A stretch of DNA of 64,000 nt from an uncultured Clostridia bacterium (lineage in GTDB: Bacteria > Bacillota > Clostridia > Christensenellales > CAG-314), in assembly GCA_947629985.1 (NCBI GenBank), contig CANRFV010000003.1:1-64000 (forward strand). Direction: 5' to 3'. Made by a program: the position numbers and the translations under genes. Below the pieces are notes generated by a model. That model was given only the letters and a program-made list of their open reading frames with translations. It did no database searches and had not been told where the DNA came from. Of the stretch, positions 1 to 64,000 are shown one piece after another (within the stretch, counting starts at the first letter, position 1; the number at the start of each line of letters is the position of its first letter).

Positions 1-55
1 GTTCGGAATAGTGTAGTGCTGGCGGTCTATCTCTTGTTTTCGGTTGCTTGCTTCC

Positions 56-316
56 TTACCGTACATGAGCATTGTATTCGGGATACTTGCCCGACGCTAT
101 TTCGCGGTCGATGTAATTGCGATACGTATTGACGATTTTGTCCGAAACCGCCCGCTCTAACTGTTCGGCATTGGCAAAGGACAAATATATCGGCTGCGTG
201 GAACAGCCGCACCGCTCGGCAACGCTGCGCATATTCAATCCGTCCATACCGTACTGCTCCGCAAGCGAATAGGCGGCGTCGGTAATTTGTTGGTTGGTAA
301 TTGATTTTTTTGCCAT
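56..316 (-). CDS. TetR-family regulator, HTH domain only (probably truncated)
   Basis: The 86-residue product is a TetR N-terminal DNA-binding domain: the helix-turn-helix covers roughly residues 5-50, with the typical 'GMDGLNMRSVAERCGCS' and 'IYLSFANAEQLERAV' segments. The start at 316 has GGGAGA about 8 nt upstream; the longer frame to 394 would begin inside the promoter. Family members are usually about 190 residues, but this frame stops at TAA (56-58) before any ligand-binding domain. Another minus-strand frame stays open from about 67 to the window edge, so a frameshift or decay is possible. The gene has its own promoter with an overlapping palindrome, which suggests autoregulation. Confidence 0.7.
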   Translation of the reverse strand: MAKKSITNQQITDAAYSLAEQYGMDGLNMRSVAERCGCSTQPIYLSFANAEQLERAVSDKIVNTYRNYIDREIASGKYPEYNAHVR

Positions 317-353
317 GGTATTTCTCCCGCAAAATAAATAACGCTTGTTATTG

Positions 354-394
354 ATAACAATTGTTATTTTACGCTTGGCGGCAAAATTTGTCAA
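354..394 (-). promoter_or_regulatory. Promoter of the TetR-like gene with overlapping operator palindrome
   Basis: On the minus strand, TTGACA (394-389) and TAAAAT (371-366) are separated by 17 bp. A perfect 14-bp palindrome ATAACAATTGTTAT (354-367) overlaps the -10 and start region. A second imperfect copy (337-352) lies just downstream. A palindrome in this place is typical of TetR autorepression. Confidence 0.75.
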
Positions 395-798
395 TAAAAA
401 AACGAAAAATTTGTTGAAAAATTATTTGCGGCAAACGTTACCGCTACTAAGAACTGCGAAAGCCTGCCCGCTTACGTAAAAAAGTTGTAAATTTGCGCTC
501 GATTGAAATTTGCGATATTTACGAATATTATAATGTTCTATACGCTGCTTTCGGTTATCGTTTAAGCGCCGAATAATAATTTTACGACAACAGCAAAGCT
601 AAGCGCGGCAAAACAAAATACCGTTATATAATTATAATCTTTTGTCCTTGTTCATATGGGTACATCTTAGCGTTTTGCGCCGTCAAACGCCCGTTGCGCG
701 CCTATCAAACGCGCTTTGACAAACTGACCAATCTGCCGTGGCAGGTAATGCGTTGCGTAAACGCGCCGCAACATTTATTGCGCTGCGGACAAAACAAC
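395..798. other. Intergenic stretch with no recognised gene
   Basis: About 400 bp of mixed composition between the TetR-like gene and smpB. I looked for tmRNA (often near smpB) and tRNA and found neither. A modest inverted repeat at 751-771 may end the smpB transcript but has no T-tract. Confidence 0.5.
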
Positions 799-1251
799 TC
801 AGCGTTCGCCGTATTCTTTGAGAGTGCGCTGAACGTCGCGCTCGACGTCGCGTTTCATTATGCTGTCCTTTTTGTCGTAATTGCGTTTGCCCTTTACCAA
901 AGCGACTTCCGCCTTGACAAGACTGTCCTTAAAGTACAGTTTTAACGGCACAATGGCGTAACCCTTTTCCTTTACCTTGCCCAACATTCGCATTATTTCG
1001 CGCTTGTGCGCAAGCAAACGACGGTCGCGGCGCGATTCCAGGTTGGAATAACTGTCCTTGTCGTAATTTTTTATGTGGCAACCCACCAACACAAGGTTGC
1101 CGTTGACAATGCGGCAGTAGGAATCGGCAAGGTTTACTTCGCCGCGTCTTAGCGACTTGACCTCGCACCCGATGAGATTTATTCCGCACTCCAACGACTC
1201 CACCACCGTGTAATCGTGATACGCCTTTTTGTTGGTTGTTATTACTTTCAT
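799..1251 (-). CDS. smpB: SsrA-binding protein SmpB
   Basis: SmpB binds tmRNA and delivers it to stalled ribosomes for trans-translation. The 150-residue length is normal. It has the family's N-terminal start ('KKAYHDYTVVESLECGI'), the central 'GCEVKSLRRG' segment, and a basic C-terminal tail ('GKRNYDKKDSIMKRD') that acts in the ribosomal decoding centre. It lies downstream of rnr on the same strand, a usual Firmicute arrangement (secG-rnr-smpB) with one small gene inserted here. No tmRNA gene is seen in the window. Confidence 0.97.
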   Translation of the reverse strand: MKVITTNKKAYHDYTVVESLECGINLIGCEVKSLRRGEVNLADSYCRIVNGNLVLVGCHIKNYDKDSYSNLESRRDRRLLAHKREIMRMLGKVKEKGYAIVPLKLYFKDSLVKAEVALVKGKRNYDKKDSIMKRDVERDVQRTLKEYGER

Positions 1252-1297
1252 TTAATATATCTTTCCTTGCATAACACAAAATGCCGCCGAAAACGGG

Positions 1298-1711
1298 CTA
1301 TTTGTCGGACGCGCTTGATGTGCCGTCGTCGGTCGCAACGCCGTCTTGATCGGTTTGCTCGGCAGAAATCGCGCCTTCGTCTTGTGAAGGTTGGGCAACG
1401 GTTGCGGCGGTTTGTTTGGCACGGCGAAGCGCGCGTGCGTCCTGCAAAATATTGATGACCGCCAGCACCACATGCACCCAATACAGCACAAACCACGCCA
1501 ACGACAGCAACGGCGGCAAACCTTTGTCGTGCAAAATAAAGTCGGTAAGCAAAAATCCCAACGTCGATACGCATACCAAAACAATCTTGGCTATTGCAAA
1601 CTTGACGTGCTTGCGATGTTTACACTCGATGCCGTAAAATACCGCCAAAAAACAGTTGAAAACCGCAAAAACGGCAAATCCCACTATCCATTGTACCGTG
1701 ATCTCGTCCAT
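1298..1711 (-). CDS. Small membrane protein of unknown function
   Basis: A 137-residue protein that I do not recognise. It has about three hydrophobic segments (roughly residues 6-25, 38-55 and 65-85), then a charged, Ser/Thr/Asp-rich C-terminal tail. The start at 1711 is chosen because AAAGGAG lies 8 nt upstream; the longer frame to 1735 has no such site. It sits between rnr and smpB on the same strand behind its own promoter, so it is probably co-transcribed with smpB. Confidence 0.75.
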   Translation of the reverse strand: MDEITVQWIVGFAVFAVFNCFLAVFYGIECKHRKHVKFAIAKIVLVCVSTLGFLLTDFILHDKGLPPLLSLAWFVLYWVHVVLAVINILQDARALRRAKQTAATVAQPSQDEGAISAEQTDQDGVATDDGTSSASDK

Positions 1712-1798
1712 AGTAAAACTCCTTTGTGTCGGCAAACGGGCAAATACGCGCCGTAAACGCGCAAAATGCCGTTACCGCGCCGTTTAGAGTATGTTTAT

Positions 1799-1828
1799 AT
1801 TATAAACTCAAAGTAAACTTTACGTCAA
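1799..1828 (-). promoter_or_regulatory. Promoter for the small membrane protein and smpB
   Basis: On the minus strand, TTGACG (1828-1823), 18 bp, TATAAT (1804-1799), about 90 bp before the start at 1711 and just after the rnr stop. Confidence 0.65.
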
Positions 1829-1852
1829 CAGTCGGGCATAAAATGAAAAATT

Positions 1853-3958
1853 TTAAGTCCTGTTTTGTGTATTGTCCGCCAAATCGAAATCGATCTTGCA
1901 CTGACGTATGTCCGCATTGGCGACCGAAACGGTAATTTCGTCGCCCAAACGGTAGCGCGCGCTGTCGCTTTGGAAACAAAATTTGTCGGCAAAATAGTTG
2001 ACGTCGCCCAATTTGTCCGCCGAAACAAACCCTTCGACGGTGTTGGCAAGTTGGGCGAAAATGCCCCTTTCGGTTACGCCCGAAATTATTGCGGTAAAGG
2101 TTTGTCCCAACAGCGTGCGAGCGTATTGACACTTTTTTACGTCGTCGGCTTTGCGCTCCGCTTCCACTGCCGCGCGCTCGCGCACATTGCTTTGACGCGC
2201 GCAGTCGGCGGTCATTTGTTCGTATGCGAGCATAGCCTTATCCGTCATTTTGCCGGCAAGGGCGGTTTTGAGTATGCGATGCACTACCAAATCGGGATAG
2301 CGCCTTATCGGCGAAGTGAAATGGCAATAACAGCGGCTTGCCAGCCCGAAATGCCCCGTATTTTCCACGCTGTATTTTGCCTTTTGCATAGTGCGCAGCA
2401 TTACGTCGTTGACAAGATAAAAGTACGGCGTGTTTTTGGCTTGATCGAGCGCGTCGCCCAATACCGAACCGTGTACTTGCTTGGACGGCTTTACTTTGAT
2501 TCCCACCGTTTGCATTAACGCGTAAAGTTGCGACAATTTGTCCGAATCGGGCTCGGCGTGTACTCGGTACACAAAGGGGTAACCGCAATCGCGGGCGAAC
2601 TGCGCCACCGTTTCGTTGGCGACGATCATAAACTCTTCGATTATGCGATGCGCAAACGTGTAGCGGTACGGCACGATGTTTACCACGTTGCCGTTACTGT
2701 CGTATTCAAACGAAACTTCCTTTGTTTCGAACTCTATATTGCCGCGCAGATCGCGGCGGTTTTGCAAAATTTCGGCAAGGCGACGCATTGCAAACAGTTG
2801 CTTGGTAATGTCGGAATATTCCGCCGAAAGCGCGGCGTCGCCGTCCAAAATTGCCTGCACGTCGGTGTAGGTCATACGGTGGCAACTGTTTATTACCGAC
2901 GGGAAAATGTCGTAATCGCACACTTTGCCGCGGGCATCGATTGTCATTACGCAACTGACGGTAAGCCTGTCGACGCCCTGAAACAGCGAACAAATGCCGT
3001 TGGACAACTGCGTGGGCAACATCGGATACACCGTTTGGGGAAAGTAAACGCTTGTGCCGCGCTCAAACGCTTGGCGATCGATTGCGTCGTCGGGGCGCAC
3101 GTAATGCGAAACGTCGGCTATGTGAACGCCCAAACAAAACGTGCCGTCTCCGTTGTCCGTTACGGATACCGCGTCGTCCAGATCCTTGGCGTCGGCGCCG
3201 TCGATGGTAAATATTTTGCAATTGCGCAGGTCGCGCCTGCCTATAAGGTCGTCCGCTCGGATACTGCGCGGCAACGATTCCGCCCGCTTTACGCATTCGT
3301 CGGGAAAGCGCTGCGTAAGAAGGTAACTGCGCGCAACGCACAGCATATCCACGTCCTTTTGGTACGGGTAGCCCAACACTTCGGTTATTTCGCCTTCGGG
3401 ACAGCGACGGTTGTCCGCGGGAAAAGAGTTGATTTTTACTGCCACTTTTTGCCCGTGGCGCGCGCCGAGAGTTTTGTTTGCGGGAATATATACGTCGCAG
3501 GCAAAATGCCTGTCGTCCGGCACGACAAAATGTTTGAACGCGTGCGCGTCGAGCGTACCCACAAGATACTTTGTTCCGCGCGATATTACGCACAATATTT
3601 CCGCTTCGTCGGCGGTATTGTCTATGCGGCGAAACAGTACGGTATCGCCGTTAAACGCTCCGTGCGTTTTGGCGGCATGTACAAACAGATCGGGCGGATC
3701 TTCCCGCGTTAAAAAACCGAATCCGCGCGGATGAGCCGAAAACACAGCAGTGCCCACACCGTCGCCTTGCGCGGCGTAATACCTGTCGGTAACGCAGTCC
3801 GAGTAAATTACGCGTTCGTCAAGCATTTGCGCCAAAACCGCGTCTAAGTTGCGGCGTTGGGCGGTAGATTTGCAAGACAACAAACCCGCAAGTTGTTTGC
3901 GAGTTACGCCGTTGTGCGCATTGCGCAGTATTGTGTTGTAAATTTCCGAGTTTGTCAT
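1853..3958 (-). CDS. rnr: Ribonuclease R
   Basis: A 3'-5' exoribonuclease that degrades structured RNA and takes part in tmRNA-linked mRNA decay. The 701 residues contain an N-terminal winged-helix domain (about 1-60), cold-shock domains, the RNB catalytic domain with the metal-binding run 'IDGADAKDLDDAVS' near residues 252-265, and a C-terminal S1 domain (about 610-690, 'GVTERGIFAQLANTVEGFV'). I start it at 3958 ('MTNSEIYNT'), where the winged helix begins; the Shine-Dalgarno there is weak. The position next to secG and smpB fits the conserved Firmicute cluster. Confidence 0.96.
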   Translation of the reverse strand: MTNSEIYNTILRNAHNGVTRKQLAGLLSCKSTAQRRNLDAVLAQMLDERVIYSDCVTDRYYAAQGDGVGTAVFSAHPRGFGFLTREDPPDLFVHAAKTHGAFNGDTVLFRRIDNTADEAEILCVISRGTKYLVGTLDAHAFKHFVVPDDRHFACDVYIPANKTLGARHGQKVAVKINSFPADNRRCPEGEITEVLGYPYQKDVDMLCVARSYLLTQRFPDECVKRAESLPRSIRADDLIGRRDLRNCKIFTIDGADAKDLDDAVSVTDNGDGTFCLGVHIADVSHYVRPDDAIDRQAFERGTSVYFPQTVYPMLPTQLSNGICSLFQGVDRLTVSCVMTIDARGKVCDYDIFPSVINSCHRMTYTDVQAILDGDAALSAEYSDITKQLFAMRRLAEILQNRRDLRGNIEFETKEVSFEYDSNGNVVNIVPYRYTFAHRIIEEFMIVANETVAQFARDCGYPFVYRVHAEPDSDKLSQLYALMQTVGIKVKPSKQVHGSVLGDALDQAKNTPYFYLVNDVMLRTMQKAKYSVENTGHFGLASRCYCHFTSPIRRYPDLVVHRILKTALAGKMTDKAMLAYEQMTADCARQSNVRERAAVEAERKADDVKKCQYARTLLGQTFTAIISGVTERGIFAQLANTVEGFVSADKLGDVNYFADKFCFQSDSARYRLGDEITVSVANADIRQCKIDFDLADNTQNRT

Positions 3959-4121
3959 CTTATCTTTTTTGCCAACTTTAATATATCTTGTGCGCCGCGC
4001 CGCTGAAAGTATTGCCCAAATATGAAACAAACAACGCCATTATGCTCACAACGCGCGATAATATGCGCACAACGCGGCTGTTAACACGCTATAGGTAACG
4101 TACCAAACGGTATTACGGCAA

Positions 4122-4147
4122 CAAAAAAGGCGATTTGACAATCGCCC
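4122..4147 (-). terminator. Terminator after secG
   Basis: Read on the minus strand, GGCGATTG-TC-AAATCGCC forms a hairpin (4146-4129) followed by T6. It lies 20 bp after the secG stop. Confidence 0.8.
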
Positions 4148-4166
4148 TTGGTAAAACAGTGTGCGT

Positions 4167-4487
4167 TTAGGGAAGAAGTTGCAAGCAAATCAAAACAATG
4201 CAACTTACGGCAATTACACCCAAAGCAATGTACGTCCACAATTTGAGACGCGCTTCTTTGCGTGAACCTGCGTTTTTGCCATAGTATGTTTCCGATTCAT
4301 CCTGTTTGCTCGACGAGCCCGTGATTGCGGAAACTTCGTCCGTATTACCCGATTGTTTGAGAACTACCACTATACAGAACACCGTGCAAATAAGCACCAA
4401 TGCGATAAGGGCAAGTCTTATGCCGAAAACCAAGTTGGCAACGGTTCCGCTTGCCGCCTCTGCAAATAACAAAATGTTTTTTAACAT
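4167..4487 (-). CDS. secG: Preprotein translocase subunit SecG
   Basis: A small subunit of the SecYEG channel in the cytoplasmic membrane. The 106 residues contain two transmembrane helices (about 22-44 and 84-104) joined by a polar loop with the family's 'VVVLKQSGNTDEVSAITGSS' segment. GGAGG lies just upstream of the ATG. It precedes rnr, as usual, but has its own promoter and terminator. Confidence 0.93.
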   Translation of the reverse strand: MLKNILLFAEAASGTVANLVFGIRLALIALVLICTVFCIVVVLKQSGNTDEVSAITGSSSKQDESETYYGKNAGSRKEARLKLWTYIALGVIAVSCIVLICLQLLP

Positions 4488-4507
4488 TTTAGCCTCCGTC
4501 CAAAGTA

Positions 4508-4575
4508 AACGGGTTGTTACAACCCGTTGTCATATTATGCTTGAACAGTATACCACACCAAAACGGTTTTGGCAA
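4508..4575 (-). promoter_or_regulatory. secG promoter and 5' UTR hairpin
   Basis: On the minus strand, TTGCCA (4575-4570), 17 bp, TATACT (4552-4547). Between this and the start codon lies a perfect 9-bp hairpin AACGGGTTG-TAA-CAACCCGTT (4528-4508). It could be a stabilising 5' end or a regulatory element; it has no long T-tract. Confidence 0.65.
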
Positions 4576-4636
4576 CTATTTTAATTAAAAAATGACATAT
4601 TGGGCAAAATGATTGCGATTTGACGCGCGCCTTTGC

Positions 4637-4672
4637 CTAAAACAACAGCCGCAGCGTAAACGCTTCGGCTGT
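4637..4672 (-). terminator. Terminator after gpmI
   Basis: A 12-bp stem with one mismatch, minus strand ACAGCCGAAGCG-TTTA-CGCTGCGGCTGT, followed by a T-rich stretch, 20 bp after the gpmI stop. Confidence 0.75.
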
Positions 4673-4692
4673 AATTTATCGTATGTCGGTTT

Positions 4693-6252
4693 TTATTTGC
4701 GATGTCTTATCCTTTTTACCAGCACTTTGCCCGTCATTTCTTCGGGAATGGGCAGCCCCATTGTGTAGAGCATTGTGGGGGCTATATCGCACAGCGCGCC
4801 GGGAACAAGTTGCACTTTGCCGCGCAGTTGCTCGTCTACCAAAATAAACGGTACTTTGTTGGTGGTATGCGCCGTAAAGGGAGTGCCGTCGTCGGCAAGC
4901 ATTTTTTCGGCGTTGCCGTGGTCGGCGGTTACGAAAACTCTGCCGCCGTTGGCAAGCACGCTTTCGACAACGCGCCTTACACATTCGTCTACGGTAAGCA
5001 CCGCCTGCTCGGTTGCGGGGATAACGCCCGTGTGCCCTACCATATCGCAGTTGGCGTAGTTAAGGATCATCACGTCGAATTTGCCCTTTTCTATTTCGGC
5101 AATTGCGCGCGAACACACTTCTTCGGCGCTCATCTGCGGCTGCAAATCGTAAGTTGCAACCTTGGGAGAAGCGACGAGAATACGGCTTTCGTTTTCGTTG
5201 GGGGCTTCTACTCCGCCGTTGAAAAAGAAAGTTACGTGCGCGTACTTTTCCGTTTCGGCAATGCGCAATTGCGTTTTGCCCGATTTGGCAAGATATTCGC
5301 CCAAAGTATTTACGTACACTTCGGGACGATAGGCTATGTCCACATCGGTAAACTTTTCGTCGTACTGCGTCATACATACCCAATGCACTTTGCGCGATTT
5401 GCCTTTGAGATCGAATCCGTCAAAGCCGCTTTGCGTAAACGCGCGGGTCATTTCGCGGGCGCGGTCGGGACGGAAATTGAAGAAAATTACCGAGTCGCCG
5501 TTGTCTATCGTGGCAACGGGTTTACCGTCTTTTACAATTACGGTAGGCAAAACAAATTCGTCCGTAACGCCCTGTTGGTAACTGTTTTCAAGCGCGCGCA
5601 CGGCGTCGTCCGCCGTATTGTCGCTCTTGCCGAGCAACATATCGTATGCCTTTTCCACGCGATCCCAGCGGTTGTCGCGGTCCATTGCGTAATACCTGCC
5701 GCATACCGACGCTATCTCGCCGAAATGCAAACGATCCATTTCGTCCTGCAAACGCCGCGCATATCCGGCGCCGCTTGTGGGAGATACGTCGCGCCCGTCC
5801 ATATAGCAATGGACGTAAACGTTGTCCAACCCCTGCTGTTGCGCAAGTTGAATCAGCGCAAACAAGTGCGTAATGTGCGAATGTACGCCGCCGTCGGACA
5901 AAAGCCCCATAAGGTGCAATTTGCCGCCGTTTTGTTTGGCGTACTCCACTGCATCCAAAAACGCCTGATTGGAGAAAAAGTCGCCGTCGGAAATAGCCTT
6001 GGTAATACGCGTAAGTTCCTGATAAATTACTCTGCCCGCGCCTATATTGAGATGCCCGACTTCGCTGTTGCCCATTTGACCTTCGGGCAGTCCTACCGCC
6101 AAACCGCTTGCGTCCAGCGTTGTGTTGGGATAGGTGTTGCGCAAATATCTTACGTAAGGCGAGCAGTCAACGCCTATTGCGTTGCCTTTTACCTGATCGG
6201 ACAGCCCGTAGCCGTCCATTATAACCAATGCGGTTATTTGTTTGTTTGTCAT
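4693..6252 (-). CDS. gpmI: 2,3-bisphosphoglycerate-independent phosphoglycerate mutase
   Basis: Interconverts 3- and 2-phosphoglycerate in glycolysis using two metal ions and a serine nucleophile. The 519-residue length is typical. Visible landmarks are 'VIMDGYG' near the N-terminus, the catalytic serine in 'GQMGNSEVGHLNIG' (about residue 62), the metal-binding 'VTADHGNAEKM', and 'TAHTTNKVPF'. It follows tpiA and pgk on the same strand, forming a lower-glycolysis cluster. Confidence 0.97.
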   Translation of the reverse strand: MTNKQITALVIMDGYGLSDQVKGNAIGVDCSPYVRYLRNTYPNTTLDASGLAVGLPEGQMGNSEVGHLNIGAGRVIYQELTRITKAISDGDFFSNQAFLDAVEYAKQNGGKLHLMGLLSDGGVHSHITHLFALIQLAQQQGLDNVYVHCYMDGRDVSPTSGAGYARRLQDEMDRLHFGEIASVCGRYYAMDRDNRWDRVEKAYDMLLGKSDNTADDAVRALENSYQQGVTDEFVLPTVIVKDGKPVATIDNGDSVIFFNFRPDRAREMTRAFTQSGFDGFDLKGKSRKVHWVCMTQYDEKFTDVDIAYRPEVYVNTLGEYLAKSGKTQLRIAETEKYAHVTFFFNGGVEAPNENESRILVASPKVATYDLQPQMSAEEVCSRAIAEIEKGKFDVMILNYANCDMVGHTGVIPATEQAVLTVDECVRRVVESVLANGGRVFVTADHGNAEKMLADDGTPFTAHTTNKVPFILVDEQLRGKVQLVPGALCDIAPTMLYTMGLPIPEEMTGKVLVKRIRHRK

Positions 6253-6336
6253 AATTCTCCTGTTGCGCGCACGGCGCGCCGAATACTACTTGGCGTTACG
6301 TATTGAGACCGAGCCGTTTGCGCCTGCTGTTGATAA

Positions 6337-7089
6337 TTATTTGCTTGCGTGTACTATTGCGGCAAACTTGTCGGCAACCAAACTTGCGCCGCCGATAAGC
6401 CCACCGTCGATATCGCTCATTGCAAGCAAGCCCGCCGCATTTGCGTCGTTCATACTGCCGCCGTACTGAATGTACAGCGCGTCGGCGGCTTGTGCGCCGT
6501 ATTTGCGAGCGAAAACTCCGCGCACAAACGCTATTGCGTCGTTGGCTTGATCGTCGGTGGCGGTTACGCCCGTGCCGATTGCCCAGACGGGTTCGTACGC
6601 GACGATAATACGGGACAGTTCGTCGGCGGTGATATCCTTAAAGCCTTCCGTAACCTGACGAGTAAGCACTTGTTCGGTAAGCCCGTCGTTGCGTTCGGCA
6701 AGCGTTTCGCCTATGCACACGATGGGTTTGAGCCCTGCGGCAAGCGCCGCCTTGGTACGCAAAAGCACCGTTTGATCCGTCTCGCCGAAATACGTGCGGC
6801 GTTCGCTGTGCCCTATTACCACATATTCCACGCCGAGTTCCGCAAGCATTGCGGGAGATATTTCGCCCGTGTAAGCGCCCGATTCTTTCCAATGGCAGTT
6901 TTGCGCGCCGACGTGGATATTGGTGCCCTTAGTAAGCGCCAAAACCGTCTGCAAATCGGTAAAAGGCACGCACACTATCACGGTGTTGGCGGTATCTTGT
7001 ACAAGCGGAATAAGTTGCGTTATAAGTTGTTCTGCCTGCAAACGGGTTTTGTTCATCTTCCAATTGCCGGCAATTATTTTGTTCTTCAT
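6337..7089 (-). CDS. tpiA: Triosephosphate isomerase
   Basis: Interconverts dihydroxyacetone phosphate and glyceraldehyde-3-phosphate. The 250 residues carry the substrate lysine in 'GNWKMNKT', the catalytic histidine in 'VVIGHSERR', the catalytic glutamate in 'AYEPVWAIGTG', and the phosphate-binding 'QYGGSM'. The start at 7089 gives the standard N-terminus and has GGGGG upstream; the longer frame to 7164 adds unrelated residues. It lies between pgk and gpmI. Confidence 0.97.
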   Translation of the reverse strand: MKNKIIAGNWKMNKTRLQAEQLITQLIPLVQDTANTVIVCVPFTDLQTVLALTKGTNIHVGAQNCHWKESGAYTGEISPAMLAELGVEYVVIGHSERRTYFGETDQTVLLRTKAALAAGLKPIVCIGETLAERNDGLTEQVLTRQVTEGFKDITADELSRIIVAYEPVWAIGTGVTATDDQANDAIAFVRGVFARKYGAQAADALYIQYGGSMNDANAAGLLAMSDIDGGLIGGASLVADKFAAIVHASK

Positions 7090-7275
7090 TGTATTATCCC
7101 CCGATGGTTTACGCTGTTGCCCGTTTAGTTGCGGTAACGGTTTGCCGCGCTTGTCAATTTGCATGCGACGCTACGTAAAAAGCGATATGCCGCAAACAAA
7201 ATTTACCGCGCAGTAAGTTTTTTAGCAAGTTGCCGCTTTTAGCGGGCGCGCCGTGTTGCAAAAGCGAGCGCGCGA

Positions 7276-8592
7276 TTATTTGCGTTCGTTAAGGCAGGCG
7301 ATACCGGGCAACACTTTGCCTTCGAACAGTTCCAGACTTGCTCCGCCGCCCGTGCTTACGTGGGTCATTTTGTCGGCGTATCCGAGTTGAGCGACGGCAG
7401 CCGCGCTGTCTCCGCCGCCGATAATGGTTGTTGCGTTGCTTTCCGCCATCGCTTTGGCTACGGCGTTAGTGCCTGCGGCAAGAGTGGGATTTTCGAATAT
7501 TCCCATAGGTCCGTTCCATATAACCGTCTTGGCTTGGGCTATGATGTCGGCATACAACTTGCATGTTGCGGGACCGATATCCGCGCCTTCGCGATCGACG
7601 GGAATGTCCGTTACGGGCACGACCTTGGTTTCTACGGGCGCGTCGATGGGGTTGGGAAATTCCGGTATGGTAACGCAGTCGATGGGCAGATAGATCTTTT
7701 TGCCTTGTTGCTGTGCCTTGGCAAGCATATCGCGGCAGTAATCGAGTTTGTCGGCGTCCAACAAAGATTTGCCGATTTCGTAACCTTGCGCTTTGAGGAA
7801 GGTGTACGCCATTCCGCCGCCGATAATGAGCGAATCGCACTTTTCGAGCAGGTTGTTGATAACGTTGAGTTTGTCGGACACTTTTGCTCCGCCCAAAATA
7901 GCCACAAAGGGGCGCACGGGATGATCCAAAGCGTCAGCCATTACAGACAGTTCTTTTTCGATCAAAAATCCGCATACCGCCTGTTTTACAAAGCCGTATT
8001 CCACAATTGCAGCCGTGCTGGCATGCGAACGGTGAGCGGTTCCGAATGCGTCGTTTACGTAAATATCGGCAAAAGCAGCCAATTTTTTGCAAAATTCTTC
8101 GTCGCGCGCTTCTTCGCCCGCTTCGAAACGGGTGTTTTCCAGCAAAACGACTTCGCCTTGCTTGCAAGCGGCAACTTTGGCTTGCGCGTCGGCGCCCACT
8201 ACGTCGGTTGCAAAGGTTACTTTGCCGTCCAACAGTTGATTGAGACGGTCGGCAACCGGTTTGAGCGTGAATTTTTTGGCGTCGCCTTTGAGCGCTTTGG
8301 CAATCATTTCCGCCTTGGCTGCGTCGCGTTCGCTTTCGGGCAACGCTTCCAACGCCGCTTTTTCCTTTTTGTTGAGTTTGAAACCGGGCGTAAAAATGTT
8401 GTGAGGTTTGCCCAAATGAGAACACAGTATTACTTTTGCGCCGTGTTCCATCAGATATTTGATAGTGGGCAATGCGCCTTGAATACGATTTTCGTCCGTA
8501 ATAACGCCGTCTTTCATAGGTACGTTGAAGTCTACGCGTACCAGACATCTTTTTCCGTTTACGTTTACGTCTTTGATGCTGAGTTTGTTCAT
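7276..8592 (-). CDS. pgk: Phosphoglycerate kinase
   Basis: Transfers phosphate from 1,3-bisphosphoglycerate to ADP. At 438 residues it is longer than the usual 390-400, because the N-terminal domain carries an extra lysine- and alanine-rich stretch (about residues 70-105, starting '[15 protein letters not shown]'). It has 'VRVDFNVPM', 'CSHLGKP', '[11 protein letters not shown]', 'WNGPMGIFE' and the nucleotide-binding 'GGGDSAAAV'. AAGGAGTG precedes the start. It is the first gene of the pgk-tpiA-gpmI group. Confidence 0.97.
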
Positions 8593-8660
8593 TCTTTATG
8601 CACTCCTTAATAAATTCGTTACAAAATATTCGGCTGAAAGCCGCAATCTCGTCCTATACA

Positions 8661-8689
8661 ATTATAGTTTTTTGCGTAAGTAATGTCAA
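8661..8689 (-). promoter_or_regulatory. Consensus promoter for the pgk-tpiA-gpmI cluster
   Basis: On the minus strand, TTGACA (8689-8684), exactly 17 bp, TATAAT (8666-8661). This is a full match to a vegetative promoter, fitting strong glycolytic expression. Confidence 0.85.
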
Positions 8690-8771
8690 GTAATATGGGG
8701 CGGTGCAAACTATTATTAAATTTTATATACAGTGTAAATTTTATTTATATTTCAGCAAACGCGCGCGCAGC

Positions 8772-8804
8772 AAAAAAGCCCTTGCGGCAGGCTACGCAAG
8801 GCGC
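8772..8804 (-). terminator. Terminator after the glycosyltransferase gene
   Basis: The minus-strand hairpin CCTTGCG-TAGCCTGC-CGCAAGG is followed by GC and T6. It lies about 100 bp after the stop of the gene at 8902-9927. Confidence 0.75.
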
Positions 8805-8901
8805 GGTATCAGCCGTTGTTTTGCGCGGAAAAACACGCATTGCAAGCGGCAAAATTATTGAGGCGCGCACTTTACCGCGTGCAAAGAAAACGCCCAAACT
8901 G

Positions 8902-9927
8902 TCAACCCAACCACTTGTCGTTGGCTGTTATAAGCGCGTTGTGCGGATAACGCCGTTTTGCCGCGGCGTGATGTTTGCGCGCGGAAGACATGTCGCTCAT
9001 ATGCCAATAACAAACGGACAGTTGCACGTGCGGCAACAAAAACGAGTAGTAATCGGACACCATTGCCGCCTGCGACGCGGCATAAAGCGCCAATAAATAC
9101 CACTGAGCGGCAAGCGAATACATCTTGCGGGAGTAATACGCTTCGCCGAACAGACAGCACGTTTCCGAATCGGGCGGTAAAATCTCCGTTGAGCGGGCAA
9201 GGCACTTTAACGCGCGGGCGTAATTTAACTGCGACAAATAATATCGGGCAAGCAATTTGCACGACTGTACCCTGTCGGACGGGTTAGCCTTTGCGTTTGC
9301 CGCAACCGCATTCAGATACGGCGCCGCCTGCTCCCACATATTGCACTCGGCAAGCGTGCGCGCGTAATAATATTTGTCTCGCAAGGTAAATCTGCGATTG
9401 TTGAGTATTGCGTTGCGGTATATTTGCAAATTGCGCGACAGGTGCGTTTCGGCAGGCTTGTGGACAATTTCGCAATCGAGATACGCGCACTTGCCGAAGG
9501 GCGTTATCGCCTCGTGGATGAACCCCCTGAACCGACACTGTTTGCAGTTGCGCACTATGCGTTCGCGCCAAAACCACACGCCGTCTGCAACGGTGTATTT
9601 GGCGTAGTAAAAATCCGCGTCGGACGACCCGCTCTTCCACTCGGACACAAACAGGCGGGTTTGCTCGGGAATAACGTCGTCGGCGTCCAGCCACATTACG
9701 TAATTGCACTTTGCCTTGCTTATTGCATAATTGCGCGCCTTGGCAAAGTTGTCGCACCATTCAAAAAAGTACACGTCGTTACTGAATTTGCGCGCAACTT
9801 GCACGGTGTTGTCCGTAGAACCCGTATCGACAACGACAATTTGATCCGCAAACGTAATCATAGGCAACAATCGGGCGAGATTACGTTGTTCGTTTTTGCA
9901 AATGAGAGTAACCGCTAATGTTTTCAT
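8902..9927 (-). CDS. Family 2 glycosyltransferase with C-terminal TPR-like helices
   Basis: A predicted cytoplasmic glycosyltransferase of 341 residues. The N-terminal GT-A domain (about 1-200) starts 'MKTLAVTLICKNEQRNLARL', has 'IVVVDTGSTDNT', and the metal/nucleotide-sugar motif 'WLDADD' near residue 90. The C-terminal half (about 210-330) consists of paired helices resembling tetratricopeptide repeats, a known combination in this family. The start at 9927 is the first methionine matching the family; no clear Shine-Dalgarno is visible. The substrate cannot be told from sequence. Confidence 0.85.
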   Translation of the reverse strand: MKTLAVTLICKNEQRNLARLLPMITFADQIVVVDTGSTDNTVQVARKFSNDVYFFEWCDNFAKARNYAISKAKCNYVMWLDADDVIPEQTRLFVSEWKSGSSDADFYYAKYTVADGVWFWRERIVRNCKQCRFRGFIHEAITPFGKCAYLDCEIVHKPAETHLSRNLQIYRNAILNNRRFTLRDKYYYARTLAECNMWEQAAPYLNAVAANAKANPSDRVQSCKLLARYYLSQLNYARALKCLARSTEILPPDSETCCLFGEAYYSRKMYSLAAQWYLLALYAASQAAMVSDYYSFLLPHVQLSVCYWHMSDMSSARKHHAAAKRRYPHNALITANDKWLG

Positions 9928-10025
9928 AATGCAAAATATGCAAAACAAGCGATAAACGTAACCCCGCAACGCACGTGAACACAACCGCCGCGCTCTGCAT
10001 ACACTGAACCACCAAAGGAGAATAT

Positions 10026-10526
10026 GTGAAACCACTTGTTTGCGATTTACCCTACCCGTCCGACGAAAATCTGCTGCCCGATATACGCAGCGGCAAAATA
10101 ATAGCCTTTGCTTACGCTTCGCAGAAAAGCGAGTTGACGGCAATTTTGCAATACGTTTACCATCACTTCCACTTTGCGGAAATAAATGCGGACGACGCCC
10201 AAACGCTGATGTCTATTGCGACAGCCGAAATGACGCACCTTGATATATTGGGAAAAACCATGCTTAAACTCGGCGTAAATCCGCGTTACGTACAGTGCCC
10301 CAATACGGACATCTATTTTAATTCGTCTGCCGTGTCCTGCTCCAAAGTGCCCGCAAAAATGCTGATGGACGACATTCAGGGCGAACTTAACGCCATTGCC
10401 GACTACCAAAAGATGCTGTTTGTGCTTAAAAACGAACAAGTTGCGGCAATTATTCAGCGCATTGTGTTGGACGAACAACTGCACCTGCAAACCTTGAAAG
10501 AAATGCTGGAAAAATACGCAAAATAA
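10026..10526 (+). CDS. Ferritin-like di-metal protein
   Basis: A 166-residue four-helix-bundle protein. Likely metal ligands are E36, the pair E68xxH71 ('AEMTH'), E120 ('QGELNAI') and E150xxH153 ('DEQLH'), the ferritin/rubrerythrin/manganese-catalase pattern. It may handle iron or reactive oxygen; I cannot assign it to one subfamily. The start is GTG at 10026 because AAAGGAG lies 5 nt upstream and the nearby ATG at 10024 is followed directly by a stop. It is transcribed away from the glycosyltransferase gene. Confidence 0.8.
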   Translation: MKPLVCDLPYPSDENLLPDIRSGKIIAFAYASQKSELTAILQYVYHHFHFAEINADDAQTLMSIATAEMTHLDILGKTMLKLGVNPRYVQCPNTDIYFNSSAVSCSKVPAKMLMDDIQGELNAIADYQKMLFVLKNEQVAAIIQRIVLDEQLHLQTLKEMLEKYAK

Positions 10527-10577
10527 CCGCATAACAGCCGTAACGCCGGCCGCGCGGATACGGTTCCCTACTTAACA

Positions 10578-10614
10578 ATACAAACCCGACATTTTCTGTC
10601 AGGTTCGTATTTTT
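10578..10614. terminator. Bidirectional terminator between the ferritin-like and KilA-N genes
   Basis: An imperfect 14-bp stem (ATACAAACCCGACA / TGTCAGGTTCGTAT) with T-runs on the plus side. It lies between two convergent genes; with G-U pairs the minus-strand form is fully paired. Confidence 0.65.
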
Positions 10615-10739
10615 CTGCTTTGGCGGCACGAGTGCAAGTCTCGTTGAACTCGTACTCGAATTTTATGAAGCACCCGAACATTTAGGTGCTGCGTAAAATT
10701 AACTTATCGGAGCATTCACAAATAAGTTATGCTTTTGTT

Positions 10740-11564
10740 TTAATCGGCTTTATCTCCCAAAAGGCGAGAGGTGTCTATTTGTTCCAATACACGCAGCTGA
10801 GAGCGCGCCATGTTGTTGAGTTGTCTCAATCTGTCTGCTTGCGGCACACCTTGCTCAATCAAAATGGCGTTATAACTTTCCATATTGGCGATCACCAAAA
10901 GTTGTTCCACCGTGGCGTAGTCGCGGATATTGCCTTTTAATGACGGATTCTCTTTACGCCACTCGGCGGCAGTCTTGCCAAACAGAGCGACATTGAGAAG
11001 GTCGGCTTCATCGGCGTAAACGTATTTGAGCTGTTCTTCCGTAAGCGTGGGAACGATGTTTTCCTTGATTGCATCGGTGTGTATGCGGTAGTTGACCTTT
11101 GCGAGTTCGCGCTTTGCCGACCATTCGAGCGCCTGCTGCTCTTGAACTTTCAGGCGTTGGAATTCTTTGATGAGGTACAGTTCAAATTCGACCGAGATCC
11201 AACTTGCGAACTTAAAGGCTATATCCCTGTGCGCGTAGGTGCCGCCATAGCGCCCGGATCTGCTTACTATGCCAATAGCGTTTGTTTTTTCTATCCACTC
11301 TTGCGCAGTCAGAACAAAAGAGTTCTCGCCCGAATTATTTTTAATGTATTCGAATTCTAATACATTAAAATCGGGATTGTTCAGAGTTTCCCAAAGCCCG
11401 AGGTATTGAATAGTAGAGTGATTTTTTAGCCAATTGATAATTACCATGCCCGAGTGCTGCGGATTTTTAGCCTTTGCAATATCGGTTAGGCAAATGTAAT
11501 CTTCGGTATTCAAGTTCTGATACCGAATATTTATTCCTTGAACTATTACTTCTTTACTTGGCAT
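10740..11564 (-). CDS. KilA-N domain protein
   Basis: A 274-residue protein. The N-terminal KilA-N DNA-binding domain (about 10-140) is recognisable from 'YICLTDIAKAK', 'VIINWLKN', 'GLWETLNNPDFN' and 'GRYGGTYAHRDIAFKFASWIS'. The C-terminal part is helical and unassigned. KilA-N proteins occur in phages and in bacterial accessory loci; the function is unknown. The start at 11564 has CAGGAGA upstream and lies 11 bp after the preceding gene, so it is the last gene of the restriction-island operon. Confidence 0.82.
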   Translation of the reverse strand: MPSKEVIVQGINIRYQNLNTEDYICLTDIAKAKNPQHSGMVIINWLKNHSTIQYLGLWETLNNPDFNVLEFEYIKNNSGENSFVLTAQEWIEKTNAIGIVSRSGRYGGTYAHRDIAFKFASWISVEFELYLIKEFQRLKVQEQQALEWSAKRELAKVNYRIHTDAIKENIVPTLTEEQLKYVYADEADLLNVALFGKTAAEWRKENPSLKGNIRDYATVEQLLVIANMESYNAILIEQGVPQADRLRQLNNMARSQLRVLEQIDTSRLLGDKAD

Positions 11565-11575
11565 AGCGTCTCCTG

Positions 11576-12481
11576 TTACTCTTTTCTTTCCTTTGACGGT
11601 TGATAGATGTATGTAGCATAAAGCCACAACAATGCTTCATAATACTGATCCTCGAATGTTTCCACTTCTGCATCGGTGCTATTCTCTCTGATAAAATAAT
11701 TATCAATGTCTTTGAAACGGTTGTAAATGTTTACAGTGATATATAGCACATAATATATCACCCAAAAGCAAACATCTTTTTCTTCCACCGTTCCAGATAA
11801 ATTCTTTAAGTCCCAAATTAAGTCCACAGGTGGAATAGGTGCAGAGTTACTTTTTGATAAGTTGTCATGGTCCCCGAGAATATAATCAAAATATTGCTCT
11901 ATATATCGACGGAAATTGATTTTATCAGTATCCCCAGAGAATAACGGACGCATTTTGTAGATGGGCGGGATAGAGTATTTATCTTGTTCATATTCATCGT
12001 AGACTTTATCCCGAAAACATGTAAACCCTCGATGAAAATATTTTGCCCCATCATATAGAAATGCGTCCTTGCCCGTCGCAAGTTTGTACTTAACAATATC
12101 TTCTTTAAGTTTATTGATGGCGTTGTCCACCCACTCGCTTCCTTCTATCGGCGTTATCGTTAATTCCGCTTGCGAAAGGATTTCCTTCTGCACTTCCGCA
12201 GAACAACGACAAAAATTTGTATATATCGCTCGTGTATGTTTTTCATGACGATGAACGCTTGAAGCAATAACGCACCACGGCAAATAATCTCGTTCTGCCT
12301 CGTTTTCAATCAAGAAAATATTCACCTCGTTCTTTATCTCTTCAATTCGGCGCTCTTCATCCAGGCGTTCTATTTCTTTTTCATGACGGCGTTGAAACCA
12401 ATAAATGACGAACGACACAGCAATCGTCGCAAGCAAAGACAATGCTCCTATGATGATTTGAACGATATCCACAGCAGACAT
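11576..12481 (-). CDS. Membrane-anchored protein of unknown function in the restriction island
   Basis: A 301-residue protein that I do not recognise. It has one N-terminal transmembrane helix (about 5-28), then a charged coiled-coil-like segment (about 30-55, 'RRHEKEIERLDEERRIEEI') and a soluble domain rich in aromatic and acidic residues. This layout resembles membrane-tethered accessory proteins seen in other defence loci, but no catalytic motif is clear. It begins 9 bp after the large restriction gene and its A/T-rich codon use matches that gene. Confidence 0.7.
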   Translation of the reverse strand: MSAVDIVQIIIGALSLLATIAVSFVIYWFQRRHEKEIERLDEERRIEEIKNEVNIFLIENEAERDYLPWCVIASSVHRHEKHTRAIYTNFCRCSAEVQKEILSQAELTITPIEGSEWVDNAINKLKEDIVKYKLATGKDAFLYDGAKYFHRGFTCFRDKVYDEYEQDKYSIPPIYKMRPLFSGDTDKINFRRYIEQYFDYILGDHDNLSKSNSAPIPPVDLIWDLKNLSGTVEEKDVCFWVIYYVLYITVNIYNRFKDIDNYFIRENSTDAEVETFEDQYYEALLWLYATYIYQPSKERKE

Positions 12482-12490
12482 AATTTTCCT

Positions 12491-15400
12491 TTACTCCATA
12501 GGTTTTATCATAGATTCGATGAAAGAGATTTCATCGGGGGACAAGCCGTATTTTGCATAGAGTTGCTTGTCGATTTCGGGGATTGATTTGCTCCAATCAA
12601 TATCTGACTGCTCCGTAAAATCTTGCAGAGGAACAAACGAATAAATTTGTTTCGTTGCGTGTTGCGTATTCTTTTTTAGTAAGACCAAAAATCTGAAAAA
12701 TTTTGTCTTCATGTAGGCAATAATATTGTTGGCTTCATTTTTGTTTTTAACGCATTTGACAACCAAATATGTTTCCGAGCAACACGAATTCGCCTCAGCC
12801 ACAAAGGGTTTTCCTATTACAAAGTAAGGAAATTTACCTCTTTCGCCATAGGCGTAAGAAATACAAACTTTTATTTGATTTACCCATGCAACATTAGTCT
12901 TTATACAATTTCTGTTTATATATCCGTTTTCAGGATAAGCATAAATAAATATATCTTCGCTCGTTTCTTTTTCAGGCTTTAAGGATACATTTGTCGAAAT
13001 TCCAAAAGGTTTACGCGCGCTAATCGTCTCATTAAATTGGGCTTCCTTTAATGACGCCACTTTTTTTAGTATAGAAACACCCTCATTTAATCTGATGAAC
13101 GACTCGCAATTATCTTCCAATAAAAATCTTTCTTGTACCGACTCCTTGCCCTCTCGAATAGTTCTAACACTGCAAGGCCCGCAATATTGTCTATCCCATA
13201 AGAAATAGCATATACCACCAGAAATATCAACGCCAGGGAAACACTCGTTAGAGTCGAAGAAATCCGTCAAATACTTTATAGAATGATCCGATAACATTTG
13301 TTTTCTGAACTCATCCAATCCCTTCCCGCCAGAATACCAATTTGCCTTCATAATCATAGAAATATATAAAGGATTTAACTTCAAAGATGCTTCCACAAAG
13401 CGATTATATATAGGCGTTGCACTCGATTGTGCGCCACCATCCATAAGATCATACGGCGGGTTGCCGACTACTGCATCAAATGTCATTTTTGCATTCTCCT
13501 TTCCCCAAAAACTTCCACGGGTTACTTTTTCTATCAACTGATCCGGTTTTTCTTTTATCTGCATGATCAGGTCATCAAATGCGTGAGCATTTACTTTGCC
13601 ACTTTGATAGCCAAGCAATGTGCGTTTGGTGATTGCCCGCGCCATAGGCGTTTTGCAAATGACGAAGATATTTTCTTCGACGGTCTGTTTCCAAAGTTCC
13701 CATTGTTTTTCAAACGTCAATTCGCTGTCTGGGAAAAGAGCGCACCGTTTTTTGAAAATGCTATATGTAACGTACAGGGGATATAAGCCCGATTTGGAGT
13801 TGATTTCCAAAATATGTGCGTTTACATTGCCGAGAGTTTCTTGGGTTACTTTGCCTTTATCCACAAATCGCGGCTCGCCGTCCAAAATTTCTTCGTGATT
13901 TTCGTCGTAAAAATCATAGCCGCCCAAACAGTCGCTAAGGTGCATATTGACGACGCGCCACGGAGTAAGCACGGTTTCTTTATCGGGATTTTTGAACGTA
14001 TTGAAAATACCCGCTATTTTCTTTACTCTTTCGGTGGGAGAGAGTTTGTCCGCAGCCAAAGCCTGTTGACGAATACTGCGCCCCGCGGCGACAAAAACAT
14101 CTTGCTCGTAATACTTTGAAAACTTGCGGAAGGTATCCTTGTTGACGCCCTTGGGCATAAATTCTTGCCAAGACACATCGTCTATAAGATCGGTAAAGTT
14201 TTCGGTGGTAATTTCTTGGTTGAAAGGCACATTTGCACCGTAAACCATGAGTGGAATACGAATAGATATGCCGCGCAAAATTGAACGCGCCGTTGCGGCT
14301 TGGTCGTATTGTTTCTTCTTTTGTTCAAGTAAGGCAATTTGCTCGGGAGTGCGGTCTCTCTTTGGGGTCTTTTCAATACGCTCTATTTCTTCATATTCTT
14401 CGTTGGTAAGCCCCTGACGGTTAATATCAATATCGCCCTGACGTTTTGTTTGTTTGCTTGCACCGATAATTTTCTTCAATTCTTCGAAATCTTGCAGTTC
14501 GATTCCGTCAAGTTTTAAGAGATTGTCGTTGTAAATATGCGTATCGTCAAAGCCGTTGCGAACAACCCTATCCGTATAGGCACGCTTTAATTGTTGCAAA
14601 AGTGAATCCACGTTGAACGGGCTCATCTTGGAGCCTTCAATGCCAATAACGGGGCAGAAATTCAAAAATTCGCCCATTTTTACGCGGTCGTTACTTACAT
14701 TGCCGGACTTTGCCGAAAGTTTACCCGCTTCGGCAACCATTTTTAACGTTCTGTCGGGTGCAAAATCAAATACACAGCACCTATCTTTGACTTTGCCGTT
14801 GATATTTGCAGGTGTCTGTACACGGAAAATCGTCTGCAAATATGCCGACGCAGAAGTGGAAAACGTACCTGCAAGCATGAATACTGCCGTCCATTCGGGT
14901 ACGGTTACGCCCGTAGTCAGTCTGCCGCAGGAAATTGTTATAGAGTAGGTTTCATCGGGGTTGTCGCCGAACGCGTTTTGCACGGCAGCAAGAGCATCAT
15001 TATAGTTTTTTGCATCATCAACGCCAAGTTCTTTGTCGCCATCACCTGCAATATTGACAATACGAAATACACCCGAACCAAATACGGGGTGCTTGTGCAG
15101 TAACGCGCTCAAAGCCTTCGCTTCTTTTACGCCCGGCACCATCCAAAGCGAATGCCGGAAATAGTTTCGATACTCGTCCTTTGAGTACGGATAATTACTT
15201 TCATCATCCGATTTGCACATAAGATTGAGAAATGCGTTTACATCGGCTTCATGTACGAAATCACCGACAGCCGCACCTTCGGGAATCGGTTTGAAATCTT
15301 TTTCGGTCGAGCCCGTCCACGTTCTGAAAAACTCGCGGAAGTTGAACGCTTGATCTTCGTAATCGAAATAACCGCTGATAAGTTTGTTCAAATCGTAAGT

Positions 15401-16501
15401 GTAAATCTGCATTTCAGGCAAGCCCGCATAAGGATTGTTGTCGCCCAAATGCAATTTGTCCCATTCATGCTTGGCACGCTGCTCCATAACATAGTCCCAA
15501 GTATAAATTTCGCTCTCTTTGAATTGGTCGAGCAAATTAAATGGCGTACCCGAAAGCCGCAATATCTTTGGTTTTTTGGTTTGATTGCAAAGTTCTTCGA
15601 TAACAGCCTGTCCGAGTTTTGTAAGAGTTCCTTCGTGCGCTTCGTCCACGACGACAAAATCCCAATCGAGCAGGAATATGTAATCGTTTTTATCGAATTT
15701 GCCGCCAACGGCTTGCGAACCGCGAAGGTCCTGCATAGAAGCAAAATAAACGAACTTTTTGTCCGTATCAACAAGGTTTTCTATACGTTCGCCGTTTGTT
15801 TTTGAACCGAAAACATAATCGGTATCGTAGAATATCTTCTGAAAATCTTCGTACCACCCATTGTTGACAACAGGACGGTGCGTAAGAATTATTGTCTTTC
15901 GAAATTCCATTAACTTTGCCACTTGCAATGCGCAAAGTGTCTTTCCAAAGCGCATTTTTGCATTCCAAAGCATACGGTCGCCTTTTTTGAACTGTGCGAC
16001 GGTATCGTGAATAGCCTTTTCCTGCTCCGGACGGAAGATAATGGGGTCAATTCCTTCGGAAATTTCGCTCGACGTTAAAGACGCCCGTCCCGCTTTGACG
16101 GCTTGTATCGCACGTTTTGCGGTTTCAAGGTCTACTTCAAACCACTCGTTGGCTTTGTTCTTCGGGTCGAAATAACGATGCTTTATGCCCGAACGCTCCA
16201 AAACCTTGTGAACATCATGGTCAGAAAATGCTTTGACTGCTGTTTTCCCGTCATTATATACTGCACGCAAAGCAAGTTCTGTATGCAAAAGTTCATAAAC
16301 GGTGCCCATCGTTTGCGAATATTGATTGATACGTTTCTTTGCAGCAAGATTAAGTTCACGACAATTCGGGACTAACTCTGTGGAAGTGCACTCCGAAGCA
16401 CAAGTTGCTTCTCCGATTTTCAATACGCCTTTATGTGCATCATCGTTGACACGGAAAATATAAATCAATTTGTATGAAAATGTCGGCTTAAAGTTTTCCA
16501 T
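12491..16501 (-). CDS. Single-chain restriction-modification enzyme: GIY-YIG-like domain, SF2 helicase, adenine methyltransferase
   Basis: A 1336-residue fusion. The N-terminus (about 9-75, 'KLIYIFRVNDDAHKGVLKIGEA') resembles a GIY-YIG/T5orf172 nuclease. An SF2 helicase follows: variant Walker A 'AKMRFGKT' (181-188), DEAH (286-289), 'LSGTPF' (316-321) and a motif VI-like 'QTIFRVQTP' (556-564). The C-terminal half is an Eco57I-like N6-adenine methyltransferase: 'TPWRVV' (846-851), 'ILEINSKSGLYPL' where the SAM-binding motif I is expected (897-909; not the usual DPxCGSG), and catalytic NPPY (1014-1017). The last 280 residues are probably for target recognition. The domain set resembles single-polypeptide type I/II enzymes. 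It overlaps the upstream gene by 14 nt. Confidence 0.88.
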   Translation of the reverse strand: MENFKPTFSYKLIYIFRVNDDAHKGVLKIGEATCASECTSTELVPNCRELNLAAKKRINQYSQTMGTVYELLHTELALRAVYNDGKTAVKAFSDHDVHKVLERSGIKHRYFDPKNKANEWFEVDLETAKRAIQAVKAGRASLTSSEISEGIDPIIFRPEQEKAIHDTVAQFKKGDRMLWNAKMRFGKTLCALQVAKLMEFRKTIILTHRPVVNNGWYEDFQKIFYDTDYVFGSKTNGERIENLVDTDKKFVYFASMQDLRGSQAVGGKFDKNDYIFLLDWDFVVVDEAHEGTLTKLGQAVIEELCNQTKKPKILRLSGTPFNLLDQFKESEIYTWDYVMEQRAKHEWDKLHLGDNNPYAGLPEMQIYTYDLNKLISGYFDYEDQAFNFREFFRTWTGSTEKDFKPIPEGAAVGDFVHEADVNAFLNLMCKSDDESNYPYSKDEYRNYFRHSLWMVPGVKEAKALSALLHKHPVFGSGVFRIVNIAGDGDKELGVDDAKNYNDALAAVQNAFGDNPDETYSITISCGRLTTGVTVPEWTAVFMLAGTFSTSASAYLQTIFRVQTPANINGKVKDRCCVFDFAPDRTLKMVAEAGKLSAKSGNVSNDRVKMGEFLNFCPVIGIEGSKMSPFNVDSLLQQLKRAYTDRVVRNGFDDTHIYNDNLLKLDGIELQDFEELKKIIGASKQTKRQGDIDINRQGLTNEEYEEIERIEKTPKRDRTPEQIALLEQKKKQYDQAATARSILRGISIRIPLMVYGANVPFNQEITTENFTDLIDDVSWQEFMPKGVNKDTFRKFSKYYEQDVFVAAGRSIRQQALAADKLSPTERVKKIAGIFNTFKNPDKETVLTPWRVVNMHLSDCLGGYDFYDENHEEILDGEPRFVDKGKVTQETLGNVNAHILEINSKSGLYPLYVTYSIFKKRCALFPDSELTFEKQWELWKQTVEENIFVICKTPMARAITKRTLLGYQSGKVNAHAFDDLIMQIKEKPDQLIEKVTRGSFWGKENAKMTFDAVVGNPPYDLMDGGAQSSATPIYNRFVEASLKLNPLYISMIMKANWYSGGKGLDEFRKQMLSDHSIKYLTDFFDSNECFPGVDISGGICYFLWDRQYCGPCSVRTIREGKESVQERFLLEDNCESFIRLNEGVSILKKVASLKEAQFNETISARKPFGISTNVSLKPEKETSEDIFIYAYPENGYINRNCIKTNVAWVNQIKVCISYAYGERGKFPYFVIGKPFVAEANSCCSETYLVVKCVKNKNEANNIIAYMKTKFFRFLVLLKKNTQHATKQIYSFVPLQDFTEQSDIDWSKSIPEIDKQLYAKYGLSPDEISFIESMIKPME

Positions 16502-17492
16502 TACACATTCTCCCTGTTAACGATATAAATTTAACGGGCTTTTTCTTTTCCCAATCCATAATTTCACAGTAAATACCCGTGTGTTTGGTGTTGTCGCCCT
16601 TTTTGCAACCTTCGCACTCTTCCTGCTGTTCTTCGTCGTCGAAAATCGACATTTGCAATTTGGGCAACGGCTTGCAACTGTTGGGGATAACAAATTTCAG
16701 TCCGTCCATCTGCCATATATTCCACGAAAGAACTTTTGCCACTTCTTTCAAGTAATCATTTATTGGCGGCACATCGAATTTGTCTATGTAAGCGTCTATA
16801 AATGTAAACAGCAAATTCTCGCGTGCAATAAGCACGTTGTCGCCCTGCCAATCAAAGCCGTAAACGGATTTAATTGCAGCAATGGCCCAATTGTACCATT
16901 CGGGTTCGCTATTTATATTTTCGCTTACAACGCGGAGTTTTCGATCTAACAGACCGATACGGTCTTTGATGTCGATGTATTCTCCCGTAACGGTATCATA
17001 GCGACTTGTAAGATACGGCGCTTCGCCGCAAGTGATTTCAAGACGGTTTGCTTTTACGTAATCTTGCCATGTTTTACCGTCGGCATCGGGAAAAATTATT
17101 TTTTCGGTGGTTGCGATCCAACCTTTTTCCGTTTCGGTATTAAACACGTTTTCGCGCCCGAACCACGCATTGTCCACTAAGTTGTTTTGTTTATTACATA
17201 CCCAAGACGGAGTAAATACTTCTGCTTTATTTTTTATACGGCGTTGCTGCTCGCGCTTGGATTTTTCCGTTCGGGGTTTGATTATACAGCCGCGTTTGCC
17301 TGTGATGAGTGCAGGGGTAATCGGATCCTGACTGCCGAAACCGACGCCGTGAGAGAGATAAGTGTCGGTAGCCCAAATGATATTTTTGCCCGAACTGCGG
17401 TCTTTCAAGAGAATAATCAAAAGGCTCTCATCAAGGTGTTTGATGAAATTTTCCTTAATATCCACGCCGTAAAGTTCTTTAATTTTGTCCAT
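16488..17492 (-). CDS. Methyltransferase-like partner protein of the restriction enzyme
   Basis: A 334-residue protein resembling database 'restriction endonuclease subunit M' entries. It has 'AEVFTPSWV' (90-98), like the start of N6-adenine methyltransferases, 'LEITCGEAPYLTSRYD' (151-166), 'GDNVLIARENLLFTF' (217-231) and a C-terminal CxxC motif, but no NPPY. It may supply specificity or SAM binding for the downstream enzyme, whose motif I is unusual; that is an inference. The start at 17492 lies about 30 bp after a strong -10. It is the first gene of the island operon, and its last 14 nt overlap the next start, implying coupled translation. Confidence 0.7.
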   Translation of the reverse strand: MDKIKELYGVDIKENFIKHLDESLLIILLKDRSSGKNIIWATDTYLSHGVGFGSQDPITPALITGKRGCIIKPRTEKSKREQQRRIKNKAEVFTPSWVCNKQNNLVDNAWFGRENVFNTETEKGWIATTEKIIFPDADGKTWQDYVKANRLEITCGEAPYLTSRYDTVTGEYIDIKDRIGLLDRKLRVVSENINSEPEWYNWAIAAIKSVYGFDWQGDNVLIARENLLFTFIDAYIDKFDVPPINDYLKEVAKVLSWNIWQMDGLKFVIPNSCKPLPKLQMSIFDDEEQQEECEGCKKGDNTKHTGIYCEIMDWEKKKPVKFISLTGRMCNGKL

Positions 17493-17522
17493 TCTCTTGC
17501 TCACCGAAATTATATTTATATT

Positions 17523-17550
17523 ATTATAGCACATTATCGACAACTTTCAA
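17523..17550 (-). promoter_or_regulatory. Promoter of the restriction-island operon
   Basis: On the minus strand, TTGAAA (17550-17545), 16 bp, TATAAT (17528-17523), about 30 bp before the start codon at 17492. The four island genes downstream have gaps of at most 11 bp. Confidence 0.8.
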
Positions 17551-17696
17551 AGGGCAATTACACCATTTCGACAAAATATTTTATTGACCTTTTTCAAAAG
17601 TAGGACATGCACGTTTTGTACAATAAATGCAATGCCGCACGCACGAAAAAAGCAATTTGTTTGAAAATTGGTTTTGAATATAATTTTGCAAGAATA

Positions 17697-17762
17697 AAAA
17701 AGCGGCTTGTTTACCGCCGCTCAATATCAAAAATAAAAAAAACGCTTTGCGGGGCAAAGCGT
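17697..17762 (-). terminator. Two tandem terminators after ispDF
   Basis: On the minus strand, ACGCTTTGC-CCC-GCAAAGCGT (17762-17742) is followed by T8. Then comes AGCGGC-GGTAAACAA-GCCGCT (17721-17701) with T6. Together they isolate the ispDF operon from the restriction island. Confidence 0.88.
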
Positions 17763-17789
17763 GGCAGAAAAATATAAAAAGGGGGTAAA

Positions 17790-18848
17790 TCAGGAGCGTT
17801 TGAGCAGGGCTTGGGCGGATACGGCAATGCCGTCGCCGTTACCCAGCGCGCCAAGATGTTCCGTAGTTGTGGCGCTGATATTTACGCAGGAAACGGGCAC
17901 GTCGAGTATGCGAGACAAAACGCGCGCCATTTGGTCCGTATGGGGTGAAATTTTGGGTTGTTGGCATATTACCACAGCCGATACGTTTACCACTTCGTAA
18001 CCCTTTTGCGCCGCCAAACGGACGCAGCGCGCCAACAGTTGCGTGCTGTCCGCGCCGAGATAGGCAGGGTCGGTATCGGGAAATTGATGTCCTATATCCT
18101 TGTTGTCGCTTGCGGACAACACTGCGTCGCATATAGCGTGGCACAGTGCGTCTGCATCGGAATGTCCCGCCAATTTGTACGCGTAGGGAATGGTTACGCC
18201 GCCGAGAATTACGCCGCTGCCCCGTTCGAAAGGATGCACGTCGAAGCCGACGCCCGTTTTGTACTCGGGCAGATCGCTCGGATAGGTTATTTTGGTATTG
18301 GAGCGGTCGCCGTCCGTGAAATGAACGTCTCCGTAAACGTCGAAAAACAGCGTGCTTTCGTCGGGATATTCGCGTTGGGCGCGTTGATAAGCCGCGCGCA
18401 GCCGCGCAATATCGAAAACCTGCGGAGTTTGCACGGTAAACAGCGCGTTGCGGTCTGTCTGAGCCAATTTGCCGTCAATATCGCTCCACACCGTGTCGGT
18501 TACGGGCAAACGCGGTACTGCGCTGCCGTATTTTTCGGCACAGTCGTACAATCGGCGTACAAATTTGCGCGAGATAAATGGGCGCGCGCCGTCGTGTACG
18601 GCTACAACGCCCTGTTCTGCGTCGGATAGCGCGCTTAAACCGTTGGCAACCGACAAAAATCGCGTTGCTCCGCTCGGCGCGTAAATTGCGCCGTCTACGC
18701 GTCTGCCGACGGTTACCACTTTGTCCGCAACGTTCAAAAAAACTTCCGCAGAGCGCGCAAAAACGTCTTTGTCCAATATTTTACGCGACAGTTTGTCGTC
18801 GCCGAAGCGCCGAGACGTGCCGCCGCCCACCACAATTGCGTATCTCAT
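17790..18848 (-). CDS. ispDF: Bifunctional IspD/IspF of the MEP isoprenoid pathway
   Basis: Makes CDP-ME (IspD) and ME-cyclodiphosphate (IspF) for isoprenoid synthesis. IspD covers about 1-195 ('GGGTSRRFGDDKLSRKI' nucleotide site, 'VHDGARPF'), somewhat shorter than free-standing IspD. IspF covers about 196-352: metal ligands in 'GVGFDVHPF' and 'GHSDADALCHAICDA', then 'DIGHQFPDTDP' and 'ATTTEHLGALGNGDGIA'. The ATG at 18848 overlaps the TGA of rqcP, implying coupled translation. It is last in the dnaX-ybaB-recR-rqcP-ispDF run. Confidence 0.95.
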   Translation of the reverse strand: MRYAIVVGGGTSRRFGDDKLSRKILDKDVFARSAEVFLNVADKVVTVGRRVDGAIYAPSGATRFLSVANGLSALSDAEQGVVAVHDGARPFISRKFVRRLYDCAEKYGSAVPRLPVTDTVWSDIDGKLAQTDRNALFTVQTPQVFDIARLRAAYQRAQREYPDESTLFFDVYGDVHFTDGDRSNTKITYPSDLPEYKTGVGFDVHPFERGSGVILGGVTIPYAYKLAGHSDADALCHAICDAVLSASDNKDIGHQFPDTDPAYLGADSTQLLARCVRLAAQKGYEVVNVSAVVICQQPKISPHTDQMARVLSRILDVPVSCVNISATTTEHLGALGNGDGIAVSAQALLKRS

Positions 18849-19093
18849 CACTCGGTTACGATTTCGTACATTTCGTCGGCTTCGTCCTTTTTGACGGTTT
18901 CTTTCAACTGCTTTACTCTGAAAGTAAGTTGCGCCGCGGCAAAATGCACGCAGACCAAATCGCCGGGTTTAAGTTGACAACCCGGTTTGGCGGGACGTCC
19001 GTTGACGTCCACTTTGCCCGCATCGCACGCTTCCTGCGCGACGGTGCGACGTTTGAGTATTCGCGAAACTTTCAAAAATTTGTCCAATCTCAT
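18848..19093 (-). CDS. rqcP: S4-domain RNA-binding protein RqcP-like
   Basis: An 81-residue S4 protein with the family's opening 'MRLDKFLKVSRILKRRTVAQEACDAGKV' region and 'DVNGRPAKPG'. In Bacillus, RqcP (YabO) acts with RqcH in C-terminal alanine tailing of stalled nascent chains on 50S subunits. RqcH is not in this window. The start at 19093 fits the domain, but no Shine-Dalgarno is evident. Confidence 0.85.
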   Translation of the reverse strand: MRLDKFLKVSRILKRRTVAQEACDAGKVDVNGRPAKPGCQLKPGDLVCVHFAAAQLTFRVKQLKETVKKDEADEMYEIVTE

Positions 19094-19119
19094 AGCGAAA
19101 AACAATTACTTGCACTAAA

Positions 19120-19710
19120 TCATACTTCGCGGCGGTTGGCAAACGCGCGCGACAATGTTACTTCGTCGGCGTACTGCAATTCGCTGCCTATCGATATGCC
19201 CTGCGCAAGGCGCGTAACTTTTATTCCGTATTGCTTTACAAAACGGGCGATGTACGTTGCGGTTGCTTCGCCTTCGGCGGAAGTATCGGTTGCCAAAATA
19301 ACTTCCTTTACGTCCGCTGTAAGACGTTTGAACAACTGCGCCATACGCAGATCTTCTATGCCGACGCCTTTGAGCGGGCTTAAAACGCCGCCCAACACGT
19401 GGTATACGCCGTGATATTCGCCCAAACGCTCTATTGCCATTACATCCTTGGCTTCCTGCACCACGCATATTACGGAGCGATCGCGCGCGGCGCAAATTCG
19501 GCACGGGTCGCGGTCGGTATAATTGCCGCAAACCGAACATATATGTACTTTTTGTTTGGCGTCGGTCAACGCCGCGGCAAATTCTGCCGCTTCCTGCTCG
19601 GTCATAGACAGCACCGTAAGCGCGTACCGCTGAGCGGTTTTTGCCCCTACGCCCGGCAATTTGCAAAACTCGCGAATGAGTTTTTCGATAGGTTCGATGT
19701 AATCAGCCAT
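19120..19710 (-). CDS. recR: Recombination protein RecR
   Basis: Part of the RecFOR system that loads RecA at gaps. The 196 residues have the helix-hairpin-helix ('LPGVGAKTAQRYA'), a four-cysteine zinc finger ('CSVCGNYTDRDPCRIC'), and a Toprim domain (about 78-170, 'ICVVQEAKDVMAIE', 'ILATDTSAEGEATA'). It starts 2 nt after the ybaB stop, in the conserved dnaX-ybaB-recR order. Confidence 0.97.
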   Translation of the reverse strand: MADYIEPIEKLIREFCKLPGVGAKTAQRYALTVLSMTEQEAAEFAAALTDAKQKVHICSVCGNYTDRDPCRICAARDRSVICVVQEAKDVMAIERLGEYHGVYHVLGGVLSPLKGVGIEDLRMAQLFKRLTADVKEVILATDTSAEGEATATYIARFVKQYGIKVTRLAQGISIGSELQYADEVTLSRAFANRREV

Positions 19711-19711
19711 A

Positions 19712-20059
19712 TTACAGCAACCCTTTCATTGCGGCAAACGGAGCCATAATGCGGTCTTCTTCTTGCTGTGCCTTGGAATATGCGTCGTTTATCGCCGCCA
19801 AAACAAGGTCTTCCAACATTTCGACGTCGTCGGGATCGCACGCTTCGGGCTTGACGCGCACGCCGAGAACGGTCTTTTTGCCGTTGCAGGTTACCGTAAC
19901 CAAGCCGCCGCCCGCGCTGCCCGTAACTTCGAGTTCTTCAAGTTGCTGTTGCGCTTCCTGCAACTTTTGTTGCATTTGCTGGGCTTGTTTCATCAAATTT
20001 TGCATTCCGCCGCCGCCATAACCGCCGCCGGCGCCGTTGTATCCGTATTTGTTTCCCAT
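19712..20059 (-). CDS. ybaB: YbaB/EbfC nucleoid-associated protein
   Basis: A 115-residue DNA-binding protein. It has a glycine-rich start ('[14 protein letters not shown]'), a helical stretch ('[20 protein letters not shown]'), and the conserved '[20 protein letters not shown]' strand region. GGGAG precedes the start. It sits between dnaX and recR, as in most bacteria. Confidence 0.94.
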
Positions 20060-20087
20060 AATATACTCCCGAATATTTTTTACTTGA

Positions 20088-21575
20088 TCAGTTAAATTTT
20101 ACATCCGTGCCCAAAGCGGACAACTGCCTGTCCAATTCGCTTTGAGATGCGGGCTGTTCTTTTACTATAATTACTTTTTTGTCGCACAGCGCCGCCACTT
20201 TGGATTGCAGTAACGCTTTGTACTTGTTTTCGATCAGCCAATACGAGCCTTCAGAACATCTTATTACAAAATTGCGGTCGGCGTCGAACTCCACCTTGAC
20301 GTCGCTCCATACGCCCATAAGCAATGCGTCGTTTGTTTGAGTAAGGGACAATTTGACTCCGCGCCAAATGGACTTGGGGTCGGTTTTGTCCAACACGTAC
20401 AGGCTTTGACTTTCGCCCGAAATGTTGTTGGGCAACTGTTCGATACGCGTAAGACGGCGGTTTAGTCCGTCGTAATCCACTTCGCCCGTGGACGATGCTA
20501 CTTTGAGCGCGGTCGCTTCGAACAACATAAGCGGCGAAAGGGCGTATTTAAGCCCGTTTTCGATATCCACAAAACAGTTGATTGCGTAAAGCAACTTTTT
20601 TACGTCGGTTTGCTCGGCAAGTTCTTTAAGCGCGCTGTACCTTTCCTGCGGAAGCATCAGCATAGAATTGGCGTTGGCGCACACCTTGGCGGTAAGCAGA
20701 TCGCGCATATACAGCGCGACGTCCTTGTTAAGGCGCGCAACGTCCTTGCCTTCCGCAACGGCGGAATTTATTTCCGTAAGAATATCCGAAACGGAATTGG
20801 TAAGAATGGCGCGGACCAAACGCACCAGACCTTCCTTGGACGAAGCGCCCAACACGTTGATTACGTCGTTGTAGGTAAGTTCGCCGTTGGATACGGTAAA
20901 ACATCTGTCCGCAATGGAAACGCAGTCGCGCACACTGCCTTCGCCCGCCTGAGCGATGGCTGCAACGGCGTCGTCGGTAAATTTTTTGCCTTCCTTGGTG
21001 TAAATGGACGCCACCAATTGCGCCAGAATGTTTGCCGGCACCAGACGGAAATCGAAACGCATACAGCGCGACAAAATAGTTGCGGGTATTTTGTGTACTT
21101 CGGTTGTACACAAAATAAATATTGCGTGCGCGGGCGGCTCTTCCAACGTTTTGAGCAGGGCGTTGAACGCACCCGACGACAACATATGAACTTCGTCGAT
21201 GATGTACACCTTGTATTTGCCGTTTACGGGCGGATATTGCACCTTTTCGCGGATATCGCGCGCGTAATCTACGCCGTTGTTGCTTGCGGCGTCCATTTCG
21301 ATAATGTCGAGATTGGCGTTGCCCGATGTACGGCACACGGCGCACTCGCCGCACGGATTGCCGTTGTGTTCCTTGGCGTGCGGACAGTTGACCGCGCGGG
21401 CAAAGATCTTGGCAGTGCTGGTTTTGCCCGTGCCCCGCGTACCCGTAAACAGGTATGCGTGAGTAACCTTGTCCTGCATTATCTGGTTGCGCAAAGTGTC
21501 GGTTATGTGTTGTTGTCCCACTACTTCGTCGAAGTTTTGCGGGCGATATTTGCGATACAACGCCACATAATTCAT
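20088..21575 (-). CDS. dnaX: DNA polymerase III subunit tau/gamma
   Basis: Clamp-loader ATPase of the replisome. Walker A '[12 protein letters not shown]' lies near residue 46, a zinc module with four cysteines follows ('[18 protein letters not shown]'), and Walker B/sensor motifs are '[10 protein letters not shown]' and '[10 protein letters not shown]'. At 495 residues it is shorter than many tau proteins, so the C-terminal polymerase-binding part may be reduced. I saw no SRP RNA gene next to it. Confidence 0.96.
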
Positions 21576-21619
21576 ATTACCACCTCTTTGTAAAAATTTG
21601 CAGCCGCATTTGCGGCGAT

Positions 21620-22162
21620 TTATTTTGTATTGTACTCCGCCAACTTGCGGCGCGCGCGTTGCAATGCGCCGTCTACCGCTTTGCGGCTTTTGTCTACCTG
21701 ACGCGCAATATCGTTATACGTGTAACCCGACGCAAACAGCAGTACCACGCGGCGTTCCAAATCGGTAAGTTGCTCGTCCATAACGCTCAACATATTTTGG
21801 GCGGATTCGATGGTCAGCAACCTGTCCAACGGGTCGTTGCCGTCGGTTACGGTAGAAACAGCGTCTAAACCGACGCATTCGGAAAGCACTTTTTGGTTGG
21901 CTCCGTTGTCGCGCTTTACCGCGTCCAATATCTGGCTGAGTACGCACAGCCGCACAAACGACGGAAAGGGTCCCTTGTTTTCGTCGTAATACTTTACGGC
22001 ATAGTAAAGCCCCAACATACCTTCTTGCAGCAGGTCGTCCTTGTTGCCGCCCACCAAGTAAAATTTGTTGGCGTAATAACGTATTAGCCCTTTGTAATCG
22101 CTTACCAATTGTTCGATCGCTTCCGAATCGTCTTGCTTGGCGCGTATGATCAGTTCTTCCAA
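21620..22162 (-). CDS. sigH: RNA polymerase sigma factor, SigH-like
   Basis: A 180-residue sigma-70 family protein: region 2 ('LIRYYANKFYLVGGNKDDLLQEGMLGLYYAVK', about 27-58) and region 4 ('LTDLERRVVLLFASGYTYNDIARQVDKSRKAVDGALQRAR', about 130-170). The SigH assignment rests on similarity and on the neighbours: mrnC and rlmB lie immediately upstream, as in the Bacillus mrnC-rlmB-yacP-sigH cluster (yacP is absent here). SigH starts the sporulation programme, which fits the spoIVF genes further along. Confidence 0.87.
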   Translation of the reverse strand: MEELIIRAKQDDSEAIEQLVSDYKGLIRYYANKFYLVGGNKDDLLQEGMLGLYYAVKYYDENKGPFPSFVRLCVLSQILDAVKRDNGANQKVLSECVGLDAVSTVTDGNDPLDRLLTIESAQNMLSVMDEQLTDLERRVVLLFASGYTYNDIARQVDKSRKAVDGALQRARRKLAEYNTK

Positions 22163-22165
22163 AAT

Positions 22166-22867
22166 TTATCCTCTTTGCCGTACCGCTTCGTACAAGGCAA
22201 TGCCGCACGCAACCGAAGCGTTTAGCGAATTTACTTTGCCTTTGAGTTTGAGCGACACAACGCCGTCGCAACATTTTTTTGTATATGCGCTTACGCCGCT
22301 GCCTTCGCCGCCCACAACTATGCCTACGGCTCCGCTCAGATCCGCTTTGCCTATTTCTTCGCCGTCCATATCCAGCGCGTATACCCACACGCCGTTTTCC
22401 TGCAATTGTTTTATTGCGTTGTTTATATTTGTTACGCGGGCAATTTTGATATGCGCAACCGCCCCCGCCGAACAGCGCACCACCGTATCGGTTACGGCAA
22501 CCTGCCTGTTGCGACCTATTATTATGCCGTCTACGCCGGCGCACTCGCACGAGCGGATTATACTGCCGAAATTGTGCGGATCGTTAATTCCGTCCAATAT
22601 TACCGCAAACGGCTTGTCGGACGACGACAAAATGTCCGCCACGTCGCAATATTCGAAGTCGGTAACGTCGGCAATGTACCCTTGATGTTTGCCGTCGGGG
22701 CTGTGCTTGTCCAACAGATCCCTGTCTACATAGGTGATTTTTACGCCGCGTTTGCGGGCAAGCGCAATGATGTCGCTGTTGACGCCCTTTGCACACATAA
22801 GCGAATTGACGGTTATTTCGTCCGAACGCAACGCCTCGTAAACGCTGTTTTTGCCTTGTATTTTCAT
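22166..22867 (-). CDS. rlmB: 23S rRNA (guanosine-2'-O-)-methyltransferase RlmB
   Basis: A SPOUT-class RNA 2'-O-methyltransferase of 233 residues. The N-terminal substrate-binding domain is followed by the knotted SpoU domain: 'LDGINDPHNFGSIIRSCECAG', 'VVGGEGSGVS' and 'VNSLNASVACGIALYE'. The start at 22867 overlaps the mrnC stop (ATGA). The exact rRNA target is inferred from family and neighbours. Confidence 0.92.
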   Translation of the reverse strand: MKIQGKNSVYEALRSDEITVNSLMCAKGVNSDIIALARKRGVKITYVDRDLLDKHSPDGKHQGYIADVTDFEYCDVADILSSSDKPFAVILDGINDPHNFGSIIRSCECAGVDGIIIGRNRQVAVTDTVVRCSAGAVAHIKIARVTNINNAIKQLQENGVWVYALDMDGEEIGKADLSGAVGIVVGGEGSGVSAYTKKCCDGVVSLKLKGKVNSLNASVACGIALYEAVRQRG

Positions 22868-23250
22868 AAATCGTCCCCCAACAAGGCGCAAATTCGCTCG
22901 GTTTGCCCCGTAAGATACAGGTAACCCAATACCGCTTCCAAACCGGTGGCTTTGCGGTAATCGGCGCCGCTTTGATTTTTTGCCTTGTGATGCGCCTTGC
23001 AGTTACGTCCGCGCAAATAAACGGACTTTTCCTGCTCGGTAAACAGATCCGCCAACTTGTCCGCCAACTGCGCCTGCGCCGCCGCCTTGACGTAATTGCT
23101 GGCGTTGCGGTGCATGCTGTATGCCGTAAGGTCTTGTGCGGCAAGTTTGCTGCGCACATACAAACTGTGAACAGCGTCTCCCACGTGCGCCAACGTAAGC
23201 GCGTTTAGCAGCGCAACCTTGTGCGCCGCAATAGGTGTGCCGAAATCCAT
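22864..23250 (-). CDS. mrnC: Mini-ribonuclease III
   Basis: A 128-residue RNase III catalytic domain without a dsRNA-binding domain; in Bacillus it matures the 23S rRNA ends. It shows 'LAHVGDAVHSLYVR' with the catalytic acidic residue and 'RKATGLEAVLGYLYLTGQ' with the second acidic cluster. It overlaps rlmB by 4 nt, a conserved Firmicute pairing. Confidence 0.94.
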   Translation of the reverse strand: MDFGTPIAAHKVALLNALTLAHVGDAVHSLYVRSKLAAQDLTAYSMHRNASNYVKAAAQAQLADKLADLFTEQEKSVYLRGRNCKAHHKAKNQSGADYRKATGLEAVLGYLYLTGQTERICALLGDDL

Positions 23251-23256
23251 ACGCGA

Positions 23257-23829
23257 TCAGTCTTCCGTAAAGAATTTTTTTGCGTACACTACGGCGCCCG
23301 TAAGATAATCGATATCTTCGTAGCCGCGCTTTAAGTAAAATGCGCGCGCGCCTTCCGCCTTTTGCCCGCATATTATGTACGCGCCTTCCACAAACATACC
23401 GCGCAACTTGTCTTCCAAGGTTTGCACAAGTTGACCGCCCAAACCTTGCCGTTGATATTCGGGCAAAACGTTGAGATGCAGGTGCGCCGTGTAACCTTCG
23501 CGCACGTAACGCTGAGCAACCTTGGTCTCCGCGCCGAAACGGTAATATTCGCCGCCGGAAATTTTGCGCACCAACGGCAGATAAAGTTGCTGCATTTTTT
23601 CTTCGTAATCGTCCAAATCGACGGCGCACAGTATGTAACCTACGGGTACGTCGTTGTCGTCGACAGCCACAAAACAGTAGTCCGATTGATTGTCAAGATA
23701 ATAGTCGCAATACATAGCGCACAACAACGCGCGGTTGGACGGAGTGTCCTCGTCGGCGTACTTGGACGTGGCAACGCATATATCTTGAACGTATCTGAAA
23801 TCCTTTTTGAGATAGGGTCTTACCGTCAT
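23257..23829 (-). CDS. GNAT-family N-acetyltransferase
   Basis: A 190-residue acetyltransferase with the acetyl-CoA pyrophosphate-binding segment 'LNVLPEYQRQGLGGQLVQTL' (about 116-135) and the late 'EGARAFYLKRGYEDI'. The substrate is unknown. The start at 23829 has AAGGAG upstream. It lies 6 bp ahead of mrnC and is probably the first gene of the mrnC-rlmB-sigH transcript. Confidence 0.85.
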   Translation of the reverse strand: MTVRPYLKKDFRYVQDICVATSKYADEDTPSNRALLCAMYCDYYLDNQSDYCFVAVDDNDVPVGYILCAVDLDDYEEKMQQLYLPLVRKISGGEYYRFGAETKVAQRYVREGYTAHLHLNVLPEYQRQGLGGQLVQTLEDKLRGMFVEGAYIICGQKAEGARAFYLKRGYEDIDYLTGAVVYAKKFFTED

Positions 23830-23868
23830 AACTTTTCTCCTTGTGGACATAATATGCCATTTTGTATT

Positions 23869-23897
23869 ATGCTATCACATACGGGCATATTTGTCAA
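23869..23897 (-). promoter_or_regulatory. Promoter of the GNAT-mrnC-rlmB-sigH group
   Basis: On the minus strand, TTGACA (23897-23892), 17 bp, TAGCAT (23874-23869), about 40 bp before the start codon. Confidence 0.65.
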
Positions 23898-23908
23898 GTA
23901 CGACGAGA

Positions 23909-24087
23909 GCGAGTATTGTACGCTTGGCGAACAATACTCGCAGTAAGATTTTGCTGTAAGGCAAATACTTGCCTTACAGCAAAGTGTTATTTTTTCGCCT
24001 GCGGCGAAAAAGTGAGATTTTTCCGCTTTCAGCGGAAAAGTGAGATTATTCGCTAACGCGAATAGTGATATTGTTTGCTGCGCAAAC
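23909..24087 (+). repeat. Modular hairpin array, copy A
   Basis: Six different palindromes in a row, joined by a nearly constant 9-nt linker: 23909-23941 (11-bp stem), 23951-23982 (TTGCTGTAAGGCAA stem), 23992-24010 (TTTTCGCC stem), 24020-24038 (TTTCCGCT), 24048-24063 (ATTCGC) and 24073-24087 (GTTTGC). Linkers are AGTAAGATT, AGTGTTATT, AGTGAGATT twice and AGTGATATT. The third stem and the second stem match those of copy C at 49857-49916 exactly. No reading frame of note. Confidence 0.85.
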
Positions 24088-24129
24088 AGTTGCGGAACCG
24101 TTAATTGAACTATTTTTGCAGACAAAAAA

Positions 24130-24162
24130 ATTATTGCCGAAAAGTTATTGTTCGGCAATAAT
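24130..24162. repeat. Central 12-bp hairpin between the two array copies
   Basis: ATTATTGCCGAA and TTCGGCAATAAT flank a 9-nt loop. A closely related ATTGCCGAAA hairpin follows copy C at 50013-50041, so this is a conserved end part of the element. It could also act as a terminator on the plus strand. Confidence 0.75.
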
Positions 24163-24188
24163 AATTTTCAAATAAAGTCAACCTTAAC

Positions 24189-24318
24189 TTTGCCGTCAGG
24201 CAAAATAACACTTTTCCGCCAACGGCGGAAAAATAACACTCGCCGCAGGCGAATCTCACTTTTCCGTCGCAGACGGAAAAATATAACTGTTTGCGTAGCA
24301 AACACTCGGAGCGAGTGT
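24189..24318 (-). repeat. Modular hairpin array, copy B (opposite orientation)
   Basis: Palindromes at 24189-24204, 24213-24231, 24240-24252, 24261-24279, 24289-24303 and 24302-24318. The linkers read on the minus strand are AGTTATATT, AGTGAGATT, AGTGTTATT and AGTGTTATT, the same 9-mer family as copy A. Copies A and B thus face each other around the hairpin at 24130-24162. Confidence 0.8.
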
Positions 24319-24319
24319 G

Positions 24320-24399
24320 TTCACTGCAAAATAATCTGCAACAAGCGTGCCGCACCTTGTTAGGTGCGGCACGCGAAGTGAAGCCTTTTTGCAGTGAAC
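24320..24399. repeat. Nested inverted repeat, probable terminator of the pseudouridine synthase gene
   Basis: An outer 13-bp pair (GTTCACTGCAAAA / TTTTTGCAGTGAAC) encloses a perfect stem GCGTGCCGCACCT-TGTT-AGGTGCGGCACGC (about 24344-24373). It lies directly after the stop of the gene at 24415. Confidence 0.7.
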
Positions 24400-24414
24400 A
24401 CGCGAGCGATATAT

Positions 24415-25206
24415 TTAATCGAGATTATCCGCAACAACGGGGTTGGTGTACAGCGGCACGCCGTCCGTTTCGCCGTCGTCGCCGTCGGAAAAGTTTTCGA
24501 CATAACGGGCAATATCAAAATTGCTCCACGGCTGTGCGTCGGGCGGATACGCCACAAATACCATACGTTCCTTGGTTACGGGGTGGTTAAATTCCAATTT
24601 GTACGCCCACAGCGCAAGGTTGTGCCCCTTGCCCATTATGTCGCCGCCGTAGCGCACATCGCCGAACACGGGGCAGCCTATTGCGGCAAACTGTACGCGT
24701 ATCTGATGACTGCGCCCGGTACCCAATTGCACTTTTACAAGGCTTAATCGGTCTTGATACGTTTGCAGCGTTTCGTAAGTAAGTTCGGCGCGCTTGGCGT
24801 CGTGATCGCCGAAAGTGGCAACGTACACGTTGTTGGTAAGCGCGTTCTTTTTGAGATAATTTACAAGTTGCGCTTTGCGTTCCTTGGGCACGCCCGTTAC
24901 CGTTGCAAGATACTGCTTGGTAACTTCGCCGTCCGTTATTTGCTTGCACAACCGCTCTGCCGCTTTGCTGTTTTTTGCAAAGACCATTACTCCGCCCGTG
25001 GGACGGTCAAGACGGTGTACCAAGCCCAAATACACGTTGCCCGGCTTGGCGTATTTGTCCTTTATGTAATTTTTGAGCAGCGTAAGCAGGTCGAGATCGC
25101 CGCTGCTGTCCGCCTGACTGGGCAAATTGTGCGGTTTTACCACCACCAACACGCTGTTGTCCTCGTACAACACGGGGACGTCGTCCATTGTAAAAACTTT
25201 TGCCAT
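24415..25206 (-). CDS. RluA-family RNA pseudouridine synthase
   Basis: A 263-residue pseudouridine synthase without an S4 domain. It has the catalytic aspartate motif 'VHRLDRPTGGVMVFAKN' (about 63-79), an early 'NSVLVVVKPHNLPSQ', and 'GTGRSHQIRVQFAAIGCPVFGD'. The RNA target cannot be decided. AAGGAG before the start lies inside the end of the upstream methyltransferase gene, so the two are co-transcribed. The long frame to 25551 is an artefact of an open upstream frame. Confidence 0.92.
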   Translation of the reverse strand: MAKVFTMDDVPVLYEDNSVLVVVKPHNLPSQADSSGDLDLLTLLKNYIKDKYAKPGNVYLGLVHRLDRPTGGVMVFAKNSKAAERLCKQITDGEVTKQYLATVTGVPKERKAQLVNYLKKNALTNNVYVATFGDHDAKRAELTYETLQTYQDRLSLVKVQLGTGRSHQIRVQFAAIGCPVFGDVRYGGDIMGKGHNLALWAYKLEFNHPVTKERMVFVAYPPDAQPWSNFDIARYVENFSDGDDGETDGVPLYTNPVVADNLD

Positions 25207-25208
25207 AA

Positions 25209-26069
25209 TTACTCCTTTGCGGTGTACAGTCCGCTTGCGCCGCAGGGCAACACCGTGCCTTCGTCGGTGGGCAAGCACACTTCGTATGCAACAACGTCGC
25301 CTTGCGGCGGCATGGTAAGTTTGAGCAGATTGCGCAGTACGGCGGGTTGCAAGCCCGTCGTGTACGAATTGAGCAGTACAAACAGCGGATCGTCCGACAA
25401 CACACGACTGCACAGTTGCAAAAAGTCGAAAATGTCGCGTTCGATCTTCCACTCTTCGCCGTTGGCGCCCCGCCCGAAACTGGGCGGATCCAGCACTATT
25501 GCGTCGTAACGGCGTCCGCGGCGTATTTCGCGGGCGACAAATTTGCGGCAATCGTCCACAATATAGCGCACGGGACGGTCGGCAAGGTGGGACAGCGCAA
25601 CGTTTTCGCGCGCGGTATCCACCATATTTTTTGCCGCGTCAACGTGGCACACGCTTGCCCCCGCAGACAAACACGCAACCGTCGCTCCGCCCGTATAAGC
25701 GAACAAATTGAGTACGCTTACGGGGCGGTTGGCAGACTTGATTAAGTCGATCATTGTAGCCCAATTTGCCGCCTGCTCGGGAAAAAGCCCCGTATGCTTG
25801 AAGTTCATCGGGCGCACGTTAAAGCGCAGATCGCGCCACCCCACCACCCAACTGTCGGGCAGGGTCTTGGCAAATTCCCAATGTCCGCCGCCGCTTGAAG
25901 AGCGGATATAACGGGCGTCGGGCTTGCGCACGTCGCCAAGGGGTTGCGCCGCGTGCCATATTACCTGCGGATCGGGGCGCAAAAGCACAACGTCCTTCCA
26001 ACGTTCCAACTTTTCGCCGTCGCCCGTAGCGATTATTTCGTAATCTTTCCATTCGGTGTTGATTTTCAT
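25209..26069 (-). CDS. Class I SAM-dependent methyltransferase, RlmI/RlmL-like
   Basis: A 286-residue methyltransferase. It has SAM-binding 'VLNLFAYTGGATVACLSAGASVCHVDAAKN' in two parts (about 118-147) and the catalytic 'VLDPPSFGRG', the pattern of rRNA C5/N2 methyltransferases related to RlmI and the RlmL C-terminal domain. It lacks a PUA domain. The start at 26069 has no obvious Shine-Dalgarno, so a start a few codons upstream is possible. It ends 2 nt before the pseudouridine synthase, suggesting an RNA-modification operon. Confidence 0.88.
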   Translation of the reverse strand: MKINTEWKDYEIIATGDGEKLERWKDVVLLRPDPQVIWHAAQPLGDVRKPDARYIRSSSGGGHWEFAKTLPDSWVVGWRDLRFNVRPMNFKHTGLFPEQAANWATMIDLIKSANRPVSVLNLFAYTGGATVACLSAGASVCHVDAAKNMVDTARENVALSHLADRPVRYIVDDCRKFVAREIRRGRRYDAIVLDPPSFGRGANGEEWKIERDIFDFLQLCSRVLSDDPLFVLLNSYTTGLQPAVLRNLLKLTMPPQGDVVAYEVCLPTDEGTVLPCGASGLYTAKE

Positions 26070-26170
26070 ACAATGCAAATAAAACATTCTGCCGCCGCAG
26101 TGCAGGCGCGGCGGCAAAGCGCAAAGGCGCGCTGACAATCGGCGGTAGGCAACGTAAATATGCTAAGAGT

Positions 26171-29100
26171 TTACGCTTTGGTTATATACAGCGTAAACTT
26201 GTAGCCGTTTACGTCCCACTCCTTTGCATAAGTGCCGCAAGACGCGCTTTCCACGCGATCCGCAAGCGTTCCGTCGCATATTTCGGCGGAATAACGCTCG
26301 AATATGCCGCCGAGATATTCGTCCGCGGCGTAGCCCACTACTATGTGGTCGGTTACGACAAGGTCGCTTTCCTTGCGCATAGTTTGAATTTTGGACACTA
26401 TTTCGCGCACAAGCCCTTCTTCGATGAGCGTATCGGTAAGCGTAACATCCAACGCGACGGTATCGCCGTGATCGGACACGACGGAATAGCCCTGCTTGTT
26501 TTTGGAAGAAATAAGCAGATCCGATTCTTCCACTTCCACCTTTTCGCCGTCCACGTCGAAGACGTGTTTGCCGCCGTTGCGCACGTTTTCCACAACCTGA
26601 CGCGCTTTTTGCCCCAAATTTTGCAACGTTTCGCGAATTTTGCCCAAAAGTTTGCCGTACTTGGGACCGAGCGTTTTGAGTTGCGGCTTTATTTCGTATT
26701 CGGCAAATCCGTCGGCGGAATCCACTTCGACGATTTGCTTGACGTTAAGTTCGCTCTTGATTATGTCGGTCATTTCGTCGTCCAACTTGCCGTCGCTTGC
26801 CACGTACATTGTGGATAGCGGCTGGCGGTTTTTTACATTGGCGGCGTTACGCGCGCTGCGCCCCAACACAACAAGATTGAGTACTTTTTCCATTGTGCGG
26901 TTGAGATGTTTGTTGATATACGACAGGTTTGCCTTGGGAAAATCGCACAAATGCACGGATATGGGCGCATCGGGGAAGAAATTGGCGGTAATGTTGCGGT
27001 AAATGCTTTCCGTAATAAACGGCACAAAGGGCGCGGCAACTTTGACCAAAGTATCCAGCACGGTATACAGCGTTACGTATGCCGCCTGTTTGTCGTCCGT
27101 CCATTCGCTGCCCCAATACCTTTCGCGGCAACGACGCACGTACCAATTGGACAGCATATCCGTAAACTGCTCTATTGCGCGGGCGGTATCGGTAATTTCG
27201 TAACGCGACAACCCGTCGTCGACGGTTTGTATCAATTGATTTACTTCGGACAGGATCCACTTGTCCATAAGCGTCAATTTGCAATCTTCAAGGCTGTATT
27301 TGCTCGGATCGAAATCGTCGATATCGGCGTACAGCACGTAAAACGCGTACGTGTTCCACAGCGTTCCCAAAAATTTACGCTGCGTTTCGGAGACGGCTTC
27401 GTCGTAATAACGGCTGGGCAACCACGGCGCGGAAGCGGTATAAAAATACCAACGCACGGCGTCGGCGCCCTGCTTGTTGAAACTGTCCCACGGGTCTACA
27501 ACGTTGCCCTTGTGTTTGGACATTTTTACGCCGTGTTCGTCGCCCACAAGCCCCAACACTATGCAGTTGCGGAAAGGAGCCGCGTCGAACAACAGCGTGG
27601 ATATGGCAATAAGCACGTAAAACCAACCGCGCGTTTGATCGACCGCTTCGCTGATGAAATCGGCGGGAAAATTGCGTTCGAAGAGTTGTTTGTTTTCAAA
27701 CGGGTAATGGAATTGCGCGTAGGGCATACTGCCGCTGTCGAACCAACAGTCGATAACTTCGGGCGTACGCTCGAAGGTTCCGCCGCAATCGCATTGCCAC
27801 TTGCACTCGTCTATAAACGGACGATGCAATTCTATATTTTCGCTGCAACCGCACTTTTCGGAAAGTTCCTTGCGACTGCCTATTACGTGTACCTTGCCGC
27901 ACTTGTTGCATATCCACACGGGCAAGGGCGTGCCCCAATACCTGTCGCGCGAAATGCTCCAATCTATTACGTTTTCCAAAAAGTTGCCCATTCTGCCGCT
28001 GCCGATTGTGGGCGGTATCCAATTGATGTCGCCGTTTACTTTGAGCAATTTGTCCTTTACGGCGGTCATCTTGATGAACCACGACTTGCGCGCATAGTAG
28101 ATCAACGGGGTGTCGCAACGCCAACAATGAGGATAACTGTGTTCGTACATCAGTTCGGCAAACAGCAAATTGCGCGCTTTGAGATCGGCAAGAATAAGTT
28201 TGTCCGCCTGTTTGCAAAATACGCCCGTAAGCGGTCCGCATCCGTCTACAAACTTGCCGTCATCGCCCACAAGTTGAACCAAAGGCAAATTGTAACGTCT
28301 GCCCACGTTGGCGTCGTCTTCGCCGAAAGCGGGGGCTATGTGAACTATGCCCGTGCCGTCGGTAAGCGTTACGTAACCGTCGTTGGTAACGTAATAGCAA
28401 TCGGCGCCGTGCGTGTCGGCGTAATCGAACAGCGGCTTGTAATGCACGCCTTCGTAATCGCTGCCCTTGCGCACTTCCGTAATTGTGTACGTGCCCTGTT
28501 CAAAGTGATTGTCCAACAACTGCTTGGCAAGAATGTAATTTACGCCGTCCTTTTGCACCGTTGCGTAATCGTATTCCGCGTTCATACACAGCGCCACGTT
28601 GGACGGCAACGTCCACGGAGTTGTGGTCCAGGCGAGAAAATACGTATCGGGACGGTCGACAAGTTGAAATTTGGCAACTGCCGACTTTTCCTTTACGTCC
28701 TTGTAGCCCTGAGCCACTTCGTGCGACGACAGCGCCGTTCCGCAACGCGGACAGTACGGCACTATTTTGAAACCTTTGTACAGCAAGCCCTTGTCGTAAA
28801 TTGTTTTGAGCGCCCACCATTCCGACTCGATATAATCGTTGTCGTAGGTTACGTAGGGGTGTTCCATATCCGCCCAATACGCCACGCGGTCGGACAGCCG
28901 TTCCCACTCGCCCTTGTACTTCCAGACCGATTCCTTGCATTTGGCTACAAACGGCTGTATGCCGTAAGCCTCTATTTGCTTTTTGCCGTCGATACCGAGC
29001 GACTTTTCCACTTCCAACTCTACCGGCAAGCCGTGCGTATCCCAACCGGCTTTGCGCAGTACGTTGTAGCCCTTCATTACCTTGTAACGCGGGATAAGAT

Positions 29101-29296
29101 CCTTGATGGAACGCGTAAGCACGTGCCCGATGTGCGGTTTGCCGTTGGCTGTGGGCGGACCGTCGTAAAACGTAAAACTGCTGTCGCCCTTGGCGGCGGT
29201 TTGCTCGAATATTTTGTTTTCTTTCCAAAATTCCAATACGGACAACTCGCGATCCACAAAATTGAGCGAACTGTCTACCTTAGTGTATTTGGACAT
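26171..29296 (-). CDS. ileS: Isoleucyl-tRNA synthetase, IleS2 type
   Basis: Charges tRNA-Ile. The 1041 residues have the HIGH motif in 'GKPHIGHVLTRS', editing-domain sequence 'WTTTPWTLPSN', and the KMSKS motif in the form 'KMSKHKGNVVDPW'. The length and the 'GPPTANGKPHIGH...KMSKHKGN' style are those of the eukaryote-like IleS2 class common in Clostridia, members of which are often insensitive to mupirocin. AAAGGAG precedes 29296; the longer frame to 29662 runs back through the leader. Expression is probably controlled by the attenuator in that leader. Confidence 0.97.
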   Translation of the reverse strand: MSKYTKVDSSLNFVDRELSVLEFWKENKIFEQTAAKGDSSFTFYDGPPTANGKPHIGHVLTRSIKDLIPRYKVMKGYNVLRKAGWDTHGLPVELEVEKSLGIDGKKQIEAYGIQPFVAKCKESVWKYKGEWERLSDRVAYWADMEHPYVTYDNDYIESEWWALKTIYDKGLLYKGFKIVPYCPRCGTALSSHEVAQGYKDVKEKSAVAKFQLVDRPDTYFLAWTTTPWTLPSNVALCMNAEYDYATVQKDGVNYILAKQLLDNHFEQGTYTITEVRKGSDYEGVHYKPLFDYADTHGADCYYVTNDGYVTLTDGTGIVHIAPAFGEDDANVGRRYNLPLVQLVGDDGKFVDGCGPLTGVFCKQADKLILADLKARNLLFAELMYEHSYPHCWRCDTPLIYYARKSWFIKMTAVKDKLLKVNGDINWIPPTIGSGRMGNFLENVIDWSISRDRYWGTPLPVWICNKCGKVHVIGSRKELSEKCGCSENIELHRPFIDECKWQCDCGGTFERTPEVIDCWFDSGSMPYAQFHYPFENKQLFERNFPADFISEAVDQTRGWFYVLIAISTLLFDAAPFRNCIVLGLVGDEHGVKMSKHKGNVVDPWDSFNKQGADAVRWYFYTASAPWLPSRYYDEAVSETQRKFLGTLWNTYAFYVLYADIDDFDPSKYSLEDCKLTLMDKWILSEVNQLIQTVDDGLSRYEITDTARAIEQFTDMLSNWYVRRCRERYWGSEWTDDKQAAYVTLYTVLDTLVKVAAPFVPFITESIYRNITANFFPDAPISVHLCDFPKANLSYINKHLNRTMEKVLNLVVLGRSARNAANVKNRQPLSTMYVASDGKLDDEMTDIIKSELNVKQIVEVDSADGFAEYEIKPQLKTLGPKYGKLLGKIRETLQNLGQKARQVVENVRNGGKHVFDVDGEKVEVEESDLLISSKNKQGYSVVSDHGDTVALDVTLTDTLIEEGLVREIVSKIQTMRKESDLVVTDHIVVGYAADEYLGGIFERYSAEICDGTLADRVESASCGTYAKEWDVNGYKFTLYITKA

Positions 29297-29613
29297 AGCA
29301 CTGTTCTCCTTTTGAGAAAATTTATAAAAAAAGCCGATACGCGTTTGAAAAAACGCATATCGACCGTATGCAAGACCATTTTCAAACAAGTACGTTTGCA
29401 CACATATGCATATGTGCAAATTATACCCTGCGCATAGATAACGGGGCGCGCGCCGTATTTGCTTACTTGAATTACCGTTGGGCAAATCTACTTGCAGCGT
29501 GATAACGTACAAGCGGATAAGTCGTGCCTTGCACCATGCGGCTCGCTCTCTGTGCATATCGCTGCTTGCAGTGTTGTCGCTGCTCAAACGTATTTGATTG
29601 TATTTACCGAAAT
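29297..29613 (-). promoter_or_regulatory. ileS leader, transcription attenuator resembling a T-box riboswitch
   Basis: A roughly 310-nt leader ends in an intrinsic terminator (29364-29326: 14-bp stem, then T7) just before the ileS ribosome-binding site. Read on the minus strand it has AGAGAG (29551-29546) and GGTG (29535-29532), arranged as in T-box stem I, and an ATC (Ile) triplet at 29503-29501 followed by A, as a specifier would be. The part resembling the T-box bulge (about 29466-29447) reads AAATACGGCG, not the expected TGGTACCGCG. A large hairpin (about 29395-29420) precedes the terminator. The terminator is well supported; the T-box identity is tentative. Confidence 0.5.
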
Positions 29614-29642
29614 ATTGTAACAAATATTGCCCCACTTTGCAA
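29614..29642 (-). promoter_or_regulatory. ileS promoter
   Basis: On the minus strand, TTGCAA (29642-29637), 17 bp, TACAAT (29619-29614). It sets the 5' end of the long leader. Confidence 0.75.
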
Positions 29643-29761
29643 GCAAAATGAGGCAATTGCACAACACAAATTTAATAGCCGAGCGTCTTCCGCACGCGAG
29701 CGCGGACGCGTTGCGGGGGACTTATTGGCAAGTAAAGCGGGGCGCCGCACCACGCGCGGGG

Positions 29762-31075
29762 CTACGCCTGCTGCGTTTCAAGCGGCGATAACGGTTGCAG
29801 TTCGCTTTGTTTGGTTGCAACGTGAGCAATTTCCACGCCCAAATTTATTACAGCCAAAACTACCGCCGCTATCATAGGTCCGAACGTATAATCCACTTTC
29901 TCTTCGCGCATAGTAGCGCCGATTTGTATCATCATATATATCAAAATGCAGATAACCGACGCGCGAACGACTATCTCGACGTACTTGGCGCCGTTTCGCT
30001 TGTTTATCGGCTTGTAATCGGCAAGTTCGTACGCGGAGAAGCAAATACTGTTGAGCAGTCCGACCATTGCGGCAATGTAAAACATTAACTCGTCAAACGG
30101 GTAATGTTCGTTGCTGCGCATTTTGTAATAAAGTTGAGATACGCGTATCCCCAAATCGTCGATTTCGATAGTTGCACCCGATACCAAACTTAAAATAATC
30201 GCAGAAAGAACGATGGATATGCCGCAAAACACCATTGACAAAATTTTCTGTTTGCCAAGCAATTGCCGCCCCTTTACCGCCATACGCGTTGCCAAAACGG
30301 CGACAAAACAGCAAATAGCCAACACCATTCCCGCAACTGTAACCGAATCGGCATAGTATCCTACCGAATCGGTTCCGTCGGAAAACTCCATCGCGCAAAT
30401 ACTGCGCAAAATCGCCACGTGCGCGAAATAAATCAAACACGTTATAAAAGCGAATTTGTCCGCATTTTCGGGGGAAGTGCCCTTGGTGATACTGTTGATG
30501 TATTTGCACAGCGATACTATTGCAAAAATCGTTATTTGCAAACCGAAAACGCCCCAATGAATGAGCAAATATACCGCTGTTTCGGAATTAATCACTAGCG
30601 AATCGGATATAGGTTGCGAATCTTTGCCGAATTCCGTTTTGCACACGTCGATAAACGCCGAGAAAGACAACTCGTCGGCAACGTCGCCGTCGAGTTCGAA
30701 CCCTTTGCCCGTCAGTCGGAATGTTGTCAAAAAGAAGAAAACTATCGATATTACCAACATAATGCAACCCGCAACGGTACCCGCAGTGCGCATCCACTTA
30801 TGCCAAGCGGGCGCTGCCTGATCCGTTTCGCCGACGGGACCGACATTGACAGGTGCGGGCGTCGCGTCAGGTTCGCTTGGAACAGCGGCGACGCTTTCGG
30901 TCGGGGAAGTTATATTGTCGGGCACTTTTGCACCGCATTCGGGACAAAACCGAGCGTCGGTTTCCAATTGCGCGCCGCACTTGATGCAAAAACGCCGCAT
31001 GTCGAGACTTTTGCCGCAACTTGTACAAAAAAGCGCGTCGTCGGAATTGTCCGCGTTACAATATTTACATTTCAT
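29762..31075 (-). CDS. Zinc-ribbon membrane protein, paralogue 1
   Basis: A 437-residue protein of unknown function. Two N-terminal zinc ribbons are visible: 'CKYCNADNSDDALFCTSCG' (3-21) and 'CIKCGAQLETDARFCPECG' (30-48). A Pro/Ala-rich linker follows (about 55-90), then about seven hydrophobic segments. It is clearly homologous to the gene at 32403-33761, with the same ribbon-linker-membrane layout. The zinc ribbons presumably lie in the cytoplasm. A terminator separates it from the lipoprotein gene, so it may be partly independent of it. Confidence 0.8.
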   Translation of the reverse strand: MKCKYCNADNSDDALFCTSCGKSLDMRRFCIKCGAQLETDARFCPECGAKVPDNITSPTESVAAVPSEPDATPAPVNVGPVGETDQAAPAWHKWMRTAGTVAGCIMLVISIVFFFLTTFRLTGKGFELDGDVADELSFSAFIDVCKTEFGKDSQPISDSLVINSETAVYLLIHWGVFGLQITIFAIVSLCKYINSITKGTSPENADKFAFITCLIYFAHVAILRSICAMEFSDGTDSVGYYADSVTVAGMVLAICCFVAVLATRMAVKGRQLLGKQKILSMVFCGISIVLSAIILSLVSGATIEIDDLGIRVSQLYYKMRSNEHYPFDELMFYIAAMVGLLNSICFSAYELADYKPINKRNGAKYVEIVVRASVICILIYMMIQIGATMREEKVDYTFGPMIAAVVLAVINLGVEIAHVATKQSELQPLSPLETQQA

Positions 31076-31130
31076 AATTTATCACTCCGTATAATAATTT
31101 TTTTGTTGCATTGCGGCGCCGAAACAATGC

Positions 31131-31163
31131 AAAATCGGCGTATTTATCGCGACAAATACGCCG
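31131..31163 (-). terminator. Terminator after the lipoprotein gene
   Basis: The minus-strand stem CGGCGTATTTGTC / GATAAATACGCCG is followed by ATTTTG, about 55 bp after the lipoprotein stop. Confidence 0.7.
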
Positions 31164-31218
31164 AATTGCACGATTTAGCGCACAAAACGCAAAATTCGTA
31201 TTGTTCGGGCGCAAGCGC

Positions 31219-32358
31219 TCAATCGCTTATTCCCGAAGGTCTGTTGACCACTGTCGAGCCGAAATCCTTGAATTCCACGGTTATTGTTTGTTTGGTGTGA
31301 GCCGATTCGTACATCATATCTACGCCGTAATCTATTGTGGAAACCATTTTTTCCACTACGCCGTTGTTTACGTAATATTTGAGCGTGGCGTCGGTATTTG
31401 TAATATACATGCCTGTCAACGAGCCGACGTTTTCGTTTACGGTCTTTTCAAGATAGTCATTCAAAAACTCCGGACGCAATTGAAAACCGTAGTCGGTTTT
31501 TTCGTAAAAACTGTAATCCAGATCCGGCATATTCATCGAGACAAAATCGTCGGTACTTGTAATGCCGTACTCGCCGTAAATCGCTTCGGTTACCTTTTCG
31601 TACTGTCCGTCGACAAGCATCCACACGTCGACATGATTGTCCGTCTCGTCGTATTCGTAATACAACGACACCGAACTCGACATAGGAGATTCATTATACG
31701 GCATATCGGTAGTTATTGTCATTTGAACATTCTGCAACATCTTGTTACCGTCTCTCAAAACGGTATAGTTGAGTTCGGTGTTAATATAATACCCCGAATA
31801 ATCGGATTTTGCGACAGTCTTGAAAACCTGCACGCAATTGGTATACTTGTCGGGATCCAGCACGCTTTCGAAATAACTGCGCGGGATATCGGTACCGTAA
31901 TTTGCGGCGGGAATATAGTATTTGAACGTATATTCGCTTGTGCCGTACTTGGATATTACGATGATATACACGGTATACACGTAATATTGCTCGTCCCGGT
32001 CGGTTTCCGCCGCCGCAACCGCTGTAGCCGAAACATTGTCGCGAGCATACGTAACCTGTACCTGTTTTACCGATACTACCTGCTCGTCCGGCGACAACAT
32101 AGACGTAAAAGCATTTGCCGAACTCATTGTGGTTTGTTCTTCGTATTTGAGCAAGCGCGCCGTTGTTGCCTGCCCCGAAATTTCATTTTCGAGAAAACCT
32201 TTTACGGCGTCTTCTTCGCTGTTGTACGACTGTTGAGACATTGCGCCCGTAAAACCGTTGTTTTGGTTGCCGCCGCGCGAAGTATTGCACGCGCACAGCG
32301 CAAATAATGCGCAGAACACAGTTGCCACAACTGCCGTTATTGCAATAAACCTTTTCAT
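31219..32358 (-). CDS. Predicted lipoprotein of unknown function
   Basis: A 379-residue protein with a signal peptide and a lipobox ending in 'LFALCAC' (cysteine about residue 24), so it is probably lipid-anchored on the outer face of the membrane. The mature part is rich in Thr, Tyr and Asp and shows repeated beta-strand-like stretches; I recognise no domain. It lies between two zinc-ribbon membrane paralogues on the same strand, which suggests joint action. Confidence 0.8.
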   Translation of the reverse strand: MKRFIAITAVVATVFCALFALCACNTSRGGNQNNGFTGAMSQQSYNSEEDAVKGFLENEISGQATTARLLKYEEQTTMSSANAFTSMLSPDEQVVSVKQVQVTYARDNVSATAVAAAETDRDEQYYVYTVYIIVISKYGTSEYTFKYYIPAANYGTDIPRSYFESVLDPDKYTNCVQVFKTVAKSDYSGYYINTELNYTVLRDGNKMLQNVQMTITTDMPYNESPMSSSVSLYYEYDETDNHVDVWMLVDGQYEKVTEAIYGEYGITSTDDFVSMNMPDLDYSFYEKTDYGFQLRPEFLNDYLEKTVNENVGSLTGMYITNTDATLKYYVNNGVVEKMVSTIDYGVDMMYESAHTKQTITVEFKDFGSTVVNRPSGISD

Positions 32359-32402
32359 AATATCTCCTTGTAAATCATATTATCCGCTGCAAAAGCGGCA
32401 AA

Positions 32403-33761
32403 TTACACTTTGTAACCTACCAACTGACGCTTGACGATGCTGTCGGTTATGGCAAATACCAATGCTATTACCGCCGCGATAAGCCCGGCGATCATCGGCG
32501 AAAGCACTACGTTGTAACTCATATCTTCAACAAGTTTTTTTGCGCAACTGTTGGCGATCAATATAACGGGAACCGCCAACGCCAAACTGCCCACCGAAAA
32601 ACCGATCATATTGGCGGAATAGCCTTCGGTCATTTCGCACAACGCATTGTAAACATTTACCAAAAGCATAGCGACAACGCCGAAAACAAACAACGTGCCC
32701 AATACGGACAAAACCGCCACACCGGAGATGTCTCCGTTAAAAATCATTACTGTCAAAGTTTGTTTTACAAACGGGAAAAACGCCATTGTGTAAGAGTAGC
32801 CTGACGATGTTATTCCTTCGGACGACTGACCGTAGCCGAATATCGCGCCCGAAAAATAACTGAGCGCAACCGCACTGCAAACGACTATCGCACTGCAAAA
32901 TACCAGCGAAAAGATTTTTTTGATATTTGCCAACTGTTTGCCCGCAACGGCAACGCGCGTTGCAACGGTAACTATCAAAAAGCACGACGCCAACGCCAAG
33001 CCCGTTGTAGTTGTGGAATCGAAGGCGTAAGTAATGTAATTACTGCCGCCGCTGATATTTATCGACCACAGACATTTTACAAACAAAACGTACGCAATAT
33101 ACAAAAAGTAGATCGTGTACACGGTTTTATCCGCTCCGTTATACGGCACTTTTTGCTTGAAAATTGCCAGATATTTGCACAGCGCAAGCACTGCCATAAT
33201 AAAAATTACCAGCGCAAAAATGCCCCATACAGCCAAGTGCATAATAAGCGGCAAAATATTACCTACTACATAAGCGCCGCGCACCGACTCGTCAAACAAT
33301 TTCCAGGCGCTGTCGGCGGCAAATTCTTGCTGTAATTGCGAAATTATGTTTTCGATGGAAATTTGCGAAACAAATTGACTGCCTACGGCTTCGCTGTTGG
33401 TTTTGATGCCGAGCGTTACCAAAAAGAAAAATATTACCGACAGTATTGCGCAAATACAGCCCGTTATCGCCCCGGCAAAACTTACCCATTTTTTCCAATA
33501 TGTACGGGGTTTTTCGGCAGGTTTTTGGGCGGGCGCTTCTTCTTTGCGCTCGACGGGTTTGTCCGTTGCCGCAGCTACCGAAGAGGTCTCTTCCGCGGGC
33601 GCCGCATTGGCTTTGGCGCCGCACGCCGGGCAAAATTGCGCGTCATCTTCCAACTTGGCGCCGCATTTGCCGCAAACACGCTGTTCCGTCAAACTTTTTC
33701 CGCAGTTTTTGCAGAATTTGGCGCCTTCGGCGTTTTCCGCTTTACAAAATTTACATTGCAT
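32403..33761 (-). CDS. Zinc-ribbon membrane protein, paralogue 2
   Basis: A 452-residue paralogue of the gene at 29762-31075: two zinc ribbons ('CKFCKAENAEGAKFCKNCG' at 3-21, 'CGKCGAKLEDDAQFCPACG' at 30-48), an acidic/Ala-rich linker, and about eight transmembrane helices between residue 95 and the C-terminus. No catalytic motif. AAGGAG precedes the start. It is the first gene after a perfect promoter that faces an XRE regulator across a shared operator region. Confidence 0.8.
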   Translation of the reverse strand: MQCKFCKAENAEGAKFCKNCGKSLTEQRVCGKCGAKLEDDAQFCPACGAKANAAPAEETSSVAAATDKPVERKEEAPAQKPAEKPRTYWKKWVSFAGAITGCICAILSVIFFFLVTLGIKTNSEAVGSQFVSQISIENIISQLQQEFAADSAWKLFDESVRGAYVVGNILPLIMHLAVWGIFALVIFIMAVLALCKYLAIFKQKVPYNGADKTVYTIYFLYIAYVLFVKCLWSINISGGSNYITYAFDSTTTTGLALASCFLIVTVATRVAVAGKQLANIKKIFSLVFCSAIVVCSAVALSYFSGAIFGYGQSSEGITSSGYSYTMAFFPFVKQTLTVMIFNGDISGVAVLSVLGTLFVFGVVAMLLVNVYNALCEMTEGYSANMIGFSVGSLALAVPVILIANSCAKKLVEDMSYNVVLSPMIAGLIAAVIALVFAITDSIVKRQLVGYKV

Positions 33762-34061
33762 AAAAAATTCTCCTTTTATTTAATTTCCGACGGACTGCTT
33801 AGGTAATCCATCGTATTTATCCGTTTGATTGCTCCCGTGAGCAAGGGTAACCTGTCGGTTCGGCGGTGTAAACGTGGGCGTGCGCAGATATGTTGCCGCC
33901 CAATAACACGCAAGTGCAAAGCGTTAAAGACCCGCTATTACGGTAAAACACAATAATATTTTGATAGTTTCAAGTCTCCTCTCCTTAGGACGCGTACGTT
34001 TGCGCATTGCGTACGAATTTGCCGCAAAACACGTCAAAATATGATACCTTTTTGCATAAAA
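33762..34061 (-). other. Long 5' leader of the zinc-ribbon operon
   Basis: About 300 nt between the promoter and the start of the zinc-ribbon gene. On the minus strand it holds a striking Shine-Dalgarno-like AAGGAGAGGAG (about 33988-33978) followed by a TTG-initiated 11-codon frame. A second short open frame nearby encodes a hydrophobic, cysteine-containing stretch. It could be a decayed small gene or a leader peptide; I cannot decide. Confidence 0.35.
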
Positions 34062-34139
34062 ATACCTAATTAGGTATATATGATTATACAGTATGCAAAT
34101 GAGTATGTCAATTACCTAATTGAAAATATGTGCTAAAAT
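34062..34139. promoter_or_regulatory. Divergent promoters and operators between the XRE regulator and the zinc-ribbon operon
   Basis: Minus strand: TTGACA (34111-34106), 17 bp, TATAAT (34088-34083), a perfect promoter toward 33761. Just downstream of its -10 lies the 16-bp palindrome ATACCTAATTAGGTAT (34062-34077). Plus strand: extended -10 TGCTAAAAT (34131-34139) for the regulator, with the related palindrome CAATTA-CC-TAATTG (34109-34122) at its -35. Both sites share TACCTAATT, so one repressor probably binds both. Confidence 0.8.
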
Positions 34140-34166
34140 GTTGAATTGGGAAAACAAAGAAAGCGT

Positions 34167-34496
34167 ATGTTTACGGAAATATTTAACGAATTATTGGAAG
34201 AAAAACAAATAAACAGAAAGCAGTTTGCCGAACAAAGCGGAATTCCGTACACCACTGTTGTGGGCTGGACGAATACGGGCAGATTGCCCGACTTCAATGC
34301 CTTGGTAAAAATTGCGGATTTTTTTCAATGCTCGGTAGACTACATAACCGGCAGACAAAAGAACATTGAAGGCTCGGTTTTTTATTCGGCGGAAATAAGC
34401 CCCCAAGGCAGAACGTTGTTGAACGGTTTTAACAAATTGGATCAGCAAGACAAAGATTTGGTATTGAAATTGACCAAAAGATTAAATAAAAAATAA
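34167..34496 (+). CDS. XRE-family transcriptional regulator
   Basis: A 109-residue Cro/CI-type regulator. The helix-turn-helix covers about residues 8-62 ('INRKQFAEQSGIPYTTVVGWTNTGRLPDFNALVKIADFFQCSVDYITGR'), followed by a short helical tail. I start it at 34167 (MFTEIF) because the predicted transcript starts near 34146, where a TTG alternative would leave no leader. It is divergent from the zinc-ribbon operon and probably represses it and itself. Confidence 0.88.
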   Translation: MFTEIFNELLEEKQINRKQFAEQSGIPYTTVVGWTNTGRLPDFNALVKIADFFQCSVDYITGRQKNIEGSVFYSAEISPQGRTLLNGFNKLDQQDKDLVLKLTKRLNKK

Positions 34497-34497
34497 T

Positions 34498-34530
34498 AAG
34501 GACGGCGACATTGCGTCAACGTCCTTTTTT
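34498..34530 (+). terminator. Terminator after the XRE regulator
   Basis: AAGGACG and CGTCCTT pair around a 15-nt loop, followed by T4ATT, directly after the stop codon. Confidence 0.8.
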
Positions 34531-34555
34531 ATTACACAATCGATATGCACAACTC

Positions 34556-34643
34556 CGCACGCGGGCGCGGGTGCGTTAGTTGCAGGAAGAAAGAGCGAGA
34601 GCGGAGCAACTGGCGCACATTCGCACGCGGGCGCGGGCGCGTT
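34556..34643. repeat. Pair of GC-rich 23-bp repeats
   Basis: Near-identical copies at 34556-34578 and 34621-34643 share GCACGCGGGCGCGGG followed by (T/C)GCGTT, 65 bp apart, in a non-coding gap. A more distant relative lies at about 29690-29715. Confidence 0.6.
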
Positions 34644-34679
34644 GAGCGTAAAACACAAATTGGTGCGGGGCTGTGTGCA

Positions 34680-34715
34680 AAATGCCGAATATGCGCGGCG
34701 CATATTCGGCATTTT
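34680..34715 (-). terminator. Terminator after the coiled-coil zinc-ribbon gene
   Basis: A perfect 15-bp stem AATGCCGAATATGCG / CGCATATTCGGCATT followed by T-rich sequence, about 10 bp after the stop at 34727. Confidence 0.8.
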
Positions 34716-34726
34716 GAAATAAAAAA

Positions 34727-35434
34727 TTATTCTTGTTTGTAAATGATCCTGCCGCAGTGTTCGCAACGCACATAGCCCTTGCTTGCCATTTGCGAATCCA
34801 CTACCGCTTTGGGCATTTCCATCTGGCAACCGCCACAACGACTGCCGTCCCGCAAGGGAACAAATACGGGGCTCAGGCCGCCTTCGGCGATCTTGGAATA
34901 CACGCCGAACAGCGCGGGGTCTATTTCCTTTTTCAACTCCGCCTGTTTTTGCTGCAATTCGCGCACTCTCGGCTTTACTTCCGCCGCCGCCTTGTTTATT
35001 TCGTCGCTGCACTTGCTTATTAAACTTGCCAAACGCGGCAATTTGGAATAAATGTCGTCAAACTGACGGGAAATTTCCTCGCCTTCGCGCAAAATGCGCT
35101 TTATGTCCTTTTCGGCGGAGGCAAGTTGCTCCAACTGCTCGTTGAGTTTTTTGTTCATATAGTTAAGTTCGTCAACGCTTTCGATGTCTTCGATTTCCTT
35201 GGAGTGTTCGTCGATAACCGAAGTTATTTTGTCGATGGTCTGGCGCGCGACGGCAAGTTGGTTGCGCAGATCCAACGATTTGGAGTCCAATTTGTTAAGG
35301 GTCTCTTCGTATTCCTGACTGACCGCTTTCAACTGCTTGCGTTTTATGTAATTTTCGTTTTTTCTAAGGTCCTTTTCGATGCGATTGAGTTCGCTGTCCA
35401 AAGATTGGTACTGTAACATTTGCTGACTGATCAT
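34727..35434 (-). CDS. Coiled-coil protein with C-terminal C4 zinc ribbon
   Basis: A 235-residue protein. Long coiled coils (about 5-165) are followed by a zinc ribbon with paired cysteines in 'SRCGGCQMEMP' and 'VRCEHCGRIIY' (about 200-230). This matches the zf-RING_7/CT398 family, thought to bind nucleic acid. It lies downstream of trmK and rpoD; in many Firmicutes a Nif3-like gene sits at this place too, but none is present here. Confidence 0.85.
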   Translation of the reverse strand: MISQQMLQYQSLDSELNRIEKDLRKNENYIKRKQLKAVSQEYEETLNKLDSKSLDLRNQLAVARQTIDKITSVIDEHSKEIEDIESVDELNYMNKKLNEQLEQLASAEKDIKRILREGEEISRQFDDIYSKLPRLASLISKCSDEINKAAAEVKPRVRELQQKQAELKKEIDPALFGVYSKIAEGGLSPVFVPLRDGSRCGGCQMEMPKAVVDSQMASKGYVRCEHCGRIIYKQE

Positions 35435-35493
35435 AATGTTTGTTGCTCCTTTTATTGATACCGTTGCGCATTTTTACGGCAAAACGGTTGAGT

Positions 35494-36156
35494 TTAGTTG
35501 ATTGTATTATCGCACGGTTGCGCGTTGACAAATTGCAAAGCAGCGTTTACGTAATGCAATTTGTCGGCAACTTCGGCGTCGTTGCAATTGGTTAATATTT
35601 GCTGTAATTTGTTTTGTTCGAGACGCAACCATTCGACAAAATCGCGCCCCGGACGGGCGAGATTGGTACTGCCGAACAGCAATTCCAATTGGGTGGCGGA
35701 ACACTTGGTTTGCGAGCGCTGCGCCAAGATAAGGTCGTAATATTTGCCGTCGAAAAACTTGACGTCGAGCGTAACTCGGTAGCCGTCAAGCAAATAGCGG
35801 CGCACGTCGTATTGATTGCGCATAGGTTGCAACACGAGATACTGCGGCAACACGCGCGCGTTGTTCAAAACCGACAAAATTTCCAATCCGCCCATACCAG
35901 CTATTACCGCACAGTCGGCAACAACGTCCGCAAGACCGTCCTGACAGACGAATCGACTGCGACCAAGCAAGGGCGGCGGGCAGTTTTGGCGCGCTTTTGC
36001 CAAGCAACGCCGCGACACGTCGATAAACACTACCTGTTGCGCAGTGTTGCGCTGCAACGCGGCAATACCTATGTAACCGTGATCGCACCCCACGTCCGCA
36101 AGCACGTCGCATTGCGGTATGCACTCCGCTATACGGGCAAGTCGCTTGGTAAGCAT
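35494..36156 (-). CDS. trmK: tRNA (adenine-22-N1)-methyltransferase TrmK
   Basis: Methylates A22 of some tRNAs. The 220 residues have SAM-binding 'LADVGCDHGYIGIAALQ' (about 18-34), 'DGLADVVADCAVIAGMGGLEI' in two parts, and 'LVLQPMRNQYDVRRYL', all typical of TrmK. The C-terminal helical part is as expected. It begins 2 nt after the rpoD stop, the conserved Firmicute rpoD-trmK order. Confidence 0.92.
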   Translation of the reverse strand: MLTKRLARIAECIPQCDVLADVGCDHGYIGIAALQRNTAQQVVFIDVSRRCLAKARQNCPPPLLGRSRFVCQDGLADVVADCAVIAGMGGLEILSVLNNARVLPQYLVLQPMRNQYDVRRYLLDGYRVTLDVKFFDGKYYDLILAQRSQTKCSATQLELLFGSTNLARPGRDFVEWLRLEQNKLQQILTNCNDAEVADKLHYVNAALQFVNAQPCDNTIN

Positions 36157-36157
36157 A

Positions 36158-37210
36158 TCAATCGAGATAGTCGCGCAACTTTTTGGACTTGGTGGGATTG
36201 CGCAATTTACGCAGCGCTTTGGCTTCTATTTGACGGATACGTTCGCGCGTAACGTTAAATTCGCGTCCGACTTCTTCCAACGTGCGCGATTTGCCGTCGT
36301 CAAGACCGTATCTTAGGCGAATGACCTTTTCTTCACGCGGGGTAAGTTTGTGCAAAGCCTGAATAAGTTGTTCGCGCAACATTGTCTGCGCGGCAACGTC
36401 GCTGGGCGGCGCCGCCTTGGTGTCTTCGATAAAGTCTACCAAGTGGCTGTCTTCTTCTTCGCCGATGGGCGTTTCCAAACTGACGGGGTCCTGAGCGATT
36501 TTTTGTATTTCCACAACCTTGTCGGCGGAAATGCCCATATATTCGCCTATTTCTTCGGGAGTGGGTTCACGCCCCAATTCCTGCAAAAGGGTGCGCTGTG
36601 CGCGTACCTGACGGTTGATGGTTTCGACCATATGTACAGGTATACGTATAGTGCGCGCCTGATCGGCTATTGCGCGGGTTATTGCCTGACGTATCCACCA
36701 GGTTGCGTATGTGGAAAATTTGAAACCTTTGGTGTAGTCGAATTTTTCCACCGCTTTCATCAGCCCCATATTGCCTTCCTGTATCAAATCCAAAAACAAC
36801 ATTCCGCGCCCGACATAGCGCTTGGCGATGGATACCACCAAACGAAGGTTCGCTTCGGAAAGTTTTTGCTTGGCTTCTTCGTCGCCTTCCAACATACGTT
36901 TGGCAAGTTCCGTTTCCTCTTCGCTGGTAAGAAGGGGCACTTTGCCGATATCTTTAAGATACATCTTGACGGGGTCGTCCACGGCAACGTCGCCTATGCT
37001 CTTGTACAGGGCGGTGTTGTCCTTTTCGAACGTGTCGTCTACGATCTTGATGCCGTTTTGTTCGAGATATTTGTATATTTCGGCATTCTGTTCGGGCGTG
37101 ATGTCGGTATTTTCCAAACGCGAATCGAGTTCTTCGAACGTTATTTTGGTAACGCCGCCCGTGCGGATATCGTCTAACAGATTTTGCAAATAAATTTGAG
37201 TAAGTTCCAT
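36158..37210 (-). CDS. rpoD: Primary sigma factor RpoD (SigA)
   Basis: Housekeeping sigma factor of 350 residues. It has a short region 1.1, region 2 ('[59 protein letters not shown]'), region 3, and region 4 ('[49 protein letters not shown]'). The start at 37210 has GGAGG upstream; the longer frame to 37546 is an artefact overlapping dnaG. Many promoters in this window match its consensus (TTGACA-17-TATAAT). Confidence 0.97.
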
Positions 37211-37224
37211 ATTTCCTCCGAAAA

Positions 37225-38991
37225 TTAAGCCTTGTTTATTTGTTGGCTGAGTTGGGCAAGTTCGTCCAACAGCGAAGCGTCGGCGGGATTGCTTTTTATC
37301 TTTTTGAGCAATGCGTCGCGCTTGAATTTTAACTTTTCTACGGTAAGCAACCGCTTGCATTGACGGTAATATCGTTCGTTTACGTCGCGTTTGCTTTCGG
37401 ACAGATCCACGTCGAGTATTTGATTGTATTCCTGCTCGCGCGCGTCGGGGCACACCGTGTACATCATATCGACAACGGGCGCCGCGCCCTTGCTTACGCA
37501 ATCCAACAGGTAATCGAACAGATCGGACAAAAACGACGTGTTGCATATCGGTTTATCGTCCAAAACCGCATACGGCTCGCCGCGCAACATACACGCCGCA
37601 ACAAAATAACGCGCCTTATCCTGCGGGGAGGACAACTGTTCGGTAATTTCCCGCGCCGCGTCGTCTGCGTTGTCCTGCGCAAGTTTGCGGCGGAAATAGT
37701 CTTCGGAATAGCCCGTTTTGAGCGAAACGGCGGTTATATAACGCGCCTGACGCACGTCGTCGAGCGAACGCAACATTACCAAAGCGCCCTTTACGTACTT
37801 GGGCAACGCGTTGTTGCGCACAGCCGCGTCGGAACTGTTGATGTCGAATGCGGAATCCAACAGCCGCAATTTGTAATCGGGCAACGGCAACGCCTGCTTG
37901 ATAAGTTGTTCGAAAGCGTCCTTGCCGTACTTTTTGATATATTCGTCGGGGTCGAGTTTTTCGGGGACGCTCATCACGCGCACTTCCAAACCCGCCTTGT
38001 CCAAAATGTCCATTCCGCGCACGGTGGCTTTTTGTCCGGCGGCGTCGCCGTCATAACAGATGTACACCGTATCGGCAAGGCGCGACAGCCACATTGCCTG
38101 CTTTTCGGTAAGGGACGTGCCCATACTTGCCACAACGCTGTGAAATCCCGCTTGATACATTGCGATTACGTCCATATAGCCTTCCACCACAACCAAGTCG
38201 GTCAAGGCGTTTTGCTGTTTTAACTTTTTGACTATGTTTACGGCAAACAAATTGTCCTTTTTGACAAATACGGGGGTTTCGGTTGTGTTTTTGTATTTGC
38301 CGAAACGCACCGTTTGCTCGTCCAGACCGCGCCCGCCGAAAGCAATGACGTTGCCCTGCATATTGATGATGGGAATAATAAGCCTGCCAGTCAGCGCGTC
38401 GAACACGTCGCCGCCTGCCGTACGCGACAAAACGCCCGCCTTTATACAGTCGTCGCGCGAAAAACCGGCTTTGTCGAGATAACGCACAAGCGAATACTTG
38501 TCCGGCGAATACCCTATGCCGAAGGCGTTGACCGTATCGTCGTCGAAACCGCGCCCACGCATATATTCGCGGGCGGCGGCGCCTACGTCGCTACGGTAAC
38601 ACCGATAATAAAATTTGCCCGTTTGGCGGCATATTTGCAGATATGTATCGCGTTTTTTCTTTTTGTCGGCAAAGTCCTTGTCCTGCTTGGTGTACTGCGT
38701 TTCCGGCATGGGAATGTTGGCGCGCTTTGCCAAAATTTCCAACGCTTCCCAAAAGGTACACGACTCGTATTTTTGCACAAACTTTATTACGTCGCCGCTT
38801 TCGCCGCAACCGAAACAGTGGAATATCTGCATATTGCGGTTTACGTGGAAACTTGCGGTTTTTTCGCCGTGGAAAGGACAGCGCGCAACCAAACTGCTGC
38901 CCGCTCTGCGCAATTCCAAGTACGAACCGATAACGTCCGCAATGTCGTTGGAACGCTTTACCTGTTGAATAAAATCGGTCAAATCCGCCAT
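37225..38991 (-). CDS. dnaG: DNA primase
   Basis: Makes RNA primers for replication. The 588 residues contain an N-terminal zinc-binding domain ('[12 protein letters not shown]' and 'CFGCGESGD', about 41-70), the RNA polymerase core with Toprim motif '[15 protein letters not shown]' (about 265-280) and '[13 protein letters not shown]', and a C-terminal helicase-binding region. GGAGAAA precedes the start. It is 14 bp upstream of rpoD, as in the classic macromolecular-synthesis operon. Confidence 0.97.
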
Positions 38992-39042
38992 TGTGTTTCT
39001 CCGAAACGACTTTGCCCGCGCCGCGCCGTTAAATGCGCGCAA

Positions 39043-39473
39043 GTTGGCAAAAAGTCGTCAAAAATGCAAAAATTCGCACATTTTCCTATAATAAAATACC
39101 GCTCAAATAAAAAATTTCCCCTAAAAAGTTATATTTTTACCGAAAAAATAATATAATATACGCCAAAATGCCGAAAATAACGAACGGCCGACCTATTGCG
39201 TTAAGCATTAAACTAAATAGTTAATAAATCAACTAAATCAAAGCAATAGTTGTTACAATTAAACTACCGCAAACTACGGACCTGCGCCGAAGTTTGCGCC
39301 CTTGCGGGGGTTGCCGGGGACATGCGACACCCCGGCGAAAGTCTAAACAATGCCGCGCGTGCGTTCACGCGCAACTCCCAAGTCCGACTGCGTCGGCGCG
39401 ACAGCGCACTGCGTGTCGATTGCGCTCGCGTTAGCGCAGCAGCAAGCAATCGACCGACGCACGAGTGGTCGGT
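39043..39473. repeat. Non-coding gap with a cluster of GC-rich hairpins
   Basis: About 430 bp without a gene. From 39313 it packs several stems: GCCGGGG/CCCCGGC (39313-39336), GCGCGTG/CACGCGC (39355-39372), CCGAC-TGC-GTCGG (about 39384-39396), and a larger one built on GTCGATTGC/GCAATCGAC (about 39415-39454). The last ones could end the V-ATPase transcript. The AT-rich part nearest dnaG may carry the dnaG promoter, which I could not pin down. Confidence 0.6.
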
Positions 39474-40100
39474 TTATTTATTTAATATATCTTTTACTTT
39501 CATCAAGCGCACCGTGGCGGAACGTTCGCTTTCGTCGAGTTTCATCTTGATAAACTTGATGGTTTCCGTAAGTTGCGGGATCATTATGTTTTCCAAGGCG
39601 TTTACGCGACGCTTGTTCTTTTCGATTTCGTCGGCAAGCATATTGCAGGTCTTTTCGGTTTCGGCAAGTTGAATGAGTTTTACCAATACCGAATCGAGAC
39701 CGCGCACCGATTCGTCCAATTGCGAATTTACGCTCAAAAAGCCGTACGGGTACAGTTGTTCGCCGTCGGAACGTTTGATGGATATTGCGGGCACTTCGAT
39801 GCCCATTACTTTGCGTTTGGAACACTGTATGGCAACGCTGCGCGAAGGCATAACAAACGCTTCCTGCACCAAACGCTCGTCTACGCTGCACTTTGCCTGT
39901 TTGAAAGCGTTCAAAGCGGCGCACAATTCGCTTTCGGTTTGCATACGCAGCCTTTTGTTTTCGCGCGCGATTTCGATAAAACGACGGATCATTTCGTCGG
40001 TTTTATCTTTAAGTAATTTGTGCCCGCGCGTAGCGGTACGCAACCGCTGCTGCAACAGTTTCAGTTCCATTCGCGTGGGATTTACGTTCAAAACTGCCAT
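39474..40100 (-). CDS. ntpD: V-type ATPase subunit D
   Basis: The central rotor shaft, a long antiparallel coiled coil of 208 residues. It has the family N-terminus 'NVNPTRMELKLLQQRLRTATRGHKLLKDKTDEM' and a C-terminal basic helix. It is the last gene of the ntp operon, 6 bp after subunit B. Confidence 0.95.
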   Translation of the reverse strand: MAVLNVNPTRMELKLLQQRLRTATRGHKLLKDKTDEMIRRFIEIARENKRLRMQTESELCAALNAFKQAKCSVDERLVQEAFVMPSRSVAIQCSKRKVMGIEVPAISIKRSDGEQLYPYGFLSVNSQLDESVRGLDSVLVKLIQLAETEKTCNMLADEIEKNKRRVNALENIMIPQLTETIKFIKMKLDESERSATVRLMKVKDILNK

Positions 40101-40106
40101 TTTTTG

Positions 40107-41489
40107 TTACTCCGCCGTGTAGGGTTTGTAGTATTTGTCCAGCATTTCTTCCGAAATACGTTTGAGTTCGCTGCGCGGCAAAATGCCCAACAGTTGCCAA
40201 CCGAGATCCAACGTTTCCTGTATGGTACGATTGGTGTTGAAGCCCTGCGCGATGTACTTCTTTTCGAATTGCGCGGCAAATTCGGCATACAATTTGTCCG
40301 TATCCGTAAGCGCCGCTTCGCCCAAGATTGCCGAAAGTTCCTTGGCTTCCTTGCCCTGCGCGTACGCCGAAAACAGTTGGTTCATTACACCTGCGTGATC
40401 TTCGCGCGTTTTGCCCGCGCCTATGCCCTTGTCTTTAAGACGGGACAAACTCGGCAATACGTCTATCGGCGGATTGTAGCCGCGCTTGTACAAATCGCGC
40501 GACAAAATGATTTGCCCTTCGGTAATATACCCCGTAAGATCGGGAATGGGGTGCGTTTTGTCGTCTTCCGGCATGGACAAGATGGGGATTTGCGTAATGC
40601 TGCCTTTAAGCCCGTGAATACGTCCCGCGCGTTCGTATATCTGCGCAAGGTCGGTGTACATATAGCCGGGATAACCGCGTCTGCCCGGTACTTCCTTGCG
40701 CGCCGCGGAAGTTTCGCGCAACGCTTCGGCATAGTTGGTGATGTCCGTAAGTATTACCAGCACCTGCATGCCCTTTTCAAACGCAAGGTATTCCGCCGCG
40801 GTAAGCGCCATACGGGGTGTGGAAATACGCTCGATGGCGGGGTCGTTGGCAAGGTTTACAAACATTACGGTACGTTCGATAGCACCCGTTTTGTTGAAGT
40901 CCTTTACAAAGTAATCCGCTTCTTCGTAGGTAATACCTATTGCGCCGAATACCACGGCAAACTTTTCGTCGTCTCCCAACACGCGCGCCTGACGCGCTAT
41001 CTGAGCGGCCAACTGCGCGTGCGGCAAGCCGCTTGCCGAAAATACGGGCAACTTTTGTCCGCGCACAAGCGTGTTAAGTCCGTCTATTGCCGAAATGCCC
41101 GTCTGAATAAACTCGTTGGGGTAATCGCGCGCGTAGGGGTTGATGGGCTGGCCGTTGATATCCAAACTCATATCCGCAATTACGGGCGCGCCGCCGTCGA
41201 TGGGTTCGCCCATACCGTTGAATACGCGTCCCAACATATCTTCGGATACGGCAAGATGCAAACTTCTGCCCAAAAAACGCGCTTTTGCGGTGGAAATTTT
41301 GAGCCCCTGAGTGCTTTCGAACAGTTGCACCAGCGCTTTGTCGCCGTTGATCTCCAACACTTTGCCTTTGCGCACTTCGCCGTTGTCCTGTATTATCTCC
41401 ACAAGTTCGTTGTAACTTACACCGGAAACACCGTCCACCAACATAAGCGGACCTACTACTTCGCGAATGGTTTTGTACTCTTTAAGCAT
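40107..41489 (-). CDS. ntpB: V-type ATPase subunit B
   Basis: The non-catalytic nucleotide-site subunit of the V1 ring, 460 residues. It has '[14 protein letters not shown]', '[22 protein letters not shown]' in place of a Walker A, and '[23 protein letters not shown]'. AAAGGAG precedes the start at 41489, which overlaps the end of subunit A by 8 nt; the upstream in-frame start at 41510 is less likely. Confidence 0.96.
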
Positions 41490-43239
41490 TTGCGTCTCCT
41501 TTGTTTGCAAGAGCGTTTATTTGCGTATTGATGGCGCGCTGAATTTCGTCGAAACGCTCGATGTGTTCTTCTTCTATATATTTGCTGCGCCCTATCTGCT
41601 CGCGCACGGGCAAAGCAAGCAAATCGTCCAATTCCGCGCCGTTATCCAATGCGGCAAGCGCTTCGTGGTAAAAGCCCAATATCAACTTCATCATACGGTA
41701 CTGCTTGTTGAGCGACGTGTATGTGTCCACCTGATGAAAGGCGTTTTGGTGCAGATAGTCTTCGCGAATGGACTTTGCCGTTTCCATTGTAAGTCGGTCG
41801 CGCGCGCCCAAAGCGTCCATACCCACCAGACGGACGATTTCGTTTAGTTGATTTTCTTCCTGCAAAACAAAGCGCAGTTCGCCTTTAAGTTCGTTAAAGT
41901 CCTCCGCAACGTTGTCGGAATACCAATCTTCCAATTTGTCGTCGTACAGCGAGTAACTTGTAAGCCAATCGATGGCGGGGAAATGGCGCTTGTACGCCAA
42001 CGACGCCGACAGCCCCCAAAACACTTTTACTATGCGCAACGTCGCCTGCGAAACGGGTTCGGACAAGTCGCCGCCCGGAGGAGAAACCGCGCCTATTGCG
42101 GATATTGCGCCGATACGCTCGTCGCTGCCCAAAACTCTTACTATACCCGCACGTTCGTAAAACTCGGCAAGTCGGCTGGCAAGGTAGGCGGGATAGCCTT
42201 CTTCGCCCGGCATTTCTTCGAGTCTGCCGCTCATTTCGCGCAACGCTTCCGCCCAACGCGACGTACTGTCCGCCATTATTGCCACCGTGTAGCCCATATC
42301 GCGGAAGTATTCCGCAATGGTTATGCCTGTGTAAATGCTGGCTTCGCGCGCGGCAACGGGCATATCGCTTGTGTTGGCGATGAGAACGGTACGCTTCATC
42401 AGCGGTTCGCCTGTGCGCGGGTCGTTAAGTTCGGGAAATTCGCGCAAAACGTCGGTCATTTCGTTGCCGCGTTCGCCGCAACCTATGTAGACGATAATGT
42501 CTGCGTCCGCCCACTTGGCAAGTTGGTGCTGAACGATGGTTTTGCCGCTGCCGAAAGGCCCCGGTACAGCCGCAACGCCGCCCTTTGCAATGGGGAACAG
42601 CGTGTCGATAACGCGCTGACCCGTTACCATCGGTAAATCGGGCGACATCTTTTGCAAATACGGGCGTCCCTTACGCACGGGCCACTTTTGCAACATCGTA
42701 ACCGATTTGCCGTCTATTTGCGCTATTTGCTGAGTTACGGTGTAATCGCCTTCGTCCGCAACGGAAGTTACCTTGCCGCTTACGCCGTACGGCACCATTA
42801 TTTTGTGCAGTACTACCGGCGTTTCGCGCACGGTACCCAACACGTCGCCGGCAACTACGCTGTCGCCTACCTTTACGGCGGGGACGAAATGCCATTTTTT
42901 GCTGCGGTCGAGCGCGTTTACTTCCAAGCCGCGATTGATACGGTTGCCGGACACGCGCATAAGCACGTCAAGCGGACGCTGTATTCCGTCGAAAATGCTT
43001 TCGATAAGCCCCGGTCCGAGTTCGACCGACAGCGGCGCGCCCGTGGATTCCACAACGTCGCCCACGGTAAGACCGCTTGTTTCTTCGTAAACCTGAATAC
43101 TCGCCCTGTCGCCCCTTAGTTCGATCACTTCGCCGATCAACTTTTTGTCGGAAACTTTGACAACATCGTACATTTCCACGTCGGCAAGGTTTTCCGCAAC
43201 GATGAGCGGTCCGCTGACCTTTACAATTTTTCCAATCAT
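41482..43239 (-). CDS. ntpA: V-type ATPase catalytic subunit A
   Basis: The catalytic ATPase subunit of V1, 585 residues. Walker A is 'GPFGSGKT' (about 229-236), followed by '[11 protein letters not shown]' and '[32 protein letters not shown]'. It carries the bulge region typical of V/A-type A subunits (about 115-180). It follows subunit F by 2 nt. Confidence 0.97.
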
Positions 43240-43241
43240 TA

Positions 43242-43568
43242 TCAGTCCTCTTTGTTGAAAATTATATCTACGCCTATCGCCTTTTCCACGTCGCTCTTTA
43301 TGCCGCGCAAACCGTACCCCGTAGGTTGTGCAGACGTGGGTATGGGCACTATTGCCGGAAAAGTTTGCGTCTTGGCTTTGTCAAGCACGTCGGATATTTG
43401 CTCGGCGAGATTTTCCGCAATAAACAGCACCGCGTACTGCCCCTGCGAAAGTTTTTTTATAAGACCGCGCGCCTGTTCGGCGGTTGTGGCGTCGAATACT
43501 TCGACCCCTGCCGCTTTGAAAGCCAATACGCTGTCCTTGTCTCCTATAACTGCAATTTTGTCGGGCAT
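43242..43568 (-). CDS. ntpG: V-type ATPase subunit F (NtpG)
   Basis: A 108-residue rotor subunit that binds subunit D. It has the family's '[23 protein letters not shown]' start and '[13 protein letters not shown]'. Named ntpG in Enterococcus nomenclature. Its start overlaps the subunit C stop. Confidence 0.92.
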
Positions 43569-44533
43569 TATTTCAACCTGTCCTTAATCCGATCCTTGTC
43601 GACGCCGTTTTTGACGTCGGAAAGTATATATCTGACTTTTTGAATTTCGTCCGTTTTGGTGTAAAAATACTGCAACACGGGTTGGATAGTTAGCAGATCC
43701 TTGCTTTGTTCGATCAACTCGTTGCGGTAAGATATTTGCATTTTTTGCGCCGCTTGAAGCCCCGACTGCCCTTGCAAGCACAGCCGCGCAAATTCCGCGA
43801 CGTGTTCGTCCGCTCTCATTACGGCATTGCCGTTGCACAGTTGCAAAACCGCGCTTTTTGTAAGAGAGCCGCCTTCCGCAAACCAATCGTCAAGGCGTTC
43901 TTCGGGCAAAGACGCGTTTTTAAGCCGCACAACGCACATAATGTTGACGGTATCCGCCTGCCAACGGTACAGTTTGTTTACCAACGGTATACTGCTGCGC
44001 TTGGCGTATACGCGCATATCCGCATAGCACGCCCTGTCCAGATACATATCCACAATTTGCGGGCTGCGATCGCCGTCGGCAAACCGAGCGTCTATTGCGT
44101 CGCATGCGGCAGCCATGGCAACGGGATACGCCGAATAATCGTCGTTGACGAAATCGTCGTTCATACGCGCGCAGTCGTACAGCGTTTGAGTAAAGCAGTA
44201 TTGCGTAAAATCGGCGCGCATATACTTGCCTTTCATCAAAGTTTTGGCATTGGCGTAATCGTACGGACACAAAAAATACTTTACCGCATAGGCGTCGTAG
44301 CACAGTTCTTTAAGCGCGGCAAACACGCTGTCCAATTCCGCGCCCAGCAAACGTTCGTAATCGTTGTCGGGTAGCGAAGCGCCTGCCGTTCCGCCGTAAC
44401 CGCTTTCGCGAAGGACGCGCACCGCTTCGTCTGTCGACGAACACTCGGCAAGTCTCAACAGCCTGTCGGCGCCCAATACTTTGTTTGAAAGCACCGCAAC
44501 GCGCCCGTTGGCGTACAATTGATCACTGTTCAT
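43568..44533 (-). CDS. ntpC: V-type ATPase subunit C
   Basis: The subunit linking the V1 rotor shaft to the membrane K ring (equivalent of eukaryotic d), 321 residues, mostly helical. It has 'ANGRVAVLSNKVLGADRLLRLAECSSTDEAVRVLRESGYGG' and 'FLCPYDYANAKTLMKG'. The start at 44533 overlaps subunit E by 11 nt. Confidence 0.92.
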   Translation of the reverse strand: MNSDQLYANGRVAVLSNKVLGADRLLRLAECSSTDEAVRVLRESGYGGTAGASLPDNDYERLLGAELDSVFAALKELCYDAYAVKYFLCPYDYANAKTLMKGKYMRADFTQYCFTQTLYDCARMNDDFVNDDYSAYPVAMAAACDAIDARFADGDRSPQIVDMYLDRACYADMRVYAKRSSIPLVNKLYRWQADTVNIMCVVRLKNASLPEERLDDWFAEGGSLTKSAVLQLCNGNAVMRADEHVAEFARLCLQGQSGLQAAQKMQISYRNELIEQSKDLLTIQPVLQYFYTKTDEIQKVRYILSDVKNGVDKDRIKDRLK

Positions 44534-45107
44534 CGCCGTCTCCCAACAAGTATGCCGCAACGCGCGCTTCGCTCTTGTCGCGGGAGTATCTTACAACGTT
44601 GTCGAGCGTGAGATTTTTGTCGTATCCCACGCCTTCCAACACCACGCCGCCGTCTGCGACGATGTGGCGCTTGCCCAATACCAACCCTTTGTCAAAGCCG
44701 TCAAGATATTTTTGCGTAACGGAAGCGCTGTCCGCTTGGGTAACGTAGACCGTCTCGCCCTGCTCGGCGTACTGTTCCAGCAAAGTACCGACAAATTGCA
44801 AACGCTCGGTCGGCGACATAGCCGCAAGACGTTGACGGGCAATGTCGTAACAGCGCGAAACAAGTTGCCTTCGCGCATTCAGACGGTACTTACGCGCGTC
44901 CAATTGCGCTACGGCAACGGCGTTACGTTTGCGTTCGTCCGCAAGCGCCGCAAGTTTTTGTTGAAGTTTGTCTTCTTCGAGCGCTATTTGTTTGTCGGCT
45001 TCGGCGGCAATGTTGCGTGCGGTTTCCGCAGCCGCGGCGGCTATTTGCGCGCACTTGTCGTCTGCGTCGGAAAGAATTTTGTTGATTATATTTTCTTTAC
45101 CGTTCAT
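44523..45107 (-). CDS. ntpE: V-type ATPase subunit E
   Basis: Peripheral stalk subunit, 194 residues: a long Ala/Glu-rich N-terminal helix (about 5-95) and a globular C-terminal domain ending in 'RVAAYLLGDGDEQ'. It pairs with the subunit encoded at 47880-48185. Confidence 0.92.
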   Translation of the reverse strand: MNGKENIINKILSDADDKCAQIAAAAAETARNIAAEADKQIALEEDKLQQKLAALADERKRNAVAVAQLDARKYRLNARRQLVSRCYDIARQRLAAMSPTERLQFVGTLLEQYAEQGETVYVTQADSASVTQKYLDGFDKGLVLGKRHIVADGGVVLEGVGYDKNLTLDNVVRYSRDKSEARVAAYLLGDGDEQ

Positions 45108-45182
45108 TGTAACCTCTTTGTGGTGGCAATAACCGACGTTACGGTCGGTTTTATGCCGTTTTGATCGTGTGCGACTGTTCGT

Positions 45183-45758
45183 TTACGCGCCCAACAACAG
45201 CCTTACCGCGTCGGCGACTTCGGGTATTACTTCGGGAGCGGGCGTTGTGATTTGCGGAATTGCCGAAACGGGAATATGGCCGAACAAAATGATCGTGGCA
45301 ACCAAGCCGAGCAACGCGTACAGTTCGATCATTGCAGGGAACAAAAACGCACGCGAAACCGCGCTGTTTTTGCCAACGGCTATTATCGTTGCCGCCGATG
45401 TGCGGCCCTGCAAAAACGCCGATACCGCGCCGCCGATCATCATAGGTACGCAAATAAAGAACACGCACCAACCCTGAGCGTTGATCTGCGCCGCAGTTGC
45501 GCTTTCAAGCACGCCCGCGTTGGTAAGATTTGCAACGGTAGGCAAATTTCTTGCGCCGATAAGCGCAATAATAAAACCGTACAAACCCTGTGTGGCGGGC
45601 AAAAGCGTAAGAATAAGCACTTTGCTGAATTTGCTCGGATCTTCCGCCAAAACGCCTGCGGACGCTTTGCCCGTGGCTTTTAAGCCTAAGCCCGAACCTA
45701 TACCGCAAAACAGTACGGTAAGTACCAAACCGATGATGCCAATTGTTAAACCTGTCAT
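45183..45758 (-). CDS. ntpK: V-type ATPase membrane rotor subunit K, probable Na+ type
   Basis: Proteolipid of the membrane ring, 191 residues and four transmembrane helices in two homologous hairpins, as in E. hirae NtpK. The ion site is visible: L53, T56 and Q57 in 'LPATQGLYG', a glutamine near Q95, and the carboxylate E145 in 'MIELYALLG'. In E. hirae the Na+ ligands are L61, T64, Q65, Q110 and E139. The match suggests that Na+ is translocated; this is an inference. Confidence 0.92.
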   Translation of the reverse strand: MTGLTIGIIGLVLTVLFCGIGSGLGLKATGKASAGVLAEDPSKFSKVLILTLLPATQGLYGFIIALIGARNLPTVANLTNAGVLESATAAQINAQGWCVFFICVPMMIGGAVSAFLQGRTSAATIIAVGKNSAVSRAFLFPAMIELYALLGLVATIILFGHIPVSAIPQITTPAPEVIPEVADAVRLLLGA

Positions 45759-45875
45759 TTTATGTTTTCCTCCGTTAGGTTTAATTTAGAATAGTTTTAT
45801 TTCAATCGGAAATATCCGAAATTGCCGTAATAATGCGTGTAGGCGCAACGGCGGACGTAAAAACGCCAAGCATGT

Positions 45876-47876
45876 TTAATTTTTGAGCAGAGTATACTTT
45901 GTGTCGCTGCCGAAGGGCACAAACAGTTGCCCGTCGCCTTCGTAAAACTTTCCGAAAAATTCCACGTATTGCAAACGTCCGTTGTGGATATAAATGCTCA
46001 TCAGCCCCATTACAAGGTTGAACATATGCGCAAATATCAATATTATCGCCGCGCCCACATAGCCCGCGCCGCCGTTTGCCATTACCATATCGCCCAATTG
46101 ATTTACTACCGAGCCCACCAATGCGGAACTTAGCAACAAACCGAATATACGTATGTAACTCATTACGTCGGAAAAGTAATTGATTATTCCGTAGGCGCTG
46201 CCGAAACTTTTAGCCAATTTGCCGAACAAGCCCTTGGCGTCCACGCCCGCAAATATCAGAGCAACCGCCAGCGCGCCCAAACATACGTACAGCGCAACCG
46301 ACGTAACGGGGTCGGGCAATTTGAGCACATTGTACGGCGGGTAATTCATCATATCTATTGCCATGTTGAATATCGCCAGCAAAAAGGACGTCAGCACTAT
46401 TATCCAAGGAAAATCCGCCAGCCATGCCGACAGTTTGTGTCCGTTTTTGATTTTTACCGCCATTTTGCAGCCCACGCCCGCCATAATATGCACCACGCCC
46501 AACATAAGGCTGATGACCATCATTACCATCGGGTACTCCGCGGGAGACGGTATTACGCCCGGGTACAGTTGATACGAGAAGAAACTGCCGAACAGCGCGC
46601 CTACCGCTATTGCCGAAATGCCGCATATACCGAACAACTGCAACAAGTTTTTTATACCGCTGGGTTGTTTTATCAACACGGAAGCCGCAAGCCCCGCCAC
46701 CACAAGCAACAAACCGTAGCCTATATCCGCCATCATTAAGCCGAAAATGACAAAGTAAAATATCGACATAACGGGGTTGGGGTCAATTTCGTGATATTGC
46801 GGCGGCGTGTACATATTGGTAATAACTTCAAAACGCTTTACCGCCTTGTTGTTGCGCACAAGCGTGGGGGCAAATTCCGTCTCGCCAATTTCGTCGTAGG
46901 CGATTATTGCGTCCGCGCTTACGCTGCGCACCGCTTCGGTTACGCGCTGTTCCGTATCGGCGGGATAGTACGCTTCCAACACGAACGTGCGATTGGTCTT
47001 TTGCAAGTCGCCGTCGGCGGCAAGTTTGCTGTCGCACAAATGCAGGTAATCCACGTACACTTTCCACTGCGGCAACTGCTCGGCGTATTGCGCAAAACGC
47101 TTTGACGACAGGTCGATCTCGTTTTGCAACGCCGCTATTTCGCGACGGACGTTTTCTATTGCCGCGCGCGGTAAAATTTCGATGTTCATTGCGCACTCGG
47201 CAAGCCCCAACGCCGACGCCTTTTCCCAAAATTCGGTTTGACTTTTGTGCGAAACGACCGCCAACAGCGACATTTGCGTACTGCTGTCGATAACTTCGTA
47301 ATCTACCGTTTGACAAATTTCGACAAGCGATTGAAGCGCGGCAAGTTCGGACGTGGGAATTTGCGACAGGCGAACGCGCGTTTCGTCCGTATCGCGGTAC
47401 CAACTTGTAGGATGCGGCAACTGCGCGTAAAACGACAACTTGTCCAAATAGGTCTGTTTTTGCGCGATTTGCGCCTTGTAAGCGTCAATTTGACCGTGCA
47501 AACGCGCCGCTTCGTCCAAGGTGCGTTCGGTTTGCTCGACAAAACTGCCGAAATTCAAAAAGTAATCGAAATCTATTTCGGTTTTGGGTCGGGCAAGGGT
47601 GTTTTTGGGTACGGTTACGCGCTCGTCCTTGCTATGTTTGTGCTGCGAATTGAACGCCTGCGCGGCATCGGAAACCAAGCCGATGTATTCTTCGGCTCGG
47701 TTGACTTTTACCGACAGGTTTTCGCGGGCAACCGAGTTGTCCGTATCTGCGCCGCCGTCCAACTTGGCGGTACGTTTGAGTTGTACCGACTGACAGCGTA
47801 CCAATGCGTCGAGCAACTTTTCCTCGTCGGTATCCATTGCCAGCACCGTCAGACGTTTCATCTTGACAATTGCCAT
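45876..47876 (-). CDS. ntpI: V-type ATPase subunit I
   Basis: Membrane stator subunit (subunit a equivalent), 666 residues. The N-terminal half (about 1-360) is soluble and coiled-coil rich. The C-terminal half has about seven or eight transmembrane helices from 'MSIFYFVIFGLMMADIGYGLLL' onward. A membrane arginine and the typical 'YIRIFGLLLSSALVG' are visible late in the protein. Confidence 0.95.
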   Translation of the reverse strand: MAIVKMKRLTVLAMDTDEEKLLDALVRCQSVQLKRTAKLDGGADTDNSVARENLSVKVNRAEEYIGLVSDAAQAFNSQHKHSKDERVTVPKNTLARPKTEIDFDYFLNFGSFVEQTERTLDEAARLHGQIDAYKAQIAQKQTYLDKLSFYAQLPHPTSWYRDTDETRVRLSQIPTSELAALQSLVEICQTVDYEVIDSSTQMSLLAVVSHKSQTEFWEKASALGLAECAMNIEILPRAAIENVRREIAALQNEIDLSSKRFAQYAEQLPQWKVYVDYLHLCDSKLAADGDLQKTNRTFVLEAYYPADTEQRVTEAVRSVSADAIIAYDEIGETEFAPTLVRNNKAVKRFEVITNMYTPPQYHEIDPNPVMSIFYFVIFGLMMADIGYGLLLVVAGLAASVLIKQPSGIKNLLQLFGICGISAIAVGALFGSFFSYQLYPGVIPSPAEYPMVMMVISLMLGVVHIMAGVGCKMAVKIKNGHKLSAWLADFPWIIVLTSFLLAIFNMAIDMMNYPPYNVLKLPDPVTSVALYVCLGALAVALIFAGVDAKGLFGKLAKSFGSAYGIINYFSDVMSYIRIFGLLLSSALVGSVVNQLGDMVMANGGAGYVGAAIILIFAHMFNLVMGLMSIYIHNGRLQYVEFFGKFYEGDGQLFVPFGSDTKYTLLKN

Positions 47877-47879
47877 TTA

Positions 47880-48185
47880 TTAAAGCGACTCCAAAATAAT
47901 TTTTACCGCGCCTTCCACGCGACTGTCCAGACGGGACAGTTCTTCGTCGGTTTGCGCGTTGAGTTTTTGCAACAATGCGTCCGCTTGCGCCCGGGCGTCC
48001 TGCTCTATACGCTTGACCTGCGCAGAGTATTGCTCCTTGCGGTGCGCCGCTGCCTGACGTTTTGCTTGCTCCGCCTGTATTTCCGCCGCGGCAACCGTTT
48101 CGGAAGCCTGCCGCTGCGCCTGTTCGGTCTTTTGCTTGGCGGCGTCCTCGGCTTGCAATATCGAATTTACAACTTCTTCAATCAT
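47880..48185 (-). CDS. ntpF: V-type ATPase peripheral stalk subunit (NtpF, G/H family)
   Basis: A 101-residue, almost wholly helical protein rich in Ala, Gln, Glu and Lys, pairing with subunit E in the peripheral stalk. It is the first gene of the operon, giving the order F-I-K-E-C-G-A-B-D, the same as in Enterococcus hirae. Confidence 0.85.
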   Translation of the reverse strand: MIEEVVNSILQAEDAAKQKTEQAQRQASETVAAAEIQAEQAKRQAAAHRKEQYSAQVKRIEQDARAQADALLQKLNAQTDEELSRLDSRVEGAVKIILESL

Positions 48186-48211
48186 AATGTTACCTTATTT
48201 AACCCGAATGT

Positions 48212-48652
48212 TCATTTGTCCGATTGCGGCTCTATCTTGTCCACGCGCACGGCGTGCCGTCCGCCTTGGAACGGAGTGTTCAAAAAATTGTCCGTTATAA
48301 GTTTGGCTGTGTCGAAATCGACATATTTTTGCCCCATTGCCAGCATATTGGCGTTGTTGTGAGCGCGCGTCATAAGCGCCATATCGGCATTGAGACACAG
48401 CGCGCAACGCACGCCGCGCACTTTGTTAGCCACAATGGATACTCCTATGCCCGTTGTGCAAATTACTATGCCCCTGTCGCACTCGCCGTCCGCCACAGCC
48501 TGCGCCGCGGGACGGGCGAAATCGGGGTAGTCGCAACTGTCGGAAGTAAACGTGCCGAAATCGCGCACGGTGTGCCCCGACGAACGCAAATATTCCGCTA
48601 ATTGTTGTTTTAATTGCAACCCGCCATGGTCGCTTGCCAAAGATATCTTCAT
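48212..48652 (-). CDS. rpiB: Ribose-5-phosphate isomerase B
   Basis: Interconverts ribose-5-phosphate and ribulose-5-phosphate. The 146 residues have the RpiB/LacAB hallmarks 'LASDHGGLQLK', the catalytic cysteine in 'GIVICTTGIGVSIVANKVRGVRCAL', and 'NMLAMGQKYVDFDTAK'. GGAGA precedes the start at 48652. It lies between tsaC and the ntp operon, 26 bp ahead of ntpF. Confidence 0.95.
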   Translation of the reverse strand: MKISLASDHGGLQLKQQLAEYLRSSGHTVRDFGTFTSDSCDYPDFARPAAQAVADGECDRGIVICTTGIGVSIVANKVRGVRCALCLNADMALMTRAHNNANMLAMGQKYVDFDTAKLITDNFLNTPFQGGRHAVRVDKIEPQSDK

Positions 48653-48727
48653 AACTGTCTCCGATATATTATTGTACACCCAAATTTATGTTTTGTACAC
48701 CGTTTGCATAGTTGCGCAAGCGGAAGA

Positions 48728-49720
48728 TCAAATTACGTTTCCGCCTGCCGAACGCACAAGTCGGTTGAGTATGCTTTGCGCAAAGGGCGTATCGGAAGTA
48801 TAACTTGCAATAATGTAGTCGTATTGGCGCTCCAACTTGCGCAAATTTTCGAACAACGCGTGCGCGACTTGCTCGTCCGTGGAACCTATGTCGCAACAGT
48901 TTCTGCCGCCGAAGCGTTGAGTATCCGCCGCCAACAGCACGGGACGGTATCCGCGAGCGACCAACTCGTCGTAATAGGAGCACAATTTTGCCGCGTTGCC
49001 GCTGATATCCAACGCCATTGGTACGCAGGGGGCGTAATGTTTGTAACGCACGCCGGGCGAATTGACTTTGGACTTGGGGTCGGTAATTACGTTTACGGGC
49101 TTGCCCAATACGGCTTGTATCTGCTGCGGCGTTACCGCGCCCGGACGTAAAATTACGGGCGAATCGCCGCTGAGATCCAATACGGTGGATTCGATGCCCA
49201 CTTCGCAGTCGTCGCCGCACAGCACGGCGGCAATTTTGCCGTCCATATCTTCGGCAACGCGCTGCCAGCATGTGGGGCTGGGACGTCCGCTGATATTGGC
49301 GCTGGGAGCAGTTACGGGACGGTCTGCATAGCGCAAAAAATCTCGTGCCTGCTGCGAACGCGGCATACGTATGGCAACGGTATTTAACCCCGCGGTTATG
49401 CAGTCGGATATTTCCTTGCGCTTGGGCAACACCACCGTAAGGCTTGCAGGCATAAGACTGTCGATAACCTTACGTGCGTCGGCACTGACATACGAGGCGA
49501 CGTCGGCAATTTGCGACTTGTTCCAGATATGCACAATCAACGGGTTGTCGCTTGGACGTCCCTTGGCAAGATAGGTGCTTTTTACGGCGTTTTCGTTGTA
49601 CGCGTCGGCGCCCAAACCGTAGACCGTTTCGGTGGGAAATGCTACCAATTGCCCGTCTCGGATAAGTTTGCCCGCCAATTGCAGATCGGCGTCGTTAAAG
49701 TGTAAATATTTTGTTTGCAT
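48728..49720 (-). CDS. tsaC: Threonylcarbamoyl-AMP synthase (Sua5/YwlC type)
   Basis: Makes threonylcarbamoyl-AMP for the universal t6A37 tRNA modification. The 330 residues include the YrdC domain (about 12-205: 'VAFPTETVYGLGADA', 'KGRPSDNPLIVHI', 'ITAPSANISGRPSPT'-like 'VTAPSANISGRPSPT') and the C-terminal Sua5 domain, so it is the long Sua5 form. GGGGAGA precedes the ATG at 49720. The tsaC-rpiB order is like Bacillus ywlC...ywlF. Confidence 0.95.
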   Translation of the reverse strand: MQTKYLHFNDADLQLAGKLIRDGQLVAFPTETVYGLGADAYNENAVKSTYLAKGRPSDNPLIVHIWNKSQIADVASYVSADARKVIDSLMPASLTVVLPKRKEISDCITAGLNTVAIRMPRSQQARDFLRYADRPVTAPSANISGRPSPTCWQRVAEDMDGKIAAVLCGDDCEVGIESTVLDLSGDSPVILRPGAVTPQQIQAVLGKPVNVITDPKSKVNSPGVRYKHYAPCVPMALDISGNAAKLCSYYDELVARGYRPVLLAADTQRFGGRNCCDIGSTDEQVAHALFENLRKLERQYDYIIASYTSDTPFAQSILNRLVRSAGGNVI

Positions 49721-49776
49721 CAAGTCTCCCCGTCGTCGGATAGCCCGCGCGCGAACACACTACTTATTTGATATTT

Positions 49777-49805
49777 ATTATAACACTACTTGCAAAATTT
49801 GTAAA
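49777..49805 (-). promoter_or_regulatory. Promoter for tsaC-rpiB and possibly the ntp operon
   Basis: On the minus strand, TTTACA (49805-49800), 17 bp, TATAAT (49782-49777). No terminator is seen between tsaC, rpiB and ntpF, so one long transcript is possible. Confidence 0.7.
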
Positions 49806-49817
49806 CAATTGTATAAT

Positions 49818-50041
49818 TGCCGTAAGGTAAATGTTTTGCCTTGCGGCAGTGAGATTTTGCTGTAAGGCAAATGTTTGCCTTACAGCAAAGTGTTATTTTT
49901 TCGCCTGCGGCGAAAAAGTGAGATTTACGCGCAAGCGCGTAAGTGATATTATTCGCTTACGCGAATAGTTGTGGCGTTGTTTAGTTGGAATAACTTTAAG
50001 CAATAAAAAATAATTGCCGAAAAATAATCTCTTTCGGCAAT
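49818..50041 (+). repeat. Modular hairpin array, copy C
   Basis: Five palindromes joined by 9-nt linkers: 49818-49847, 49857-49888 (TTGCTGTAAGGCAA stem, as in copy A with loop ATGT for ATAC), 49898-49916 (identical to copy A), 49926-49941 (TACGCGC stem, not in copy A) and 49951-49966 (ATTCGC). Linkers are AGTGAGATT, AGTGTTATT, AGTGAGATT and AGTGATATT. About 45 nt of AT-rich sequence then leads to the hairpin ATTGCCGAAA/TTTCGGCAAT (50013-50041), as in copy A. Confidence 0.85.
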
Positions 50042-50393
50042 CAAAATTTCAAATAATGTAGGAATTTGAGTGAGCGTAGCGCGCGGCGCACCACTTGTTT
50101 GTCAGCACCAAGCACGCGTAGCGTACTCGGTTCCGCTGACACATGGGTGCGCCTTTTCCCACACAAGCGAGCAAGCAACCCTTTTGCAAGCGCCGACCGC
50201 GTATAACGCAGTCGGCGCCACTTGCAGGGTGCTTGCCCTTTTCCCAATCAGTGCTTTCGCACCGATTGGGTACCCTTTGCTAAATCAAATTTTGTGCGGG
50301 GTCCCTAATGTCTTACGACGCGCACGAAGTGCAAGGTTGCAAGGCGTATGCCGCCGTCAACCAAGTCCGCACGCGTTTGGTCGGCTCACTTTA
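50042..50393. repeat. Non-coding gap with further GC-rich hairpins
   Basis: About 350 bp without a convincing gene. Stems include GCGCCGAC/GTCGGCGC (about 50188-50216) and CCAATC-GTGC/GCAC-GATTGG (about 50246-50271). The CCGACTGCG-type core also appears in hairpins near 39385 and 60811. Confidence 0.5.
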
Positions 50394-50642
50394 TTACTGT
50401 GCGTTTTGCAAATATTCGCGCAATGCCTGCGAAAGTTGGTCGGGGCAGGACGTCTGTTTCATTCCGCATTTGATGCCGCTAAGGCGCGCGATCGCTTCGT
50501 TGATATCCATACCTTCAACAAGAGCGCCTATTCCCTTCAAATTTCCGTTGCAACCGCCTACAAAACTGACGTTGTGCAATTTGCCGTCGATTACGTCAAA
50601 TTCTATCTCGCGCGAGCATGTGCCTTTGGTCGTGTATTTCAT
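50394..50642 (-). CDS. TSCPD-domain protein
   Basis: An 82-residue protein named for its 'KQTSCPDQLSQAL' motif (about 62-74). It also has 'VGGCNGNLKGIGALVEGM' and an early 'GTCSREIEFDV'; such domains are found alone or at the end of some ribonucleotide reductases. The four conserved cysteines suggest metal binding. The role is unknown. Confidence 0.85.
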   Translation of the reverse strand: MKYTTKGTCSREIEFDVIDGKLHNVSFVGGCNGNLKGIGALVEGMDINEAIARLSGIKCGMKQTSCPDQLSQALREYLQNAQ

Positions 50643-50666
50643 AGTAATTTGTCTCCTTGTATGTTA

Positions 50667-51038
50667 TTATTCTGCGTCTTCGCTGTAAACGGTTACGTTG
50701 GAACCGTTGTTCCACAGATTGTCCAACGCGTAAATTTTGCGCGTGTCCTTGTGGAAAATGTGTACAATAACTTCGCCGTAATCTACGGCTATCCATCTGC
50801 CCTCGGAATAGCCTTCCTTGCGCAACGCAACTTTGCCGAGTTTTTCCATTTGCTCTTCGAGATGATCGAATATCGCTTTTACCTGCGGAGCGCTGCGCCC
50901 CGAACAAATTACAAAGTAGTCGGCAATATCGCTTATTCCCTTGATCTCCACTATTTTGATGTCGGTAGCCTGTTTTTGCGACAGTGCCGAACAAATATTT
51001 TTTACGGTTTGACTGAAATTGTTTTGTAGATTTGACAT
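50667..51038 (-). CDS. rsfS: Ribosome silencing factor RsfS
   Basis: Binds uL14 on the 50S subunit and blocks subunit joining under nutrient limitation. The 123 residues have 'DIADYFVICSGRSAPQVKAI' and 'EGRWIAVDYGEVIVHIF', both typical. It directly follows nadD-yqeK, the usual Firmicute cluster. Confidence 0.95.
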   Translation of the reverse strand: MSNLQNNFSQTVKNICSALSQKQATDIKIVEIKGISDIADYFVICSGRSAPQVKAIFDHLEEQMEKLGKVALRKEGYSEGRWIAVDYGEVIVHIFHKDTRKIYALDNLWNNGSNVTVYSEDAE

Positions 51039-51096
51039 ATTTTTCTCCGTATGTAGTATTGTTTGTTTTGTTTAACGTATACGCGCAAATTACGCG

Positions 51097-52194
51097 CTAT
51101 TTGCAATAGTAATCTATCGTTTGCTTGCTTAGCGGGCAAATACTGCCGTCGTGAGTGCGCACGCACACTTCGTAAGCCTCTTTAAGGCAGGCAAGGAACA
51201 TCTTGTCCAGACTGCCGCGTTTGAGATGCGCTTTGGGGTACGGGCGCGACTCTTCGGTTTTGTCGGCTACGTACACTATTTTGTCCAGACGCGTCATTCC
51301 GGGGCGCCCCGTTGTGTGATACGCTATGGCGTCGAGTATTTCGGTGTCGTATATGCCGAAGTCCTTTTGAGCGACTTTTGCGCCCAAAAAAGAATGTATT
51401 ACCGATTGCGGCATATCCGCGGGCGGTTCGAAACCGTACCTGCCGTAGTCGAAAAATTTGAGATTTTTGGCGCAATCGTGCAACAAACACGCCAAAAACA
51501 CCTTGTCCCGCTCGTCCTCGCGCGCAATTTGCAAGCCGCGTTTTACAACGTAGTACGTGTGGTTGAACCTTGCTTCGTCCAGATATCCGCGCAGTTGATC
51601 GACCAACGGACGATTGGCTGTGTACAAGTCGTTGCGGGCGATGTACTGAGCGACCTGTTGCGGCACGTAATCGCTGATATCTTTGCCGAATTGGCACATA
51701 AGGCGGATATCGGTGGAATTTACCGAATCGGGCTTGACGTCAAGAAAGACGATTTCGGCGTTGTACTTGGTTTGTATGCGATTTACCACCGCGCGCGACG
51801 TTTTGCGACCGCGGTTTGCCACAGCCAACTTGGCAAGTTGCGCTATTTCTTCGGGCAACCGCCATTTGCCGAAATTTTTGAGACTGTCGCCGCCGATGAT
51901 GAGATACAACTCCGCGTCGGGATACATTTGCTTGATGTGGCGGAGCGTAAGTACGGTATAACTCTTGCCCTTGGCGTTTATTTCGTAATCGGATACGGCG
52001 GCAATGCCGTTAAACGCAAGTTGAGTAAGGCGCAGACGCGTATATTTGTCGGTTTCGCAACGCTTGTGCGGCGGATCTCCGCAAGGTATAACTATAACTT
52101 CGTCCAATTGAAGTTGTTGTTTTGCGCATTGCACCAACTTGATATGAGTGAGATGCGGGGGATTGAACGTGCCCCCGAAAATTCCTATCTTCAT
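51097..52194 (-). CDS. nadD: Fused nicotinate-nucleotide adenylyltransferase NadD and HD hydrolase YqeK
   Basis: A 365-residue fusion. NadD (about 1-190) makes NaAD in NAD synthesis: 'GIFGGTFNPPHLTH', 'LIIGGDSLKNFGKW' and the 'NSTDIR' signature. YqeK (about 195-365), an HD-domain hydrolase of the diadenosine tetraphosphatase type, shows 'RFNHTYYVVKRGLQIA', 'LLHDCAKN' and 'AYHTTGRPGM'. In Bacillus these are adjacent separate genes ahead of rsfS, so the fusion keeps the operon order. Confidence 0.95.
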   Translation of the reverse strand: MKIGIFGGTFNPPHLTHIKLVQCAKQQLQLDEVIVIPCGDPPHKRCETDKYTRLRLTQLAFNGIAAVSDYEINAKGKSYTVLTLRHIKQMYPDAELYLIIGGDSLKNFGKWRLPEEIAQLAKLAVANRGRKTSRAVVNRIQTKYNAEIVFLDVKPDSVNSTDIRLMCQFGKDISDYVPQQVAQYIARNDLYTANRPLVDQLRGYLDEARFNHTYYVVKRGLQIAREDERDKVFLACLLHDCAKNLKFFDYGRYGFEPPADMPQSVIHSFLGAKVAQKDFGIYDTEILDAIAYHTTGRPGMTRLDKIVYVADKTEESRPYPKAHLKRGSLDKMFLACLKEAYEVCVRTHDGSICPLSKQTIDYYCK

Positions 52195-52203
52195 AATGTA
52201 TTT

Positions 52204-52232
52204 ATTTTACTATATTTTTGAAAACTTTTCAA
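52204..52232 (-). promoter_or_regulatory. Promoter of nadD-yqeK and rsfS
   Basis: On the minus strand, TTGAAA (52232-52227), 17 bp, TAAAAT (52209-52204), only about 10 bp before the start codon, so the transcript may be nearly leaderless. Confidence 0.5.
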
Positions 52233-52264
52233 TAAATTTAGTGCAAAATGTCAACAATATCGAT

Positions 52265-53044
52265 ATGTCTAAAATAATTAACGTTATACTGTGCGTTTTG
52301 GCGATATTTGCGCTGTGTTTTGCCTGGATATATCTCACTTTGAAGAGCGTTTACGCGGCGCTGGCGCTGTCGGCGTTGATATCCGTATGCGCGGGATACC
52401 TGATATGGCTTGCGCTTAGCCGCCGTCAAATGCGAGTGCAAAACAAGCGCGCGCACAAAAAATCCGTTGCCGACCTTGCCGAATACCTGCGTTTCGGAGC
52501 CGACAACGGGCAACTGTTTGCGGAAATGTTGAAATATTACCGCTATGACGTGCTGCATACCGACAAAGACGTCGTAACGGCGCAAAAAGACGGAGCGAAA
52601 ACCTTTGTTGCGGTGTGTTTTGCCGACGACAACCTTACCAAGGAAGAATTGCGCCGCTCGGTGATATCCGCCAAACGCGCGGAGTGCGACAAACTTGTGA
52701 TTTTTTGTTCCAAAGCAAACGAATTACAGCGCGAAACGGCACACAGGCACATCTCTACGCAAATATCCGACGCGGAAAACACCTACAAATTGCTGCGAGA
52801 AAGCGGCAAACTGCCGCAAATTACGCCCTACAAAGTGCGAAAAAAGAGTTTTGCGGCGCAATATGCGTTTAATCGTAGGCGGTTCGGCTGGTATTTTGCA
52901 AGTTGCGCGTTTATGCTGTTGACTACCGCCGTGGCGTATTTCAAGTGGTATTCGCTGGCGTGGGCGACGGTTATGTTCGCGCTTGCCGTTTACAGTTTAC
53001 TCAACAAAAAATACAACGCGGTTTGCTCGTCGGTTACGCTGTAA
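52265..53044 (+). CDS. Membrane protein with a central domain weakly like an Mrr-type nuclease fold
   Basis: A 259-residue protein with two N-terminal (about 5-25, 30-50) and two C-terminal (about 207-225, 230-248) transmembrane helices. Between them a soluble domain has the strand-helix pattern 'FAEMLKYYRYDVLHTDKD', 'DGAKTFVAVCFADDN', 'AKRAECDKLVIFCSKAN', reminiscent of Mrr-like endonuclease folds but without a clear D-E-K triad. The start at 52265 is the first methionine before the hydrophobic segment; no Shine-Dalgarno is clear. It is convergent with spoIVFB. Confidence 0.7.
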   Translation: MSKIINVILCVLAIFALCFAWIYLTLKSVYAALALSALISVCAGYLIWLALSRRQMRVQNKRAHKKSVADLAEYLRFGADNGQLFAEMLKYYRYDVLHTDKDVVTAQKDGAKTFVAVCFADDNLTKEELRRSVISAKRAECDKLVIFCSKANELQRETAHRHISTQISDAENTYKLLRESGKLPQITPYKVRKKSFAAQYAFNRRRFGWYFASCAFMLLTTAVAYFKWYSLAWATVMFALAVYSLLNKKYNAVCSSVTL

Positions 53045-53048
53045 AGGG

Positions 53049-53891
53049 CTACGGCAAATCTCTCAACACCGTGCTTAGCGGCGCGCTAAGGATTACCCGT
53101 TCCAATTGCGCAATACCCAACTTGCGCACGATGACCAAATCGTCGTTTACCACTTCGAGCGCGTACAGATAATTGCCGCGCATACGCCGCGCCACGTCGC
53201 CGAGAGTGCTGTTTTGCGTAAATACCAAAGTCTTCTTTTCCACACCTTTGCCCAAAGTACGTTTTTTGTCGGGCATATAAGCCATTTGTTTGTACGCCCG
53301 ACGGCTTTGCGTAAACATTCCCGAAGCCAAACCTACGGCAAACAAGCCCAGTCCGAACAGTTTGGTTTCGGTAAAAAGCGAAATTACAAACAGAGTAAAT
53401 ATTCCCACGGCAAAAACGACGGTCGATTTTTTTACAAGCGACAACGCCGTTTTTTCGTCGATTTTGTTTTCCAACAGACCCGTAAGCACTCTGCCGCCGT
53501 CCAACGGGTAACAGGGCAGCAAATTTACCGCCGCCATTGTGCAATTTGCTGTAAAAAAAACTTCCGTAAAGGCATACGCCTGCGGAAATATCCACCATAT
53601 AGCGCAACACGCAACGCACAGCGCCATATTGCAAACGGGTCCGGCAAGGGCGATCTTGATACGGTCGGAACCGCGCACGTCGTCGAAATCGCCGTAAAGC
53701 ACCGCGCCGAAAATGCCGAGTTGTATTTCGGTACAGCGGTAAAACAACTTTTTTGCCGCGATGTAATGAGCGGTTTCGTGCGCAAGCACCGCAATAGAAT
53801 ACATGGCGGCAAAGTATCCCTGTCGGAATACCGCCGCCACTGCCAAAAATACCCAAAAACTTGCCTTTATTTTTACGTTCAGACGTTCCAT
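53049..53891 (-). CDS. spoIVFB: Intramembrane metalloprotease SpoIVFB
   Basis: A site-2 protease (M50B) that cleaves pro-sigma-K in the mother cell during sporulation. The 280 residues have the zinc motif HETAH (about 38-42, 'LAHETAHYIAA'), 'GIFGAVLYGDF', and the second metal site 'NLLPCYPLDGGRVL', in a multi-span membrane part, then a C-terminal CBS-like domain. The start at 53891 overlaps spoIVFA by 13 nt. Its neighbours support the name over other S2P homologues. Confidence 0.9.
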   Translation of the reverse strand: MERLNVKIKASFWVFLAVAAVFRQGYFAAMYSIAVLAHETAHYIAAKKLFYRCTEIQLGIFGAVLYGDFDDVRGSDRIKIALAGPVCNMALCVACCAIWWIFPQAYAFTEVFFTANCTMAAVNLLPCYPLDGGRVLTGLLENKIDEKTALSLVKKSTVVFAVGIFTLFVISLFTETKLFGLGLFAVGLASGMFTQSRRAYKQMAYMPDKKRTLGKGVEKKTLVFTQNSTLGDVARRMRGNYLYALEVVNDDLVIVRKLGIAQLERVILSAPLSTVLRDLP

Positions 53892-54496
53892 GTAAGTTGC
53901 GTGGAACTGCCGACGACGTCTTTGACGGGCTGTCCGTCCACGCTGACGGTTGCGGTAAAGGTCTGATCGTACTTGCCCAACAGCGAATTGCACGTTACGC
54001 TGTCGCCTACGTTTACCAATACGGACGTAAATCCGTCGTAAGTTAACTGAGTGTTGTCGTCGACAGCCACAGTAACGGAAGATTCGCTTGCCGCAATTAC
54101 TTTGCCGTCGGTGAAAGACAATACCGCTCTTCCGCCGTTGAAGGTTGCCACGCCGTCGGCGACGTCCACAAGGTTGATATTGCAGGGAATGGCTATTGCG
54201 GCAACGGTTTGCTGCGGTTTGGGAGCAAACAAAGTGGACGAAAATGCCGCCTTTGCCGTTTGAAAAACGTCCTTGCCGAAGTTGCCGTCGATAAACAGCA
54301 ATGCCGCAAGCAACGCCACGCACAGCAAAGCGATAGCGGCAATTTTGAGCGGCTTGGTAAATTTAGGTTTGAACTTGGCTTGTTGCGCCTGCGGTTTGTC
54401 GGGAGTGCGCACGAACTTGCGCTCCGAATAGGATATGTCCAGCCAATCGCTCTCTTCCGCATCGCACACAGTAGTATTTACGCCGTTGTATTCCAT
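53879..54496 (-). CDS. spoIVFA: SpoIVFA-like membrane protein
   Basis: A 205-residue protein: a cytosolic N-terminus, one transmembrane helix (about 52-70), and an extracytoplasmic degenerate LytM/M23-like domain ('ATFNGGRAVLSFTDGKVIAASESSVTVAVDDN', 'VLVNVGDSV') without metal ligands. In Bacillus, SpoIVFA holds and inhibits SpoIVFB. The assignment rests mainly on the position before spoIVFB and after minD/minE. Confidence 0.75.
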   Translation of the reverse strand: MEYNGVNTTVCDAEESDWLDISYSERKFVRTPDKPQAQQAKFKPKFTKPLKIAAIALLCVALLAALLFIDGNFGKDVFQTAKAAFSSTLFAPKPQQTVAAIAIPCNINLVDVADGVATFNGGRAVLSFTDGKVIAASESSVTVAVDDNTQLTYDGFTSVLVNVGDSVTCNSLLGKYDQTFTATVSVDGQPVKDVVGSSTQLTWNV

Positions 54497-54545
54497 AGTA
54501 GTACCTCCGATTTCTTCACAATAAACTATGTGGCGGCGTTGCGTT

Positions 54546-54764
54546 TTATACCGGCGGCCGCAAAGCGGGTTTTACTTTTTTTACCGAGATGGTAATTATC
54601 ATATTGTTTTCGGAGCCGCGGCGCGTATCTACCGTAAGGGCGTCGCACTCCATATAGCGCGAAACCAATTTGGACAAATCGGAAAAAAACTCGTTTTGCT
54701 TGTAATTGAACTTGTCCCTGAGCACCATTGCCTGCGCCCGATTGTATACCGATGATGTTTTCAT
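54546..54764 (-). CDS. minE: Cell division topological specificity factor MinE
   Basis: A 72-residue MinE homologue with 'AQAMVLRDKF' (about 10-19) in the MinD-activating N-terminal part and a C-terminal beta domain ending 'SENNMIITISVKKVKP'. The start at 54764 lies 2 nt after the minD stop. A longer open frame to 55331 runs antisense-free through minD but is not real. MinE sets MinD oscillation. Confidence 0.85.
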   Translation of the reverse strand: MKTSSVYNRAQAMVLRDKFNYKQNEFFSDLSKLVSRYMECDALTVDTRRGSENNMIITISVKKVKPALRPPV

Positions 54765-54766
54765 AA

Positions 54767-55531
54767 TTAACCGTTGCGCTTTAAGCGCCTTTTTATTTTG
54801 CCGAATAAGCCCTTGTATTGCGACACGCAATCGTATATTTGCGTTGTGCCGCCGTGAAGATTGTTCGCCAACAAGTCGAACGCCTTGTTGTAGGTGTGCA
54901 ATTTCAAATTGCAGTTTACGTCGTCGTTTTCGGGAATGACGCCCAGCGGATTGTGCCCGAGCAGACTGAACACTTCGAATGCCGACAGCATTTCGCCGCT
55001 TGCGACAAGATCGCCGCGTACCCTGTTTACAACGATATTTATTTGCAACGCGTCGTTTAGTTGCGCTATGGTCTTGTCTGCGTCGCGCACGCTGGACAAA
55101 TGGGGCGTTACCACAACTACCGCTTCGTCGGCGCAACTTACAGCCCGCCTGAAACCGCCGTCGATACCCGCGGGACAGTCGATAAGCACGTAATCGAAAC
55201 TGTCCGCAAGCCTGTTGACGACTTTTTTTACCGCGTCGGCGGATATTTGCCGCTTGGCAAGGTGGCAACTCGGCATTATGTACAGCGTGGGCTCGTCGGC
55301 GTCCTGAATTAGCGCCTGCCCCGGGCGGCAACGGTTTTCAACCGCGTCTACGAAGTCGAACACGACCTTGTCCTCCACCTGCATTACCACGTCCAGATTG
55401 TTAAGCCCTATATCAAGATCCATCAACAGCACGCGCAACGATTTTTTTGCCAAAGCGATGCCCAAATTGGCGCAGACGGTGGTTTTGCCAACGCCGCCCT
55501 TGCCGCTTGTTACGACGATTTTCCGCGCCAT
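54767..55531 (-). CDS. minD: Septum site-determining ATPase MinD
   Basis: A membrane-associated ParA-type ATPase, 254 residues. It has the deviant Walker A 'SGKGGVGKTTVCANLG' (about 9-24), 'LLMDLDIGLNNLDVVM', Walker B 'YVLIDCPAGID', and a C-terminal basic amphipathic helix ('KGLFGKIKRRLKR') for membrane binding. GGGAGAAA precedes the start. No minC is next to it; minE, spoIVFA and spoIVFB follow. Confidence 0.95.
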   Translation of the reverse strand: MARKIVVTSGKGGVGKTTVCANLGIALAKKSLRVLLMDLDIGLNNLDVVMQVEDKVVFDFVDAVENRCRPGQALIQDADEPTLYIMPSCHLAKRQISADAVKKVVNRLADSFDYVLIDCPAGIDGGFRRAVSCADEAVVVVTPHLSSVRDADKTIAQLNDALQINIVVNRVRGDLVASGEMLSAFEVFSLLGHNPLGVIPENDDVNCNLKLHTYNKAFDLLANNLHGGTTQIYDCVSQYKGLFGKIKRRLKRNG

Positions 55532-55959
55532 AGCGATATTTCTCCCGCAATAAATTGCCGTGCCCGTAATACACACGGTAAATACATTGTAACACCGTAA
55601 ATTGCGGCGGATATGCCTTCGACAAATATCGTAAAGTCTAATAAACGCGCATATTGGCGCATTTATACGAATTGCAATCGCGGCGCGGCGGCATTGCGGC
55701 AATGACCGACAAAACAGCACCGCGCGCTTTTGTACGGCGGCGCATAGATTAAACAAGAGCAAATTTCCGCGCCGAACAAACGGTCGCATTTGCGCAATTT
55801 GACGGATACACAACGCGTTGCGCGCGCAAAAATGCGCTTTACTTTACGCATTGGCGCAAAAAAAAGCGCCTTCGAACAAAATCGAAAGCGCTTTGATATT
55901 ACTGCGTTGTCTTTATTCGGTATCGTTTTACGTTTACGCCGACAATCGGCGTTGTGCCG
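55532..55959 (-). other. Gap between rny and minD with the rny terminator
   Basis: About 430 bp. A strong terminator for rny lies at 55857-55895 (minus-strand stem AAAGCGCTTTCGA / TCGAAGGCGCTTT, then a run of T). The rest (55565-55850) shows no gene; it presumably holds the minD promoter, which I could not pin down. Confidence 0.6.
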
Positions 55960-57573
55960 TTATTTTGCGTAGTCTATGCTGCGCGTTTCGCGAATTACGT
56001 TTACCTTTATTTGTCCGGGGTATTCCAATTCGCTCTCGATACGGCGCGCGATATCGTTTGCCAACAAAACGGTGGTTTCGTCGTTTACTTCTTCCGGCTT
56101 GACGATAATGCGGATCTCTCTGCCTGCCTGAACGGCGTACGACTTTTGCACGCCCTTGAAGGAATTGGCGATCTCTTCCAACTTTTCAAGACGTTTGACG
56201 TAGTTTTCCAACGATTCGCGACGCGCTCCGGGACGAGCGCCGCTTATTGCGTCGGCGGCGGCAACGATTACCGCTTCTACCGTCATAGGTTCCACATCGC
56301 CGTGGTGAGAGGCTATGCAGTTGACGACTTCCTTGCTTTCCTTGTACTTTTTGGCGAGATCCGCGCCGATCTGCATATGCGTACCTTCAACTTCCTGATC
56401 TACTGCCTTGCCTATATCGTGCAGCAACGCGCCGCGCTTGGCAAGGGCAACGTCAAGACCCAATTCGGACGCGATAATGCCCGCTATGTAACTTACTTCG
56501 ACTGAATGTTTTAATACGTTTTGTCCGTAACTTGTGCGGAATTTAAGTCTGCCCAGCAATTTGATGATTTCGGGGTGCAGACCGAATACGCCCGTATCGA
56601 AAGACGCGGCTTCGCCTTCGTCCTTGATGGTAATATCCATATCGCGCTTTACTTTTTCCACCATTTCCTCTATGCGTGCGGGGTGAATACGTCCGTCGGA
56701 AATAAGTTTTTCGATGGTTATGCGCGCAATTTGACGTCTTACGGGGTCGAAACCGGACAAAATTACCACTTCGGGCGTGTCGTCTATGATAAGTTCAACG
56801 CCGGTGGCGTTTTCGAGAGCGCGAATGTTGCGGCCTTCTCTGCCGATAAGTCTGCCCTTCATTTCGTCGTTGGGCAGCGGCACGGTGGTTACGGTGGTTT
56901 CGCTTACCTGATCGCTTGCACAACGCTGAATTGCCGTTGCAACGATCTCACGCGCTTTTTGCTCGCCGTTGGCGCGCGCTTCGGCTTCGATCTTGCGCAC
57001 GATACCCGCCGCGTCCTTGCGTGCGTCGGATACCATTGCGTCTACCAATATCTGCTTGGCTTCGTCCTTGGACAAACCCGCAACGCGTTCCAACTCCTGT
57101 TGAATTTTCTGCTCGGACTTGTCAAGTTCCTGCTGACGCTTGGTCAAATCGCCCTGCTGAGCGATAAGTTGCTTTTGCTGAACGTCTATTTGATCCAATT
57201 TTTTGAGAAGCATCTCTTCCTTTTTGTCCAAGGCTTCTTCTTTTTGGTTCATACGGTTTTCCTGCTTTTGCAGTTCGCTGTTTCTGTCCCTGAATTGACG
57301 TTCGTGTTCGTTTTTGATTCTTTGGGATTCTTCCTTTGCCTCTTGAATGGCTTCTTTTTTGAGTAACTTAGCCTCCTCGCGAGCGTAATCCAATATGGAA
57401 TCCGCCTGAGCCTGCGTTGTACCAACTTTTTTGTTTCTGTAACTCCTGTATACGCAAAATCCGATTGCAAATCCGCCGCCGATACACACTACGGCAACTA
57501 CGGGTATTACGATCCAAATCCAGGAAGGAATAGAAGTATTTGAAGCAAGGAAGAACGATAGCAATTGTTGCAT
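55960..57573 (-). CDS. rny: Ribonuclease Y
   Basis: A membrane-anchored endoribonuclease central to mRNA decay in Firmicutes. The 537 residues have an N-terminal transmembrane helix (about 18-42), a long coiled coil (about 55-200), a KH domain ('[26 protein letters not shown]', about 230-255), and an HD domain ('VLKHSVEVS', '[12 protein letters not shown]', 'ASHHGDVEP'). GGAGG precedes the start. Confidence 0.97.
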
Positions 57574-57633
57574 ATTGATTCCTCCTGTAATATTAAATGT
57601 GAAGTTTGAAAGGTCAAATTTTCACTAACGAAT

Positions 57634-57662
57634 ATTGTACAAAGTTTTTGGCAAGTTGTCAA
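57634..57662 (-). promoter_or_regulatory. rny promoter
   Basis: On the minus strand, TTGACA (57662-57657), 17 bp, TACAAT (57639-57634), about 60 bp before the start codon. Confidence 0.8.
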
Positions 57663-57924
57663 GACAAAATCCCAAAATAACATCGGACAATGTAAAAATT
57701 ATTATATAATTATGCAATACGCGCGTATTTGAGCGGTGCGGACGATATATCGGCGGAAAATTTGCGATAAATTTTGCCAAAATACGACTGACAACGCAAC
57801 ATATACGGCAATGAAATAAAATACGTATGTTAATTTTACGCACTGCCGCAGCGCGCGGCGAGCGAACGCAAATATTTATTGCGCAAATGCCGAACATGTT
57901 GTATAATACGCGAGGAGGTAATAT

Positions 57925-58536
57925 ATGACAGAACAGGAAAAAATGACGCAAGGCAAAATTTACGATCCGTCGGACGAAACGCTTGCAAATATGCGCACAT
58001 ATGCACACAATTTGTGTACCGAATACAACCGCCTTTGCGAAGACGATCCGGCGCGCGCGGAAATACTCGACAAACTTGTTCCGCAACGCAACGGGGCGTA
58101 CTTGCAAGGTCCCGTTTACTTCGACTACGGCAAATTTACCGTTTTCGGCAAAAGGTGCTACGCCAACTTTAACTTGACGGTATTGGACTGTTGCCCCGTT
58201 ACGATAGGCGACGATGTGTTTATGGGCTGCGGAGTAAGTTTGCTTACGCCCGTACACCCGCTGCTGTCAAGCGAACGCAATATGTACGCCAAGGACGACG
58301 GCACGCTGACCGATATGGAATACGCGCGCCCCATAAAAATAGGCAACGGCTGTTGGCTGGCTTCCAACGTTACCGTTTGCGGCGGCGTTACGATAGGCGA
58401 CAACACCGTGATAGGCGCGGGATCGGTGGTTACGCGGGATATTCCGTCGGGAGTATTTGCATGCGGCAATCCGTGCAGAGTTGTGCGCGAACTTACCCCG
58501 CAGGACAGCGTTCGTCTGAAAAAACATTTGTGGTAA
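57925..58536 (+). CDS. Sugar O-acetyltransferase (maltose/galactoside acetyltransferase family)
   Basis: A left-handed beta-helix acetyltransferase of 203 residues. It has the N-terminal Mac domain ('KMTQGKIYDPSDETLANMR', about 6-24), hexapeptide repeats, the catalytic histidine in 'LLTPVHPLLSSERN', and 'IGAGSVVTRDIPSGVFACGNPCRVVR'. AGGAGGT lies 6 nt before the start. The natural acceptor is unknown. Confidence 0.92.
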   Translation: MTEQEKMTQGKIYDPSDETLANMRTYAHNLCTEYNRLCEDDPARAEILDKLVPQRNGAYLQGPVYFDYGKFTVFGKRCYANFNLTVLDCCPVTIGDDVFMGCGVSLLTPVHPLLSSERNMYAKDDGTLTDMEYARPIKIGNGCWLASNVTVCGGVTIGDNTVIGAGSVVTRDIPSGVFACGNPCRVVRELTPQDSVRLKKHLW

Positions 58537-58640
58537 ATTACTATATATACGTACGTTTACTCGGACGGCGCGGCGACGGCAATGTCGCCGCGCCGTTATT
58601 TTTTGCCGAATTTGCCGTGTACGGAAGCACGCAAAACGTC

Positions 58641-58670
58641 GTTGCAATATGCGCAAAAAAATCATATTGT
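58641..58670 (+). promoter_or_regulatory. Possible glnN promoter, perhaps giving a leaderless mRNA
   Basis: TTGCAA (58642-58647), 17 bp, TATTGT (58665-58670); transcription would start about at the glnN ATG (58676), which has no Shine-Dalgarno. Confidence 0.35.
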
Positions 58671-58675
58671 ATTAT

Positions 58676-60739
58676 ATGAAAAACGTTTGCACTATCAACA
58701 ATATTCCGTTTGCGCAGGACGTATTCGGCGACGCCGAAATGAAAAAATATCTGCCCGCACATACATACGCCGCAATGCGCAAGGCACGCACGCATTACAC
58801 GGAAGTTTCCGCAAAAGACAGGGCAATTTACGCCCAAGCGATAAAAAAATGGGCGCTAAGCAAGGGCGTTACGCATTACACGCATTGGTTTATTCCGCTA
58901 AACGGCGGAACCGCGCAAAAAATGGAAAGCCTGTACAGCCTTGACGAAACGGGCGGAGCAACGCTGAAATTCGGCGAAAAACAACTGTGCGCGGGCGAAG
59001 GCGACGCGTCGAGTTTTCCCAGCGGAGGACTTCGGCGGACATTTGAAGCGCGCGGAATAATGCAGTGGGATTACACCTGTTACGTATTTGTGCGCGACGG
59101 CTGTTTGTATATACCCTGTACTTTCCGAAGTTTCGGCGGCGAAGTGCTGGACAAAAAATCGCCGCTTATCGCAAGTTGCAAGGCGCTTAACTTTCAGGCG
59201 CTGCGTCTGCTTGCGCAATTGGGGTACCGCTACGACTACGTTTGCAGCGTTGTGGGCGCCGAACAAGAGTATTTTTTGATAGACGGCAACACATTTGCCT
59301 TGCGCAAAGATCTGGTTTACACGGGCGCAACGCTGTTCGGAGCGCCGCCCTCCAAGGAACAGCAGTTTGACAGGCATTACTTCGCCCCGATAGATAACAA
59401 CGTTGCCGACTTTATGAAAGAAGTGTACGAACGGCTGTGGAAATTGGGCATAATAGCCAAAACGCAACACAACGAAGTGGCGCCGCGCCAATGCGAACTT
59501 GCCCCCTGTTATACAAACGCAAATATAGCCGCAAATAACGATCAACTTGTAATGCTTACGTTGAAAAGCGTAGCCGAAAAGCACAATTTGGTGTGTTTAC
59601 TACACGAAAAGCCCTTTATATCGGTAAACGGCAGCGGCAAACACAACAATTGGTCGCTGCTTGCGGACGGCAAGATAAACCTGCTTAAATCGGGCGACAC
59701 AGCCAAACTAAACGCGCGTTTTATGCTGATGACGGCGGCTATCGTCAAAGCGGTAGACGACTACGGCGAATTGCTTACGGCATCGGTATGCTCGCACTCC
59801 AACGACTGCCGCTTGGGCGGTTGCGAAGCACCGCCGCAAATATTGAGCGTATTTACGGGACAACCGCTGCTCAAAGCGATAAATTGCGTCTGCAGTGGCA
59901 AATGGCGTTGCGGCAAGGACGCTCTGCCCTACGTGGGTGCGGTTACCGACCGCAACAGAACTTCGCCTTTTGCATTTACGGGCAACAAATTCGAATTCCG
60001 CTCGGTGGGCTCGTCGGCGTCGATTGCGGACGTCAACACAGTATTGAACGCCGCCGTTGCCGAAAGTTTGCGACAATTTGCGGACGAATTGCACGGTTCA
60101 AGCGACGTGTGGAAACGCGCGGGAGAAATTATTGCGGATACATTTTCCAAGCACAAACGCATTATTTTCAACGGCAACAATTACGGCGCGGAATGGGTTG
60201 CCGAAGCGAAAAACCGCAATCTTAAACCCGTACCGACGCCTGACGCCATTGCAAGCATAACCAACGCGCACAATATAAACCTGCTGGAACGGCACGGCAT
60301 ATTAAATCACAAAGAAGCCGCGGCGTTGCAGCAAATTAAATTTACCGAATACCGCAACGCCGTAAAGACCGCCGCCACTGTCGCCGTCGAAACCGTGCGC
60401 AAACAAATATTGCCGTCGGTAAATTGCGCAATAGCCGACGCAACAGATACCGCGCGCAAAAAAATCGACGGCGCTATCGACGCAAAATGCGACGAATATC
60501 TTGCGCGCAAACTTAACGCACTGTACGCGACGTGCGCAAAAGCGTGCGCGTATTTGCAACGCAAACTCGACGCATTGCCCACCGACAAAGACGTGCAAAA
60601 TCAAGCCGGGTATTGCCACGACGTACTGCTGCCGGCAATTGCCGTTTTGCGTAAATACGTAGACAAAACCGAAACGATTTGCCCGCAAAACAAATGGCCC
60701 GTTCCCACATACGGGCAAATTTTGTTCGGCGAAAAATAA
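58676..60739 (+). CDS. glnN: Glutamine synthetase, type III
   Basis: Makes glutamine from glutamate, ammonia and ATP. The 687 residues match GSIII, a dodecameric class much longer than GSI. Seen: 'THYTHWFIPLNGGTAQKM', 'SFPSGGLRRTFEARGIMQWD', metal-binding 'GAEQEYFLID', 'NEVAPRQCELAPCYTNANIA', ATP/glutamate-site 'VNGSGKHNNWSL', and 'TGNKFEFRSVGSS'. The C-terminal region is the GSIII helical extension. The ATG at 58676 gives the usual N-terminus, but no ribosome-binding site is visible there or at the alternative 58649. The arginine/amino-acid ABC transporter nearby is on the other strand. Confidence 0.96.
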   Translation: MKNVCTINNIPFAQDVFGDAEMKKYLPAHTYAAMRKARTHYTEVSAKDRAIYAQAIKKWALSKGVTHYTHWFIPLNGGTAQKMESLYSLDETGGATLKFGEKQLCAGEGDASSFPSGGLRRTFEARGIMQWDYTCYVFVRDGCLYIPCTFRSFGGEVLDKKSPLIASCKALNFQALRLLAQLGYRYDYVCSVVGAEQEYFLIDGNTFALRKDLVYTGATLFGAPPSKEQQFDRHYFAPIDNNVADFMKEVYERLWKLGIIAKTQHNEVAPRQCELAPCYTNANIAANNDQLVMLTLKSVAEKHNLVCLLHEKPFISVNGSGKHNNWSLLADGKINLLKSGDTAKLNARFMLMTAAIVKAVDDYGELLTASVCSHSNDCRLGGCEAPPQILSVFTGQPLLKAINCVCSGKWRCGKDALPYVGAVTDRNRTSPFAFTGNKFEFRSVGSSASIADVNTVLNAAVAESLRQFADELHGSSDVWKRAGEIIADTFSKHKRIIFNGNNYGAEWVAEAKNRNLKPVPTPDAIASITNAHNINLLERHGILNHKEAAALQQIKFTEYRNAVKTAATVAVETVRKQILPSVNCAIADATDTARKKIDGAIDAKCDEYLARKLNALYATCAKACAYLQRKLDALPTDKDVQNQAGYCHDVLLPAIAVLRKYVDKTETICPQNKWPVPTYGQILFGEK

Positions 60740-60802
60740 CCTTGGCAATATAGCGAGCGTATTGCAACGCAAAATATTTGCTAAGTATAGCAACAATATA
60801 AT

Positions 60803-60840
60803 ACGCGCACCGACTGCGTTGCACAGTCGGTGCGCGTTTT
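60803..60840. terminator. Bidirectional terminator between glnN and the membrane ligase gene
   Basis: A 14-bp perfect stem ACGCGCACCGACTG / CAGTCGGTGCGCGT with T4 on the plus side, between two convergent genes. Confidence 0.85.
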
Positions 60841-60858
60841 GAAATTAACTATATTGTG

Positions 60859-62325
60859 CTATGCAATCGGCGCGCACTGCGCGACAGCCGTTGTTACGTC
60901 GTCTTGTCGGGCGTGTTCGACAAAACTAAGCACCGTCGAGTACGCCAAACCCGGCCCCAGATTGAAAAAGTGGCAATCCAGCAAACTTGTGGAAGTAAGT
61001 ACCAAGATCGCCGCCAAAGCGAACATCTTTTCGTGGGTGCGGTGGGTAAGGCACAGTTGCAACGTTTGCACGCGGTGGAAAAGGTAAGTTATCATTGCAA
61101 ACAAACCGCCCGTGGCAAGCAATTGCACCACCGTGTTGTGGTAACGCGCGGGCAAAAACGAATCCGCCGGCAAATTGCCGTGTCGGTAGTTGCCGCAAGC
61201 GTAAAAACCGTTACCCGTAAGAATGGACAGCGGCGATTCGGCAAACTGTTGCAAGCCATCTTCGTAAATTCCGAGCCGACCGCTGTCGTTAAATCCCGCG
61301 TCCGCCAAGGTGCGGAAAATTTCGGCTATTTTGCCGTAAAATACCGCGACGACTACTATTCCGCAAACTACCAAGCCGCCGCATACCGACAGCATTACAA
61401 TACGGTTTGCGCCACGGCTGAACACAACGGTGTAAATTACGCACGCAACGAAGATCACGCTGCCGCACAGTATACTGCCGCGGCTTTGAGTAAACACAAG
61501 CGCAAGTTCGAACATTGTTCCCAACAAAAAATATATCCAACCGCGCTTACTGCGCACAGCCAAATTGAACGCAAACGGTATGCAAAACGCGATCATAAAG
61601 CCCACGTTGTTGTATACGCCCCAGCCCGTTACCAACAATGCGCGCGTAAAGCCCGTTTCGGGCAGGTTGGCAAATGCCAATACGTACATCGCTATTATTT
61701 CCGCGGTTACGGCGCACCCCAACCCGACAAACACATTGGATAGGTACGTCTTGTCTACTTTGCGCCAATTTACGGTGTAGTGGAAATATAGGTAAGGTAT
61801 GGTAAGCGAAGCGATCTCCACCAAGCCGAACAGGGCGCTCTTCCACTGCGGACCGTAATAGCGAGCGGGAGCAACGCCCGCGCAAACGTACGACAGCCCC
61901 AACAGCAAAAAACCTGCCCACAACTTGGGAACGGTGCGCGTGCGCGTATCCGAACGGCGCGCTATATCGACGGAAAGCCGCGTAACAAGCGCCGCCGCCA
62001 ACACCGCGCCGATACAACCGAGTTGGATCATTGCCGTACTCGATTGAAATATGCTTGTGCCGTAGTGTCCCGCGGGATTGTTGTTTGCCGAGACGGTTAC
62101 GTATCCGCAACACATAAGCGGAACAATGGGTAATGCGTCGGGCGCAAAAAGCACGCACATAACCACCAACAGCGCATAGGTGTACCAAACGGGAAGTTCC
62201 CAACCGAAAATATTGGCGCATGCCGATATTGCCGCAACAAACGCTATGTAGTACGGCGAATACAAAAAACGCGTTATAAAGCCGACAACTTTGTTATTGC
62301 CGATTTTGTCTAACGTAAGTAACAT
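60859..62325 (-). CDS. O-antigen ligase/polymerase-like membrane protein
   Basis: A 488-residue polytopic protein with about 12 transmembrane helices and a large late extracytoplasmic loop ('SGRLGIYEDGLQQFAESPLSILTGNG', 'ADSFLPARYHNTVVQLLATGG'), the pattern of the Wzy/WaaL (O-antigen ligase) superfamily. In a Gram-positive it probably polymerises or attaches a surface glycan. AAAGGAAA precedes the start. No other glycan genes are adjacent. Confidence 0.83.
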   Translation of the reverse strand: MLLTLDKIGNNKVVGFITRFLYSPYYIAFVAAISACANIFGWELPVWYTYALLVVMCVLFAPDALPIVPLMCCGYVTVSANNNPAGHYGTSIFQSSTAMIQLGCIGAVLAAALVTRLSVDIARRSDTRTRTVPKLWAGFLLLGLSYVCAGVAPARYYGPQWKSALFGLVEIASLTIPYLYFHYTVNWRKVDKTYLSNVFVGLGCAVTAEIIAMYVLAFANLPETGFTRALLVTGWGVYNNVGFMIAFCIPFAFNLAVRSKRGWIYFLLGTMFELALVFTQSRGSILCGSVIFVACVIYTVVFSRGANRIVMLSVCGGLVVCGIVVVAVFYGKIAEIFRTLADAGFNDSGRLGIYEDGLQQFAESPLSILTGNGFYACGNYRHGNLPADSFLPARYHNTVVQLLATGGLFAMITYLFHRVQTLQLCLTHRTHEKMFALAAILVLTSTSLLDCHFFNLGPGLAYSTVLSFVEHARQDDVTTAVAQCAPIA

Positions 62326-62384
62326 TGTAAATTTCCTTTCAGGCGCAGGCAACCGATAACTTCGGCTGCGTAAAACTTTAATTT

Positions 62385-62413
62385 ATTATATACAAATTGT
62401 CGAAAAATGTAAA
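62385..62413 (-). promoter_or_regulatory. Promoter of the O-antigen ligase-like gene
   Basis: On the minus strand, TTTACA (62413-62408), 17 bp, TATAAT (62390-62385). Confidence 0.7.
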
Positions 62414-62461
62414 GTTTTGTATATATTTTGCTATGCGCAGGCGATTTTTTTGCATAAATAA

Positions 62462-62483
62462 CGTCGGCGTAAAACGCGCCGAC
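62462..62483 (-). terminator. Probable terminator of the ABC transporter operon
   Basis: The minus-strand hairpin CGTCGGCG-CGTTTTA-CGCCGACG is followed by TTATTTATG, about 125 bp after the ATP-binding gene. Confidence 0.55.
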
Positions 62484-62608
62484 GCACAAATTTGATACAA
62501 AATACAAAAAATCGGTTTGCACTTCATTACGAAAAGTTGTGCAGCGCGCGGCATTTCGGCAATAATCGGTTGCTCCTAAGCGGCGCGCAAAGGCAATAGG
62601 AACGCGTT

Positions 62609-63394
62609 TTACAACACTCGGGCAAGAAATTCGCGCGTGCGCTGTTCGCTCGGGCGATTGAATATATCTTCCGGCGCGCCTTGTTCCACTATTACGCCGT
62701 CGTCCATAAATACCACGCGTGTGGAAACTTCGCGCGCAAAGGACATTTCGTGAGTTACGATTATCATCGTAAGCCCCTGTTGCGCCAAAGAACGCATTAC
62801 GTTAAGCACTTCGCCCACCATTTCGGGGTCCAACGCGCTTGTGGGCTCGTCGAACAGCAACACTTCGGGAGACATGCACAGTGCGCGCGCTATTGCCACG
62901 CGCTGTTTTTGTCCGCCGCTGAGTTGGCGCGGTTTTGCCTTGACGTAAGCGCTCATACCCACTGCCGCCAAATTGCGCATTGCAAGTTGTTCGGCGTCGG
63001 ATTTGCTCATTTTAAGCACTTTTCGCGGTCCCAAAGTGCAGTTGGAAAGCACGTTGAGATTGTCGAACAGGTTAAAGGACTGAAACACCATGCCCACCTT
63101 TTGACGGTAACGGTCGGGGTGCTTTGTTTGCGTTATGTCGCCGCCGTGAAACAGTATTTTGCCGCAAGTGGGTTCTTCAAACAGATTGATACACCTTAAT
63201 AATGTGCTTTTGCCGCTGCCCGACGGACCGATAATACAGGTTACGTCTCCCGAAAACACGTCGAAATCTATATCTTTAAGCACAACGTTGTCGCCGAAAG
63301 TTTTGCCCAGATGCTGTACGGATATTACCGCTCGGCAGTCGTTTTGCACGCGGTTTTCTGCGCGCGGCGTATCGGGGGTAAGGTTATTTTTCAC
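62609..63394 (-). CDS. Polar amino-acid ABC transporter, ATP-binding protein
   Basis: A 261-residue ATPase of the polar amino-acid (GlnQ/HisP-like) class. Walker A '[13 protein letters not shown]', Q-loop '[11 protein letters not shown]', signature '[16 protein letters not shown]', Walker B '[11 protein letters not shown]' and the switch histidine in '[10 protein letters not shown]' are all present. The start is GTG at 63394: GGGAGG lies 6 nt upstream. It overlaps the permease gene by 11 nt, so translation is coupled. The exact substrate is not visible. Confidence 0.95.
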
Positions 63395-64000
63395 TGCGCG
63401 CCTCCCTTGCAAACGACTCGGCGTCGAGATTTTGCGAACCGAGTATGCGGAAATTTTTGTTGCCGTCCATTTTGCGCTCTACCAAGCGCAACAACAAACT
63501 TATGCCGAAGGTAAGTATAAAATACACAATGGCAGCAAGCAGGTATGTTTCAAAGGTTTTGAAGGTATCCAAAACGATATCTTTTGCCACAAAAAACAAT
63601 TCGGTAAAGCCGATAACGTTTAGCACCGACGTGTCCTTGATGTTGACGATAAATTCGTTGGTAACGCTTGGCAAAATGTTGCGCAACGCTTGCGGCATTA
63701 CCACGTTGAACATAGTTTGCGAATGGGTAAGCCCTATTGCATGGCAACCTTCAAACTGCCCCTTATCTATGGATATAATGCCGCCGCGCACAATTTCCGC
63801 CATGTATGCGCCCGTATTGATGGACACGATGATCAGTCCGCTTACCGTAACGTTTAGCGTTCTGCCGCCGTTTAGCAGGGCAAATCCCCAAAAGATTACC
63901 ATTGCCTGCACCATCATAGGCGTTCCGCGGAAAACTTCGATGTAGGCGCGCAGCAAATAGTCGCCCGCCCTTTTAAGTACGCGCAAAAATTTGTTTTTGG
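63384..64000 (-). CDS. Polar amino-acid ABC transporter, permease (partial, runs off the window)
   Basis: The C-terminal 205 residues of a HisM/GlnP-family permease; the frame stays open to the window end, so the start lies beyond 64000. It shows '[13 protein letters not shown]', the family's EAA-loop region ('[29 protein letters not shown]') and several transmembrane helices. A TTG at 63986 in the frame is not the real start, because family homology continues upstream. Confidence 0.93.

Follow-up and report, generated by a model that had tools for sequence, protein, structure and literature searches.

At positions 23909-24303 of the window, as we call the whole 64,000-nucleotide stretch analysed, 12 palindromes stand in a row between two minus-strand genes, a pseudouridine synthase gene upstream (24415..25188) and a GNAT acetyltransferase gene downstream (23257..23850). 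Eleven of the palindromes are array hairpins and one is a 12-bp core hairpin, in agreement with the original prediction of at least eleven different palindromes with AGTG-type linkers. The promoter-like site of the GNAT gene (TTGACA, 17 nt, TAGCAT, 23897-23869) lies 11 bases from the element.

The array begins with an outermost left hairpin (23909..23941), whose 15-nt arms are 93% complementary. Half A (23942..24087, plus strand) contains five linkers (23942-23950, 23983-23991, 24011-24019, 24039-24047, and 24064-24072) and five hairpins (23951-23982, 23992-24010, 24020-24038, 24048-24063, and 24073-24087). Its hairpin-linker order runs from left to right, and its linkers are AGTG-type 9-mers (AGTAAGATT, AGTGTTATT, AGTGAGATT twice, and AGTGATATT). 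Half B (24190..24303, minus strand) is built from five hairpins (24190-24203, 24213-24231, 24241-24251, 24261-24279, and 24289-24303) and four reversed 9-mers (24204-24212, 24232-24240, 24252-24260, and 24280-24288), with the sequences AATAACACT (twice), AATCTCACT, and AATATAACT. Between the halves, the core (24088..24189) comprises the AGTTGCGG end of half A, the hairpin with the 12-bp stem (24130-24162) and the CCTTAACT end of half B, which reads AGTTAAGG on its own strand. The linkers of half B are reversed about this core, as expected from the earlier claim that one copy is inverted relative to the other around a 12-bp hairpin. Relative to the pseudouridine synthase gene, half B lies in sense orientation, and it is followed on the minus strand by the core hairpin, which leads into a T stretch. 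The core hairpin was absent from our terminator scan; its loop exceeds the length that the scan permits. When compared with 100 shuffles per strand, the window array folds far better than the shuffled sequences (z of -17.7 and -15.2).

A second repeat (24304..24410), with perfect 15-bp inverted ends (24317-24331 and 24387-24401) and an inner 13-bp hairpin, adjoins half B, and its inverted end is 13 bases from the stop codon of the pseudouridine synthase gene. Many array copies have a similar sequence next to their B side, and this repeat is probably a separate element. The window holds one further array copy (49825..50166, plus strand), in which half A and some of the core remain and another repeat takes the place of half B. 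Other dispersed palindromic repeats, of the GGAATTTGAG...CTCAAATTCC type and the CAACAAGCGGCGACC type, are seen at 39199-39479 and 50167-50384; together with the arrays they form mosaics, and the intergenic repeat blocks reach about 1.2 kb. An empty counterpart of the window site was not found: in none of 22 relatives was the synthase gene detected within 1.5 kb of the acetyltransferase gene, and the sequence upstream of the acetyltransferase gene in these relatives never held more than one chance linker.

Copies in the genome and among relatives

The genome from which the window comes (G000; 2.37 Mb in 157 contigs) contains many further copies, as the original prediction required. A pattern of two linkers spaced 9-34 bases apart matched 57 times on the forward and 56 times on the reverse strand, 113 in all, while the backwards control gave 0. 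A search with the core returned 39 matches at E <= 0.001 (29 at E < 1e-8), a number that includes second matches on the opposite strand due to the dyad of the core itself. The 22 cores that we compared, of 30 fetched, have a median identity of 83%. Two copies on different contigs (L041 and L042) show no difference in the 135 core columns compared, and their alignment, at 91%, extends over 414 bases and takes in half B and the inner portion of half A beside the core; such near-identity implies that array units were copied fairly recently. This genome is also larger than those of its 24 genus-mates (1.2-1.7 Mb).

The orientation of neighbouring genes was judged from genes called by a simple codon model made for this analysis. 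Twenty-four cores have both neighbours within the sequence fetched: the neighbours are convergent for 8 and co-directional for 16, and no core has divergent neighbours. Counting by arrays gives 7, 16, and 1, respectively, compared with 21, 84, and 24 for all gaps longer than 100 bases. Of the 16 co-directional cases, 15 have half B turned toward the upstream gene's 3' end, and the remaining core (L100) lies outside the array clusters. Among relatives, 5 of 70 clusters lie between divergent genes compared with 69 of 289 gaps longer than 100 bases, and half B is turned toward the upstream gene in 20 cases versus 8, with polarity assigned by a rough rule.

Within the 41 genomes of the family, the two-linker pattern stands out in the window's genome (113 matches), in G005 (27) and in G008 (3, of which two fall in a single short hairpin locus); the other genomes have 0-2 matches, and so does the control. 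A scan of the order for three linkers in a row matched in 25 of 396 genomes, about 20 of which are true by eye; five matching genomes (G324, G137, G215, G240, and G366) contain simple repeats and were discarded. Among bacterial and archaeal genomes, three exact AGTGATATT linkers were found in at least 116 stretches, one of them false. The record titles of 80 of these name uncultured Clostridia, Clostridiales, Oscillospiraceae, one Ruminococcus, and one Bacillota, and many titles among the matches listed name an animal gut sample. A Planktothricoides stretch among the matches listed was rejected as a simple tandem repeat.

Plasmids and phages gave no match to window positions 23980-24310. In viral contigs a loose pattern matched at least 120 loci, and among the matches listed four have a stem of at least 4 between the linkers. 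One of these four, on a contig of the viral collection (L139), is a clear array and is also the one examined closely among the 6 matches to a strict pattern. It is a facing array at about 1400-1550, between genes that, from their translations only, resemble a fucosidase and phage head genes, and its GTGAGACAGGTCTCAC hairpin recurs in G236, G079, and G052.

Some clusters adjoin tRNA genes. Ten of 122 lie 31-39 bp from the 3' end of a facing tRNA, compared with 0.4% for random placement, a control that disregards the clusters being intergenic. As far as polarity can be judged, the side of these ten relatives (L337, L339, L343, L355, L401, L412, L415, L435, L436, and L447) nearest the tRNA 3' end is the B side.

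Stem pairing and strand asymmetry

The stems differ from unit to unit and stay complementary. In a first set of 182 distinct units from 20 genomes, 176 of them long enough for scoring, the outer four pairs are complementary in 89.6% of cases, compared with 31.3% (maximum 36.5%) when right arms are swapped between units. In a second set, for which the search pattern fixed the linkers (269 units from the matches listed, 261 scored), the values are 88.4% and 28.0% (maximum 31.9%). By eye, most of the 67 facing pairs in the second set share a common layout of seven hairpins and an outer helix, NTATTCGCC / GGCGAATAN.

Thirty-six of these facing pairs, picked for their regular layout, were aligned. 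In this alignment 95.0% of cells are paired and all eight stems change on both sides, with two-sided changes at 22 of 32 pairs (186 cells) and a covariation score of 0.443; none of 500 shuffles reached the pairing, two-sided-change, or covariation values. The number of further pair types, 44, was reached by 8 of 500 shuffles. Sliding the partners by one to three columns lowers pairing to 32-40%. The first pair of the outer helix is C-G in 15, A-U in 13, and U-A in 7 of the 36 relatives. Unpaired cells number 57 of 1136, and 39 of them fall in helix 3, for which a group of elements uses a different pairing register. The covariation and the unit-stem pairing support the earlier contention that the constraint is on the hairpins and not on their sequence, and the stems of relatives do covary, which had been set as a test. 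Only 7 G-U pairs accompany the 186 two-sided changes. So few G-U pairs beside so many two-sided changes are, in our judgement, odd for an RNA, and they suggest that the palindrome is kept as DNA.

The two strands are not equivalent. Among tri- and tetraloops on the AGTG strand, 78 of 127 in the first set are of the T..C form and none is G..A; in the second set the counts are 99 and 1 of 168. T..C loops on the AGTG strand correspond to GNA and GNNA loops on the opposite strand. GNA and GNNA loops are very stable in DNA, where cGNNAg is a stable loop motif, and GNRA loops are stable in RNA. Single mismatches in 364 units, read on the AGTG strand, are A.C in 34, G.T in 14, and other in 18 cases, a bias that leans the same way as the loops. 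In a comparison of 142, RNA energy parameters favour the AATATCACT strand (55 versus 17), and DNA parameters favour the AGTG strand (86 versus 54), so folding energy does not single out either strand.

Linkers, ends and insertion sites of sister elements

A common end, GTGATGTYCTTANCGGAG, occurs 25 times in 10 of 396 genomes (control, 0) and bounds sister elements of 323-410 bp whose ends form an inverted repeat. These terminal inverted repeats are present in the sister elements, and their sequence, GTGATGTYCTTANCGGAG, is absent from the window's genome. In each of 15 end-bounded elements the commonest 8-mer is present 2 to 7 times, compared with at most 2 or 3 in 20 block shuffles of each, and in all 15 it flips orientation exactly once, between the halves. 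In L479 the commonest 8-mer is in two copies, not above the shuffles. We distinguished six linker types, AGTGATATT, AGTGAAGTT, AGTGATGTT, ATGAATTG, a GTTATGA-like type, and GATGAAATC; the linker changes between sister elements yet matches, inverted, between the halves of each. A constant 9-nt linker, as originally described, does not hold up, since the linker varies inside the window copy and sister elements have others; the 9-nt linker is a property of one element group, not of the general build. The inverted copies of the linker word would either be recognised by an enzyme or mediate pairing between the halves.

In many sister elements the outer flanks correspond to the arms of a single host hairpin, one with an A-rich and the other with a T-rich tail. 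In 27 entries, repeats included, the ten bases before the element contain on average 5.8 A and the ten bases after it 6.1 T. The flanks pair with each other (stem of at least 7 bp with at least 3 G-C pairs) in 15 of 21 elements, which represent 19 distinct loci as two loci appear twice; with swapped flanks the mean is 2.2 and the maximum 6 in 500 swaps. In predicted folds of arm, element, and arm, the arms re-pair across the element in 18 of 19 cases. Other long-range pairs in the predicted folds have a median of 18, with 0 in three and 1 in one of the 19, and a fold via the outer helix would compete with the arm-element-arm fold. An early comparison of flanks gave a slight excess of the same-locus mean over that of other loci (22.7 versus 20.1). 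When only flank pairs with a terminal hairpin are taken (8 of 64 pairs lack it, and the set excludes pairs whose left half is B), 16 of 56 reach the 95% level of the control and 9 of 56 the 99% level. We also considered the inverted flanks as tRNA remnants, and rejected this because in most scored cases they are terminator arms instead.

Genomes with and without the element can be compared at uvrA. In G154 the element splits the terminator of this gene, and in the genus-mates G290 and G179 the same site carries a short hairpin with a T run and no element. No element is present in the 240 nt shown for G139 and G056, and the contig of G122 stops there. A consistent target duplication was not read by eye in the sister elements. 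Around 25 repeat blocks of the window's own family we found no paired flanks; the block ends may be wrong there because other repeats adjoin.

For a mobilising enzyme we considered two candidates. The RAYT/Y1 transposase was rejected, as Y1 genes are present in 4 of 20 array genomes and in 9 of 20 others, several genomes of both sets being incomplete MAGs, and 20 loci around Y1 genes contain no array units. A large serine recombinase is at most a lead. In G078 its gene (L480, 6153-7859) ends about 50 bp away from the 18-mer found at the termini of terminator-inserted elements, gene and 18-mer together occupying 6083-7859. A truncated likeness of the 18-mer and recombinase is probably present, by eye, at a contig end in G103 (L481, 1-325), where an A-rich stretch precedes the 18-mer, as at terminator insertions. 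The recombinase matches at 100% in G078 and at 31-49% in G000, G005, G098, and elsewhere in G078; it was not found at E <= 1e-60 in the other 11 of 15 genomes, and the loci around it hold no array units. G000 has 8 large serine recombinase matches at E <= 1e-60.

Nature of the array and its relation to Gut-1

Both halves of the window array match the Gut-1 RNA (Rfam RF01706), half B with 42.2 bits at 24200-24289 (minus strand) and half A with 36.5 bits at 23982-24076 (plus strand). The curated gathering cut-off is 50 bits, and a search of the whole window at that cut-off lists nothing, both halves scoring below it. Gut-1 was the only one of 4227 Rfam families listed in the array searches at E <= 0.001. 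At E <= 0.01, 18 chosen loci of the same genome gave 20 Gut-1 matches in 14 of the 18 loci, beside one weak microRNA match, and 8 chosen loci of relatives gave 14 matches in all 8. Two arrays exceed the cut-off, one in the window's genome (L057, 52.4 bits) and one in a relative (L425, 51.2 bits). Hairpins, linker type, and loops are the same as in Gut-1. However, the Rfam model, typed as an sRNA, spans 77 positions inside one half, whereas the arrays are two-halved dispersed DNA elements; Gut-1 as filed therefore appears to be a slice of a larger two-sided structure, the dispersed hairpin arrays. The statement that no named repeat class has this build stands insofar as word searches of the open-licence literature, in the portions of text they returned, met none, but a slice of each half had been named as an RNA. 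As far as these searches show, the element class is on record only as this partial RNA motif.

In our view the array is likely to be one copy of a MITE-like mobile DNA element that has no genes and is non-autonomous; this is one of the possibilities originally raised and, we find, the best supported. The window copy would be assigned to this class by its architecture, linkers, Gut-1 match, and dispersal rather than by its ends. Mobility has good support in the sister elements, and the window's own family is likely to be mobile as well; how the elements move, as outlined below, and any host benefit, we infer. Like MITEs (PMC10969869), the copies are dispersed, short, gene-less, and intergenic, and the sister elements also have inverted ends. 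Unlike MITEs, the array has a body of successive unrelated hairpins between which an inverted linker is iterated, and the sister elements sit inside terminators. A parent transposon for the arrays was not found; the serine recombinase gene near the 18-mer in G078 is without arrays.

The element body would consist of two facing rows of hairpins, spaced by an iterated linker. What a mobilising enzyme supplied in trans recognises may be the combination of repeated inverted linkers and hairpins, most likely while these are folded or extruded as cruciforms. Terminator hairpins would tolerate such an element at their tip because it folds on itself and both arms can pair again. Tn7- or Mu-like ends contain iterated transposase sites, and the arrays resemble them in having several copies of one site per half, inverted between the halves; in the arrays the iterated sites are internal to the element and are not its demonstrated ends.

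Other explanations have to be weighed against a mobile DNA element. The hairpins could act in the transcript, as an sRNA or 3' UTR element, for instance a protein-binding platform or a stabiliser ahead of the terminator. The strong covariation in the 36 relatives fits such a role, and so does the bias of half B toward the upstream gene, both in the window's genome and among relatives; in the window itself half B has the sense orientation of the pseudouridine synthase gene and runs into the core hairpin and T run. Gut-1, moreover, is filed as an sRNA, and the paper that introduced it lists it among candidate non-coding RNAs, with an occurrence restricted to human gut sequences (PMC2864571). Against this stand the scarcity of G-U pairs relative to two-sided changes, the many end-bounded relatives inside terminators, the differing linkers of sister elements, the restriction of Gut-1 to part of either half, and the dispersal of units that were in part recently copied, and we judge a structured RNA unlikely. 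The orientation bias of half B toward transcription could also mean function. We give still less weight to a repeat of the REP/BIME kind, either propagated by a Y1 transposase of the RAYT type or maintained as a platform for DNA-protein contacts (gyrase or a nucleoid protein), although REP/BIME sequences, like the arrays, are short extragenic palindromes in facing orientation, and the paucity of copies between divergent genes (0 of 24 cores in the window's genome) points the same way. In REP elements the stem is conserved, in contrast to the linker; the arrays show the reverse, with variable stems and conserved linkers. They have neither a conserved palindrome sequence nor a linked Y1 transposase, which is not enriched in array genomes, and this weakens the REP/BIME explanation.

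Least probable of all, in our estimate, is that complementarity is kept by mutation alone, with template switching during replication correcting imperfect palindromes while the arrays drift as neutral debris. Such correction would account for perfect stems of changing sequence and for the near absence of G-U intermediates, but not for the layout, slot order, and matching linkers kept across many genomes, nor for loops that differ by strand. Among known repeats, pneumococcal BOX, RUP, and SPRITE are, like the arrays, interspersed, strongly structured, partly modular, nested, and often near gene 3' ends (PMC3049150). BOX varies the copy number of boxB, while each array module has a different stem and the linker alone repeats, and SPRITE is itself terminator-like, while sister elements of the array sit inside a terminator (PMC3049150).

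Beyond the assignment to MITE-like mobile DNA, we tentatively suggest, as a possibility that we hold to be less probable than its opposite, that the arrays represent a distinct class of mobile DNA. Such elements would combine an exchangeable address word, inverted and element-specific, with hairpins of free sequence, and a recombinase that reads structure would act on the folded AATATCACT strand and insert it at hairpin tips, chiefly those of terminators. This strand was chosen as the putative substrate by its GNA/GNNA loops and by the mismatch bias. If this is true, Rfam Gut-1 would be mobile DNA filed in the wrong place. The analysis offers this orphan RNA family a concrete, different, and readily checkable identity, and it documents a repeat that is widespread in uncultured Clostridia, with relatives located in transcription terminators. 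As its build is kept while stems and linker change, it may provide a natural test of whether the enzyme reads the fold of the DNA or its sequence.
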